From: Tetmemena sp. SeJ-2015
Lineage: Eukaryota > Ciliophora > Spirotrichea > Sporadotrichida > Oxytrichidae
Assembly: GCA_027382625.1 (NCBI GenBank)
Contig: JAJKFJ010021259.1
Span: forward strand, 1 to 64,000
Reading direction: 5' to 3'
DNA length: 64,000 nucleotides
The position numbers and the translations under genes are program-made. Within the stretch, counting starts at the first letter, position 1; every line of letters begins with the position of its first letter. The notes beneath the pieces are model-generated. The model had not been told where the DNA came from. It saw only the letters and a program-made list of their open reading frames with translations, and did no database searches. This document shows positions 1 through 64,000 of the stretch, piece by piece.

Positions 1-441
1 TGTTCTCGGTTACTTGCCTTTTATGCTAGTTTTAAAACTCTTTATTCTCAGATCGATGAATTGACTTGGGATCATCTCAAGAGTGGCTCTCACACTTTCT
101 ACTTGCTTTTGATTTTCACATTGCTGAGTTTAGATGCTCTCAGAGCTAGGATCGTAGACAGATAGTTCCTCTTCATGAAGACTTTCAGAGGGAGAGCCTT
201 AGTTTACTTATTCACAGGAGGCTTGCTAATAAGTAAGCAAGCTAATATAGGCCTGTGGGTGTAACCAGTTGAAGGAGTGGGCATGATTTTGTACTCTGCA
301 GCAATGGTGTTCTTTGACTTCACAATCATGCTCAGGAATAATAGTGAGGACGATGAGGAGTAAATTAAAAATTACCAAGAAAGGCTTTTCAAGCTAAATA
401 TGCAGGCTGCTTATACTTAAAGAACTGAAACACTTGTGTGA
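1..441 (+). CDS. COPI-associated-like membrane protein, 3' part
   Basis: Open from the first base to TGA at 439-441 with TAA/TAG read as Gln, about 146 residues. Hydrophobic segments near residues 38-50, 70-90 and 95-110 look like membrane spans. The central stretch FRGRALVYLFTGGLL resembles the 'GRG-lfYif-G' core of COPI-associated (COPI_assoc) proteins, small multi-span proteins of the Golgi/early secretory pathway. An acidic then charged cytosolic-type tail (NSEDDEEQIKNYQERL) ends the protein. The start lies outside the window. Family assignment rests on one motif plus topology and is moderate. Confidence 0.5.
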
Positions 442-636
442 TTTATAGTAAGAGTAAATTTTCATATGCTAGCACTTTACTTTCACGGTTTTCTACTTTA
501 CTTATAGAATGCTTTGAAAATTTTATAATTAACTTTCTTTTTGCCTTCTGAAGTTAGAAAACGATTCATTAGCATCAGAAATAAATAAAGTAAAAGTCTT
601 GCATCTAATAATTATCATAATTGGGAACTGCAAATT

Positions 637-1204
637 TCAAAATACAGAACCTTAATCGAATTAAAGTTTCTGCCACTGTCTCTCCTACTTCGAGAATTTG
701 TAGATCTATCCGATGTTCCCGAAGAAGAAGAAATTTGCAAATGAGTTTAAGTTGTAGCCCGGATTCTCGGGCAATATTTTCTCAGGCAACTTGGGTCCTC
801 TCTCCAAACTTGAATTTTCAACGTTAAAGTAGTAGACATAAGAAGCTTAATTGATTATTGAAAGGGTAATTATATTTTGACATCATCCACGTCTTTACAC
901 TATTTCAAAGACTCCCCACCAAAGATGAGAATTTAGTTGACGTCTAGTTGCACCATAGCATGCCTATATACCTCGGTCATTTATTTCAAATTATCGCTTT
1001 CTTTTATTACAATCTCTATCCACCCCAAGGGATTTTACTTTTTCTGATTATTAATTTGGGATATCTTTACACTCTCGTTTTTCTTTTCTTAATCTGCTTC
1101 TTTAGGCTTAATTTTATTATTGTTTAATGCTTATAGAAATTTAATTCGCCTAATAATTAACAAAAGCTTGAAATAAACTGATGATATGATCTCTAATCTA
1201 TCAT
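637..1204 (-). CDS. Kelch-repeat protein, probably incomplete (orphan C-terminal kelch half)
   Basis: Read on the minus strand, the ORF has kelch signatures: a blade edge 'YRHAMVQLDVNQILIFGGES' and a later 'YVYYFNVENSSLERGPKLP' followed by 'FFFFGNIGQIYKF'. It ends at TGA (637-639). One frame break near 860-880 suggests a small IES or an indel. The protein starts abruptly: the earlier blades of a beta-propeller are missing, and the first ATG (1202-1204) lies only 8 nt after the stop of the next kelch gene. It may be a small gene, the tail of that gene, or a germline segment whose other parts lie elsewhere. Confidence 0.55.
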
Positions 1205-1211
1205 AAAAATG

Positions 1212-2512
1212 TCATAAAATTAAAAAGATAAGTTACATTTGAAATTAAAAGTCACTAACAAATAGTCTTTTAATTAACATAATTCCTAAAATAATGATAG
1301 ATTTGCCTTTTTTGAACATTCTTTTAAAGAGTCCAGGCTTATTTCTGCCTGCCATATAGCCCATTCCAACTACTTTTGTCTACTCCTCGTTATAAACTAT
1401 TTCTAAATCTTCCTTCATCTCTTCATCTATATCCTGAATACTCTCCATTTTAGTAAAAACTTCTTCGGAATCAGTTTTTCTTTCCTCCTCAACCTAAGAT
1501 ACAACTTTTTACTCTTCTTCGCTTTCTTATTAAGCCTGGTTGTAGTTCTATTCATGCTTGATAAGTAGCGTGTACATTTTACCATTATTATAAACCCACA
1601 GGCTCTCCTTGCCCTGACCAGTTTTGAAATAGCAGCATGATAGACTTTTGTCCCCTATGGGCAGATCCGGCCCTATTTTCCAGCTGTTCTCTTTGAAGTC
1701 ATATAAACTCGGAATTTAATCATAGCTTCAAAATTTTTAAGTTTCTAAGAGTTTATCTCAAACTTGTCACTAGCACTGCGTTAATAAGAGCCAAGCACAT
1801 ATACAAATCTCACTCCGTCAGAGACACTCGCATGCCTGATTCTTTGATAATGCATATCTGCTCCTCTCCTCATTTCCAATTGCACTTGGTAAGACTTCTT
1901 GCCTTTTAATTAGTGAGATTGCTTTGGTAAGTCAATCAGATAAGTCTGCTACCCTTAAAACCTCTCATCAGAGGAATAGTCCTACCCACCAGTTACTACT
2001 ACTGTCTCGTTTACAACTGTAAATGAATTGTAAGTCAAGTCATTCAGGTTTGGGTGATTAAAGAAGGCTTAAGTTCTCATTCATTAAAAAGTTTAATAAC
2101 GCTTAATTATAATATTCGCTTGGATCATTATAAATTGGGATATTATAGATAGCGAGTTGACGCTAACTCATGGAGATTAACCTTTAACCGAAGGAGTTTA
2201 GCTCGTAGAGCATAGTGGGTATTAATTAGTTATAGTGCCTTTTGTTCAGCATCTGTATTTAAATCTATTGAATTTCGTCCAAGAATTCGTATATTTGTTA
2301 TGTGCATTTACATGTAAAAATGATCAAAGACACTATTATTATTTTGTTGTATTAGATTGGAGCGACACCAGTCTGTGTCTCTTTTTGCAAATATGGTTCC
2401 AAGTACGATCATTTAAAAGCCATGGATAAAGTAAGAACTCTTAATTACTATCTGTGCAGGATTGCGCAGAACCATCATCGTCCTTCATTTCCTCAAATAT
2501 CTTATCTGTCAT
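1212..2512 (-). CDS. B-box-like / kelch-repeat protein
   Basis: The minus-strand frame starts at ATG 2510-2512 and ends at TGA 1212-1214. The N-terminal part has spaced Cys/His (ICKK..RH, ...CL, FTCKC), like a zinc-binding B-box, then a helical stretch, then kelch blades: 'TVVVTGGQDYSS', 'RIRHASVSDGVRFVYVLGS' and 'YDFKENSWKIGPDLP'. The tail is acidic, then basic-hydrophobic (KSIIILGIMLIKRLF), a possible membrane anchor. Frame breaks occur near 2060 (an extra T before AAT), near 1725 and in the B-box. The architecture parallels the larger kelch gene at 8.1-11.2 kb; the family is adaptor/E3-like, but the partner is unknown. Confidence 0.65.
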
Positions 2513-2776
2513 AAGACTATTCTAATTAATCTACTATTTTATTTTATCATATTTTCATTCCTTAACGTAGAAGAAATATTTATCACTTATCGATTTATAA
2601 ACTAAAGCCCTTTCTCATCAAAGCTAGATTTAAAAATAGAAAAAATAAAAGGAGCAGCATCTTCCCCTATCTTTTTTGCGATAATTATATTATTTTGTAG
2701 TATTAGTAGTAAGATATGATAGTAGTTGTCGTTTATAATTGGTAGTTGATAAACATTTTCTTACTTTTTTATTTAA

Positions 2777-3124
2777 ATGTCCACCTTCTAAGAAGATGAA
2801 GAAAGTAATAATACAGTTTAGAATTAAATTAAATCGATGCTTGTTTAATGTGGAGTTGCAAATTCTTGTTAGTTATTAAGTTTCAAGCAATCCCTTATTT
2901 TCCAATTTTTTTTCTCGATTAAAAACCAAAAATTAAAATGCGATTCATCTTTCAAAGTCAACTTAACACCTCTAAGAAGAGAATTATTAAAATTATCCTT
3001 TGTCACTTATAACTCTGTACTGAATGCTCCCGCACAAAAGTTGCTGGGTGAAAAGTTCTTTGAATATTATGCTGAATCTAATGGTGTTACAATTATTCAA
3101 AATTGGACACTTTATCGTGACTGA
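2777..3124 (+). CDS. Hypothetical 115-residue protein
   Basis: ATG 2777-2779 to TGA 3122-3124, continuous with TAA/TAG as Gln. The N-terminus is acidic (QEDEESNN), then comes a mixed hydrophobic stretch (QSLIFQFFFSI) and a C-terminal segment 'NSVLNAPAQKLLGEKFFEYY'. No family is recognised. A short intron or IES in the AT-rich middle cannot be excluded. Supported mainly by an open frame of fair length and protein-like composition in its second half. Confidence 0.4.
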
Positions 3125-3207
3125 TTTGTCCCCATTTTAATTTAATAGCTCATTAATTCTCCTTTTAATTGCATTCTCAGATATAACTCTCTCGGTAACT
3201 TGCAAAT

Positions 3208-4980
3208 ATGCACTCCCTAAATCCGCCCACAATCTAGGGCTTAAACGGTTGAGCAAATGGTAGTCTTAAATAAGGATTTGTTCTCAACTCAGTAAAATTT
3301 TGGGAAGTTCAACAACCGACCCCAGCCACGCAAGATTGAAAGCCAGGCTCTGAAAACTTAATCAGAGTTCTTCAAGAACTTGAGTAAGTAGATCGATGGT
3401 AAACTTAGCTACAATAAGTTTGATTCTTATTCTCAACTATAAGCTATCTCGGTTTATCAGTTTCCAAGATAACAGCAAGAGAACTAATTACGAGGAGTTG
3501 AGCAACCACCTAAGTAAGCAACAAAGAGCCGGGCAAGAAGGAGATACTGATGAGGAAGATGCTCACAATTCTAAGGCAAGATAGCTCCCATAGAGAGTGG
3601 AAAATCAGCAGAGTGAGACTATGAAAATCCAAGACAACTCCAACGGATAGACTCATCTTTTTGCTCAAAAGTATAAATTAGAACTTGGATATCTCACTTA
3701 GCAAAATGAATAACAACCCTCCTTAATAACAACTTAAACTTATAAGCAGACCACTCAAGGAATTAAGTTCCTCAGCCCAAGACTATAATCTTTGACAAAG
3801 ACTCGCCCTATCTATGTATGAGCGGTGTGGATACCTCGCTCAGCTATAACTCTCTCTCGCTTCCTCATAATTAGATTCAACCACCAAAGAAGATTGACAG
3901 CAGCAACAACCAATAAGGGTATATTAGGGATATTAAGCACATAAATCGGCAGTCTAGAAACTTCCTCAACTAGAGGAACCAAAGCATTGATGTAGATATT
4001 TCAGAGGTGAAGTAGCTCACTCACCAGTCTATCATGAACTAAACTTTTCAAGAAGGTTTCACCTTCAGGCGAAGAAACGAGAAGGAGTTAAACTTGCAAG
4101 AGGATGATGAGCGAGCACAGACTCATCAATATCACAAGAGACAGTCAAGCAAGAAGTTTATCAAGAGTGGCTCTCCTCAGAGAAGAGGCGTGAGCTAGGC
4201 GTAATAGATGAAGCCTCTTGCACTTAATCTAATAGGGATTTCCAACTCTCTAAATTAGAATGGGTTGAATAACTCTAGCATCGTGATAGACTCAGGAGAG
4301 CCATCTGTGCCCTTGTATGAGAAGAGCGATTATTTAAACGAGCACCAAATCAAGCTCATAAACTAGTACCCCTACACTACTTCCTAAATGCAAGAGAGGC
4401 ATTTGGAATAGAGAGAGCTAGCTTAGGCTAAGTATGAGAGGTAGCAAAGGAGTAAGCTGAATGTAGAGAGGCTTATGAGCTTAGAGAAATAGAGGTACTA
4501 GGAACTTCGGACTGTGAGTGAAGTAGAGAGGATAAGAGCAGAGATAATAAGCTAGAAGAGTAATATGCAGAAGGGCTTAACTATTAAGATACAGGATGAA
4601 AAGAGATATATTTTTATTCTGCTTTCTCATTATTCATAGAGAGGTGATGAGCTAATTTAGAGAGAGCTAACTTAGGAAAGAATGCTTAGAGTGAAGGGCA
4701 TTTTAGGGATCTCCAAAGGTTCTTAAAACACAGTTAGTGTGTATTAAAATCAAGAAAGCTCAGAAGATATTATCCACACTCTTAGAAGTCTTAGACAGGA
4801 GTAGGATGATTAGATAAGGCTACTACTTTCATTAAATATGTAATGCAAGTAATTGATATTTAGAATAGGCTGAAAGAGAAAGAGTAGAGAATTAAGAAAT
4901 TAAAAAAGTAAAGAGCACTAGCTTATAAAAGTAATATGAGCCAACAATAAGAGGAAGATAGACTAATATAGAAAAAGTGA
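3208..4980 (+). CDS. Hypothetical Q/S/N-rich protein with C-terminal coiled coil
   Basis: Starts MHSLNPPTIQGLNG at ATG 3208. The frame is broken at 3250 (extra T before GAG, making TGA), near 3450, near 3800 and near 4865, then ends at TGA 4978-4980. The first two thirds are polar and low-complexity. The last third is a long helical, charged stretch (QERHLEQRELAQAKYERQ..., ...RLKEKEQRIKKLKKQRALAYK) typical of a coiled coil. TAA/TAG-coded Gln is very frequent. No conserved domain recognised; a cytoskeletal or basal-body scaffold role would be guesswork. Confidence 0.5.
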
Positions 4981-5091
4981 ATACTTATCGGGGATTTACA
5001 AAACTCAAGAAATAGAGATAGCAGCTCCATGTTTTCTCACTCTGAATAATATTTGCTTCTTTATTCTCATTTAATTCTCACAGTCTCTGCT

Positions 5092-6572
5092 ATGCTCCCC
5101 AAAATAATACAAAAGTATAAACAATCGCTTTCCTTTTATCCTTTCATATTGAAGAATTGAGGTTTGAGAATAGACTGAATCAAACAGTGACTTCTGTGCA
5201 AGCTACTAATTTAAAGAAGAGGTATCTGGAAGCGATCCGACAAGACTTGAATAGCACACAGAGCGAGTTCAGCAGAAAATACCAGAATATGGACCTTGAC
5301 TTCAATAAGCTCCCTATTCAAAGCACCAAAAATGTAATATGCATATAAGAAGAATCTATATGCCTTTATAGCTTTAATTTTTTATCCAAGAGATGCAGGT
5401 CTCAGCTTGTTAGCAAATAGCAAAATTAATTATAGGAGAGCATATCTTCAAATTCTAAGAACGTCGAGGATAAGATTTAGGGGCGAAGATAGAAAGATGA
5501 TGATAGTAGATCTAAGACTGAACTTGGGATCAGAGTTAAAGTAACAGAGAAAACTGATTCTGAAGTTATAAATTAAGCAAGGAACAAATTCATTGATAAC
5601 AATACAACGAAGTTAGCTAGCAGTAAGGAAATAGTAATCACGAAGAAAGCAAATCTACCTAGATATCTCTCATCTTCGCTAGATAACATGGAAATGAGAT
5701 AAGCTCTTAACAATATAAGAGTTTAATTTGTCTTATTTAGGATTAACAAGACTTAATCAAGTGAAAAACATGCCCACCAATATTCTACTCAAAACTAAAT
5801 CAAAGAGCTTCCCTCTCGAAATATTTTATCTACTCATAATGAAATAGCATATATATCTTAAATCCATTAGTCAATGCAAATCTAACTCGTTTGAATGATC
5901 AGTCATCAACACACTTCTAGTCAATTGAGTTACGGAGTAGCACTAATGCCTTAAAAGAGACTAGTTAAAGTTAACTGAAAGATTATAAAATGCCTTCAAT
6001 ATACTCTAATATAGTCACACACAAAAGCGAGCAGCAACAGAGATAGAGAACGAGGAATGCAACTTCTCAATTGTAAACTCATACCAATAAGTACTTAAAT
6101 GCTGATCTATCTTATTATTCCTTCATTAAATCTAAGATATATTTTTAGCAGATCCTCAGTACCATACTCTCAAAAATAATCATGAAAGCAGGAATGTAAT
6201 GGGCTGGTAAAAGTCTTTACAGCTGAAGTAAAACGACTCTGGTTTCTTTGGCTCGTAGCTTTCGCTTTTGAGTTAGCCCAAATTCTCAGAGGATGTCTAT
6301 AATTAATCTCAGAAACTTCAAGATTTGATCGTCCATCGACGAAACAAACCTCAGGCAAACAAAAGTTAGATAAGCTAGGGATCTCTAAATAACTACATTT
6401 TGAACCCTAGAACTGGAATTAATCAGCAATTTTAAGATAAAATTAATAGAGAAAGGTAAGATGGAAGTAGAAAAAAGCTTTTGACGGGTCTTAATTTCGA
6501 TACCTCGAGACTCGCACTTAAGGGCGGTTCCTTAAGTGTCAACAAATACATTTGAACCTTTTCAAAGAATGA
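5092..6572 (+). CDS. Hypothetical S/N/K-rich protein
   Basis: ATG 5092 is chosen because removing an 8-bp unit between TCCTTT repeats (5131-5144) joins it in frame to '...HIEELRFENRLNQTVTSVQATNLKKRYLEAIRQDLN', a clear helical segment. A probable intron (GTAATATGC...TCCAAG, about 5332-5391) follows, then a long polar region. A frame break near 5880 and another near 6215 are needed to reach TGA 6570-6572. No family recognised. Confidence 0.45.
5131..5138 (+). other. Micro-IES candidate, 8-bp unit, pointer TCCTTT
   Basis: TCCTTT at 5131-5136 and 5139-5144. Dropping 8 bp links the only nearby ATG (5092) to the long downstream frame without a stop. Confidence 0.55.
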
Positions 6573-6833
6573 GCAGAATTTTATCATTTGAACATACATA
6601 TATCTAAGATTTTTCAAAGATTACGTGTAGCTTATGGATAATATTTTGCAATGAATGAAAAGCAGAAGTGTATTTATTTCTTTGGATGAATACTTAGTTT
6701 TTAAATAAGTCTCTGCAAGAAAAAGCAAGAGAGTGTTTGTAGCCACAAACCGCGGAAGGAAGCCTCTTATTAATGTTATTGCGTGCGTATGACTAGATAG
6801 ATTGATTTAGCGTTTGAGTTTTCTCAAACGTAT

Positions 6834-7175
6834 CTGTGTAGTCTGAGGTAAGGCTTGATGTACTTGAAGTGCAGTCTCTGATCTGAGTCTGGGTAAGCTT
6901 CAAGCGCAGGAGTCTGCAACAACTTATCTCTCATGCCTCTATTCACAAAAAATAAGCACTAACCTACTCCTTCTAATAATTGTGGATGCTTGATTGTTGA
7001 GCAATTTGAGGTACTTCTGATCGTTGTATTGCATACGAGTGACCTTGCCTCTCTTCCAGGAAAGATGACCGAGGTAGATGGCTCCGTGGAGTGGGCAGAA
7101 CCAGAGTAGACCGTACATGATCACGCTCCACTTGTTCACGTATTTCCACATGTAGGGATAAGTAGTCTTTACCAT
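6834..7175 (-). CDS. Small single-span membrane protein with a 29-bp intron
   Basis: ATG 7173-7175, first exon to 6968, a GT...AG intron at 6939-6967, second exon to TGA 6834-6836; about 103 residues. The N-terminal half has a hydrophobic helix (WSVIMYGLLWFCPLHGAIYLG), and the rest is basic and soluble (KRGKVTRMQYNDQKYLKLL, then PYLRLHRYV at the end). Size and topology are like accessory subunits of mitochondrial respiratory complexes, but no specific family is recognised. Splicing is needed to remove the stop and join the two frames, which supports the intron. Confidence 0.6.
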
Positions 7176-7239
7176 TTCAACTTTTTATTATAATCTTTAT
7201 AATTTACAAACTGAAGTGAAAGATTATAATTCACTATCT

Positions 7240-7326
7240 ATGCAGGAGAGAGATAGAGAAGAATCTACGATTAAGGATTCCAAATTAATCTTTGAGATGA
7301 TCAAAGCTCTGATCACCCAAAGCTGA
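7240..7326 (+). other. Short intergenic ORF
   Basis: ATG 7240 to TGA 7324-7326, 28 residues (MQERDREESTIKDSK...). Too short to call a gene; lies between the starts/ends of two minus-strand genes. Confidence 0.2.
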
Positions 7327-7440
7327 CTTAATTAGAAGCAGAAATGATAATCTGCATTTACTGAGGTCTAAGACTTAGATTCAATATTATAAGTCTCATC
7401 ATCCCAACTTCTATCAAGTCAAGGTTTTACTTAGTGCAGT

Positions 7441-7821
7441 TCAGTTGCCTCCCCAACCGCCTCCACCACCGCCGTTTCCACCACCGCCACCTCCCCAGCC
7501 ACCTCCGCCGCCGTTTCCGCCACCACCGCCTCCCCATCCTCCACCGCCGCCGCCACCTCCTCCGCATGGATTATTCCTATAGAGCCATCCTGCGATATAG
7601 CAGTGTCTGTTTTGGCAGTATTGGTCTGAGTACCAACAATCATCATCGTTTCTGCACCTATTAAACAGCTATAATAACTGTAAGCCACTTTTAAGTTATC
7701 ATTTTTTATTAGGACTTCTGCGATCTCTGCGGCCGCAGTAAGGACTCAGTCTTTTAGCCTCCACAGGCTATTAGAGCAGAAGCAAGCTTGCTATAGCAAG
7801 CAGCATATGCCACAACTTCAT
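7441..7821 (-). CDS. Secreted Cys-rich / Gly-rich protein
   Basis: Starts with a signal peptide (MKLWHMLLAIASLLLLQQPVEA) at ATG 7819-7821. An intron- or IES-like break lies about 7655-7740. It continues with a short Cys-rich block (RCRNDDDCW...QYCQNRHCYIAGW...NPC) and ends in a C-terminal tail of Gly runs punctuated by Trp and Asn (GGGGW.GGGGN.GGW) before TGA 7441-7443. The GC-rich tail is a GGN-type repeat. Likely extracellular, perhaps a cyst-wall or adhesive component; that is inference from composition only. Confidence 0.6.
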
Positions 7822-8091
7822 ATCTATTTTTTTTACTATCTAATCTCTCAGCTTGCTTTTATAGTCATCTGCAGTTACTATTTTTGCTGGTTAAGTATTC
7901 AAGATCCTAAATTTACTTATCATCCTTCTAATTTGAGCTCTTTTAATTCTTAAAATGGCTAGATCTTTAAGAAAAATTAAAATTAGAAACGAATAAAGAG
8001 TGGTCAGAATCTAGATTTCCTGATTATTTTGATCACTTTCTATTATCTTATCACTTAGTGATTGCATGTTAAATCCATAAAAATTTTAAAA

Positions 8092-8102
8092 AGAGTATTT
8101 TT
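8092..8102 (+). repeat. Pointer copy 1 of scrambled gene (AGAGTATTTTT)
   Basis: An 11-bp word at the 5' edge of the B-box/kelch segment. The same word, read on the minus strand, closes the RING segment at 10894-10904. Opposite orientation of the copies implies inversion during rearrangement. Confidence 0.85.
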
Positions 8103-10776
8103 GCAAAGCTTGCTCACTTGCAGTATGCGTGAAGTGCATTTATGATGAGCACAACGGCCACAACTTAGTCCAAATCGATGAGATGTGTAAGTAGTCTTGA
8201 TAAATGACGATATTTTTAAGTCTTTCTAATCTCTTCTTCTCTAAAATTATTAGAAAAAGTTTGGTGATAATAAGTATTTATAGCTAACACCATCAAGCAA
8301 AACATCACTGATCTTTCCAAGATGATAATGAATTCAAGGCGCCTCACAGATGATAATCTAAGACTGCTAGAGCAAGCCAGAGAAGAGCTCCATAAACTTC
8401 TGAACCTCAAATTATACTTTCGCTATTTTATTAACCAGCAGATTAAGAACATAGAGCAAGGATTTGCTGACTTAGCAAGAAGACTGGAGGAAAAGAAATA
8501 CGAAATAGTCGTTGAATTTGAAAAGTAAGACACCCATCATCCTACATTTTCTATTTAGTAAGCATTTATCTTTGTAGCAAGTACAAGCGAGAGGATCAAC
8601 GACTGATAACGATATAGAACAACTTGGAGCGGAATAAAGAGGAGATAGGCAACATAGAGAAGATTTTCATGGAGCTCATAGAATTCGTAGATCAGTCCTC
8701 AGACGCGCAAATCCTACTTAAAGTGTCAGATGTCACTTCCTTCCTCCACAAATCATTCATTTTTATAGAACTAACTCATTAGAGATAGTATAGTGCATTA
8801 TTTATTCACGGATCTGGAAAATATTACAAAGTTTTAGCTGCATGAGAAAAATGAGATCTACATTTAGCCAAGCTTTAGACCTCTATACCTCAACACTGCT
8901 AAGACGTTGGAGCTAGTCAAGAAATTTGAAATGACTTAAAATGCAAATGGGTATGTATGTTATATGTCTATTCTCAAATGATAGCGCCTGCAGCTGATCA
9001 GTTCAACGCATTTGAGTTGAAGTTTTTGAAGCAGCCAGATCCCAAAGAGCTAGAAATGCTCGCAAATTAAAATATGGGCCTCGGAAGCACTCTTCCCCAC
9101 GGAGGTACCAGCTCGCTCATGACTAAGCAGAAAGTCATGGAGACTTTCAGCGTCAGCCAACTTGGATAGAAAAACTCTTAGGCCTAACTCAATCAATCAA
9201 CTAAGTAAATATCTTCTTTCTATAAATCAAGCAAGTAAGGATGATGTATCTAAGGGCAAATCAGGAATCGATAGACAACCTTCTCTGGAATCTCAAGCCA
9301 GTGACAACTCTAAAAATACTCCTATGAACAGGCAGAGAGGCCGCTAAGGCTAGCAAAGAAGGACTATTATTAGAGATGAGATGTAAATGGGAGTTCCAGG
9401 TGGCTCTGGGTAAGGCACCCCTAGTAATGCAAATGCATCTCGAGCAGGTAAGCCACCTCTGGCAGTTAATGAAATCTTTAATGCTAGCGGATAAGTAATA
9501 AGGAGAAATCAAAATAATGTCACTGCTAGCGGATCTTCGTAATTGAACACATAGAGCTAAATGAAAGTTTTCTCTTGTCCTATTTTTAAAGCTCAGTGAT
9601 AGAGTAGATTAATAAGTATAACGAAATAAGCAGCTAACCCTTCTCATAAACAAACTTCAATCAGCAGAATGGTTTAATCACAGCAGCTCCATAGAGAAAA
9701 GCATAAGGGAAAGTCTATGATGCTTTTGACCAAGCGACTGGGAAAGCCCAGTCTAATCTCAAACTAGGAATGTCGAAGCTGTTTGACGGAAACATTCAAG
9801 ATGTGATTTAAACTTCATTGAAGATTATTTTTCTTCATGATCTACTTGTATGGACCTCGTATGGATGTCTATATTTTCAAAGTGGGTGAAGGAGAGTGGG
9901 AATGCAAGCAACTTGAGAAGAGCAGCGAGTACTAAGGAGGTATCAAGAGCTTCTCTCTTTGTAATGTTGGTAATCAACGTACCTTCATGACTGGAGGAGT
10001 TCTAATGTCAAACAACTCTCCTGTCTAACTTCATAATGCTCGTATATGCTTAATGGTTGAATGTCTCTAGTGTGTTCGAATTCAACATGTCCAATATGTT
10101 TGCAAGTCTGAGGAAGAAGAATATGTAACAGAAGAGATATGGTCATTCTTCGTGTGCCATTAAAGGAATAGCCTATGTTTTGGGCGGCTATGGACACAAT
10201 GACCAACCAGGTGAGCCTCCTCAAACTCTTGCTCACTGTGAGAAGTTCAACTCGATAAGCAATAATTGGGAGATAATTAGCGGGATGAATTAGTCAAGGG
10301 TGTATTTTGGGTGCTGCACCATAGACGAGCAGTATATATTTGTCTTCGGAGGAATCTAGGACTATCAGTTCCTCTCAAGCATTGAAAAGTACGACATCAT
10401 TACTGATACTTGGATTAGCTTGTACTTCAAATTGCCAACTCCAATTGCTAAGTTAAGCGCAATCACACACGATAAGAAGTAGATCCTAATTATGGGAGGC
10501 ATGACTGCTGACTATGAACCTCAAACTGGAGTATTCAACCTGGATATAAATGCTGCCAAGTTTATTAAAAAGGCCTCTATGAGGAATGAGCGACTACTCG
10601 ACTCAGGTACTTTCCTTTCCAAGGACTAACACATTTATGCTGTCAATGGGTGCTACAGTGATTTTACAAGTGAGAGATTTAGTATAGCAGCTAACAGATG
10701 GGAGTATATACCTAGCTATCAACTGGCTTCTAATCATAAACCAATTAATGACTATATTGGAGTCATTAAGAACTGA
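8092..10776 (+). CDS. Scrambled RING/B-box/coiled-coil/kelch gene, main segment
   Basis: Begins inside a B-box: EYFCKACSLAVCVKCIYDEHNGHNL has the second half of the C-x2-H...C-x2-C...C-x2-C...H...H zinc pattern. A coiled coil (LLEQAREELHKLL..., IEQGFADLARRLEEKKYE) follows, then a polar linker, then a kelch propeller ('RYGHSSCAIKGIAYVLGGYG', 'EQYIFVFGGIQDY', 'KKQILIMGGM') to TGA 10774-10776. Introns: 8187-8283, 8525-8577, 8951-8994, 9567-9602. Its 5' partner is on the opposite strand at 10894-11218, sharing the pointer AGAGTATTTTT. The architecture is TRIM/E3-ligase-like. A frame break by one T lies at 10068 and by one G at the 8950 junction. Confidence 0.85.
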
Positions 10777-10893
10777 TCACAAATAAGGATTTTCACTAAA
10801 CAAGTTGTATAATGGATTATAAACGTATGAAGTCTTAATTTCTAGTTCTCATTATAACATATGACATCATTTTTATTGGAAAGTATTATAATT

Positions 10894-10904
10894 AAAAATA
10901 CTCT
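10894..10904 (-). repeat. Pointer copy 2 of scrambled gene
   Basis: Complement of AAAAATACTCT, identical to 8092-8102. It lies at the end of coding homology of the RING segment; the following bases do not encode B-box residues. Confidence 0.85.
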
Positions 10905-11218
10905 ATGGGCTTGTCTGGATGCTTTGAACAAGGGAATATGTTAGATAGTTTGACCGTTCCAGGATTAACGAGGAGACTGAGCAGCTTGTAGTTGATTTTG
11001 AAGTCCTCAGCTTGGTGTTGATCCCCTATTAAAGTGGAGCAGGTAGGGCACTTCTTCTCGTCAGTGTCGCCTTCAATGATTTCTTAGATGCAGTATGAGC
11101 AGTATGTGTGCGCGCAATCTGGTATTATACAGGGCACTCGCTGCTCCTCGTCAAATGGCTCATCACAACGATCGCAGGTCACTACAACCCCAGCTCCTAT
11201 CATGTTTTCCTTTTGCAT
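10894..11218 (-). CDS. Scrambled RING/B-box/kelch gene, inverted 5' segment
   Basis: ATG 11216-11218, then a RING finger: CDRC...C(II)PDCAHTYCSYC...KKCPTC, i.e. C-x2-C ... C-x-H-x2-C-x2-C ... C-x2-C spacing. The frame then reaches PCSKHPDKPIEYF, the C-x2-H first half of a B-box, at the pointer AGAGTATTTTT (10894-10904). Beyond the pointer the sequence becomes AT-rich with no further zinc ligands (open to TGA 10793-10795). Joined at the pointer to 8103 on the plus strand, the reading frame continues precisely with the missing B-box cysteines. It would supply the E3 catalytic module of the kelch protein. Confidence 0.85.
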
Positions 11219-11412
11219 TTTATTTGTCGCTTATTCTTGTTATATTTCTGTTTATTTTTCTTATTTCGCATTCCCTATTTTTCAAGAATACTTTCTTACT
11301 TACTGTGAGTGCGATAATGCAAATTGCTTTTACGAATTGATGGATCAAATAAATCAATCACAGTTGCTTCATTAAGTTAATATTATAAATATTAGAGGAG
11401 GTATAATTAAGT

Positions 11413-12340
11413 ATGTTGGCCAAGCAAGTTTTGAGACACGCCCAGAGCAGACTCGTCGCTCCCAGAGCTTCCTTCGTGAACGCTGCCTAGAGTTCTCACC
11501 CAGAGAAACGCAGTCTTCGCCATGAACCAAGTCTCCGTCAGACTCTTCGCTAATGCTGCTGCAATTGAGAAGAGCGTGCAGAAGTTAGGCAAGGCCCTTG
11601 ACAAGGAGATCAAGTACGAGAATGAGAACTACACCCAGCTCGAGGATATCGAGACCTTCCTCAACGAGTCAGGATTCACCTTCCAGGAGACCGACGCAAG
11701 CACTCTCCTCAAGCTCGTCAAGAAGGTTGGCGACAAGACCATCGAGGTCCACTTCGAGGCAAGGTAAGTTCAATCATGAAGCTTTTCATAAATGGGCATG
11801 CGAAGTTCAGCCCTGAGAGTGCCCCAACTCGCTGGTAAATAGGTTGTGGTTGTGGCTGCCTAGAACAGTTTGTCGATTCCTGTTCCTATTGTGTGGTGAT
11901 TAATTAATTTATTATAATAGACAGCCACTCCCCGAGGATGAGGAGCAGGAGCAGCAGAACGGAGAAGAGCAGGAGGAGACCCCCTCAGAGAACTATTGCG
12001 ACTTCACCGTCTACCTCGTGGACGAGGGAGCCAACAAGGGACTCGTAGTTGAGGCCACCACCATGGACACCTGAGATCTCCTACAATACCGTCAACGTGT
12101 CCCAGGACATCAAGACTGACATGAAGGTGCACAGATTCGAGAGACAGATGAAGGGCTACACCTGGTCCCGAGTTCACCACCCTCGACGAGAGAATCCAGA
12201 CCGCCCTCTCTCCGAGTACCTCGATGGTTTCGGAGTGAATGAGCACCTGGCCGCCTTTCATCGAGTGCATGTCCCTCGACAAGGACCAGAGACTCTACAT
12301 GAACTGGCTCACCGAGCTCAAGAGCTTCGTCTCCAAGTGA
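11413..12340 (+). CDS. Mitochondrial acidic matrix protein p32 / MAM33-like
   Basis: Starts MLAKQVLRHAQSRLVAPRA, a basic amphipathic mitochondrial presequence. The body has the p32/C1QBP/MAM33 layout: N-terminal helix, beta segments ('DKTIEVHFEAR', 'CDFTVYLVDEG') with an acidic loop between (PEDEEQEQQNGEEQEE), and C-terminal helices ending 'YMNWLTELKSFVSK' before TGA 12338-12340. A GT...AG intron spans about 11764-11921. Third codon positions are G/C-rich and codon use strongly biased, suggesting high expression. Family frame is kept only if one T is skipped at 11488, 12072, 12163 and about 12256; a further break lies near 12210. Confidence 0.8.
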
Positions 12341-12669
12341 GCACAGCTAGATTGAGAGTGAGGAAGCAGCTACTCACTCTGAATTAAGTCAAATAAGAAA
12401 GGAGAAGTTTAATCATAAATTCTAATGAGAAGTGGAATCATCGATGATCGACATATTTGTCTTTACAAATTTATAGGGTATAGGACTTATGGGAAATAAG
12501 GATACCTATCTATGATAAATTAAATGACTTCTCTACCCCAATTTGACTTGATAAATACTATGAGTTAATTAACTTTATTCTAACCACTCTTACTCTTATA
12601 CTTTATTTGATGTCGCTAACATATGAGTGAATGGAAATCAATAAACTAAGATATCATAGATTTTTACTC
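12341..12669. other. Intergenic, convergent 3' flanks
   Basis: AT-rich sequence between the p32 stop and the stop of a minus-strand gene. No gene, repeat or RNA structure was recognised. Confidence 0.5.
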
Positions 12670-13023
12670 TCAGTAGACAAAGTCTTTGGAGTAGACCGAC
12701 CTGAAGGAAAGTTCTAGCACTTACTGTGACTGATCAGCTTCTTCTCCTTTACCCTCACTGGCAGCTCTATTGATAAGTCTGCCATGTCTGTCATATTCTG
12801 GGAAGGCTCTCTTTCTTGAGTTGTCCTGCTTTTGATAATGGACACTCATGAACTACTATGTTATTGACTGTAGATGCTATTGAGCCTTCTTAAATGAGAT
12901 CAGCCTATCGTCGTAGTTTCTGAGCGTAGTCAGTAGGTGCAAGTCTGATGCGTGCTTCTTTTAATGATTAAGCGAGATCAGTTGCTCATTTTTTAAGTTT
13001 AGAGCTGCCTACTGCTAGTCCAT
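12670..13023 (-). CDS. Hypothetical coiled-coil protein
   Basis: Frame from MDQQQAALNLKNEQLISLNH (ATG 13021-13023) to TGA 12670-12672, about 117 residues, with no internal breaks. Heptad-like leucines (LHLLTTLRNYDDRLISFKKAQQHLQ) are followed by a basic segment (KRAFPEYDRHGRLINRAASEG). The same frame stays open upstream to 13293, so the start could lie further out, but that part is AT-rich and less protein-like. No family recognised. Confidence 0.5.
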
Positions 13024-13293
13024 CGAGTTTGAAGTGTTCAGGATATAGAAAAATTTAAGACAACGATAATTTGCGATAGGATCTGATGATGAGTAGTCTT
13101 TTCTTATTTAAAAATTGATAATAAATTCAATGTGTTATAAAAATTCGATAAGTTGATTCTAAGGGCCAATACTGACATCTAAAATGCTCTAGTTCACCAT
13201 CGAATTATCAAACTTTGGCAAATAAATGAAGAAATATGAACTCACTAAAGTTTTTTATAGGCAGGTATCTCTGCAAAGTATCTAAGCTAGGAG

Positions 13294-14550
13294 TCACTTG
13301 ATAAATTATAATAACATAAATTTTGAAACAAATTAAACTTAGACTTGAAGAGGAGCCTTAATTCTCCTATGAGAGTGGCTTTCTTCAACTTTACCTAGCT
13401 AGTTGCTTTTAAAAACTGGCCCATACTGTTACTTGCTCTTATTGACATGGGTATACTGGTTTCTAGCAAGTAAGGTATTCACAGGCAACTGGTGAGTAAT
13501 TGAGCTTATCAGGTCCCTTGTAACTTTTATATAGCTCTGCTGTTCTTAAGCTTGAGAATGATCATTATATGTTGTCTTTTAGAAAAGATCACCATCTGTA
13601 TTTGCAAGATCTTGATTCTAATCTTCCATTCTCACTGCACCACTTCGATTGGACAAAAGATTTTGACTGATGTTGCTCGGACTTTTCTCCCCAAGCTGAT
13701 AATTAAACTTGGAGAGTGCTTACGGAGACTGGAGCTAAGTCTGAGAGTTAGAGGTGTAGAGAGACTACATTTATGGAGGAACATTTTACATGGGAACAGT
13801 TATGTATTAAGGATTGAGTGGCTAGTTGCGAACAGTGGGATTTTCAGAAGCAGTATAAAGAGATTTAATGTCGTCATTCAAGTAAAGTGAAGAATAAATA
13901 TATCATATTATAGTAAGTAATGACTTGAAGATTCGATTATGGGCATGAGAAGCTAGTGCTTCTGTGGGATGCTCTTTGCTCCAACATTTGATTTTTAGCT
14001 CTTGTGATTATACTGAGTCTAATAGTTTTACTTCAGCACAAGAGGTGAGCTCAGAAAGCTATTCACAAAAATTCTAAGCAAAACTCCCATCATAAATATA
14101 CATATGAAATACTAAATTCTACAACTGCTAATTATCAGTTTAAGCAGCGACTATCGTAAAGTTAGTCATGCTAGTTGCTCTCATAATTTTCCCATTCTTT
14201 GAGTTTGCAGCTGACGACTCATAGTTATCTTATTTAGAGCTACTATTTTGGTACCTCATCCCATTTCTTAGCTTTTCCCCACCAGGAATCTTAAGTACAG
14301 GTACTTCAAAAGTAAGCACCTTCTAACTATACGCAGACTGTAGCTTGCCTTTTTAATCTGCGCCATCTTTACGGGTGTTAGAGGAGTTGTAATTCAAGAG
14401 ATTTGAATGAGAGTAGGCCTGCTGCATGTTAGTTTTGAGTTTATGAGTGTAAAAAGGCACAGCCTGAGTGCGCCTAAAGTTCACATTTGCATTAGTCTTG
14501 GGCAGAAAACCTTGAGATATATCTGGTAAGCGAAACGGTCCTGTTATCAA
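13294..14550 (-). CDS. Hypothetical S/N/Q-rich protein
   Basis: Ends at TGA 13294-13296 and is open back to about 14550 once a 30-bp IES (pointer ACTT on the coding strand, 13885-13918) is removed; excision joins '...NRIFKSLL' to 'YLNDDIKSLYTASENP' in frame. Composition is polar with short basic clusters, e.g. 'NQNLLSNRSGAVRMEDQNQD'. No ATG is obvious at the 5' end, which may be cut by another IES. Function unknown. Confidence 0.55.
13885..13914 (-). other. IES, pointer ACTT (coding strand)
   Basis: A 30-bp unit between AAGT copies at 13885-13888 and 13915-13918. It contains an in-frame TGA, and removing it restores the reading frame of the surrounding gene. Confidence 0.7.
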
Positions 14551-14639
14551 ATTCGAAAATTTAAGATCACATTTACAAAGTGTAAATTTGAATATTCAAA
14601 AGTTAATTTTCCTTATTCAAGTCTCTTGCTTCTTATTTA

Positions 14640-15511
14640 ATGGAGCAGTATAATTTCTTTTAGTAATTAGTAGTCTTTTACATCACAATTATCATGTTAT
14701 TAGTTGCTCTTAACTATTTAGGTGAGTTTAATTTTGACTCTCTTTACTCTTATATAGGTGGACTTGCTTCAACCATTAAGGAAAAGATAGAGGAGAATTA
14801 GATTGAAGTCGAGCCAAAGAAGTCCATATAAGTTAATGGACAGGTATCTAAGCATACTATAAACTTAATAAAAGAGAAACAGGTTTTCCAGAGAACTAAG
14901 AGGGTAGTTCTTCCTCAACAAAGGGTCTCAAGAAATCTCTACAGATAAAAGACCAATCACTAGCAGAGGACTTTACAACACTGAATGGCGACAATAACAC
15001 CTTCCTTCTGACATTAAAACCCTTACTTTTTAAGCCTTAAATTTCGAAACTTCTTTCAACGACGACATATTTTAATTCCAGTTCATAGAACTTTGGTATT
15101 TGGGAGATATTTAACCACCAAAGTACTATTACTGCTCTTGTAAATTAGTCTCACTCTTTTTGGGGCTGATCTTTGAGTATTCTTGCTTCATCATGTTCTT
15201 TGCGTTTTTCAAGAGATGTTCATATCTTTAGTAGGGATTAACTTTGCCTTGATTAATCGTGCTCTGGTTTTAACTCTATTCATTGAAGTTTGTCTAGGAA
15301 TAGAAAGCAGTGTCATTTGGACTCTGTCCCCACTAATTTACTCCATCACTCTCTACAAAAATGTCAAAACATGAGTAATGAGTATATTATAACTCGAGAT
15401 TCGGTAATGCTACTGATCTTAGCTCAATCTTTTGTTGAGGTTTTGAGAAAATTTCACAGTCTTGAAGTTTATTTAAGCTTCATTCACACCTTGGTAATGC
15501 GCATTTACTGA
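14640..15511 (+). CDS. Hypothetical membrane protein
   Basis: ATG 14640 opens MEQYNFFQQLVVFYITIIMLLVALNYL, a signal-anchor or membrane span, followed by a 36-bp GT...AG intron (about 14724-14759). A basic soluble region (KEKIEENQIEVEPKK, RVVLPQQRVSRNLYR) comes next. After frame breaks near 15000 and 15190 there are at least two hydrophobic spans ('LVSLFLGLIFEYSCFIMFF', 'INRALVLTLFIEVCLGI') and a C-terminal stretch ending at TGA 15509-15511. No family recognised. Confidence 0.45.
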
Positions 15512-15619
15512 ATATGAAACTACAATAAGTGCAATTAAGTGTATGTGAGTGTATTTAAACTTCTTGAGAATCTATCTGATCTTTCTCTTGGTGGCCTCTA
15601 CTTTTGGCTAGTAGATGAG

Positions 15620-16579
15620 TCAGCTTCTCTTTTTTTGAAGAGTATGCGTTATCGTTCGAAAGCCTTAAGTAATGGCCTTGATGAATAAAAGAATAAGAAA
15701 TACTCGAAGTAAAGAAGATGATTGGTATTCAGTAGATGATTTTTACTATTCAAGAGAGTACGCTTGCTTATCCCGAGTGAGGGTGCCACTTTAGAAGAGA
15801 AGAAACTTTGCTGGCTTTAGTTTTAAGCTGCGTTCTGACTCAACTAAGTACAATATAGTAAGTATATCAACATTTTTAAACTATGTGCTTTGGATTTACC
15901 CAGTCGAGAGAGATGCATCTACAGAATTCAAGTTCAATTATGAATCAGAAGTAACACCAGCTTGGTGATTAGAACCGTTTCTTGTATCATTGTTCTTAAT
16001 ATCTGGCCTTTCAAAATTTAATCCATACTCAAGCTTATTAAAATGATTCAAAGTTACGCGAAGGACTTAGCAAACTGATGTTGTTTTTGTCCTAGTCTAC
16101 TCCATAGATAGTATTCATATTTAAAGTGCTTAGGTTGCCAGCTGATCCCTCAACCTTTAACTGAAGAGGAGACTTAGGTGACAGCAAGTTAAGTTCTTGC
16201 CTGAGAGGTCTACTCTGATATTTAGGGTCGTAGTTGGGATTAAAGACTGCCTGTGTTTGAGCGAAGCTGAACTTGTAGGATGGATCCACTTAGTAGAGCT
16301 GCATCTGCTTTGGTAATATCTTTGGCTTGATTATTTTAGCTCTCTTTTGCAATGGCGACTGCCCTTGCTGCTAATTCAAGAGGCTTTGGGCATTATTAGA
16401 TTTCTCACCTTCCTTGAAGCTGTCTGCTTGCAGTTGCAAGTTCAATTTGGAAATAAGTGTTACTAAAAAGACACAAAATATGCTAATATGATGAATTTCT
16501 TGAGCTGAGGCTGGGATTTGACTGATTGAAGTTTGTTTTGGTGAGTGGTGTCAAGTGCTTGACTAGCGCTAGTAGACAT
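15620..16579 (-). CDS. Hypothetical polar protein
   Basis: ATG 16577-16579 (MSTSASQALDTTHQNK) to TGA 15620-15622. A probable IES or intron near 16445-16500 separates the first exon from 'TLISKLNLQLQADSFKEGEKSNNA'. A long Q/P/N-containing stretch follows, including FSFAQTQAVFNPNYDPKYQSRPL. One extra T at 16040 must be skipped to join '..RNFESF' to 'NKLEYGLNFERPD'. The C-terminal part is basic. No domain recognised. Confidence 0.5.
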
Positions 16580-17032
16580 AATCAAAAAACTATTTTAATA
16601 AATAAAGAATCAGTCCTAGATATATGAATAACCTGCAAAAGCCAAACTATTCAACAAAGTCCTCACAAAAAACACTGCGACAACAATAACAAATTTCATT
16701 TCAAAATTTCTCTTAAAAGAATGTTTGTGAAGTTTTAGTTAATAGTGATATCAAATATGATGATCTTCTTTATATCATCTAGTCTCACAAATAATAATTT
16801 ATGGTTTTAATCAAATTAAAATTAAGCAAAATAGGAGTTCCTCTTTAAATAGTGAATTGCGATTGCAAAAATAAATTATTAAAACAGCTTCGCTCAAGTT
16901 AAGTATCCACTCACAGAGAACTCACTTAAAATAATCCTACTTCAATTTTGACAGAAATTTCCACTTCAGATGATTATCATTTTAATATTGAGCACTGCAC
17001 AATAAACAAAAACTAGCCACTTGTTTCAATCT
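16580..17032. other. Divergent intergenic region
   Basis: AT-rich DNA between two divergently oriented genes, so it should hold both promoters. No specific element was identified. Confidence 0.5.
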
Positions 17033-18369
17033 ATGAAAATGATGGACTCGAAATACCAAAACCAGGGAAACGAAGGGCCTATAAAGACTCAAACCGTGAA
17101 ATAGGTAGATCAAGCAGACTTTAAATCGATGGAGTCGCCTGGGAAAATTGAAAGTCCTGAGGCCTCAACAGCATCTCAGTCCTCCTCTACATCCAGTTAG
17201 GATGGCTCTAGTCTCAATACATCGCCTACCCTCTCACCAATCTATTCTCTAATTGAGAAAATGCTGAAGGCAAGTCATGAGGAGTTAAACTAACTTTATA
17301 ATAGCGAGGTAGACGAAGATGAGAACTAGGTCTAAGAAGATGCATATCCCACTTTCACCAGCATTAAGGATTTAAAGAAGCACAAATCGCCTATTTTCTA
17401 ATACGAATCTGCAAAGAACAACTCTATAGAAAGCTAATAGCAAAAGTAGAAGAAGAGCTGCTTTAAGACTCTATTCCTTTAGCCCATAAAGAACCAAACT
17501 GGCAAGCTGAATTCAATTCATGAATCAGAGGCGGTCGAATAAGAACCAACTAAAATTAAAGCCCCCGTCTCTAAAGGCTTTGGACTACTCAGTTCTTATC
17601 TCAAAGATATAGAGGAGCTTCCTTCAATCAAAAACTTTTTTAAGAACGATTCTAGCTTCTAGGTCACAAATACTTCTCTATTATCATAATAAACAAGCTC
17701 AAGTGCTTTTGTGAGAGACACTAGCTACTTAGACAGTTTTTAGCAAATTGGTAAGTAAAGTATTTCTTTCGCTAAAAAGAAATTTCTAAGTAGTCAACCT
17801 TCAGATTTTTATTTACCATTATTTTTTAGCTTTTCAATGGGATAGCGAGTTCATGTCCACCAACTTGGAATTGATGGATGATGAAAGAACAGTTACCTCA
17901 AAATAATTATTCAATTCTTTATCTTTTCATGCTTAATTTTTCAACTACTAGCATGCAGAGTTTCAAATCGGTTTATGGAAATGCCCGTTTAAGCCCAGGA
18001 TCTCGCTACTATTTTGAAATCCTCTTTAAGAAAGGCAGCAATTTCAAAGTTGGGGTTTCTACTAGCAGAAGCAACTTAGACATTTCTTTTTCAGACACAG
18101 CAGACGGATGGGCTTACTATTCTAATGGACAGTTGAGGCATAATAGCAAAGGCAATGGGGAGAAGTATGGATCTATATTTAGAGGCAAAGACACAATTGG
18201 AGTGTGGATAGACATGATAGATGGAGTGCTCTTCTTTTCCAAGAACGGAAAAATCTATAAGGATGCTTATAAGGAAAAAGCTTTTTAGACAGAGACACTT
18301 TATCCAGCATGCAGTTGCCTCACAAAAGGCGAATAATTTGAGCTTTTGTATCCTCCTTGTGAAGACTGA
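17033..18369 (+). CDS. SPRY-domain protein
   Basis: ATG 17033 starts a polar, acidic N-terminal region of about 230 residues. After an intron (17751-17829) a C-terminal SPRY domain follows: 'FQWDSEFMSTNLELMDDERTVTS', then 'SFKSVYGNARLSPGSRYYFEI', 'KVGVST', 'DGWAYYSNGQLRHNSKG', 'KDTIGVWIDMIDGVLFFSKNG' and 'LYPACSCL', ending at TGA 18367-18369. These match the order of SPRY beta-strands (W-ds...L..dertvt, YyfEi, iGvg, GW.y..dG, D.iGv.ld...g.l.f..NG). A 43-bp IES (17898-17940) interrupts the first strands. SPRY domains bind protein partners; the partner is unknown. Confidence 0.8.
17898..17940 (+). other. IES, pointer TCAA
   Basis: TCAA at 17898-17901 and 17941-17944. Excision converts two out-of-frame pieces into one continuous SPRY start (TVTS-TSMQSFKSVYG), strong support for a true IES. 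Confidence 0.85.
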
Positions 18370-18635
18370 CAAAGCCCAAAAGCTTTTTGCGATCTTTGAA
18401 TTTGGTTTATGAGTTCGAATGCTGTTCTCTCTTTGTAGAAATGTTTTCGCAAAGCAATTTTGTTGGGCTTTATAATAATATATATGTATTGAGTTAATAT
18501 AGGGTGGGTGTGGTTATTTAAACAAGCATCAATTTTTATTTAAGTTAAAGCTTCATTATCACTTCACAAATATTAAATAGCAAGCTATCTTTACTATAAA
18601 TCATTCTCATTGTCTCTCTCCTCATATCAGATTTT

Positions 18636-21600
18636 TCACTCGACAATAATATTTTCGTGCCCCTCGAGGTACTTAATATTGTGATCCACTCCATCGTCCT
18701 TGCTAGCAGTCAAGCCTCTGGGTGTTACCAACTCATCACTCTCTTGATCTCTCTTTCTAGCGCTTCTCTTATTTCCAGAGAGAAAGATGTCTGGCTTGAG
18801 TTGCTTGGAGTTGGAGCAGTTATTGAGTTAATGCAATAGATTAGTGGCGACATTGTAGCCGATAGTTGAGTCTTTCAAAGGAGAGTCTTTGACAGGTGAA
18901 GATGCTGCTAAAGCCTGAATCTAGACAGCTATATATGGCTGTTGATTCTCCTAGCCTAAGGTTTCAACCTGCTTTGTTGGAGAGTATTTCTCAGCCTAAA
19001 CAATCTGTGGTTGAGGCTTATTCTCTTTGGCCTTCGACTTAAAGTTTAATAAATGCCAAACACAGTTAATTATAATAAGCTGAACTTTCTCTCATCTCTT
19101 GTTCTTCTTGATCTTCTGTTGGTTGGTGAACCAGCGACTGAGGAATGCATGCACGATGAAGCATCGTCTAAGTCAGTGCAACTTGCAGACATCAAGCTTT
19201 GTTCCTCCATCATCAGAAGTGGGTTCCTTCCGAATTTTGCCTTATCGCCCTCAATTCTCTTAGCAAGATAATTATTAAAGAGTGTAGTTATTCTTAAATA
19301 TAACTATATGCAAGCTCACTCTTAAAATCACCACTAGGACCAGAGAGAGTATCTATGGAGATTTAGGGTAGAGCCTGAGTAGCAGCTAAGTTTCGTTGAG
19401 ATTCAGTATTTTCCACATCTTCAGTCACAATCAAAAATTACAAGCTAACGCATTCTTAAAAAATCTAGATTACTGGCTTTTTCAAAGGAGTATCATGATT
19501 AGATTCATTGAATCTCTTCAGAGGCATACTCTGTCTAGTTGTTTCTCCTCTCATGCTATGAAGGGCTTCATTCTCCTCAGAAATTTCAAGTAATTCTCCT
19601 TCATGTTTTCTCTTGATATCCTAAAGATCTTTGCCCGCAGCTAACTACGCCACAGTTTTCTTTGGATCTCTAACTGGCTTTTCCACGCCAAGTTTATCAT
19701 CTTTGCCATGTCCAAGTTTTTACAGTTGCTTTTGTTTGGCATCTAAGATTTCATCCTTATGATTCCAAGCTTACTCTATTAGTGCCTAGACACTATCAAA
19801 GTCAGCTGCTTTCCAACTAGTTCTTCTTTCACCCCACTTAGGTTTGGCTTAGCCTTATTTTGACTTACTTCTTTCTTAAGCTTTTGCTTTTTCCTCTGCT
19901 CTCTGCTTTTTGAGCTCTTCAGCTTTGGCCCAAACATCTGTGACAACTTCCTGGATGGATTTCCCTTCCTCTAATTCTTCCTTGCTTTATTCTTAGACTT
20001 TAGTTGCATTAGCGGAAGCTCTAGCAGTAGACGCCTTTCTAGAGTAACTTTAAGATATGCTATATAATTGATCATAAGAGCCTTACTTGGGCTATAACTT
20101 CTTCTCTTCTGCCTCTTGCCAACCTTTCTCGATTAAGGCAGCCACACTTTCAAATTGAACAGGCTTCCATGAAGTTGTTCTCTCGCCCCACTTTTTAGGA
20201 TGAGCTATCGTGGCTTCATTTGACTATCCCTTTTGCTCTTTTGATGAAGCGATTGAAGGTGGCAGCTTGCTTTTATGATCCATTGCTTTGCCACTTCTGA
20301 TAACAGGAGTATGAGAAGTAGGAACTTAGACACTCATGTTAGTATTGTCTAATCCCTGCTTTGGAGATGCTAAATCAGTGGAGCTGTTTACTCCAAGTCC
20401 CTTGCCTGCAAGAGTCTTAGAGGCAACTTCCTATTGCTTGTCAAGTCCAGTTCTCGCAGTTTAAGGTCTGATAGAAGTAGTTGTTCTGGTTTCCTTGAAT
20501 GATCCATTCCTCTTCACAACTCCTGAAGTCTGCTCTTTAGAAGCTGTAGGATTTTTCGTAGTTAACTCATCCTAAAGTGATAAAGATTAGACGAATTTCA
20601 AAATTCCAATGATGATTCAGCTTGGTCATTCTTATTCTCTATTTGCGCAACACTTCCTTGTCTCTTATAGCTCTTCCTAACTTAAGGACCTGCTTAAGCT
20701 GAGACATCTTAACTCTCCTGCTTCTATCTAGCTGTTTGCCTGCCTGCTGTTGGAGGTCTGGGTACTGTTGCAGTCGTAGTAACCACTGTGTTTCTTCCCT
20801 CGCGAGTTGTCACAGTTTTCTTTTCAACAGTTTCCTAACTAGCCTCAGGAATAACTACACTTCCTGATACGGAGGCTTAGGCAACTCCTGCTCCAATTTG
20901 GCTCATTGAGTTTTTTCTTGCATATGCTGCTCTTGCAGTTTTGAAACCTTCCTTGGTATCTTTTTATTCTTCCTTACCTTAGACTGAAGGCTAAAGCTTT
21001 TGAGTTGAGGGCTTGGTAAAGTTGTGCTTCTAAACCGTAGTTGAGACTGACTTTTCATTTCCATTTTCATCTTTCTCTATAACGAACTTCTCCTCTGCGA
21101 TAAGCACAGTCTTTGTCTACTCTGTCACTCTCACAAAGCCATTTGAGCCAGCGTTTGATTTACTAGCTTGACTAACTTCATTTTGACCTACCTTAGATCC
21201 AGTTCTGGCAGCTTATTTTCCTACAGCCTTGCTTTCTTTCACCAAATCGGCTCCTTTCTGTTGAGTATTTGTGGTTGCAGGACTTTAGAATGGAACACTA
21301 GCTTGTTTTTCAAGTTTTAGATTCTCAGCTGCGGCGTACTTCTTCTTCATCAATTCTACATGCTTCTCTGCACCCTTAGGTAATCTCTTAAATATAATTG
21401 GAACTACTAAATTGCTTAATGAATCTGGCAGAGCCATTAATTTTAGAGGCTTTTGTAGAAACAGAGACAGATTACTCTTGTCTGTTGCTATCAGCTTCTT
21501 TAACAGACTTGCTAACTTTGGAATCATTTTTTGTAGCTTGACTCTTTGCTTGTGTAGACTTGTTAAATCTTCTATTGAAAAACCAATGCTGGATTTTCAA

Positions 21601-21660
21601 GGCATACTATATCATTTCAATTAGATCAGGAAGGTGGAGAAATTTAATGTACTACTTCAT
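18636..21660 (-). CDS. Low-complexity protein with a repeated WGER motif
   Basis: ATG 21658-21660 (MKQYIKFLHLPDLIEM) to TGA 18636-18638. The protein is Lys/Ser/Thr/Gln-rich with long disordered-looking stretches. Two copies of an unfamiliar about 27-residue motif lie at 20120-20199 (KWGERTTSWKPVQFESVAAL...GW) and 19763-19842 (KWGERRTSWKAADFDSVQAL...AW). A coiled-coil-like segment (VWAKAEELKKQRAEEKAKAQE) sits between them. Frame breaks near 21340, 20590, 19440 and 19060 probably mark IESs or introns. Not recognised as a known family. Confidence 0.6.
19763..19842 (-). repeat. WGER motif copy 2
   Basis: Encodes K-W-G-E-R-x-T-S-W-K...F-D-S-V-x-A-L-I-E...W, matching copy 1 at the W, G, E, R, S, W, F, S, V, A, L, I, E and final W positions. 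Confidence 0.7.
20120..20199 (-). repeat. WGER motif copy 1
   Basis: Same motif as 19763-19842 with F-E-S-V-A-A-L-I-E-K-G-W. The conserved aromatics suggest a small binding fold rather than simple low complexity. Confidence 0.7.
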
Positions 21661-21931
21661 ATTTGAAAGAGTTTAAAGTTGTAAAGATGAATAAAAGAGA
21701 AAAGATTACTCACTCTGTGAAGAAGAAAGACGTTAGTGCGATACTTCATGAATTTCTTAGACTGCATCATCAAGTACTGGTCTATCTCTTCTCCGTCCAT
21801 TTGCGATTGACTTCGCCACTTAGTGATGACGAACATGAACTGAGAATTATCAATGCTTAATTTAAAAATAAAGAGCAACAATTTTCCAGAGAAATAATTC
21901 GAAAAATTAATTAAATTAAGAGAAATCACAA

Positions 21932-23131
21932 TCATTGTTGCAATTTTTGAGCTTGAGGTGTAATTGGTACATCTTCGTTAGGTTTGTTTCTACCCCAGAA
22001 TCTTATCTTATGGTCATTACCAGTTGAGACTAGCATCTAGCCTTGTGGATGCCAAGCCATACCCCATATAAAGCTTTCATGAGCCTGGTTAATTGTGTGA
22101 ATATGGCCAGAGTTAGCAAGCCAAAATATTATCTAGCCACTGTATGAAGCAGACGCAATAAGTTCTTCTTTTAGAGGATGCCATGTGGCTACTGTAACCT
22201 AGACATCATGTCCTCTAGAACACGTTAAACTCTTTCCATGTCCTTATGTCTATCACTTTAAGTGAGGAGTCTTTAGAACCAGTAAGCAACCAGTTTCCAT
22301 TTATCGGATTCCATTTGACTTGATTTATCATGTTGTTGTGAGGTTAGAGCTACTGAACATCTTTCCCCGACTTAGGGTCCCATATTTTAACATAGTTGTC
22401 CTTGCTTCCAGTAGCTATAAGGGCTTGAGTTGGATGCCAGTCGCATGAACGCACATCAGATCCGTGACCCTCAAAGCATACCTCTTCCTGAGCTGTAAGG
22501 AAATCAAAGATCCTTGCCGTTCTATCGTCTGAGCAAGAAACAAACTTAAGTGTACTTGGTGCAAATGAGAGATCTCTGATGCATGCTTTATTGTGTGCAG
22601 AGAACTTATTTAGCTGGGAGATTTTACTATCAGAATAAGCGATGTAGCCTTCTTTATCGCCACTGATTAAATACTTCTCGCCCTTAGTCCAACACATGCA
22701 TTGAACTGTCTTCTTATGGACTGAGGTAGCACTTTCGTATTCATAGCTTGGCGCAGACCAGGTTATGATATCTCCCTTCGAAGATCCAGTCAATATTCTC
22801 TTACCATTTTGCATCCAAAGAACCGCAAATAGAGGATATCAAAAAGACTTTATATGAGGTAAAAAAATTTTGGATTTCCCTGCTTATTTTCCTACTCTGT
22901 GAGAAACTTAGGGGTAGCCCATTCCCAATCGCGTCCCATAGCAGTATAGGCGGGGTAGGTGTATTTAGAGTACGAGAAGTGAGGGTAGACTGTAGGCCTA
23001 TCCATAGGATCAAAGTCATACTCTCTATAATGCATGTAGTTAGTATCAGATGCCATGAAATCATAGGTAGCTTCGTTGCTATTTTGATTCATTTGCCCAA
23101 ATGGCATTGCCTGAGCAAGTTGCCTGTACAT
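21932..23131 (-). CDS. WD40 protein, WDR33/Pfs2-like (mRNA 3'-end processing)
   Basis: ATG 23129-23131 to TGA 21932-21934. After an N-terminal Tyr/Pro/Met-rich segment (residues 1-70) come about seven WD repeats: '[24 protein letters not shown]', '[22 protein letters not shown]', '[27 protein letters not shown]', '[31 protein letters not shown]', '[28 protein letters not shown]', then '[22 protein letters not shown]' and '[28 protein letters not shown]'. Order and the R-F-W-x-R-x-x-P end resemble WDR33/Pfs2, a scaffold of the cleavage/polyadenylation factor. A 38-bp IES lies at 22834-22871; one extra T (22217) breaks the frame between 'KEFNVF' and 'RGH'. Confidence 0.8.
22834..22871 (-). other. 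IES, pointer ATCC (coding strand)
   Basis: GGAT at 22834-22837 and 22872-22875 on the plus strand. Removal joins '..NKQGNP' to '[12 protein letters not shown]', giving the first WD repeat in frame. Confidence 0.85.
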
Positions 23132-23227
23132 GTTTTATTAATTAATTTTATATAATATACTTAAGTGATAATTTTTAAAGAAATTAAGACCACCACCCCA
23201 TACACATTCAATTAATTTGACTTTATC

Positions 23228-24147
23228 TCATGTGTGAGTATAGGAGTCTAGATCGAAGTCCCTCGCTGATTTCCTCTAGTTTATTACCTTCCTCTCCTAT
23301 TCAACTAATTCATCTCTTGCCTGTTGCACTTGCGATTTGATAAACTCAAGTGCCTCTTGCAAAGTTTCGATATCCTTGTCATCAGAGGGAAAAGGAGTGT
23401 AGAACTACAAAAATTGCCTTCTATCGAGTGGCTTATTCTTCTCATCTGCTTTCTCTCTGCCCGTGGGTTGTGGCTAATTACTTGCCTATAGTGAAGTTTA
23501 GTCCCCTTCTTCTTTCATCACTTGATCAGCTGCAATTTGATTAATGTCTCCGATCTGCCCAGCCCCAAGGAAGGGATTCACTCCACCCTGCTTTGGTCCC
23601 TTGTCAAGAATGTATGCGAAGTGCTCAGTTGGCTCAAAGAACACTATCTCATCATACTTCTCGCTGATGACTGGTTTCTTAGTGGAGCTCTGCTGATTGT
23701 TTCCTGGATAGAGCTTGAGGAAATGCACAGTCTCGATGGGCTTCTCAGCAGGATCGGTGAAGAAAATTTTAATTCCAATGTCGAACTCTCCCCACCCTGT
23801 GAGACATAACTCATATGGGAATTTCTCAACAGCTATACAAATAGTTATAGACGAAAAGACTTAACTTACTTCTAACTGGCTCTGCGAATGAAGGATGGAG
23901 TGTGAACTGCACCTTCTTCACAAAGTATGATATGTCTTCTTCATTTTGACCTCTGATGTAGCAGCACCACCTACACGAGAATTTTAAATTGAAAATTTTA
24001 ACTTGAAATGGTTCAAAGTGAGTGTACTTACTTATGAGTTTAATCTTCTTGGGCTTTCTTTCCCTACCAGAGAGCGATTGAGCCTACTATGATGGGCACA
24101 TGCTTGGTAATGTTTTTTAGTCTGCGGTTGGATGAGCGGGAAGCCAT
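23228..24147 (-). CDS. YEATS-domain protein (GAS41/Yaf9-like)
   Basis: ATG 24145-24147 to TGA 23228-23230, with two GT...AG introns (about 23968-24034 and 23832-23868). The YEATS fold is clear: 'HKWCCYIRG', 'EDISYFVKKVQFTLHPSFAEPVR', 'PYELCLTGWGEFDIGIKIFFTDP', 'HFLKLYP', 'KKPVISEKYDEIVFFEPTEHF'. The GWGEFDI...F block is part of the acyl-lysine reading site in this family. A C-terminal coiled coil (ETLQEALEFIKSQVQQARDELVEQERKV) matches the GAS41/Yaf9 plan, whose members read acylated histone H3 within SWR1/NuA4-type chromatin complexes. The acidic/Q linker between the two parts is species-specific. Confidence 0.9.
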
Positions 24148-24986
24148 TTTGATAAATAATTATTAAATTCAATTACAAATCAACTCTCCATTATTATAGC
24201 ACTTAACTTTATAAAAAGAATTTTTAAATTTTTTTATATTAAATTATTATATTTATTATTTTTGTAATCAGGGTGAAGTCAAAATTAAACTAGCCATCCG
24301 GAAATTTGTGAAACTTGAGTATAATTTCAAGTAAATATTCACAAATATAATTTAAAAGTAACTAGATTTAATTTGCCTAATGAAAGCAAAAAATAAATCT
24401 TAAAAAAGTTCTATGGCAAAAACTTATAAATTCATCAAAATAATTTTGCAAATAATTACTTTATTCTTTACAGTAAAATGCATTAGTACTGCCCAGACTT
24501 TTCCCCACTCTTTTGGACTAGATTTTTAAAATGCGCTACCTATGTTCAATTCGGTATTTTTGGGAGCTCTCCCAAATCAGAGCTTCAAAAATTTATTTTT
24601 TAATTAAAAAAGAGAGGAAACTCTTTCTTAAATATAAAATGGCTAATTGAGTTCTCACTTTCTGTGAAAAAGTGTGAGGGTTAACCTTGGTAAAGGAAAG
24701 AAAAAAGAAAATTCTATATTTATTTCCTTTGATAGAAAATTTTTTAATCTGCCTCCTAAATCTATTTCTCTTTTAAATAAACTAAAAGTTAAGTCTTTAT
24801 TTAGCAAAAATCTATTTAACTAAGAGAGGATATGATTTGATTCTTTCTCATTATTATTTTATTTTTGACTATGATTGTTAGATTATTAATAAAATATCTT
24901 AAATTAATAGTCCTTAATTGCATTAAAATGCTAATATAACTTTACAAATAATTATGTTTATAGCAATAAGATCTTCATTATTAGAA
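24148..24986. other. Long AT-rich intergenic region
   Basis: About 840 bp between divergent YEATS and kinesin genes, very AT-rich with homopolymer runs. No ORF, RNA gene or repeat could be supported; it should contain both promoters and may include IES material. Confidence 0.6.
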
Positions 24987-27900
24987 ATGGAAGAGAGAGA
25001 AAGAAATTCAAATGGAAGAGTGTATGAAATTATAAATTGGACAAATTCAAAAATGAGCAGCTATAAACTCAGAGCAGGCAACTCTAATCTCAAGCCTACT
25101 CTCTCCATCAACTAGCTTCATAATACATTTTATATTTAATTCAAATTTTCATGGAAGTCAAAACAAGATGATATAACAAAAGTCAGTTAGAATTCAGAAC
25201 TAAAGTGAGATCTCAGACATATCCTAAGATCAGCTAATATAAATTCCCCCAAATACTTCCAACGTGAAGGTGGTGTGCAGGATAAGACAGCCCAAGTTTG
25301 CAGAAAATTTATCCTCTTCAGTTAGTTCTCATTTCAAGTCAAGCCACGGTCATTCTGGAAATAGCAGCATCTCATTTTTAAAATGTAGAAAAATTATTAA
25401 TCACAAGGAATTATTAAAGCCTGAAAAGTACATAAGCTGGCCTCGCTGACATCAGAAGAATCAGTTCCTCTCGATAGGACTCACTCACTCCGAGCAGTAA
25501 GTTCCCCATCAATAATATACCAGTCCGGAAGACTTTGTTCCTAGTTTTACACCATAAAAACATCTTGATAATTTGTGTTTGATCCCATCTATTTCTTAAT
25601 TAATCAATCACAGAGTAGTACGTGTCTCTAAGGGTCAAGCCGAGGGAAGGCAGCAGTAGCCACAGAACTCTCAACAGATCATCAAGTCAGAAGGCCGCCT
25701 CAAGTTTTAGGACCAACCAATCTTATTTATAAAATAAAAATTATTCTCTAATCAAGAGAGAGGTCCGGAAGCTTAAGTGCTAGAAGGCATGAAAGCACAA
25801 CACTCTCTGGAAACGCTTAAGGAAAAATATCGAGTGACAGACTATACTCTATCTTCACTACGAGAGAAAGAGGTACCTTAGTTGTCTGCAATTAGAAAGG
25901 CCTAGAGGGAAAATTCATCAACAACTCTATCATTCAGTGAAAAAATTAAAAAAAACTTTGAGCAAGAATAATAGAAATGGATCATTATTTTGTTGCTTTT
26001 TGTGGGTTTTACCTTTTTAAATTTAGATATGTGATTGATCAGCACGATCTCAAATATCTGTCGTAATTTTATTTATTCATAATAGAATTTTCTAGTTCTG
26101 ACAACTCTACTGCTCCAGTTTTTACCTTCAACTTTGATGGTGTGTTTAACGAGTCTCTGAAGCAAGAGAAATTCTACGCACAAACTGTGAGACCCACAGT
26201 TCAGAATTTCATTGAAGGTGAAAACGGTTGCGTGATCTTGTTTGGGCCAACACAAGGCGGCAAGACATACACCTTAAAAGGAAAAGCAGGAATAGAGAGA
26301 GGGCTACTTCCCAGAGCAGTTGAGGATATCTTCAACATAGTCAGGGACAGTTAAGCTTACCAGGACGATAGTTGTGAATATGATATCATTCATAATAGGT
26401 TCAATATATACATTTTTATCAGCTAAATGGGATCTGGGAATAAGGAATACCAAAACGAGAACGTATTCACTAGAAATCATGCAAATACAGGAGAGTGGCC
26501 AGTTTCTTACCCTAATGGAACTAAAGAGAAGATGTTTCTGAAGATCTCGGTCTATTAAATCTTCGCAGATAAGATCCTAGATCTCTTAGTTAATAAGAAT
26601 AATCGAAACACTAACAGGCAAGTTTTCATTGATCATCTGATCGATTAGCAAAGTGAAGAAGTGGTTTCTAAGATAAGAAATCTGAACGAGAGAGTGCTCC
26701 TCTCTCTGGAGGATTTTTATAATGTCCTTCAAGAGGCATATAAGAACAGAAGAATTGAAAGTGTCTCAACTTAATAAAGCGACTTGAAGAAGAAGACACA
26801 TCTCGTCATCAATTTAACTTTGATAAAGAAAAATCAGATGCACAACTTGGAGGAAATTTCAACTCTGAACTTTGTTGAGCTGAGTGGGAGTGAGCAGGCA
26901 GTTTCAGAGGAGAAGTTTTTCCAAGATTCTCAAGTCAAGCAGTTTGTGACAAAGAGTTTTAACGGCCTCTCTTCAACGATACTAAAATCAGCTCTGAAGA
27001 AAAAACAAGCATACTCTTAACTAAATGACAGCGATACAGCTATCGTAGGATGCTTAAGAAAGAGTCTTACTTCACATTCAAACATACTTCTGATCTGCAA
27101 TGTGAATCCAAGTCCTTCTCATTATGAGCATTCGCTACCAGCAGTTAAATTTTGTGCTCGTATTAGGGAGACTATTGTAAAGAAGCTAGAGGTCTAAAGT
27201 AGTAAAGTGAGAAGCCTAAAAGCTAGCCAAAGAAGCTAACGATAAATCCCCGATTCAAATAACCAAGCTTCTTCCAATTAAAACTCAAATAAACAGTTGA
27301 AGAACGACTTCAGTCTTGGCTAATTAAATCCTTCTTATCAGCTGGAGAGTTAACAAGCTAACAACAGCATTACAGAGATATTAAAGACTGCTCAGGAAAG
27401 CATTCAAATATTAAAGTAAGAACTAGCTCAGAAGATGGTTGAAAAAAATAGAGCAACAAACTAACAAGAGAACGATAGATGGGTTCTTGAGAAACTAGAG
27501 AGTGTTCAAGTCATATTTGATATATTGAAACAAGAAGGTCATTAGATTGAGGAACTATAGAGACATCTGCTCTTTTAAGAACTAAAGTAAGATATTTCAT
27601 AGTCTAATCTCCTATAGTTTTTTGAGAGAGTAAATTTCAAAATACAAGTCCTTCAGCTTATCTTCGCCTTATACTTAATAGTAACCTTCAATTCTTCAGA
27701 CTCCCTAGCATCTACATCACTTACAAAATTCTTACATCTAGTAATCTCAGAGCCCCTAGATCATCCCAGGTAATAAACTGCTGTTCTCAAGACAAGCAGG
27801 TATCCAAGATCAGATGTTTTCAAGTCAAAGTACTTACAATCCTTATCAGCAGTCTACTTTTAATTAAGCCCAGGCAAAGAACTCATAATAAACCTAGCAG

Positions 27901-30774
27901 AACTAGCACGGTCAATTTTTAAGGTCCACATCATAGAATAGTTTAAGAGATAACGAAAACTGCTTCAATCCTTTGATATCAGTGCAGGATTCAAATGAAA
28001 AGGGAGGACGCCCTCTTAGGTATGCGAATTACGTTGGTGAAAGCCAGGAACATGTGCCTTTCAAGTCTATATAACAGCACATTTACACTGACACTGAGTA
28101 ATCTTCAGCCTAGCAAGTCTTGCATGCAGGAGGACAGAGACCAATCAATTAGGCTGGCACTTATTCTAGCCAGTATCCCTCTTCTTTGCAGTCTAACTAG
28201 AAGCATTAGATAAATGAATTCCATACAGAAATCGGCAATGGAGGATACTTGCAAAGCAAGAATACTCAGCTGGCAGCACACTAAAATGACCCTGCCTGGA
28301 TGGAAAATGATCTCCTTAATATTTTTCATATACACTACTTTGCATGCTTAATAGATTGCATCCGTTGGCAAATAGATCACTCTCTCCTAAGAAAAATAGC
28401 ATCTCTGAACAGCCTTCTCCATACATAGAAAACCAAACTTAGAGGTAGCCATCAGGATCTTCAAGACCCTCAGCTGGCTTTAGATAATAGCCAGCTTCAT
28501 CTGGAGTTAAAAGCTCAGGCTTATAAAATTCAAACCCTACTTTCAATTCGACTTAGACTTACCAGCAGCAGACAAGCCATCCAGAAACAACAACAGTCAC
28601 CGCGACATTTGACTCTCAAAACACTCAGATACAATTCACTCAGCCTATGACTATAGTCGACCAATTAGCTAAGTCAAAGCTATTCTCACCAATAAAGAAC
28701 CCATTTGAAACTCTGCTCAATCAAACGAAAGTTAAGCAACAGATCCACACCTTAGCCAGCAAAGTCAGCGAGAGAAATATACCAGACTATGAACTCAAGC
28801 TTAATACGATAAAGGAAATGGGAGTTTATTCGAGTGACTAGGATGCTCTCTCTGACATGATTCGCTTGTTCAGACTCAACGACATGAATATTTTTGCTTA
28901 TTATTTTTTGATAATTAACATAGAGGGCCTAAAGCTGCGACTAACATTAGGTGTTTGAGAGAGAAAGAATCCATTGAGTCTTTGACCAGGGAAACAATAG
29001 CTACAGTGAACGATCAAAACGAGCAGATTCAAGCTAGAGATTAGATCATTATCGAGCAGGACTAGATTATTGAGTTAGGGGGGAAGTTAGAATTCACCAG
29101 ACTGTAGACTCCCTTGAGAATTATTCTACTATTTTTATTATTAGTTGTATTGAAGTAGCATAAGGAAAGAGAGAACAACACACTCTCTCAATCGTTAGTC
29201 TGTCGGTGAGCATTTGAAAGACCTACAAGGACTTATAAAATTGGTTTCTGAAGAGAAGGAGCAAATGATGCGAGCACAGGGCATCCTAGAGGCTGAGAAC
29301 AAGCAACTTGCCAAAGCTAGAGAAGAGATCGAACAGAGGATGGCAGCAGTTGCTGAGGAGAATCACAAGCTCCAGAGTAATTACTCAATTCTTAAGGAAC
29401 ATGAGATCAATTGATAAAAAAGTGAGATAGAAATTTCATTTTGCTCTTTTATTGATTAAATGTAATTAAAGACGCTGAGGATAAGAAGAACAGAGGAGTC
29501 AGTTTCTTTGAGAGCAAGATGAGGGAGATGGCTCTAGAGCAAAGCAGTTCCATTCTCAGCAATTACTTAAACTTTTACTTATGCCCATTTTAATGCAATA
29601 AGAGCAGGAACAGTTGATTTTCAAGATGAAAGAGGAATTGAAGAAACAGCAGCTTGAGAACTAGAAGCTGAGTTAGGATTTGCAGTTCATGGCGGAGCAG
29701 TTGAACTAATACACCAATCGCATAGAAGGCAGAAGAAGAAGCCAAGACTGAACTCCAAAAGCAATAAAAAAAATCCCGATTTTCCTTTTTCAATGGCATT
29801 AGGATTTGTTGAATGTGAGTAGTACGAGAAAGAGTACTAGAGATTGGAGGAGCAGCGGGACCGACTTGAGTAGCAGTACTCACTGCAAAAGAAGGACGTA
29901 GAGCAACTTCACCAATTGGTGGAAAAGATGGAGCAGCAGATCCAGCATGAGCAACAGCAAACCCAAGAGCAGATTGTCTTAAGAGAGTCTAAGGAAAGAG
30001 AAGGCATAGCAATTGAGGGAAGGGGAAACAAGCTCTAGCTAAGTTTATAGAACAGAAGGACTTAAAAGATAGACCATAGTTAGCGCAGAGAGAATCACTC
30101 TAAGAAGAGCTGAGCAAGTTGAGAAAGGTGTATGACGAATTGGACAAGTAGATGACTCTGTTTAAGGCCAAAAGGAGTATGACAAGGTGGGCGTGCTCAA
30201 GAAGTCAGCCGAGCTTGAGGCCAGGTTGAAGTACCTGCTCGCTGACAACGAGACTTTGAACGATAAGGTGAAACACCACGACGCTAAGTACTCCGAAGTC
30301 CTGAGGGAGAAGCAAGGCCCTAGAGCAGCAGCTGCTCGAAGCACAAGCTGAACTGGATTTCTTGAGAACTGCTAATGAGCAGCATTTGGATTAAGTAGAC
30401 GCCAAGTTTGAAGACATCAATAAGAACTCAGCAAACTAAGGAATGAAAACGGGCAACTAAAGGAAAAGGAGAAACTAATGAAGAGGAGGCAGAAGGAGCT
30501 GGAGGGGGAGTAAGAGGAGATGAGTCAGAGATTGACTAACGAGAAGTAAAGAGTGACTGAGGTGAATAAGCACGTGGTGGAGATGGAGACTGAAATAAGG
30601 AGGCTGATGGAGGAGAGAGAAAGAGAAGCCAAGGAATTAGAGTTCAGGAATAGGCAAGAACAGAGAAACAAAGATGAGAGCAAGGGCGTCATCCTAGGTG
30701 ACATCCACAATAAACTCATTGAATACAAATACTCAAAATATAAGAAGAGCCTCTCTTCATTTCATGGTTTATGA
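24987..30774 (+). CDS. Divergent kinesin with long coiled-coil tail
   Basis: ATG 24987 (MEERERNS). The first motor strand 'NVKVVCRIRQPKFAE' lies at 25260. A large polar insertion follows, then after an IES (25968-26078) the motor resumes: 'FTFNFDGVFNESLKQ', P-loop 'GPTQGGKT' (about 26248), 'FLKISVYQIF', switch II-like 'NFVELSGSEQ' and 'NPSPSHYEHSLPAVKFCARIRETI', ending about 27200. Switch I is degenerate (..DLKKKTH instead of SSRSH). A Q/N/S-rich linker and about 600 residues of coiled coil (e.g. 'EEKEQMMRAQGILEAENKQLAKAREEIEQR') run to TGA 30772-30774. Several frame breaks mark IESs. In-frame TGA at 25447 is unexplained. Could comprise two genes. Confidence 0.65.
25968..26078 (+). other. IES in kinesin motor, pointer ATAATAGAA
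   Basis: Nine-base repeats at 25968-25976 and 26079-26087 flank 111 bp of AT-rich sequence encoding only a spurious hydrophobic tail and TGA. Motor homology resumes directly after; a one-base mismatch in frame remains. Confidence 0.65.
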
Positions 30775-30789
30775 TTAGGAATTACAAGG

Positions 30790-33700
30790 ATGAAAAGAAG
30801 CAGCAGAAGAGTGGATTCGTAATAGCAACCACAAATGCCTTCAGCAGCCAGAACACAAGTGGCTATTTCTGATAACAAATAGTCAACGTCTTATAAGTCA
30901 AATAGTTTAAACCAATTATAGCTAACAAGATAGTCTGGATTAAGTTCGAGAGAATCTATTTTGAAATACTTTAAAAGAGTTCCTCCTCATGGTAAGTTAT
31001 AAGAGTTTGAATTTAAATTGCTGCAAGATTTATAAATTCTCAAAATGGAACAATATTCCTAAGCAAACAACGATGATGTTGATGAATCTTTGAACTACTC
31101 TATAACAACAGGTTCAACAAGCAAGAGGAAATCCAAGTGCAGGAAACTTATGAAGCGTGTTCTCAAGGCTTGGTGAAAGTGCACTCGCAAGATGAAGCAT
31201 GATCGCATCCTGTTCTTCAGAATAAGCAACTTCATAGTGAAGCGACTCACCTCCAAAGCCTACAGATCTCTCAAGCTAAATTACGTTCAAAATAAACTTG
31301 TGGATCACTACTACCAGCATGCAATATAATGAAATGAATTGCTCACTATATTAAAGCGTAATTTGAAGAGACTAAAGTATGTGGCAGTCTCCAACTGGCA
31401 CAGATTCGTAGTTTTCCAGAAGTAGTTCAGATTGGTGCTCACTAAGTTCACACTCAACTTGGATAAACACTTCAGCACTGTGAAGTTGCAAGTGCTGAAA
31501 GAAAGCTTTGAAGAACTTCACTAGCATACTAATGCCAAGGGAGTGAGAGAGAGATTGAAGATGAGGTTAGCCAATTATTGGGCAAGGAGGGTGAAGGCTA
31601 AAGTGTTCAGAGCTATGAGGGAAAATAACGCTAACAAAGAGGAGGAAAGGGAGATTTAAACTTATGATTGTCATTCTATTTGCATGTTTGTTAGATGCAG
31701 CTAAAGTGTATGATATTTGAGAATCAAAGGCTAAAGAGAGAGGCTTTTGGAGAGATGATAAAATTCGTGATTTTCCATAAACGTAGAAGGAGAGTGCTCT
31801 TCAGAACTTACAAGTAACTTTCTAAGAGATACCTTGCAAAGGCACTGTTTTCACTCTATTTATACAGGCAAGATCAATACATCAAGAGATAGAACTCTGA
31901 ATTCATTAGAAGCTACTATATCCAAAGATAAAAAAATCTGCTACAAAGACAAATTGTTCAAGAATGGAGAGATACCATAGCTCAATCATAGGATAAAGCC
32001 AAATTCTTAGAAGTAGTTCTAGATCGATAGTTATTGAAAAATGGATTTCATTCAATCTAAGCTTACTCCATAATTTAAGCAGAAAACTTTTTTCTTTTCT
32101 ATAAATCTTTAAATACTCTGGCCAGCTTCAAGATATCAATGAACATATGATGAGTAGAAGATTGTTCAACTTCCTTAAGCAATACAAATAAATCCAAGAC
32201 CAGAAGAGACAATAGAGAATTACTACGACAGCAACTTATCAACGTAATCTTTTATCAAGAGGTCTTTAGGAGTTGAAGAGAGGAACTTTTAAAATTTTAA
32301 GATTATTATAATCTACTTGCTTTTAGAAAGAGTGCTCATTAGCATTTGGCAACACTCTCTCTTCATTATAGAAACACTATAGCTTAAAGAAAGCTCTTTT
32401 CTATATTGATAGACATGCCAGATTAAAGGATATGATGCTGATAGTCGACTAAAAGCAGACTATGCTTGAGTTAAAATACTCCTTCCACTAATTAGTGCTA
32501 AACTCAAGGTTGAAGGTGTTTACAGATGCGCTTGCTTTCAGAATGATTCTTGGAAAGTTCTTTGGTTGTTGGAAGGATTCTGCTTTGGAAGATAAGCGGA
32601 TAATTAAACTTATGGCTAGAGCGGCAAAGCATTATAACCGGAAGCTGAAATCAAGATAAAGAAAATACTAATGAAATAAATTGAGTATTATAACTCATAT
32701 GCATATCTTATGTTTACTTCTTGAATTTGAAGAGAAAAATATGCCCTGGTCTTTTCATTCTTCCCTAGAGGAGACTAATTCTCCTCTCCAAAGTTCTAGA
32801 AGCTTTTAAGCGACTCCGAGTATAAGGCAGAGTCTTGAAATTCAGGATAAGCAAAGTGCAAGCAAATAAGTAGATAGCAACCAAGAACGAGTATTTCAAG
32901 ACATGGCTGAATAAAGCTAGAAACTAGAGCAATCTTCGCAAATAGGAAGAAAATATGGATTAGTTGTCTATTGACTTCTAAAGGAGGAGATTTTTAATAA
33001 GATCGCTTAAGGCTTGGAAAAAATACTCTTATCAAAGAAGAGTCTTGAAGTATCTGAAGCACAGAGAGAGTTTAAAAATCCTTTCTTAATCTCTAAGGAG
33101 AATGAAAGAGCTGTATATTTCCTGCTAAACTGAAAAGCTGAGAGAAAGGAGGGGCATGATGGTGTACAACCAATTCCTCAAGAAGAAAAAATACTCAATC
33201 TTTCTTAATTTTAGAAAATACTCAATCTTTCTTAATTTTAGAAAGCACTATTCAGTTTGGCTCTTAATTCTAAAAGCAAGAGATAATAAGAAGGATTAAG
33301 GATCAAAGCACTGAATTAGTACAAATATCTTCTAGCCAAAAAGAGTCTCCTAAGTCTCTTCAAGAATACTCAATATCAAAAATACAAACGCTCTCTCATT
33401 TATACTTTATTATAGATATGGTTTTATCTTCATCGACTCTGCTGTGTAAGAAAACCACACCCTCCTGATGAGATAAGTGTTCACTAAGTTACTGCAAGTA
33501 GGCTTCTACTGGGCTACAATCCACCAGCGATTTGGGATAAGCTCCAGATAGAGTAGGATTTACCTTGGCCTGAAGTATGGAATGCGCTGGCGTGCCAAAA
33601 CACTCATTATCAAGCATTTACGGATGCAAAATAGTTAGAAGAGTAAAACTTCTAAAATTGCAAGTGTAAACTTGCTTAAACAAGTTGAAAGAAGAGTTAC

Positions 33701-34401
33701 TGAGGCTGTTCAGAAGCAGATCACAGTTTAAATACAAAATAACAACGCTAACCGAAATCCCCTTCCTCTCTCTAGAAATGGATCTTCCATGGCTTAAGGA
33801 TCACCTATGAGGCAGCTTAATTAAAATCCTCCATCTTAAATGAGCTAACAACCTAGAGTTACGAGTAATAGTGGTTAAATTTAGAGCTAGTCACCCGCAA
33901 GATAAGGTTTGCAGCGATAGAATTCTTAATCGTCTTTACAATAGCAGAATTTGTCCAGAATTAGAGAAATAGAGTAGGAGATATTAGTTTTCAAAAATAA
34001 AAAGAGTCTTCTCAAAGAACTGGAGAGCTAGATTAAGCTATAATCAAAATTAACTTGAAATCTATAGTGAAATAATTCATCAAACTATATTTTATTAACT
34101 TCGAAATCGATATTCAGATATAATTTATTAAGATTTCTAATGCAAGTAAATAGAATTTTATCGATAAATATAACAACTTCGCTGATTATTTATGAAGTTC
34201 CCTTTTATTTATTTAGGTTTGATGCATACTCTAATAGCAGCAGAGTGCTCGTACAAATGGAGGTGGAGATATGCTAGAGCTAATGAAAGGAAAGTACTAG
34301 TCGCTTAGAAGTGAATTAGTGCTTCTTCAACCGAAGATAAAGTAGCTACTAGAAGAGATAGTTTACCTCAAGAATAATTTAAATGAGTTTAATTATAACT
34401 G
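30790..34401 (+). CDS. Sfi1-like helical repeat protein
   Basis: ATG 30790 (MKRSSRRVDS) to TGA 34399-34401. After a polar head, long Arg/Lys/Leu/Trp/Phe-rich helices repeat with a spacing and flavour like Sfi1 centrin-binding repeats: 'LMKRVLKAW', 'YVAVSNWHRFVVFQKQF', 'NYWARRVKAKVFRAM', 'FFGCWKDSALEDKR', 'RFLIRSLKAWKKYSYQRRVLKYL'. A Q/S/N-rich region and a final coiled coil ('GKYQSLRSELVLLQPKIKQLLEEI') follow. Breaks near 31660, 32085, 32690, 33300 and 34080-34215 fit IESs. Two in-frame TGAs (31174, 31330) vanish if 6- and 9-bp units are removed. Role inferred: basal-body/centrin fibre scaffold. Confidence 0.6.
33188..33241 (+). repeat. 27-bp direct tandem duplication
   Basis: Two perfect adjacent copies of a 27-bp unit, in frame, each encoding KYSIFLNFR inside the Sfi1-like protein. 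Either a recent duplication or an unexcised/IES-like unit. Confidence 0.85.
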
Positions 34402-34701
34402 AATGGCGGAGTCGGACAGAGCTTAAGTCAAACACAAAACCTCTAAATGAATCTTCCTCAATACTCAGGAGAGTTCAATTAGACATTCCTGAGTTAAAAT
34501 GACCCTTCATTCATACTGAGTAAGACCATGACTAGCTTCGTGCACTAATGACATAGAAACTCAGTCAAAATTATTGTATTATATTACCAGCTAATAAAAC
34601 TACTATTGAGTTAGTTATTAAGCATTTAATTTCATTTATCAAATCAAACTTATATAATAAAAAACCTCTTTTGATCAAGAGCACTAAACGCTAAGATTTT
34701 C
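34402..34701. other. Convergent intergenic region
   Basis: Sequence between two convergent stops; about 300 bp, AT-rich with no supported feature. Confidence 0.5.
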
Positions 34702-37700
34702 TCAATCATGTGTTTTCTTTAAGGCTGAGCTGATTGAAGGAAGAGTTGTCAACTTCTCTATCTTAAGTGGTGAGGGCTGAACAGTAAACCTATTGGAATT
34801 ATCTATGGTTGACAGATTCAAGTTTGCGTTGGTGTTTGTATGCAATTAGCCATCTTAGATCATTATAGAGTGAGTGTTCTAATGATGTAATCCAGTGTTG
34901 GAGATGGTCGGCATCTGGATCGAAGAGTCCTCTAAGTTAAAATGAGTATTATTAATCTGAAGCGATTTCTTGTTTGCAAAGCTTTAAAATTAAAATATAT
35001 TATCATATTAAGGAAGCTTTGATGAGTTGGAGTCATGCCGCTAAGAGTTCTATAGTGATAGTTAGTGCTCTCACTTTCCTCTACTCTTGAAGGATTTTTG
35101 AAATTTTTCTTTTTGAGTAAGGTTGAAGGGTTTTAAGACTACCTCTATTTGTTGAATAGAGTCAAGCCAGCTTGCGTATTTGTGTTTAGAGTGTAGCTGA
35201 GAGTTTGATTGAGCGATTACTGTTTCATGTTATAGGGCTCTTTCCTATTAGTTTTAGGGCCTAACACACTTGCCCCAGAGCCTTGAACTAGTACTGATCC
35301 AGAATAGGGTTATTTCCAAGTCTCTAATCCATAGCTTTGTTGAGAGAAATTTCGTCATCACTTTAAGCAGTGGGAGAGGGTTGCCTTGTTTTGGAAATCT
35401 GGAAAATATTCTTCTTTATAATTCTTGTATGCTCGCCTTCTCGCACTAAGTTGATGTTGTTGATAGCTTCCTCTACCAATTCCTCAATCTTCTTGTAAAT
35501 TTAGATGCATACATCTATATAAGAAAAGTTGTATTCGTTGAAAAGCTCATTCCTTTAAATCCTATGGGACTCTCCAGTGAAATTGTTCACGATGTTGATG
35601 ATGATAAATTCAAAATGCTCTATTTTGAGTTGATGGTATAGTTCTCTTTCTCTGCAGTACGTGTTGAATAGCCTGTAGAGTGCTCTATAAAGAAAGTTTA
35701 CTCTTCTTACAAAGCTTACCTCGCTGTACTGCTTTTATTTCTGTCTGTGACTAACTTCTTCACCTTGATTGAGACATCTTAGGGTGGGTTTCCCTGCAGC
35801 AAATTGCTACTATTCTCAAGATAATTAAGATTATAAAATTCTCAGGGATGTTATGCATAGGTTGTCTAGCTGCTGACCATACCATTCAAGTTGTACTAAG
35901 AGGCCTAACTGATACTCCTATCGTAATTGTTCTATGCTTGGATTTTCTTGGCTGAATTGGCTGCTCCAAGAAGATCCTTAGCCACTGAGGCAGCATTTAG
36001 TAAAGTCACTGGATCATCCTAGACTCCTTCCACATTCATTACGAAGCTATTGTCAGCCATCTCTATTGCCTTGAATATAGACACGAAGTTTTCAAGACAG
36101 TGACCCTATGAAATAGAGGATAAGAAATTGAGGTAAACTTACGAAAGTCTAGAATTGGTCATTGATGCCAGCTACTGAGGCTTCCACTATTCAATAGCCT
36201 ACACTTTCTTGACTAGCATTTAGTTGACTATGAGTTGCTCATTCTTCTCCTTTTTGAAATTAGTGATCTCTGCTATATGATTGGCATGCACCTCTTGCAC
36301 ATATGTAGTCATCTTTGTAACCTACTCTTTAATATGCTATTCATACATCTTGAACTCATCTTTGCAAGACCCTTCGTGAGTTTCTATCAGGTACTTTAAT
36401 CGTCTTTCAAAAGTATCTAGCTTCTCAGACACAAGATCTGTCATATCCTTCTTCAGCTACTGTTCGAAGTCAAATGTGTCATCCTAGTCATCATCGTTGT
36501 CTTCCTCATCTATTCCTTCTCTCATACCACCTTCTACTTCGTCTTAATCACTCGCCCCTTCATCTTTAAATAATAAATACTCATTTATAATCTTAGTAGA
36601 GCTCCTTAAGGATTTCTTCCTTCATCTCATCGTCACTTACTGCAGGTCTTTGAGACTGTAAGTTTATGATATGAGGGTTATTGATTTCGTAAGGTCCTTT
36701 GTAGTCTTCTCTTTTGGGATTGAAAAGTGGGTCTTAAAATAATATGTGATCATCATCATTTAAGGTCAACCTTAGGATCTACAGACTTCTAAAGTGAAGA
36801 GTTCACATTCATTTTAGAGTGATGTTGGGCGTAATGAGTTTAGTTGGGTTGCATAGAGTTCATAAACGACGTTGCAAATTCACTAGCTTGCTCACTTGTT
36901 TGTTCCGCACCTCTTTATCCTGAAGAGACAGGCACCTGATTTTAAGCCATCGAAGACCTTCTATTCACACTACCGTTATTCTTCTCTCTGATAGTGGATT
37001 TCCTCATCAAATTGATGCCATTCTTAATTGGCAAATAATCCTGCCTTTCTTTTAAAGCCTCCACTGGTGGTAAGTTATTCTATATCTGCCACTTCAGTTT
37101 ATTGCGTTCCTTATCGTCTTGCATGTGAGTCTTTACTATTCTCTGTTGCTCAGATATGAAACCCTTCATTATGAGCTTATGGAACTCCCTTTGCATCTTT
37201 ATCAGATTAGGAATACCTACATCCTCAAAGATAGGCTGAAGCAAGAGAGGCATCTTTATTTCATTGTACTTTATCAGCTTCTTCTTTTACTTGCGCTTTA
37301 GAATCTACTCAAGAGTGTCATTTATCATTCTCTATGTGTAGATGGGTGTGTACTTCTCCAAATAATTTTCATTGTTAAGCATTCTATCAATTGATATGCC
37401 AAAATTCTCGGTGAGCACCCTCTATCTCTCCTCTAATACATCCTTGAATTCTTGATGCGACTTGAGATCAAACTTGCTCTCCTACAAGTTGACTATCTAT
37501 TGCTTAATTTTGTCCAGAAGCTCTTGTTGCCTGCGATCTACTTGCTCTAACTTCAGGATTTCTTGGGCAAAGTAAGTCAGTTTAGGCTCGATTTTTACAA
37601 TTCTAGTAGTGGCTTAGGTCACTTCTTCGCTCTTTTGCTTCAGTATTTCATTCTAGGAAGTGAGATTTTGATGCAGCTCTTCCATCACTTATGCCTTGTG

Positions 37701-38246
37701 CTCATTTATCAGACGATCTATCTCTTCATAGTTTCTTATTGAACCTGCCAGCACCTCTTCCTATAGAAAAATACATCGATGTTTATCTTAACCCTAGAAT
37801 AGTTTGGAGTCATAAATTATTGCTTGAGTTTGTTCTATAACTTACGAAGGTATCAATCTTTCTGAACTTAGTGTCATAGACGAATACTTTATCAAAGATT
37901 AGCTTTTTAAAATCCTCCAAGTCATTTTTGTAAACGCTCAAGTCTTTCCTCCTTTGCGATTCCTAAAATTTTCAAATTATTCTAAAGATTGAGAGCTTCT
38001 TACCATAGTAGCAATAATATTATGGATGTCGTCGAAGCGGCTCTGTTTATCATCAGATTTATAGAGTAGGAACTCTATCTCCTTGAGTCTATCTTCATTA
38101 GCTTCATTCTCTTTTTCAATGGCCATTATTCTATTTTCACTAGAGCCCATTTGTTTCTCGTAGCTCACCATCACATCCTTAATGAGTTTGCGCATACGCG
38201 TCTCAAACTCAAACCATTGGAACTAACTGTCTTGATCCCCTAACAT
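34702..38246 (-). CDS. Large coiled-coil protein
   Basis: ATG 38244-38246 (MLGDQDSQFQWFEFETRMRKLI) to TGA 34702-34704, with introns about 37936-37999 and 37749-37845. Long coiled coils occupy the N-terminal half ('SYEKQMGSSENRIMAIEKENEANEDRLKEIEFLL', 'EEVLAGSIRNYEEIDRLINEHKAQ', 'LDKIKQQIVNLQESKFDLKSHQEF'). An acidic patch (EEDNDDDQDD) and another coiled coil follow, and the C-terminus is S/N/T-rich. IESs at 36565-36583, 35812-35837 and 34979-35013 restore the frame when removed. Extra T at 36758 and 35844 (each creating TGA) are unexplained. Cytoskeletal scaffold is a guess; no domain recognised. Confidence 0.65.
34979..35013 (-). other. IES, pointer AAAGCTT (coding strand)
   Basis: AAGCTTT at 34979-34985 and 35014-35020. 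Excision joins 'TPTHQSF' to 'ANKKSLQINNTHFNLED' and opens the frame to the stop. Confidence 0.85.
35812..35837 (-). other. IES, pointer TGAGAAT (coding strand)
   Basis: ATTCTCA at 35812-35818 and 35838-35844 on the plus strand; 26-bp unit. Excision leads into 'ENSSNLLQGNPPQD', but one T must still be skipped at 35844. Confidence 0.65.
36565..36583 (-). other. IES, pointer TAAA (coding strand)
   Basis: A 19-bp unit between TTTA copies at 36565-36568 and 36584-36587. It contains an in-frame TGA, and removal joins 'KELYQDYK' to 'DEGASDQDE'. Confidence 0.75.
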
Positions 38247-38375
38247 TTATTTATCTCGATTATAATTGTCTTCACTTTCAAGATTAATTTCTGACTACTA
38301 GTGTATTTGATAAATGTGGATATGCCTAGTTAAATAGGAAATTAAGATAAGTCTTTATGCATTATACCGATGTGA

Positions 38376-38669
38376 TCAAGAATGAGCAATTAAACTACCC
38401 TGGCTGTGCTCTTAGGCAGTCAAGCTGTTCTCTTGGTGTATTTTTACAGTCTGTTTTGATTGCACCTCGCTTAAAACGTCATAGACAGGCTCAATTAAGT
38501 TTAAGTCTTTGGGTGCTAGGCTCTTATTATGGATTGGGGGAAGCAGTCTTAACTGTTCCACATTTTCTTGCTCTTAATGAAGTGAGGTTGATAGCTGCCT
38601 CGATTTATACAAAGTAGGAGTAAGATCTTCCTACTACTTCTCTTCTTCTAATTCATGCAGATTGCTCAT
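38376..38669 (-). CDS. Hypothetical 97-residue protein
   Basis: ATG 38667-38669 (MSNLHELEEEKQQEDLTP) to TGA 38376-38378, uninterrupted. Polar and acidic at the start, with 'LLPPIHNKSLAPKDLNLIEPVYDVL' in the middle. No family recognised. It sits between a coiled-coil gene and a hydrolase, all on the minus strand. Confidence 0.55.
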
Positions 38670-38769
38670 TAGTTTAAATTGAGAATTATAAATCAGACCT
38701 CATTATTTTGCTCAGATCTTCAAGCATCATCTACACAAACTCCAATTATATACAAAACGGGTTAAGTCT

Positions 38770-39925
38770 TCACTCGTTTGGGTTGTCAAAATACATGTGG
38801 TGGCCTGAGTTGTTGATGATATATACCTTGCTATGAGTTCCTTTGTGGGGATTTTTGTCAACAACCACATGAGAACCATCTTAGTTCATCCAGTCATAGA
38901 ATCCGTAAAAGAACGAAACTGGTATTGGCACTCCACCAAGTCTTTCGTCCATCTCCAGGGGCTTATGAGCGAACATTATCCAGTCAAACATGCATTTAAT
39001 GAAATTACATCATTTTTTTAACACTTCAAAGACGAGGTACTCAGTCGATCCCTTCCTCAGGCAGGTTTAATGGAGATAGAACTTATAGTCATCTTTCTCT
39101 TTTTGACTTAGATCAGGAAATCTACGATTGACAAATCCCTTTAGCATAAACTTAGCGAGGCCCCTTCCCATGCCTCTCATTAATCCAAAGGGCGACCACT
39201 TTTTTCGCCAGATAGCAGGCCCAAGTTTAAGTATGCACCTAGGTGGCTTTCTTTTCATAGGACGCTTCTCAAACTCCTTGAAGAGATCGAAGTTTTCTGG
39301 ATACTTAGACACTCCAGCTGCTGAAAGCATCTAAAGTTTAAGCAGATTTTTAAATTCGCTCTTAATAATAGATTCTTGTGGTATTTGGAAGCATAAAGAC
39401 CGCTTATATAACCCCCGAAAGAATGACCACTCAGAATGAATTTAGAATTGATACCAACTTTGACTCTCCACTTCTCGAGCCATTCTACCAGGAATTCGTC
39501 AGCCTCATCGCTCGTCTTGATTTTCTTTTCTACTTGTGGTCTTGAACTAGCACCCATCCCCAAGACATCCAGCAGATAAAGGTTGCAATGAAATTAATAA
39601 TTCAAATATACTCATCAGTTTAATGGTTGTAGTGTTCAGCGAGGGGCTTTATGATCTTCCAGAACATGATTCCCGATCCGCCGTAAGCCGTGCAACAGCA
39701 CCATCACAGTTTTACTTTTGTCACCCACTCTCGTTGTGTGGATGTAATTTTTCTCATCATCGATGTAACTCCTCATATAAGATAAGCAACTTATTTGAAT
39801 TGTTCTTAATCGATTTCAACATCGAATATTTCAAAAGCTTCATAAGGAAGACCTGAGTGCTCGACAAGGTTTTTTTCATACTTTAGGAAAGTTTCTTAGT
39901 CTAAACCAGTCCAAAAGTTTCCCAT
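38770..39925 (-). CDS. Alpha/beta hydrolase, ABHD4/ABHD5-like
   Basis: ATG 39923-39925 (MGNFWTGLDQETFLKYEKNL) to TGA 38770-38772. Canonical features in order: oxyanion-side 'VMVLLHGYGGSGIMFWKIIKPLAEHYN', 'LYLLDVLGMGASSRP', nucleophile elbow 'FILSGHSFGGYISGLYASKY' (GHSFGG, Ser nucleophile), 'LMLSAAGVSKYPE'-type strand, and a C-terminal 'PVSFFYGFYDWMNQDG' (Asp) with 'IINNSGHHMYFDNP' (His). The arrangement fits lysophospholipid/N-acylphospholipid hydrolases or CGI-58-like acyltransferases. Three IESs (39581-39624, 39344-39369, 38993-39010) are cleanly removable; an extra T lies at 39685-39686 in 'HGYGG', and another break near 39795. Confidence 0.85.
38993..39010 (-). other. IES, pointer AAATG (coding strand)
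   Basis: An 18-bp unit between CATTT copies 38993-38997 and 39011-39015. It holds an in-frame TGA; excision gives 'EVLKKCMFDWIMFAHKPLE'. Confidence 0.8.
39344..39369 (-). other. IES, pointer AATCT (coding strand)
   Basis: A 26-bp unit between AGATT at 39344-39348 and 39370-39374. Excision yields 'YHKNLLKLQMLSAAGVSKYP' in one frame. Confidence 0.85.
39581..39624 (-). other. IES, pointer CAACC (coding strand)
   Basis: A 44-bp unit between GGTTG copies 39581-39585 and 39625-39629. Excision joins 'KPLAEHYN' to 'LYLLDVLGMGASS'. Confidence 0.85.
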
Positions 39926-40474
39926 TTTTTAAGTCTGCTGTAAATGGATTTAAATTGATTTTTTTATTAGATTAATTAACCAAATCTCTTTAAATAATAA
40001 TGTGACCAGCTATTATTCAATAGAATTTTTTGCTAATGAATTTTACTAAGAATTATTTGGGAACTCGTAAAGTAAAATATTAGAAATAGAAAAATATGAA
40101 AGCTTTAGAACTATTTTCTTTGATATGAAGTCTATTTATTTATTAGTAAAATTCTCACTATAATAAATTTAAAGTCTTTGAATGACGTGTATACCCTGGT
40201 CTCTTCTTTGATTCATTCTTTTTGCAGTCAAACAATCTAGCATTATTTTACGAACTTCAAAATTTGGAAGATAACAATACTCTTATACTTAAAAATCAAG
40301 CAGAATAGAATGTGAAAATAACTAAAGCTAGTGATAAGTTAAACTCATAAAGACAAATATTTAAGCTCTTTCCTCCCTACAAACAAATAAAGTGGAGTGT
40401 TTGCTCCTCAGGGTCTAAGCTATTTTAAACTGTTGATAAAGATTGTTTCAAATTTGAGATTATGATAAATGGGC
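39926..40474. other. AT-rich intergenic region
   Basis: About 550 bp between the start of the hydrolase and the 3' end of a minus-strand gene. No coding or RNA feature supported. Confidence 0.5.
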
Positions 40475-41008
40475 TCATTCCTAGAGGAATGCAGAGGCCT
40501 CAGCAAGTCTAGTTTGCTTTCTGCAGGTGTCTGATGGATCCTCAGGAGAATAAGAGCAGCTGAATATGCCCTGATCAGTGATAGTGCCTGCTTAGTTAAG
40601 CACGTTCCAGAGGTCGCAGAAGTTATCAGTTTGCCCTGAGTGGAAAGTGCTCTACGTTCTAGATCTGGCGGTGATTTAGCAGCTGCCGTCGTTGAGTTAA
40701 TTAGTCTCAAAAATGTTGTCAGACTCCCATCCTGACTTGGAGAGATGGGTGGTCCACACGTAGCTGATTGGCTGTTTCTCTTTAAAGGTATAATGACCTT
40801 GAGCTGGGTCTGCGTTGTCAATAAAACTCTGAACAGTGTTTACTAAGTTATTATAAGCGTTGTAGCACATGGTGTTTGGGTACTTCACTTTGAGTCCGCA
40901 CTTGGAGTGGAAAATATCAAAGGAGGGGAAATCAGAGGCGTCTGCAGCAACCTCGGGGGTAAGGAAAGCAATCAGCACAGTTGAGAGAACAGTGAGTTTA
41001 GCCAACAT
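40475..41008 (-). CDS. Secreted protein of unknown function
   Basis: ATG 41006-41008 opens a signal peptide (MLAKLTVLSTVLIAFLTPEVAADA). The mature part has scattered Cys (KCGL, TMCY, SC, NFCDLWN, FSCSY, DTC) that could form disulphides, and a motif-like 'SKSGWESDNIFETNQLNDGSCQI'. Ends at TGA 40475-40477, about 177 residues, uninterrupted. No family recognised; probably lumenal or extracellular. Confidence 0.65.
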
Positions 41009-41233
41009 TAGTTTTCAAGGGGATATTATTATAATATTTCCAATTAATAATCCTTTCAATAGGGACAGTATCCTTATTTTATTGCTTACAAGATTTTGCA
41101 AAAATGGCGTATCTAAGTAGAGATATGCAATCTGAAGAGATGATTAAAGAAGGAAATAGCGGATTTAAATTGAGAAGAGATGAGGATATAATTCTTAACG
41201 AAATTTTTAAGAAATTGATTAACTAGAAGTAAA

Positions 41234-42410
41234 ATGAGCAGCAATAAACTCAGAATGAAACTTCGCATGAAGCGACTTCAAAGCATGTTCTCTCAGCTTG
41301 GTAGAGACCCAAACGCCAAAGGTAAAGTAAATATAGATAGAGTTAGAACTCTTCAAGGTAATCGGATATTAACTTTGAGGTTTTAGAGTATGAAGTGAAG
41401 TCCCTGACAATGGACTTTGATAGAGTAATGAGAAAATAGCTTGCTAGGTTAAAGAAGGGCAAATACCAGCGACTTAAGACTAGGATGCACATCCTCCTCA
41501 CTTACGGCCACAAGTCCAGAGAAAGAATCAGTAAGTGCTCTCTAAAGTGACTCCCCTATTTGAGTCTTACCTAGTGGTTCTATAGCGATTGATGAGGAGA
41601 TAAACTCCTTGATGAAAGTGTTCGAGGCAGATCAGAAGAGACTCAAGTCAATTCTACAGACCTATGAAGAAAAGAAACCTGACATGTTAGAGAAAGAGAA
41701 GAAGGAGAGACTTGATGCTATCTAAATGTGCAAAGACTGCTTCAATCTCTTCAAACTTGAATTCAACGAGCAGGTTTACAAGATTGATTAGAGAGGCCAA
41801 GGTAAAGACCTGGAGTTGAGCAAACGTAATCTTGCTAATGATAACAACCATCACGACGATCCACTTGACATGACGAATACGAGCAGAATAGAATCTCATA
41901 ACAACATTCAAAAAGAATTAAAGTATTTTCGATAATGATTTACATGTCAAGACTTAACTTAAACGGCCCTTACTAACAGCATGATAACGAAAAGAATGAG
42001 ACAGTGAGTGCATTCATGATGGATGAGAGTAGCATGCGCAATAGGCAAGATAAATATCCTGACTTCGACAATCTTATGATCCAAATTTAACACTCTAATG
42101 TTGACTGTATTTAAATTGTTCGCAAGCTAGAGAAAATAGAGAAGGAATTTGTTCTCGGAGAATTTGAAGGAGATGAAGTAATGCTCATAAACATTTCCTT
42201 ATATCTTTTTTTAAGTGATCTAGGACTAGTCCTCTCTATAAATTTGAAAATATGATGTAGACTCTCAACACAATAAGAACTACAAGGCATGTGTACTTCG
42301 ACATCTTCCTCATCATTGGAATTATGATCTTGGTAACTCAAGGACTCTATTCGCTGAAGACTAAGGGCTACATTTCTAGATATCACTTCACCTCAATCGA
42401 TACTTATTGA
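41234..42410 (+). CDS. Tail-anchored coiled-coil protein, SNARE-like
   Basis: ATG 41234 (MSSNKLRMKLRMKRLQSMFSQLG). Helical N-terminal segments ('FEVLEYEVKSLTMDFDRVMRKQLARLKKG', 'INSLMKVFEADQKRLKSILQTYEEKKPD'), then a heptad stretch near the end ('IQHSNVDCIQIVRKLEKIEKEF'), and a single C-terminal membrane span ('YFDIFLIIGIMILVTQGLYSL') before TGA 42408-42410. This order (helical bundle, SNARE-like heptads, C-terminal anchor) fits a syntaxin-type Q-SNARE, but no diagnostic zero-layer Gln was established. Introns or IESs near 41320, 41531-41573 and 42180-42240 interrupt it. Confidence 0.4.
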
Positions 42411-42540
42411 CAGGCCTACATTTATGAAACTACTAAAGTAACAGAAGCTGATAGATTAATTTCATCAATCTCTTACTTTCATAGCTATCTCATTCTCAAA
42501 AATTTAAAGGCAAATTGAAGAAATGAAATCTAAGAGAGTT

Positions 42541-45500
42541 TCATTTAGCTCCTACTAGTGCAGTAGAGTTGAGAGAAGAGTCATTCCCAGCCACTGACGC
42601 CCTCTTGTTTTAAACTTTCTTGCCCTTCTTTTTCTTCTTGAGCACAAGCAATTACGAGTCATCTTAGCCTGTATGCTTTGAGGAATCGCCTCCATTATTG
42701 GTGCCTTCTCTTTCCAAAATACTCTTTCCGAATTCGTCTTTTCTTATCTTAATTAGGAGTAGTATAAATGAATGAATTGTAAGTTAATCTGTGGCTGGGC
42801 GACTCCTGCTTATTTTTTCTTCTCTTGGATTTACTCTTATGTGCATGGCTCCCTTTCACCATAATCGATTGCATATGCCTCTTCCTACTCCCTAGCTTTA
42901 TGAAAGGAATTGAGTTCAGCTGGGAAGTAAGCATCAAGATAGTGATCTACCACCAGACTTCTCGTTTCCTCCTCAATTACAAATGCATGATGATCCTATT
43001 GATTCTAAGGAGCACATACACATATATTTGTTATAGTTTGGCTCTTAGAAGTAGAACTCTCTTTGGTAATACTTCTTCTTTTATTCCCTTTGCACATAGC
43101 TCTATGTTCTCAAACCACTCAGAGGTTTTGGGCTCAAGTTTCAATCATATAATCATAGCCTTTATATAGAAAGTGTGAATATTTTCAAATTTCAAGAACT
43201 GCAGTCTCTGCTTCCAAACCTTATCTCGCTTCCATTGAGATTAAGTCAGGTCTGAGAACTGTCTGTCAATCTCAAGAGGTGAGAGGAACTTATTCTGATC
43301 CTTCACCTTCATTATGTCCAACTCAAATGCCAATTGTAGGAAATTGTCTAAAGTGAGTCCGTATAAGTTATTAAGCCAAGTTATTTAAATTTAAAGTTGC
43401 AGTTGGATTCTTTGTCGAAGATTTCCTGCATATAATCTTGGAAAGCCAAAACTGCATAATCCTTGCCCCAGTTTCCTTGTACGACGTTGCGGTAGGTGCT
43501 CACAAATTCATCTACTGAGATAAAAGCTTTGCCATTGAAATCTGTCGCCAAGAACAATTGGTATACTTTCATGAGACAAAACATACTTAATGAATGACTT
43601 TCTCTGCTGCAAGTATTTCAAGGCGCTGGTACTGAGTTACTATCAACTCTATGAGCTCATCCATATCTACTATACCTTACTTGTTTACTCCCTTTGGATC
43701 TGACTTCCTTAATCCTTCCAGCTTCTTGCGCATTTCAGCCCACTCATCAATCAACATAATTTAATTGACTTGCTTTCATTATCTAAAACTATTTTGAATG
43801 GGAACTTTGGATTCAAACTACACCCTCAAGCACTCCTATGCTCTGACAAATGGAGTGAAATGCTACTCCTCGGTTTCAATGTTCTCTATCTTCACTCCAA
43901 TATTACAGTTCTGCAGGAAAGATTGCACTTCTATGTAAGTCTTGATAGTGCTTGAGTCATACTAAGGTTTGACTATTCTAAGTAGACGGCCAAACAAGCT
44001 TATAGGAAATTCAATATTTACTATTCATACTTATCCTGAGCGATGTGGGAGCCATCTTGACAGTAGTACCGAGCAGTTATACAAACTTCTCTAGGCCAAT
44101 CTTTTTTATTCCGTACTTGTGCATCATCTAGTCGTAGACGAAGGGCACTAATGAGGGCATGCGTCCATTATTGTTTAGAGTGTGAAGTTCCAAGTATGTT
44201 TGAGTGATAGTCTTGAGCAGGAGAGTCTTAGGCATGATGTTCTTGATCTTCGTGCTGCCCTTCTTTTTGAACTTCTCATAAGCTTACTGACTAGGGTGCT
44301 CTCGGCCAGTTCTATCCCTCTTTTAGCCTAGGTTGAATTCCATGAACTTGGCTGCGTACTTGCTCTTGTCTTTTTGACCACTTTGGAGCAAGCTAAGAAT
44401 GTTCTAACTTACTGTCTTTGCGTGCTTCTTCTTCCCCTTGGTTAAGTAATAAATGGTTATTCAAAGCTTAAAGAGTAAGTAAGAGGAGTTACCTTCGGTC
44501 ACATCATCTTCATCCTCAACTGAGCCCTCTCCATGAGTGAGGGAAGACAAACTATTCGTCCCTTTGAAGCCACCTCTGCTTACTTGCTCTAAAATATGTC
44601 GCTACTCTTCAACCATTTTCATGCGTTCCTCCAATCATTTAAGAGTTTAAGTTTAGAATTTTATCAAAATAAAACAAGGAATTGTTGTTGAGCTATACGT
44701 TTACAGTATCCATATCATCTATCCTCGTCTTGAGTCGCTTGCATTTGCTTTCAAACTTTATCTTCTCCTCTCTTATCAAGCCCATCTCTTGCTGCAATTG
44801 CTCCATCTCTTTTAATAATCCTTAGATAACATATACATGATTCATGTATGTTTCTCTTCGAAGTAAGCTTCAATTTTACTAGACTTAGTAAGGATTTGTG
44901 TCTCCAGCTTTTCAATGTTATCCTTTTGCAATTCAGTGAAGGTAAGCTAGAAATCAAGCTTAGAGTTAGTCTCCATCAATTCCTGCCTTAAATTACTGAC
45001 TTCCAACTCTAGGAATAGAATGCGATCCACATACTTCTACTAGTCCGACTGACGAAGATTTATGCCAGTATCTTCCAAGAAGATGTCTTCATTCATCAGA
45101 GTTAAAAAAATATTCATAAAAATTGGATTGAGTTTCAGCATCTACATACACAATGAGGTCATTGAAAATGGCAGTTCCTGTATTTATAAGGTACCCCTCG
45201 TCTATTTAGTGCTAGTAAAACTCGTCTTCGTATTCAATCCTCTCCTACTTAAGTGCTCTAATCTAAGCCTACAGAAGCATCTACTCCAGTCTTAGTTCCC
45301 AGATTAAAGTCATTTATCTACAAATTATAGCTTCGATATTTCATGATAAAGATTTATCTTTTCTGATGCAGCTAAGCTAATAGTTCCACTTCCAAAAGAT
45401 AGAGGTTGCGTTGCTTGACGTTTAAGGTTCTGTTTCATTATGAGTGTTCTACGCTTAGACATCTACAAGATGCGACTCTTCTATCTTGCGTCTAAGCTTT

Positions 45501-48500
45501 CGTCTTACTATAACTTATCCATCAACTCGGCTTCGGTTAGTACTCTATCTGCTCAAAACAAGCATACAATATTCATTAAGATAAAGCTCCTAGTAGAGCA
45601 AACTAATCACCCTTACACCTTACTTGAACTTCCTCATCAATGAAGAATTCACCCCTCATCGCTTGTACAAACAGATCTGCATGCTCAAGAGCAACATCCT
45701 CCTTTTCTCGTTTTGCGTCAGAGTCAAACAGAAAATCCCCAACATCATTTCCGATTTGATTAATGAAGTCAAATTAGTGGTTGACTTCTAGTGTTTGCAA
45801 GTATCCTAACTCATTTTCAGAGACCTTCCTTTCATGAGTCTAGATCTGATGCTTATTTGTAGCTAATGGTCCCGACTCAAAAGGAATTTTGATCTTACTC
45901 ACAATAGTTACGATATTTTATACTAGATCTTCTTGCGCTCCTTTTTGAAATAGTTATCATCTTGCATGTTTGGATCCTTCTTCCTCACTTTCCTCCTACA
46001 GAGTTTAGATCACGCCTTGTAAATTGTTGTTTGTCTTTTCCAGGAAGTCAACTCTGCTACACTTTTGCTTGTAGAGAGTTGTGAGTTCTTGTAATTACTG
46101 GCCTATGCGGGAAGTCTTAGCCTACAGCTCTTCATAGTCCTTGCGAAGTCGTTCATAGCTGCGCTTATAGTTTTAAGACTCCTTGAAGAGCTTGAGTGCG
46201 GATTCTCTATACTCCGATACTTGGTACTCATAAGTGAGAATGGAAACGATCTAGTGAGATGATTGTCTCTCTCGCCATGATGTTCTTCTCCGCTTTGATG
46301 TGTCTCAACTTAAAATCAGAAAGGAGAAATGTATTTTTAACTGGACATTCATTAGATCTAGAAAAGCAGTCCAGATATTCGTCATCAAAGTTCCTCGCTC
46401 AGTGCAATTAATATCTTGGTAAAGTAAGCACTAAAAATATTTGACTCCAATAAATTAGAGAGACTTGCTTTGCAAGTTCTACAAATACTAAAGTTGTAAG
46501 CAAACTAAGGTAAGCTCAAACTTCTATAGGTCTCCCATACTCTACTCATTCAAATTAATTTCTTAGAGTATCTTGGAGATCCACTCTTGCAAGGCAATTG
46601 TGTCGACTCTAGAAGAGAGGTTTAGTTTCTCAAGTGAGAGAAGCATCTCCTACTCACGTTTCCTATTTAATTCCTTTTATTCCTCTATCAAGCTCTCCAA
46701 CTTAATGTCTATAAAAATGAATTTTTCCTCTTATTTTAGTCATGCTTGATATGATTTTAGAGCTGTTCTAAGGCTATCATGCTTGCCAAGTTTCGGAAAA
46801 CCAGGGTTTGATTTTATGGATTATCATTTGCGAGTAGCTTTTTTGTTTTAGCTCTTTGTGACTTATTAAGTCTTGCTGGCCATATCATCTATCTTGATAT
46901 TGCCTCTTTGCTTTCTTTTGGTGTCTGGATTTATATGCTTAGTGAGGGATAAAAAATTCGGCAGGAACTTCAGACACCGCATTTTTATCTATGGCATGAC
47001 TCAGATAGGGTGAAAAAAAACTCTAAATAAAGTTTATTAGGATTCATGGTTGCAACTTAAGATATTTGTCATTTCCTGCAGCTTTTAAAGATTTTAAGGG
47101 TATGCACTCATAGCATTTATATTAAGCTGAGGTTAAGACTTCTTCTCATCTGAGTTTCCTAAGATCTTATCTTTAGAAGACTGAAGCATCAACAATGAAA
47201 GCTGATTTTGAAGTTCACTATCAAAGGATGCTAACTGATTCATCTACACTAGAGAAACCTGCTGAGCATTTTAACTCTAGTTCATTTACTTTGAAATGCT
47301 ATGATTAGAGAGGAAAGGATTGGCTTTCAGCTGCAACAGGTTCGTGGAATCATTCTTGTAGCTTATATCTTTGCCATAGAAGTTAGCCGCTTGATTTTAT
47401 TGCATCTCAAAACAAATAGATGATTTATTAATTTTAGCATCAAGAGTCTATCCTCAATCATTAGGTCACTAGCGAGATTGCTTCTCTTCACCAAATTCTT
47501 GACGCTTTGAGTCTGTTGCAAAGTGGTGTAAAGTTTTAACTTTAACTCACTTGGAGACTTCATGAGAAGCTTTAGCTTTTGATTCGAAGTAGTCCTAAAC
47601 TTACCTTCTTTAATCCTCTGCTCAATTTTAAAAATGAGAGAAATTATTGCTCATTTAAAGGGAGGGCTTGCTGCTTCTCTATTCCTCTCCCTACTATGGT
47701 CTCTGAGGTGCTGTTATGTGGCTCTAAGATGCTTATCTTTTAAGCTGGCAGCATAGTCTCATCAGGACTCTGAGCCAGAGAAAGCAAACTTGGAGAAGCT
47801 CCTCCGATTCATTAAAAAATTTAAAGACTCCCTCATACTGATCATAAGATTGTTTAGTGTGACTTCATCTTATTGAGTGCCAACTGCTATTATTTTTCTT
47901 GAGTAGTATATGCATGTCCCTCCTCGAAAATGAGGTTAGTCTTAAGTTCAAGCATCCTTCTGGCTCTCTTTTCTCTGTCCACTGAGTCTATTAGTTTCTA
48001 CTCCACTATAGAATTAATCGTATCAAGGTAGTAGTTAACTCAAATTATTAGATACATCCTTCCAATTTATTATAGTTGTTGTCCTTGAATAAACTTATAA
48101 AGATGAGAAATTCTAAAATTGAAGTGATGCTCTTAGAGTTGAAACTACTTCACTTTGTTGATAGTCTTACTAATGTTGATCTCTCGTGCATTCTTGTGCG
48201 ATTGGGACATCTGACTGGCTTGATGTACTCCATCGAAATTCTCACTAGCAAAGCCGCCACCACTCATGCTAAATGGTCCTCCTCCTCCACTATTTGAAAT
48301 TTACATTGAGCTCTTGGCAGCAAACTTTCTATACTAGAGCATGTTCGAGTTGGCAGTACCTGGCTGCTAAAGTCCAGCAGCTGTCTAAGGAGCCTGCCAT
48401 CTAAAAATTATACTATCTAACTTTGGAGGAGTAAGCTTTAAGGAAATTTGCCTGATTAGAGTTAAACATGCCCAGCTGAGAAGCTGCTGTAGTTGGTTTT

Positions 48501-49359
48501 GTCAGTACTGTAATAGGGTTCAATAATAGAAGTAGATAAGCTAACTTTATAATATTTGAGGAGGGCTAACTAAGTTTTCCCTAGATTAGTAAGCCTCCTT
48601 AATCTCATCTTCAAAATCATCCTCACTGCTTTTGACTTGTGATTGCATAGTTTCCATAAAGGTTGTCTTTTATTGTGGCTGCACCCTAGCTTGCTCCTCT
48701 TCCCAGGCCAGAATAGAATGTCTGCAAAAACTGAGAATTCTTGGCTTAGGTTTTGGTGGTGCGGCTCTCTTTCTAAGACTAAGGGTTTAAAATAAATAGC
48801 GACTGATTTTTTAAGAGTTAGTTTTGTAAATTGACTGAGATCCTTAACTATTCATAAGAGAAGTTTACTTCAAGTGGGAATTTAAAGACTGTGGAGGTCT
48901 TAGGATTGAGACTCAAGGAATCTCCTCCAGGACTAATAGCCTCTAAGTGTAGCAACCTTCCTAAAGATCTATCAATCTTCATTCTGCTTCTTCTCTTGCA
49001 AAAACTTTTGCTGTTCTTACTTCTCTCTGTTTAGGAGCTGAGTGGTCGACATGAAGCTCTATAGAATATTGGGGTTACTGCCCTTTTTAGAGTGCATGTC
49101 TTTTCCAAATCCGGTCTTATCTTGGTATAAACTATCTAACAAAAAAAATGTGTAAAACCATATCTTAGTAAAAGGCTGAGTTATCTGCTAAGTTGACCAT
49201 AGAGGTGCTCTGACTAGCCAACATAGGTACAGTTGAAGGAACCTTATGATGGAAATCGCTGGCGGTCTTAGCTCCTTGCCTGTTCAGTTAAAAGTTTGAA
49301 TTAACTTGGGGCTTTTGGCTTCCCACAACCACATTTCCAAAATTCTAACTCTCTGTCAT
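42541..49359 (-). CDS. Giant coiled-coil locus with EF-hand-like C-terminal region (one or two genes)
   Basis: Minus-strand coding character runs from ATG 49357-49359 (MTESQNFGNVVVGSQKPQ) to TGA 42541-42543. The first part is S/Q/N-rich ('GGGGPFSMSGGGFAS', 'LKANPFLSNHSISK'). The middle is coiled coil ('RQELMETNSKLDFQL', 'QLQQEMGLIREEKIKFESK'). Near 43540 the segment 'ATDFNGKAFISVDEF' resembles an EF-hand loop, preceded by a helical region ('LLKTITQTYLELHTLNNNGRMPSLVPF'). A Lys-rich tail (KKKKKGKK) ends the locus. Many frame breaks suggest dense IESs/introns. Extra T before GA occurs at 48974, 47844 and 46826. Unity as one gene is unproven. Confidence 0.45.
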
Positions 49360-50090
49360 CTTTTTATCTCCAGTTCCTTATAGTCTCATGTCTTTGATAT
49401 TCCTCGAATCTTGTAATTTAAAATAAATAAGCAAACACTTGTTTCTCTAAGACTTTGCTTATACCTAATATAAAATAATTGTAACTTGATTATCATTAGC
49501 GAAGCTTATAATGATATTGAGATATATTGGTGTATTTAGCTTTCCAGATTGAAAATTCTTTTTCCTCTCAGTTTTGAATAATGAATAAAAAGAATTGTCC
49601 TTACCACTAGTTTTAGTAACTGAGGGGAGCTGTGAGTCTATATTAAAAATACATATAAATTTGGATTATCTCCCTTAATGGGAAGAGACGATTATGATCT
49701 GATAGTGTGCAGCTGAGGATTATTAGTATGATTAGCTAAATTTTAAGTATCCATTACCAGCTCCTGCTTCTTAATCAAATGTTTAGAATTATTAAGAGAA
49801 GTTCTATCAAAATTAAAAAGATTGGTGCCAACTTAAGCTACTTGCAATTATTGCAATTTCACAATACCTATTCATGATTTTAAATCCAATTACACATATT
49901 CTCAAATTCATAATCAAAATTAACTTTAAAGATTGAATACTAATATTGTGGAAAATTCTAGAGAATAGTATAGACAAGTAGAAATGATTAGGCCTTACTC
50001 ATAAACGTGGATCCATTGGACTATTTAAGTCAGTCTTAATTAATTTTATTATAATATTATTTTTTCATTTTTCAATCAACTTAAATCAAA
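49360..50090. other. Divergent AT-rich intergenic region
   Basis: About 730 bp between divergent genes with no supported coding feature; should include two promoters. Confidence 0.5.
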
Positions 50091-50797
50091 ATGCCCAGAG
50101 GCGGTGGAAGTAAGTTGCATTCTATTTTCAATCAAAGCTACTCAATCAGCCTGATAAACCGCATTCACCCTAGTGAATAAGTTTTGGCTTGGCTTGAGTG
50201 AGCTTTAGAAAGTCTTGACTATACTTTTAAAAATGAGCATTGTCCTTAACGTTTGCTTGTAGGATCAAGTGGTGGTTCCAGATCATCATCCTCATCATCA
50301 AGTGGAAGAAGCGGATTCTTCGGCGGCTCTAGCCCTTCAAGAGGCGCAACCATGGCTGCAAGACCTCCCCCTGTTCAACAGAGACCCCCCATGATGGCTC
50401 AACCCCAACCCCAAGCTGGCGGTGGTATGATGTCAGGCATCGGAGGCATGGTCGTCACTGGAATGGCTCTCGGAGCTGGTTCAGAAGTCGGTCATCAAGC
50501 TGTTAGAAGCCTTATGGGCTCCGGCAGTGGTCACGGAAGCAACGAGGCTCCCGCCCAACAACAATCCCAGGGTCAGCCCCAATACGCTGAAGCTCAACCC
50601 CAGTATGCTCCCATGGACTACAGTCAGCAACAGCAGCAGTAGCAATATGCCCAAGAGCAGGCAATCCCTGCATGGGCTTCAACATGAACTTCCTTCAATG
50701 CTTAAAGCAGTCCTCTAACGAAATCAGTCTCTGCCAATTCCAGATGGACCAACTTATGTCCTGCCAGAAAGAGAACGTTAGATTCTACGGAGCATGA
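50091..50797 (+). CDS. Twin CX9C mitochondrial protein, CHCHD2/CHCHD10-like
   Basis: ATG 50091 (MPRGGG), intron 50110-50262, then a Ser/Gly/Arg-rich N-terminus, a Pro/Gln-rich stretch, a Gly/Ala/Met helix ('GGMMSGIGGMVVTGMALGAGSEVGHQAV') typical of CHCHD2/10, and a C-terminal CHCH domain with C-x9-C twice ('NPCMGFNMNFLQC', 'SLCQFQMDQLMSC'). Ends at TGA 50795-50797. The family acts in the mitochondrial intermembrane space (Mia40-imported) in cristae and respiration. One base appears missing near 50663, just before the first Cys. Gln is coded by CAA/CAG mainly, with TAG at 50640. Confidence 0.85.
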
Positions 50798-50887
50798 CCA
50801 ATAAGCAAATAGGCTGACCACTATCATCAGTGATCCAGCCATTTCAGCAAACTTAATAACTAAGCAACTATAATCACCTTGAAACTT

Positions 50888-51151
50888 ATGAGCTCAGATA
50901 TTAATTCGAATGATATAAAGTGATACTTATGAGATGAGAATAATTTTTAGAATAGCTAACAAGAAATACATCGTCTATAAGAGAGCTAGCTTGATGAGAG
51001 CTTTTCGAAGCGAGTCTTAAGGGAAAAAGATGTGTGTAACAGCGTCCGCTCTGTCCTACTAGATGAGCCCCTGTCGCCCCTTCTTTGCGACCCCAGCTCT
51101 CCTCCTGGACCCTCGACGCTCAACTCTAGTCTGAATCCAAGAGACAAGTGA
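50888..51151 (+). CDS. Hypothetical small protein
   Basis: ATG 50888 (MSSDINSND). Removing a 21-bp unit between GAT repeats (50912-50914, 50933-50935) gives a continuous frame '..NFQNSQQEIHRLQESQLDESFSKRVLREKDVCNSV' to TGA 51149-51151, ending in a Pro/Ser-rich tail (PLSPLLCDPSSPPGPSTL). The GC-rich 3' half is unlike its AT-rich flanks, supporting coding. No family recognised. Confidence 0.5.
50912..50932 (+). other. IES candidate, pointer GAT
   Basis: GAT at 50912-50914 and 50933-50935; the 21-bp unit carries an in-frame TGA. The short pointer makes this less certain. Confidence 0.5.
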
Positions 51152-51392
51152 AGAAGAGTTCAAGTTAACTCGCTCTCACTACTTAAACATCATAAAACCT
51201 CTATTTCTTATCACAAGCTCATTAATTTCTGAATAACTTAAACCTAACCCTCCATCTTTTTTTACCCTTCTATTAGATTTGGTCAGTCTTTGATTGATTT
51301 TCTTTATGTAAATATTTTCTCTGCCTTACATTCGCATTGTAAGGAGTTTTAGAGTTAAATTAAATTTATAAGAAGAAATAATTAATTGCAAA

Positions 51393-52187
51393 ATGAAATC
51401 GTCTCTGGCTTAAGTTGTGGAAGCACAAGTCGTTGACTTCAAACAGCTGATGAGTTAACTTTAAGATTAAAAGCTCGATGTAAGTATAATTACTCCACAA
51501 GTATTGAGGGTATGGTGCTATATTCCAAAAATATGACTTTTAAGAAGTTGTACTTGTTGAGGATAAGGAATATCCCTATATAATAGCAAAGCCATTAAAA
51601 TTGGACTTTACAAAAGAGGAAACATAATTCAACTATAACTTCTATAAACCCATTTTTTGTGCTGAGAGTTAATAACTTTTGAATAGCATATAAGAGCGAA
51701 GACCACAGATGACAAAGTGGAAGCTAGAAAGAAGATGAAAGAGCTGCAACCTCCTAAGCCAAAGAGCAAAGAACAGCCTTGGAGGGAAACGCATAATCAT
51801 CATTACTGCTTTGAAGAAGACCCAAAGCGACTCATTCAAAAAGCTCTCACAAATAAGGAGATCGTAAGTTACGAAATTAAAGTACCAATCAATAAGAAAA
51901 AAGATAAAAGGCTCATTTATGTTTTCTCTATTATTATAATGTTTTCTTAGTATAGAATACACTTGCTTCCAAGAAGCTATGATAAAACTATTCCTGAGGG
52001 TTAAAATTAGCCTTTCAAGCTCACTTCAAACTTTGGAAAAGAGCTTCAGGCTCCTGATTATGAGAAATAAATAGAATTTATTTTATGAAGAGATGAGAAG
52101 TTGCTCACGAAATAAGGAGCAACAATAATCTAGAATAATTCTAAAGCTTTCAACATATTACGATAGTAGCGAGAGATTTAATTGTGA
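51393..52187 (+). CDS. Hypothetical conserved-looking protein, possibly ciliary
   Basis: ATG 51393 (MKSSLAQVVEAQVVDFKQLM). Pieces in order: 'YGAIFQKYDFQEVVLVEDKEYPYIIAKPLKLDFTKEE', 'KKMKELQPPKPKSKEQPWRETHNHHYCFEEDPKRLIQKAL', 'LPRSYDKTIPEGQNQPFKLTSNFGKELQAPDYEK', then a short helical end to TGA 52185-52187. Breaks near 51480, 51675, 51860-51965 and 52085 look like introns or IESs. The Pro-rich, short-motif style resembles axoneme-associated proteins; this is inference. Confidence 0.45.
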
Positions 52188-52243
52188 ATGATGATGAAAT
52201 TTAGAAATTAATTACTGAGAATGAGAAATCTCTCTTTTTTATG

Positions 52244-52510
52244 TCATACCTAAATGAGTGTTGGCTTGCTTGCCAGTGATTGAAAACGCCAATTTTCTAC
52301 TCTTTAATCCTTTTAGGTCTTCTCTCTGCAGATTTAGCAGCCCTCAACTAAGATAGCAAGATCTGAGTCAGATTCAAAAATTTCAGAGCGAAACTGAGGA
52401 TCATTGCTTGGAAAGAGTTTCATACAGCGAAAGCATGGACTATGAATTTTCTCAGAGTCTGCCACACTTACAATAGGTGGGATATACCTTTAGATGGTGG
52501 CTTGTCCCAT
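52244..52510 (-). CDS. Small Cys-rich protein (two CxxC pairs)
   Basis: ATG 52508-52510 (MGQATIQRYIPPIVSVADSEKIH) to TGA 52244-52246, 88 residues. Contains PCFRCMKLFPS and GCQICREK, two C-x2-C pairs about 40 residues apart, consistent with a zinc ribbon or a thiol-linked fold. The frame is continuous with the cyclophilin upstream (no TGA between), so it could instead be the C-terminus of that gene. Confidence 0.45.
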
Positions 52511-52619
52511 ATTTATTGCTAAAATAATATCAAACAAAAGACTAATATACCCATAGTTGTAATTAATGTGTTGGAATAGTATCTGAAAAGTCCATTCTAA
52601 ATGGTTTCCTCCTTATTTT

Positions 52620-53147
52620 AAGTCATTAGCATCTATTTTCCTTTCGTCTTCTTTCTAGTCAGCCACTGGATTCGCATGAACTGTGACTTCCTTGATTTTA
52701 ATATCATTGAGTGGCCTATTGTTTTTCCCGACGGCCTCCTTTTCTAACTTGTCAAGTGTTTCAAAGCCATCTATAAGCTTTCCAAAAATAGTGTATTTCC
52801 CATCCTAAAGAAGCCTGTTTCGCATACGTTATGAAAAACTGAGAGCCATTCAAATTTGGACCAGAGTTAGCCATGCTCAATACTCCTCGACGATCATGCT
52901 TTAATCCTCCCTCCTCGGGAATCTTGTCCTAAAATTTGTTCCCCCATATTGACTCTCCACCTTTGCCTGTTCCAGTAGGGTCACCTCCCTGAATGATGAA
53001 GCCTTTAATGTTACGATGGAACTTTGACTAGTTGTAGTAGCCTGATGCACAAAGAGCAAGAAAGTTTTCACAAGCGATGGGAGCATCTCTCACATGCAGC
53101 TCAAATTTAAGAGCTCCAAAGTCCTCGATGAATATAGTTACCGACAT
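52620..53147 (-). CDS. Cyclophilin-type peptidyl-prolyl isomerase, PPIL3-like
   Basis: ATG 53145-53147. The cyclophilin signature is clear: '[67 protein letters not shown]' then '[31 protein letters not shown]' and '[17 protein letters not shown]'. The catalytic Arg in FHR and the FFI motif are present. The short form with a direct SVT start fits the PPIL3/PPIL1 group, associated with spliceosomes. One extra G near 52812 breaks the frame between 'ASL' and 'DGKYTIFG'. The end near 52620 is approximate because no TGA follows in frame until 52244. Confidence 0.85.
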
Positions 53148-53203
53148 TAAATTATTAACAATTATTTCAATTATCTTCTATTTTTTTCTAAATAGATCGA
53201 TTC

Positions 53204-53542
53204 CATAAATAAAGCTTTCAACGTAAGTAGAGCCAACAAGCAAAAAGTCTCTTTCTTGAATGATCTAAAAATATTCTGATATAGGAAGTGGTTGAGAAGC
53301 GGAGACAAGAGGAGCTGCACTATTAAAACAACAGAAGGCAATACGCAGCTTAAGCGATTCAGCCTAAATGGGACCCAACTACTTTTCATGGGAATGAGTT
53401 CTCAACCTATGAAGCTGATTTTGCAAAGTATCACAAGAAATCTCTTCTCCCACTTGACAAAAAGCCATTACAAGAAAAACCCTTCCTCAGAACAACGACG
53501 GCAACTAACTAATTTAAGCATGAAATAGCCTCAATTATTTGA
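53204..53542 (+). CDS. Hypothetical protein, start uncertain
   Basis: Plus-strand frame with 'KAFNVSRANKQKVSFLNDL' then, after a break near 53280, 'EVVEKRRQEELHYQNNRRQYAAQAIQPKWDPTTFHGNEFSTYEADFAKYH' ending at TGA 53540-53542. The 5' end is unclear and overlaps the divergent cyclophilin promoter region. Composition is convincingly protein-like, with an F-x-S-T-Y-x-x-D-F motif, but no family is recognised. Confidence 0.4.
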
Positions 53543-53851
53543 CTTGTACCTTATTAGAATATGTTTAAAGTTAACTCTTTAACTAAATTACATTAAGATT
53601 GCTAAGAAACAATCCCTTTCACAAAAACTTTAATATAATAGGGTCTAAGTATTAATCTTATCACTACTTTAAGTAACTACTGAGAGTGATTTCCTTTCAT
53701 TTTCAGTGGCTTATCTGTGCTAACTGTTGATGTGAAAATTCAAGATATAATTTAAAAAGAGTAAAGATGTGGAAGGCTTTAAGCGGCTTTAGATTTGAGG
53801 AGTAAGGCAGCTCTAAGAGATCTACCCTCTTTCATATTCAAGTAAAGCTCA

Positions 53852-55930
53852 TCATGATAGAACGGCTTTCCATAAATGTTACTATTTGCCCTCAGCTCGC
53901 TTTGTAGCCTCTAAGTCTCCAAAAATATCCTCAAATGTCTCATCTATAGAATTTTCCTCGTTTGCTTGTTTATCTAAAGAAAGATAAAAGAAGAATGTTA
54001 GGATTACCATTACTCATCAGTATAGTTGGGCCTCTGTAGTCTTTTTCTGGAGACTCATAGTTTGAAGATAGCTGTGACTCACTTCTGCCGTTGAGTTGCA
54101 CATTTTTAAGTTCTTAAATTTCTTTCTGCTTTAACTCTGATTGATTTAGAGTTCCTTGATTTGAATCAACTCTGAGCAACTCTTGCAGCGAAGAGTTGAT
54201 TCTCGAATCTTATTCATCATCATCCATAGCTTCATAAAATGTAGTACACCCATTTAATTCTCTCTCACCAGAGTCCTCCTCTTCATTTTATTCACTGGCA
54301 GCACTTTATACTTTAACTTCCTTCTCATTTTGAATACATGCTTGAGTAAACTTAAAGATGTCTTCATCTACTACTGGCTAAGACTCAAACATTTAGGTCT
54401 AAAATCTAAAAATGCACTCCCCACCTTCTTCCTCTAAAAGATTTACATTCAACTTATTACCATCTAAGTCTAAAGAAGCTCTTTCTTTTTAAGAGTTGTG
54501 ATGGGGCTTTGAAACTTAAGAAAACAAACACAACTTTGAGATTTAAGACTAAAAGGGAGAAGTGCAATTCGAAGATTGATTTGAATCAACTCTTTGCCTT
54601 TTTGTCGGAGCTTCACCCTTTGATATATCTTTGCTTGTGGATGATTATAATAAAGAAAGAATTTTTATATTTAGGATGACTTCTACTCATTTCGAAGTGA
54701 CTCCAATGAATTCTAAACTTTCCCAGTCTTTTCTCTTTACTCTGAATCTTTTTCATTCACTGAAGAGTTTGCACCACCTTAGCTTTAGCTAAGGTTTTTA
54801 ATTTGATCCTTTTGCATAAATGCGGACGCATTTGAATCTCTTGATATGGTGTTAATAGGTCTCTTGAATTCTTAATCTTGCTCTGATTATTCAAGTTTCT
54901 CGCATTTTAAGTCTGGTTGACTATTTCTGTTGATGTTTACAGAGTTAGCTTTGGTATTCTCAACGCCTCTGCGTATCGTTAGACTCCTTCTATTCCTTAG
55001 GTTGAGGTTTCAAAGTGCGCTGCAACATAAAACCTAGGTTGAGTTGTGGCTGTTTGAGGTGAATTTAATTTTGGTACACTCCTATCAGAAACTGAACAGA
55101 CTTAGTTCTACTTCTCATCTGTACCATCATGATAGTAGAGATTAGTTATTAACTTGCGTCGCTCCTAGTTCTGAAGATCCTATTTTAGCGACTGCAGCTG
55201 CTTTACTCTTCTCTCCTCTTCTTGTTTGAGTCTATTAGATAATGAGTTACTGCTATTTACTTCTTGAGCATAGTAATAGTAGTATATAGAATGATGAGAT
55301 CAAAATAATAGAGAGCATCAAGAGAAATTTAACCAACAAAAAGTTAATTTTTGGGGGGCAAAACTTACTGATATTGATACTTCGGCATTTTCTTTCATAG
55401 CATCGGGGGCGAAGGTAATGCTGATCTTTGGCTAGAACTTTTAAACTTGGGGCTAAACGTTCAGGCTCTGACTTTTCTTAACCAAGTGCACACCTAGAGA
55501 GCCAGTCTCTTCCTAAAAATGAAAATCAGTACTGAAAATTCAAAAATAAGTAACTATAAGAAGCAAGAATAGTCACTTTTGAAGTGCCTTGAAAAGGTTT
55601 AAAGGTTGAGGGAGCAAAATACTTAAGCAGAAATTAAAAAATCTGAGTGGATCAAGAATCAAATTACACTTGTATACCACGTCAAAAGAGAAAAAAGAAG
55701 AGTGAGTGATCAATTATTAGAGACCTTCTCTACTTACTTGAATTTTTTTCTTTTCTAGTTTTTTCTTTTGTTGCTGCTCTTATCTCTCAATAATCTTTAT
55801 GAGCTGTTGCATCTTTTTTTCGTCTCTTGAAACTTCTTACTTCATCTTTTTTTCTTTTGCTGTTAGTTCTAGTATTATTTGGGAATAGTTGGCAAGTTAT
55901 TGTAAGTTCAAAGAGGAGTAATTCTGAGTT
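53852..55930 (-). CDS. S/N/T-rich protein with N-terminal coiled coil
   Basis: Coding on the minus strand from about 55930 (no clear ATG) to TGA 53852-53854. Begins with a coiled coil ('YSQIILELTAKEKKMKQEV', 'MQQLIKIIERQEQQQKKKLEKKK'). Introns about 55270-55366 and 55515-55735 separate short exons ('ETGSLGVHLVKKSQSLNVQPQ', 'ISITFAPDAMKENAEVSI'), then a second coil ('NRLKQEEERRVKQLQSLKQDLQ') and long polar low-complexity sequence to 'NSIDETFEDIFGDLEATKRAEGK'. No recognised domain. Confidence 0.5.
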
Positions 55931-56329
55931 TAGTTGACTCAATATATATTTACTTAAGCAAAAAAATTAAAGTTAGAAGTTAAAGGAAGAGCGACAGAAA
56001 ATATTATGCATAAAAATTTAATCTGAATTAAACTTATAGCTTCTGTTCACAGCAAAAAAGCCAATTGTTTTCGGAATCATTTTAGAAATATTCGTTTTCT
56101 CAGAAAGTGCAGTTGATAGGGAAAATTGCTGAATTACAATATTTCTTAACTCTTAGATTGTCTTTTATCTATCTTAAGCGCAATTATTATAATTATATTT
56201 AATATTTTCCCAATTCAATCGATTAATGAAGAACAGCAGAGTAGCTATTGATATTAAATGGCTTTTACTATAGTGATGATATAAATAAGATTTGATGTTT
56301 AGTAAAATGTGTGTGTTACACTTCCCTAG

Positions 56330-59300
56330 TCATTCGAATGATCCGAATCCTTCCTGAATGCTTTACTCTTTAATCCTCTCGAGAATATCATTATCTTCAT
56401 CGTCTTCGTAATTCTCTAGCTTGTAGGAAGTCTTTGAATGAGGTAGTGCGAAATTTTTTGCTAAGCTGTTCTTGAAACTGCCACTGCTAGCACCTCTAAA
56501 CTGCTCATTGGATACTCCAGAATCAAAGGATTTATGCCTTTCTTCGCCCATTCTCTGCTAAACTGCTTCCCTTATAGGGCATTAATGCACTCTCTCATTA
56601 AATATATTCTTGGCCATCTGAGGAAGACTACAAGGGCCTGATCCCGCGCAGAAGCTATTGAAAGTCTCCTTGATATCAGCCTGAATTTTTGCAACCTTGT
56701 CCTTGCCAGTACCAAAAGACTCAGAAAGCTTCTACACCATCGTCTTCTAATCCTAACTTCTATTAAGGAGATGGCCAGTTTAGTAGGGATAAGAGTCTTT
56801 AAACTCTTTTACCTCGCATGATCGGTTATAGACCTCAGAGTCGTAAGTCTGCGAGAGACACTCACTCTACTTAGATTCTTCAGTTCGCGAATCAGATTAA
56901 GAGACTGCAGAGTTAGTAGCAGGAGGGGCTTTGATTTTTCTTGAGTTCTAAAAATCTCTACGTTGGTCTTTAGGTAAGCTGTGAAAGAGAGCTTTCACTA
57001 AAACTACAAGCTTCAGCTCCTACCCGAAAGTTAAAAATAACTTAGAAGGTATTTATAGTTTCCCCTGAGGCTTAATCTTAGAGTACAATTGAGAATTTGT
57101 AGTGTTATATAAAAAAATAGAAGACAAAAATGTTCAGCTTTGGGAATCTTCCTGCACTTCATTTGAATGATGCATTCAATACTTTCGCCAGGCTGTAGTC
57201 TATCTCTCAATTTTTTGGGTACTACTATTTTGAATCTATCCTTGCAACATTACAATAAGAGAATTGATAATTCGAATTCTATTCTTGTGCTCTCCTACAA
57301 TTTAGAGTTTAACTTTGTCAGGCCATATCACTCCTCTAGACTTGTTTTCATAGCAGACTTCAATTATGAAGTTTGATTTTTCATGAGGTACTTCAATTGA
57401 GGCTTACTTAACGTTTGCGAGCTGTGCTAGTAAGTTTAATTGATCCTTATACTCAAGCTATTGTTGTTCGTTGTTTTATTAGCCTCCTGAGAATAAGCCA
57501 CCTACAACGTATTTCAATGTCTTAGGAAATGCTTATTATAAAAATTAAGTTTAAACGATAAATTATGTCTTCTTAAGTAGGCCATCCCTATTCGCATCCT
57601 AGTAGTCCTTAAAGCTTATTGTCGGATAAATAAAATTAAGTTAAGTTAAGTTAAGTTAAGTTAAGTTAAGTTAAGTAAAGTTAATAGGATATTCTTTAGC
57701 AGGAAAAGAAAGTTGGTTTTAAGGCTGAATATCTAAGGGAGGAATTTGGGGATAAAAGTCTATTCTATTCTAGGGCTTATTGATTATTAGATCTTGGTTT
57801 GACTTTTCCGAACTTTTACTTAACTATTTCTAAGCTAGATTTTATGAAATAAGAACCATATCCTCTGTGGTGTCAGTTCTTCGCAAATCGTTCCCAATTT
57901 AATAACGCTTGGAGTTTGAATGATGGGAGGAAGCCTGAGTGGGTTAGTAATTTTAAGGCTAAGTCGCACGGCTCACCTCAGTCTCTATCCGAGTTTGATT
58001 CATAGGCTCTTCTAAGCAATAACCTATCCAGTTGATTCTCTATATCATAGATATCGCTTTAATTGCTCTGAGTATTTGGAGCTCTCTCAGATAATAGTTC
58101 TCCCTTTTGCTCTTCTTCATTAAATTCTGATTCTAAAAAAGGATTGTTATTAGAAGTGACTAAGCTTCTTATTCTCCTTTCTTTCCTCCCTTTTACTCTT
58201 CTTTGCAATCGATGCTCGTCTATCTCGTTAAAAATAGACTTAAAAGTTGAAGTATTGTCATCTCTTAGCTAGAGTATTTGATCTTTGTTTGCATCAATCA
58301 GCTCATCTAAATTCTTAAATTGCAATTTTATATCTAGAATAGAGTCCATATGCAATGAGAAAAGATCCTCTGGTCATTTACCTTATCTCAGTTTCGGTCT
58401 TTCCAAAAATTCTTACCTCTCTCTGAGAAGAGCAATTAGACTCCTCAGTCGAGTCTTGGAATTCACTGTGACATGATTCATACGAACTACTTCCCTTGTG
58501 ATTCTTAGGTCCCCGGCTACTTAACATCCAACTCTTAAACTTATCTGCATATCAAGGAAATTATAGAGTTAAATAGAGAGTTTAAGATGGTCTTATTTCT
58601 TACTTCACTTTCAGGATGAAAAGCTTGCTTTTTGACCAAACTAAAAATAGTTGCTCTCTCTGCAAAAGGACTTCACAGTCATTTCTGCTAATGTTAAAAA
58701 AGTTCTAGTCACTAGGGTTGTTGCATATTTATATCTTGTGCTAATGATCGCTCTGAGGATTAAGAGTAAGGATGCTATCTCGGTCCTAATCAGCCCTCTA
58801 ATCGAAAAAGTCATTCTAGTTTGAAAGTGAATATAACATCCCCATATTAGGATGCTATGACTTTAAGAAGGGGGGACTTGTGAGCAAAATTAAATAAGAA
58901 AGCTAAATAGTTGTTGAAATCTAGAGAGTGAGAATTAATTTCATTTTAAGCCTAACTGACTTGATTCTCTTGAGTAGGGAATGAGATTTTACGAGAAGAG
59001 ATTCGGCCAGTAATCTACCGATTTCATCAATTTTTTGCTCTTGATCTTTTTCTTCCTACCACTAAATATGAGATAGGGCTAGTTAGACCTTATTGTTGAT
59101 CTCCTCGTTCCACATTTGTGAGTCAGTGTTGCTCGGTAAGTGCAAACTTTGGCTGAGCATACTTTGCATGATCTCATTTTTAACTGCCTCCGAAATAGAT
59201 TTTATCAGGTCAGGCCCAATGACTTGGTTTTACTAGGAAGCTCTTAGATCTGAAAGCATGAGATTTGAATCTTTCAGGCTGGAGCTGTTCGGGACATCTA

Positions 59301-59409
59301 TCTAAGCAATCTTCTTGCGCTCTATATGAATTACCAGCTTTTTACAGGAGGCTACATCAGGCTCCTCTATCGCATTGAAATAGTCCTCATCATCCTTAGA
59401 ATTTAACAT
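56330..59409 (-). CDS. Large hypothetical protein with helical and disordered parts
   Basis: ATG 59407-59409 (MLNSKDDEDYFNAIEEPD) to TGA 56330-56332. Segments: 'SCKKLVIHIERKKIAQIDVP', 'LIKSISEAVKNEIMQSMLSQSL', an intron about 58328-58435, 'NLDELIDANKDQILQLRDDNTSTFKSIF', 'SNFIIEVCYENKSRGVIWPDKVKLQIVGEHKN', 'VVPKKLRDRLQPGESIECIIQMKCRKIPKAEHF', 'KIKPQGKLQIP', and a C-terminal 'KTMVQKLSESFGTGKDKVAKIQADIKETF' to 'LERIKEQSIQEGFGSFE'. The beta-like middle (VIWPDK..., LQPGESIECII) might be an immunoglobulin-like or NBR1-type fold; not established. IES-rich around 57.1 and 57.6 kb. Confidence 0.45.
57636..57675 (+). repeat. Microsatellite (TTAAG)8
   Basis: Eight perfect tandem copies of TTAAG in an AT-rich break between coding segments of the minus-strand gene; probably inside an IES or intron. 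Confidence 0.95.
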
Positions 59410-59856
59410 AATCTTAAAGAGTTGCTTTACTTTTGTCAAGTTCGGAAATAATAATTGAGCTTTCAAACTGAAAATATCAAATTATTGGTTAGTAAGATTA
59501 GAGCAAATTTAATTAGCTCAATAACTTCATTCCTCTCTTTTCATTATTTTAATCTGTATTAAAATGATTATGTGTTCTGATTGTTATCCATGAAAGTAGC
59601 AAAATATAATTTGCCTATTGTTATAAAAATGGATTCATTTCCCATTTAATCTATTAATTTTTGCTTTGAAATATTAATTAATCCGTTTCTAATTATCAGA
59701 CGAGGTCAAGCAGTATATAATTAATTTAGATTCTATTAATATCAAAGACATCCTCTTAGTCCACGTAAATATCATAATAAATTAAGCTAATTTATCTTAT
59801 AATAGTTTCTCTAAATAAATTATATCTAACAAGCTCATGTTTACATTTTCTATAGT
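59410..59856. other. Divergent AT-rich intergenic region
   Basis: About 450 bp between divergent genes; no ORF or RNA supported. Confidence 0.5.
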
Positions 59857-61026
59857 ATGAAAAGTTTTGCAACATCCACTGCAGTACTAGCTGCTCTCTT
59901 GGCTGTGGCTTCAACTCAGCCTGTCTACACTGGCAATGGCACTCTCTCTGCAAACTTTATAAAGTGATATAATTTTCATCATATTAATGATTGAACTATA
60001 CTCTAACTCTGAAGACGGGAACTCCAAGTCTCACGCTCACCTATACAGTGGACTCAAGATATAATCCTGCTTTAAAATGTACATAATTCTATTTAAATGT
60101 CTTTAATAACTGCAGTGATAAATTATTAACTGAACCTGCAGAACCTAAATCTTTAATTGACTTTTAAAAATTTAAATGTGTCCACCTGGGGGACAAGTGC
60201 AACCGCTGGATCGGGCATGTTTATGGGGCTAGCAGTCGGCACTGATTATTATAATTAAATATTATAAATGAATACACTCTGTTTTTCAATATTTATTTGA
60301 TGAGATGGAGCAGGCAGACATAGCTGCTTGCAGATACGCTTTCACCAACAGAGCGACAGACGCCTTCGTTTGCAATCTATAAATAAATTTGAATGTACAC
60401 TATTTTCAATGATACCAAGGCGGACGACAACTTCGTTATTTGGAATGATCAATTATTTATTTTAAGTTAAATAAATTATGATACTAGCAATGATCTCTAC
60501 AACTATCAACAATAATTTAAATTTTGCATAAACTATTTGAACTATACCACATATGGGCCAGTTTCATACACAAGGACGGCTACTACTGCAGCTATAGTCA
60601 TTATTTTACACAAGTAATTATCAACAATGAATTTAAATGTGCTAATACTGCGAACTTCATTGCAAAGTTCTCAAGACCCATGGAAACCAATCAATTCAAC
60701 AAAGAAACAAATTATTATTAATTGGACGAAATTTATGAATGACACAGCTAACGATAAGTAGCTTAGCAATGAGACATATGATATGCTGTGGGCTTACGGC
60801 TACATCGTGAATAATCAAATGGTCGAGCACGCTTCAGACTCTAGAGGAGTAGCCAAGCTCAATCTCACCATGGCTCCTTAATATGGAACCTCTGCAGCCC
60901 ACCAAATCTTAATTACCTGCATATTTAAAGAGATTTTAGAATTAAATTAGTTGAATGCTGGCTTCAAGTTTAAATTTTATTTCATTCCTTGGATTATGCG
61001 GACTACTGTTAGCTATCAGCTTTTGA
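59857..61026 (+). CDS. Secreted/membrane DOMON-domain protein
   Basis: ATG 59857 opens a signal peptide (MKSFATSTAVLAALLAVASTQP). After removing IESs the protein reads as a DOMON domain: 'LTLTYTVDSRYNP', 'GSGMFMGLAVGTDEMEQADIAACRYAF', 'DAFVCNDTKADDNFVIWNDLYNYQQ', 'GPVSYTRTATTAANTANFIAKFSRPMETNDTANDKQLS' and 'YDMLWAYGYIVNNQMVEHASDSRG', the family's R-P...WA-G...H.s..rG signature. It ends in a short hydrophobic C-terminus ('NFISFLGLCGLLLAISF') before TGA 61024-61026, as in anchored proteins. DOMON domains bind haem or sugar and often take part in transmembrane redox; function here is inferred. Confidence 0.85.
59953..59993 (+). other. IES in DOMON gene, pointer AACT
   Basis: AACT at 59953-59956 and 59994-59997. 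Removing 41 bp eliminates a TGA and yields 'LSANYTLTLKTGTPSLTLTYTVD'. Confidence 0.85.
60243..60297 (+). other. IES in DOMON gene, pointer TGAT
   Basis: TGAT at 60243-60246 and 60298-60301. Excision of 55 bp joins 'AVGTD' to 'EMEQADIAACRY'. Confidence 0.85.
60373..60406 (+). other. IES in DOMON gene, pointer CAAT
   Basis: CAAT at 60373-60376 and 60407-60410; a 34-bp unit. Excision gives 'DAFVCNDTKADDN'. Confidence 0.85.
60444..60488 (+). other. IES in DOMON gene, pointer AATGATC
   Basis: AATGATC at 60444-60450 and 60489-60495; a 45-bp unit. Excision gives 'VIWNDLYNYQQ'. Confidence 0.9.
60591..60640 (+). other. IES in DOMON gene, pointer GCTA
   Basis: GCTA at 60591-60594 and 60641-60644; a 50-bp unit. 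Excision gives 'TATTAANTANFIAKF'. Confidence 0.85.
60689..60737 (+). other. IES in DOMON gene, pointer AAT
   Basis: AAT at 60689-60691 and 60738-60740; a 49-bp unit. Excision gives 'RPMETNDTANDKQ' without the intervening TAA-rich filler. Confidence 0.8.
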
Positions 61027-61809
61027 TTATGAATGAGAGGAGGTCTCTCGTCCACAAAGTAAACGAGAGTCTACTTATAAGTAAAAAAAAACGTTTCATT
61101 TTATTAAGCATTTGCTCGAGTCTCTCTAAATTCAAACTAAGGTTTTATAATAATTCAGCACTAATCTAAGTCGGCATAGTCTCTGAGTTGCGTGATAGCA
61201 ATATCTGGAGTAAAGTGAGTTCAGGTCTTACTTTTTTAAAGTTAGAAATTAAACTATAATAATTAACTTGCTGAATTAATATTAATGATTCTATCCCACC
61301 TACCACTCTTACCCCCTTTCTTATATTTTCAACTTACACATAAATAAGCACGATAAATCTGCTTATAGATTAATTAAAAATTAACTAAAAGTTAAAATTC
61401 ATTAAATCAATTAAAAGTGAGACCTAAAAATGCAAAAAATAAATTAAAACTTTCCTTTAAATCTCTTAAAATTAAAAGAGAGTCATATATATTATGAGAT
61501 AAATTTAGAATAAGCCAAATATTTTGACAACAAATTGTTTTAAATATTATGTTTCTCTAGTTTCTTTTTAGCTTGACTATTAAATTCTTCTCTCATCTAT
61601 ATCATTGTTACTGCATTACTATTAAAATATTTAGTGTTGTATTCATATAAATCATTTAAAAAAGAAGTTCACATAAGTGTCACAAACATGCTAATACTCA
61701 AGGCTTAAGACATATTTAGTAGACAAGGAGCAAATCCAATAAAACAGCTTCTGTTTATAATCAAGTATATTAGGTTTTACTCATTAAAGTGTTTGAGAAT
61801 CTGAATGAG
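61027..61809. other. AT-rich intergenic region
   Basis: Nearly 800 bp, very AT-rich, between convergent genes; nothing supportable beyond short open frames. Confidence 0.5.
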
Positions 61810-62707
61810 TCAGATTAATCGAAGTACCAAAAATTACTATAGAGCACTAGTGCTTTATTAGAACTATATAAATTAACGATATAAGAAGCGGATAATGAAG
61901 TTCCTTTAAGTTCGAAAGAAGATTGCAGAAATTAAATCATCTCTCTCTATCTATAAATAACTTAACTATTTGGAGTGCTCAGATCTATTCATTACTTTAT
62001 ACAATAAATTCATAATAAATCTCAAGATTTAGCTAAATTTCGAATCATTGATTTAAATCACTAATTGAAAATTTAAAAGATCATTATTCTATCTTTTCTC
62101 ATCATCCTCAATGACTATTTAGTTTCCTTCCTAGTCAGAAAAAAAGAGGGTGAGGGAATCCTCTACTATTTCGTTAGCTAGGTTTTTCATTTTCCTGAGA
62201 ATCTCAGCTAGTAAGTTCGCAAAGTTTTAAGGCGCTGGAGCTATTCTCTTCTGTGGCTCTTACATAGGATAATAAGATGGTTTCTTAACTAGAACTGTAA
62301 TAAGTGCTGTTTTGAAATTAATTATAATATTCATTCCCTAAATTTTACTTTACTTTACTCTTCTGTGGCTGACTCTGGTACTAAATGTAGAGTCTCAAGT
62401 CAGAGGGCACCCTAGATTACTAACTGTGCTGCAATTAAGATTGACTGAGATTTATAGAGTTCATCAAGCTTTAATTAAGAAGCTGTTGCTTTTGGGCAGG
62501 ATTCTGAAAGGGGTGAACGAAATTATTGTAGGCAAATTAATTCTGAAGCTGCATTGGAGGGTAACCATAGTTCGGAAATGGAAAAGGGGGACGGCCAATG
62601 TTGTAGCCCGACTGGTTTTAAAATTAGTTAATCTGCTAGGGTTGTGGCATATGCTGCTAGTGCAAGGAATGAGGGTTGTAATTTTAACTAAGTGCTTAGC
62701 AATCCAT
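61810..62707 (-). CDS. Q/N-rich (prion-like) protein with helical C-terminal part
   Basis: ATG 62705-62707 (MDCQALSQNYNPHSLHQQHMPQPQQ). The first 120 residues are Q/N/P/Y-rich. After removal of a 112-bp IES the frame continues 'QPQKRIAPAPQNFANLLAEILRKMKNLANEIVEDSLTLFFSDQEGNQIVIEDDEKR', a plausible amphipathic and acidic domain. The frame stays open to TGA 61810-61812, but the last about 80 codons are AT-rich and may be untranslated or an IES. Many Gln codons are TAA/TAG. Function unknown. Confidence 0.6.
62246..62357 (-). other. IES with a 13-bp pointer
   Basis: CTCTTCTGTGGCT occurs at 62246-62258 and 62358-62370, bounding a 112-bp unit. Without it the reading frame passes cleanly from 'QYQSQPQK' into 'RIAPAPQNFANLLAEI'; with it the frame ends at a TGA shortly afterwards. 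Confidence 0.85.
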
Positions 62708-63187
62708 GTTTGAAGGGGCTAGGTTTTATTGGTTTTAATCATTTTAGGGAGGGTTTTAATTTCCTCTTCCTCCATGAGCTGCTTTATTCATTATTTTATG
62801 AGGAGAAATGGAAATAGGAATTCACAAAAGTAGATTAAAATATGGAGAATTTACAAATATAGAAAAATATTAGATACAAAATAGATTTATTTCTCCCAAA
62901 AAAGAGTAAAAACATATGGATTCAAATTCTTAAATTTAAAACTTAAGACGTTTACAAAGTATTTTTCTCTTTTTATCTAGCAATGCTAGCATTTATTAAT
63001 TAATTAGTGGATTCCTCTCAGTTTAAGTAGGTATAATTTGATTTGTTTCAGGTCATTTGACTTTAACGTGGTTGACTTGAAATTTAAATTTCGCATTAAT
63101 ATCCTCCAATTATGAATAAACCTTTTTAGACTTATTATAAAGTTTTATGGCAATATAATTAGTGGTTAATTTATTAGAACTTTAAAA
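62708..63187. other. Divergent AT-rich intergenic region
   Basis: About 480 bp between divergent starts; no coding feature supported. Confidence 0.5.
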
Positions 63188-64000
63188 ATGTTAAAACAAA
63201 TGCAACTGCGCTCTCTCTACAATAAATTACAGAACACATTTAGCCCCCTGCTTAACAAGCAACTCCTAAGCTAATAGACTCAACGCACCTTCAGCAAGCG
63301 CAGCTTTCAACAACTGGGAAAGTAAAGTTTCCAGTCCCCTTTGTTCAGACAGAGTACACTCATGCCTCAATTCCTGAGGAGAGCTGCAAACTCAACAAGA
63401 GGGCAATTTCTGAGCAAATTCACACCCAAGAGAGGCTTTTCATCAGGAGGAGGTGGAAATGACTTCTTCAACAGATTCCTGGAGACTATAGTAAGACTTA
63501 TACCTGGAGGCAACGTAGGAATCCTGATGGTTGCTCTTAATACTCTCTGCTACTTCCTGTACATGACATGGCCTAGACACCTCATGTTCTCTTTCCTCAA
63601 TAACTTCACCTTCTCTAAGTTCAATCTAGATCATGAAAAAATAATGTATAACATAATACAAGGGCTTATAGTTATAAAGTGTCATGGAAGAGTACACACA
63701 TTCTTGACTAGCCATTTCACTCACATGGGTTTCTTCAGCTATCTACTGGATACAGTTATCCTCTATCTCTTCTGCAATAACCTGTCGATGATGTATGGGC
63801 CTCTCTTCGTGCTCAAGACTGCTCTCATGTCCATATTCTTAGCAGACTTCCTACTTTTCCTGCAGCACCAAAGCTCTTTAATTGATATCTATTAGTAATA
63901 TTTTATGAAAGCTCTGGAGGACTAACAAGGCCTTTCCATGGAAACGACGCCATTATGAGAGGACTCATCTTCTCGATCATATTCATGAACCCCACAACTA
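63188..64000 (+). CDS. Mitochondrial rhomboid-family protein, 5' part
   Basis: ATG 63188 (MLKQMQLRSLYNKLQ) starts a long basic presequence (RTFSKRSFQQ, KRGFSSGGGG) expected for mitochondrial import. Membrane spans follow: 'GNVGILMVALNTLCYFLYM', then after an IES 'RVHTFLTSHFTHMGFFSYLLDTVILYLFCNNL', matching the rhomboid L-x-S-x-F-x-H block that precedes TM2-3, and 'YGPLFVLKTALMSIFLADF'. After a second IES comes 'SSGGLTRPFHGNDAIMRGLIFSIIF', where GxSx with the catalytic Ser is expected but G-N-D-A is seen. Resembles the PARL group. Truncated by the window edge. Confidence 0.75.
63631..63681 (+). other. IES in rhomboid gene, pointer TCATG
   Basis: TCATG at 63631-63635 and 63682-63686; a 51-bp unit. 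Excision joins 'FSKFNLDHG' to 'RVHTFLTSHFTHMG'. Confidence 0.85.
63870..63907 (+). other. IES in rhomboid gene, pointer AAAGCTCT
   Basis: AAAGCTCT at 63870-63877 and 63908-63915; a 38-bp unit. Excision joins 'LLFLQHQSS' to 'GGLTRPFHGNDAIM'. Confidence 0.9.

Follow-up and report, generated by a model that had tools for sequence, protein, structure and literature searches.

A RING/B-box/kelch gene lies in two blocks on opposite strands of the DNA analysed here, a window of 64,000 nucleotides at the start of a 150,115-bp contig (C2338) in an assembly of 146 Mb and 5,213 contigs, and the locus is very probably a scrambled spirotrich (hypotrich-like) micronuclear gene with one inverted junction, joined during macronuclear development. 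Inverted MDSs being a classic oddity of spirotrich ciliates, the focal gene is by itself one more case. Its value lies in the pair that it forms with a paralogue on another contig, C2133: an inversion junction common to two ancient paralogues, with different pointers and with contiguous relatives, all in one genome. Such a pair offers a polarisable example for the origin and possible loss of scrambled genes, a question addressable wherever the germline and the somatic genome of a species are both available.

A B-box divided between two strands

The first block (MDS 1), inverted and located at 10894-11218 on the minus strand, holds the start codon, a RING finger and the opening half of a B-box, with the Cys and His ligands of that half, and is stop-free when translated with table 6 from 11218 to 10894 (MQKENM...CSKHPDKPIEYF). 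The RING finger matches zf-C3HC4 at 24.5 bits in this half alone and at 21.5 bits within the joined piece (cut-off 21), and it is followed, as a first-pass annotation of this DNA had described, by a B-box broken midway; resemblance to P0001, a homologue with 77% identity over 67% of the query, and to other homologues stops at the pointer. The second block (MDS 2), at 8092-10776 on the plus strand, comprises the remainder of the B-box, then a coiled-coil-like stretch, a linker, kelch repeats (10072-10773, plus strand, by Pfam profile matches) and a TGA stop at 10774-10776. It opens with EYFCKACSLAVCVKCIYDEHNGH and, also as described, starts in mid-B-box, the zf-B_box profile being matched from position 15 only (27.8 bits, 15-42 of 42, cut-off 24.1). 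The stop codon is separated from the inverted MDS 1 by an AT-rich spacer (10777-10893), which, by analogy with the scrambled actin I treated in PMC2394655, would contain an IES as well as the 3′ side of MDS 2 where a telomere would be added.

At the break, the 11-bp pointer AGAGTATTTTT forms the 5′ end of MDS 2 (8092-8102, plus strand) and the 3′ end of MDS 1 (10894-10904, minus strand), the latter interval being the reverse complement of the former, so that the coordinates of both segments and the sequence shared between them in opposite orientation, as first annotated, are correct to the base. Joining the halves with one copy of the pointer gives CSKHPDKPIEYFCKACSLAVCVKCIYDEHNGH, in frame and with the ligands complete, and raises the zf-B_box match from the 27.8 bits of the plus half to 41.9 bits (5-42 of 42), which bears out the prediction that the junction restores the B-box. 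RING, B-box and kelch all score above their Pfam cut-offs, in that order, on the RING half, the joined piece and the kelch ORF (9991-10776; Kelch_1, 73.6 bits, cut-off 20.1), while the TRIM_CC profile reaches 15.5 bits on the coiled-coil-like stretch against a cut-off of 30. Domain order and Pfam matches are like those of TRIM-like RING/B-box/coiled-coil proteins with kelch repeats, here in a ciliate family and with a putative coiled coil; judging by its RING finger, the encoded protein is probably an E3 ubiquitin ligase. Inverted 11-mer pairs as such are not rare, since the interval 8001-11300 contains four distinct ones, of which one alone lies at the homology break. When plus and minus registers of the window were drawn at random, an exact run of at least 11 bases covered the register in 27 of 3,000,000 (9e-6). 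A third copy of AAAAATACTCT occurs elsewhere in the window, at 33019.

The protein search returned 16 homologues at E ≤0.001, from public contigs (the longest 0.9-3.2 kb) that carry no assignment to a nucleus and are uninformative on their own germline order. A motif check found all B-box ligands carried across the join in 14 of the 16 and, in addition, a RING by the pattern used in eight of the 16; the two exceptions are P0015, which begins after the join, and P0014, which crosses it and has Asp at one ligand position. Within the assembly, two paralogues, on C4897 and C1856, run through the join without a break; they share 98% identity with one another and 52% with the joined protein. A further copy (L045, C3113:20001-28000) has a B-box unbroken at the focal codon and a RING upstream on the same strand. 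The copies on C2133, C4897 and C1856 all have RING, B-box and kelch, with the B-box before the kelch repeats on one strand. A complete, near-identical gene elsewhere in the assembly, the kind of finding that the first-pass annotation had named as making the two pieces unrelated fragments, was sought and not found, the best complete paralogues being the two of 52% identity, and a search of the assembly with the RING-side DNA gave one match, the locus itself, with neither a second allele nor a joined copy. Viral contigs scanned for relatives gave three pattern matches, none of them confirmed.

These comparisons support the view that the RING half and the B-box/kelch half are one gene. Stop codons alone are compatible with two short genes, because an in-frame ATG or a run-on stop can be assigned to each half, and the locus might accordingly be read as two independent convergent genes, one encoding a short RING protein and the other a B-box/kelch protein, or as one gene completed by trans-splicing. 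That reading is scarcely credible, given that the break falls among the zinc ligands of a B-box, at the same codon in two paralogues and with shared DNA on either side, and that both sides stand in one polypeptide in 14 of the 16 homologues. As a single scrambled gene, MDS 1 (RING) and MDS 2 (B-box/kelch) would be joined by recombination between the inverted 11-bp pointers, with one copy kept and the net effect that 8103-10893 is inverted relative to MDS 1. Two conventional IESs would be excised at direct-repeat pointers, a template RNA may guide the joining, and telomere sites would be added at the ends of the somatic molecule, predicted to be a chromosome of some 3 kb encoding a RING/B-box/coiled-coil/kelch (TRIM-like) protein.

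The first description of the plus-strand segment holds for its position and fails for its continuity as a single uninterrupted segment, for it contains two introns, two probable conventional IESs and about five frame breaks. The introns, both on the plus strand, occupy 8187-8283 (97 bp, GTAAGT...TAG) and, from a reading of the sequence, 8525-8577 (53 bp). A probable conventional IES of 30 bp including one pointer (AAC), at 8403-8432, separates LLN from QQ as an in-frame insert absent from homologues, and a conventional IES of 49 bp including one pointer (ATTCA), at 8755-8803, separates HKSF from TDLE where C2133 and C1856 read HKSFTDLD, both again on the plus strand; omitting the two gives a homologous reading, with HKSFTDLE once 8755-8803 is removed. 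Similar direct-repeat inserts were seen by eye in C2133 (AATATTC; AATGC) and C1856 (TAATT; ATTCAT). The frame breaks, also placed by eye, fall in the linker/kelch part of MDS 2 (~8953, 9165, 9583, 9830 and 10050), so that the restored frame is that at the pointer junction, with breaks further along; together with an in-frame TGA in the C2133 paralogue, they count against a scrambled functional gene. A MAM33/p32-type mitochondrial gene adjoins the locus at 11413-12338, head to head with the RING segment, and also has several apparent frame breaks, whose resemblance to the focal ones suggests a noisy assembly consensus.

A paralogue inverted at the same codon

The C2133 paralogue has its B-box/coiled-coil/kelch part on the plus strand and its RING on the minus strand, with some 2.8 kb between the pointer copies, as also in the window. 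The pointer there is an inverted 12-mer, ATTGAATATTTT, at L042:3152 and 5923, which differs from the focal AGAGTATTTTT in sequence and yet joins the same codons (LIEYF and CKTC on either side), the reading passing in frame from ...CPKHPHKLIEYF to CKTCSNSVCVKCIYDDHNGH. Further inverted 12-mers in this 4.5-kb stretch amount to two palindromes and one longer pair. In hand-picked ungapped stretches, a choice that biases pN low, the focal and C2133 copies differ by pN 0.24 and pS 0.85 in the RING half (48 codons) and by pN 0.21 and pS 0.75 in the plus half (113 codons). Because the protein is thus conserved at saturated synonymous sites, these sequence comparisons show selection to have maintained each half in both inverted genes, and the split to be old. 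Across the B-box family, mixed-strand arrangement occurs in two (C2338 and C2133) of the nine contigs with at least two pieces, some of the other seven looking like allele pairs.

Conservation of this kind bears directly on whether the focal locus might be a pseudogene, killed by a fixed germline inversion and left without unscrambling. The linker/kelch frame breaks speak for such a history, as does the TGA of C2133 (L042:4028-4030, a position occupied by Gln in C3113, Lys in C1856 and Ala in the focal gene), which may be either a real stop or an error; against them stand the compared stretches of both halves in both paralogues, protein-conserved at saturated synonymous distance, the frame kept across both pointers and the open RING half, and a dead gene is accordingly given only the faintest likelihood.

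An artefact, in which a chimeric long read or an amplification switch inverted an ordinary gene at microhomology, has to be weighed in the same light. Amplification is known to produce inverted chimeras with short microhomology, and the assembly looks noisy, with frame breaks in MAM33 as in the linker/kelch part; even so, a single contig contains both ends of the inversion, and C2133 repeats that inversion at the identical codon with a pointer of its own. A family-B DNA polymerase gene, which served as a positive control, has pieces on opposite strands of C4161 and likewise of C1943. In the former (L072, C4161:12001-16800) the halves have an inverted 16-mer, CTAACAGTATGTATGG, where LTANSMYG meets CLGF on the other strand; the second locus is at G000:C1943:138675-142951. 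The split gene is likely that for polymerase alpha, known to be scrambled in hypotrichs. Among clusters with at least two pieces in 6 kb, mixed-strand cases made up two of eight for the polymerase, none of 41 for kinesin (from 122 of 303 candidates scored) and none of 19 for actin, and in-gene inversions are therefore not a general assembly defect. An artefact is, on these grounds, highly improbable; the same inversion in C2133, with another pointer and a protein conserved at saturated synonymous sites, strongly disfavours an artefact and a dead gene alike. The proposal of a scrambled micronuclear gene with an inverted MDS, made at first from the window's own letters, is supported in turn by the contiguous homologues, the germline-like contig, the polymerase control, the kinesin and actin background and the C2133 paralogue.

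Actin had been tried as a scrambled positive control and was set aside in favour of the polymerase when it gave no mixed-strand cluster; the 'permuted' flag on one actin contig (C2821) is most likely due to tandem genes merged by the 6-kb rule. Kinesin motor pieces at G000:C1665:3918-5644 are permuted on one strand (positions 259-327 before 24-243), possibly a translocated MDS.

One inversion or two

Most likely, the inversion happened once, before the two paralogous lineages split. In a four-row tree of genome rows alone, the focal and C2133 copies pair (97/98) against the contiguous C1856 and C3113. In a tree of 20 rows, P0007, P0011, P0014 and P0016 cluster with the C2133 copy (99/98), and the focal copy belongs to an 11-member group that also includes P0001 and nine more rows (99/99); a 100/99 branch divides these 16 rows from the contiguous C1856 and C3113, which stand with P0012 and P0013. 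Support around the focal row is weak (59/34) in a 25-row tree that includes pieces from L046, L047, L049, L050 and L051, omitted from the 20-row tree as partial or long-branched. The tree is midpoint-rooted and the branch of C3113 is long. The inverted label sits on two rows only, and shuffled labels do equally well in 180 of 500 trials.

Alternatively, the locus may be scrambled as proposed and the break in C2133 independent, the inversion having happened twice because the conserved IEYFC codons offer the same microhomology. C3113, though unbroken, has the very 11-mer AGAGTATTTTT at that site, codons favour such repeats, and the tree holds two inverted rows only; the inverted copies nevertheless group together against the contiguous ones (97/98, 100/99), and the first intron, after ...DEM in the focal copy and ...EEM in C2133, has the same site in both and is absent from C1856. 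As the C2133-type homologues (P0007 and its like) are without sign of that intron, its common position is not clean support for a single origin. We regard two inversions as unlikely and hold, with moderate confidence, to one ancestral germline inversion that was duplicated and whose codon was retained in two paralogues while synonymous sites became saturated, pointers drifted and other paralogues remained contiguous. If so, the scrambled state, once made, would be effectively irreversible in the germline, an inherited character of gene structure like the position of an intron.

Germline-like character and comparison with known scrambled genes

The window appears germline-like, by its 150-kb contig and the direct-repeat-flanked inserts within the gene, and the assembly looks spirotrich-like in its code (TAA and TAG read as Q, TGA as stop), its 20-bp C4A4 telomere and its inserts flanked by short direct repeats. 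The telomere pattern C4A4C4A4C4 (20 bp) has 67 matches in the assembly, of which nine lie exactly at contig bases 1-20 and at least three exactly at the last 20 bases, the latter count being limited to contigs whose length was known, and others are internal; the reversed pattern gave identical numbers, which is uninformative since the pattern reads alike backwards. On contig C298 an ATG at base 95 opens an 84-codon frame, as expected near the end of a macronuclear chromosome. GC content in 2-kb steps of the window is 31-42%, far below the 52% given for the germline assembly of Strombidium cf. sulcatum (PMC10901763).

Both inverted MDSs (PMC9797194; PMC2394655) and longer pointers at scrambled junctions (PMC9797194) are already in print. 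Pointers described for actin I of Stylonychia and Oxytricha, and for one further gene, measure 3-19 bp, and conventional IESs there are removed, one exception apart, ahead of inversion and translocation (PMC2394655); compared with the scrambled actin I of Stylonychia lemnae and Oxytricha trifallax treated there, the present case has one scrambled junction and two blocks in a RING/B-box/kelch gene, read from germline-like sequence. Between Oxytricha and Tetmemena orthologues, pointer positions are reported to be conserved and their sequences changed, and scrambled genes to belong to larger orthogroups and to tend to have more paralogues (PMC9797194). The inverted pair is similar in that the position of the pointer is conserved and its sequence different, and unlike that case, which concerns orthologues between species, in that it concerns anciently duplicated paralogues in one genome and an inversion. 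Among the scrambled chromosomes described for S. cf. sulcatum and Halteria grandinella, inversion is common in the former, as here, and accounts for 69.4% of its scrambled nanochromosomes (PMC10901763). A search of the open-licence literature returned no report of the focal gene, nor of an inversion junction common to ancient paralogues in one genome.

Two other stretches of the window deserve mention. A coding-like stretch at 28352-28537 lies on the minus strand next to a kinesin gene (motor at 26097-27170) that is on the plus strand, as are its coiled-coil-like ORFs; the stretch has no Pfam match and could be a nested segment of another gene. At 7441-7698, a minus-strand ORF has a Cys-rich start and a long tail rich in Gly and Trp-Gly.
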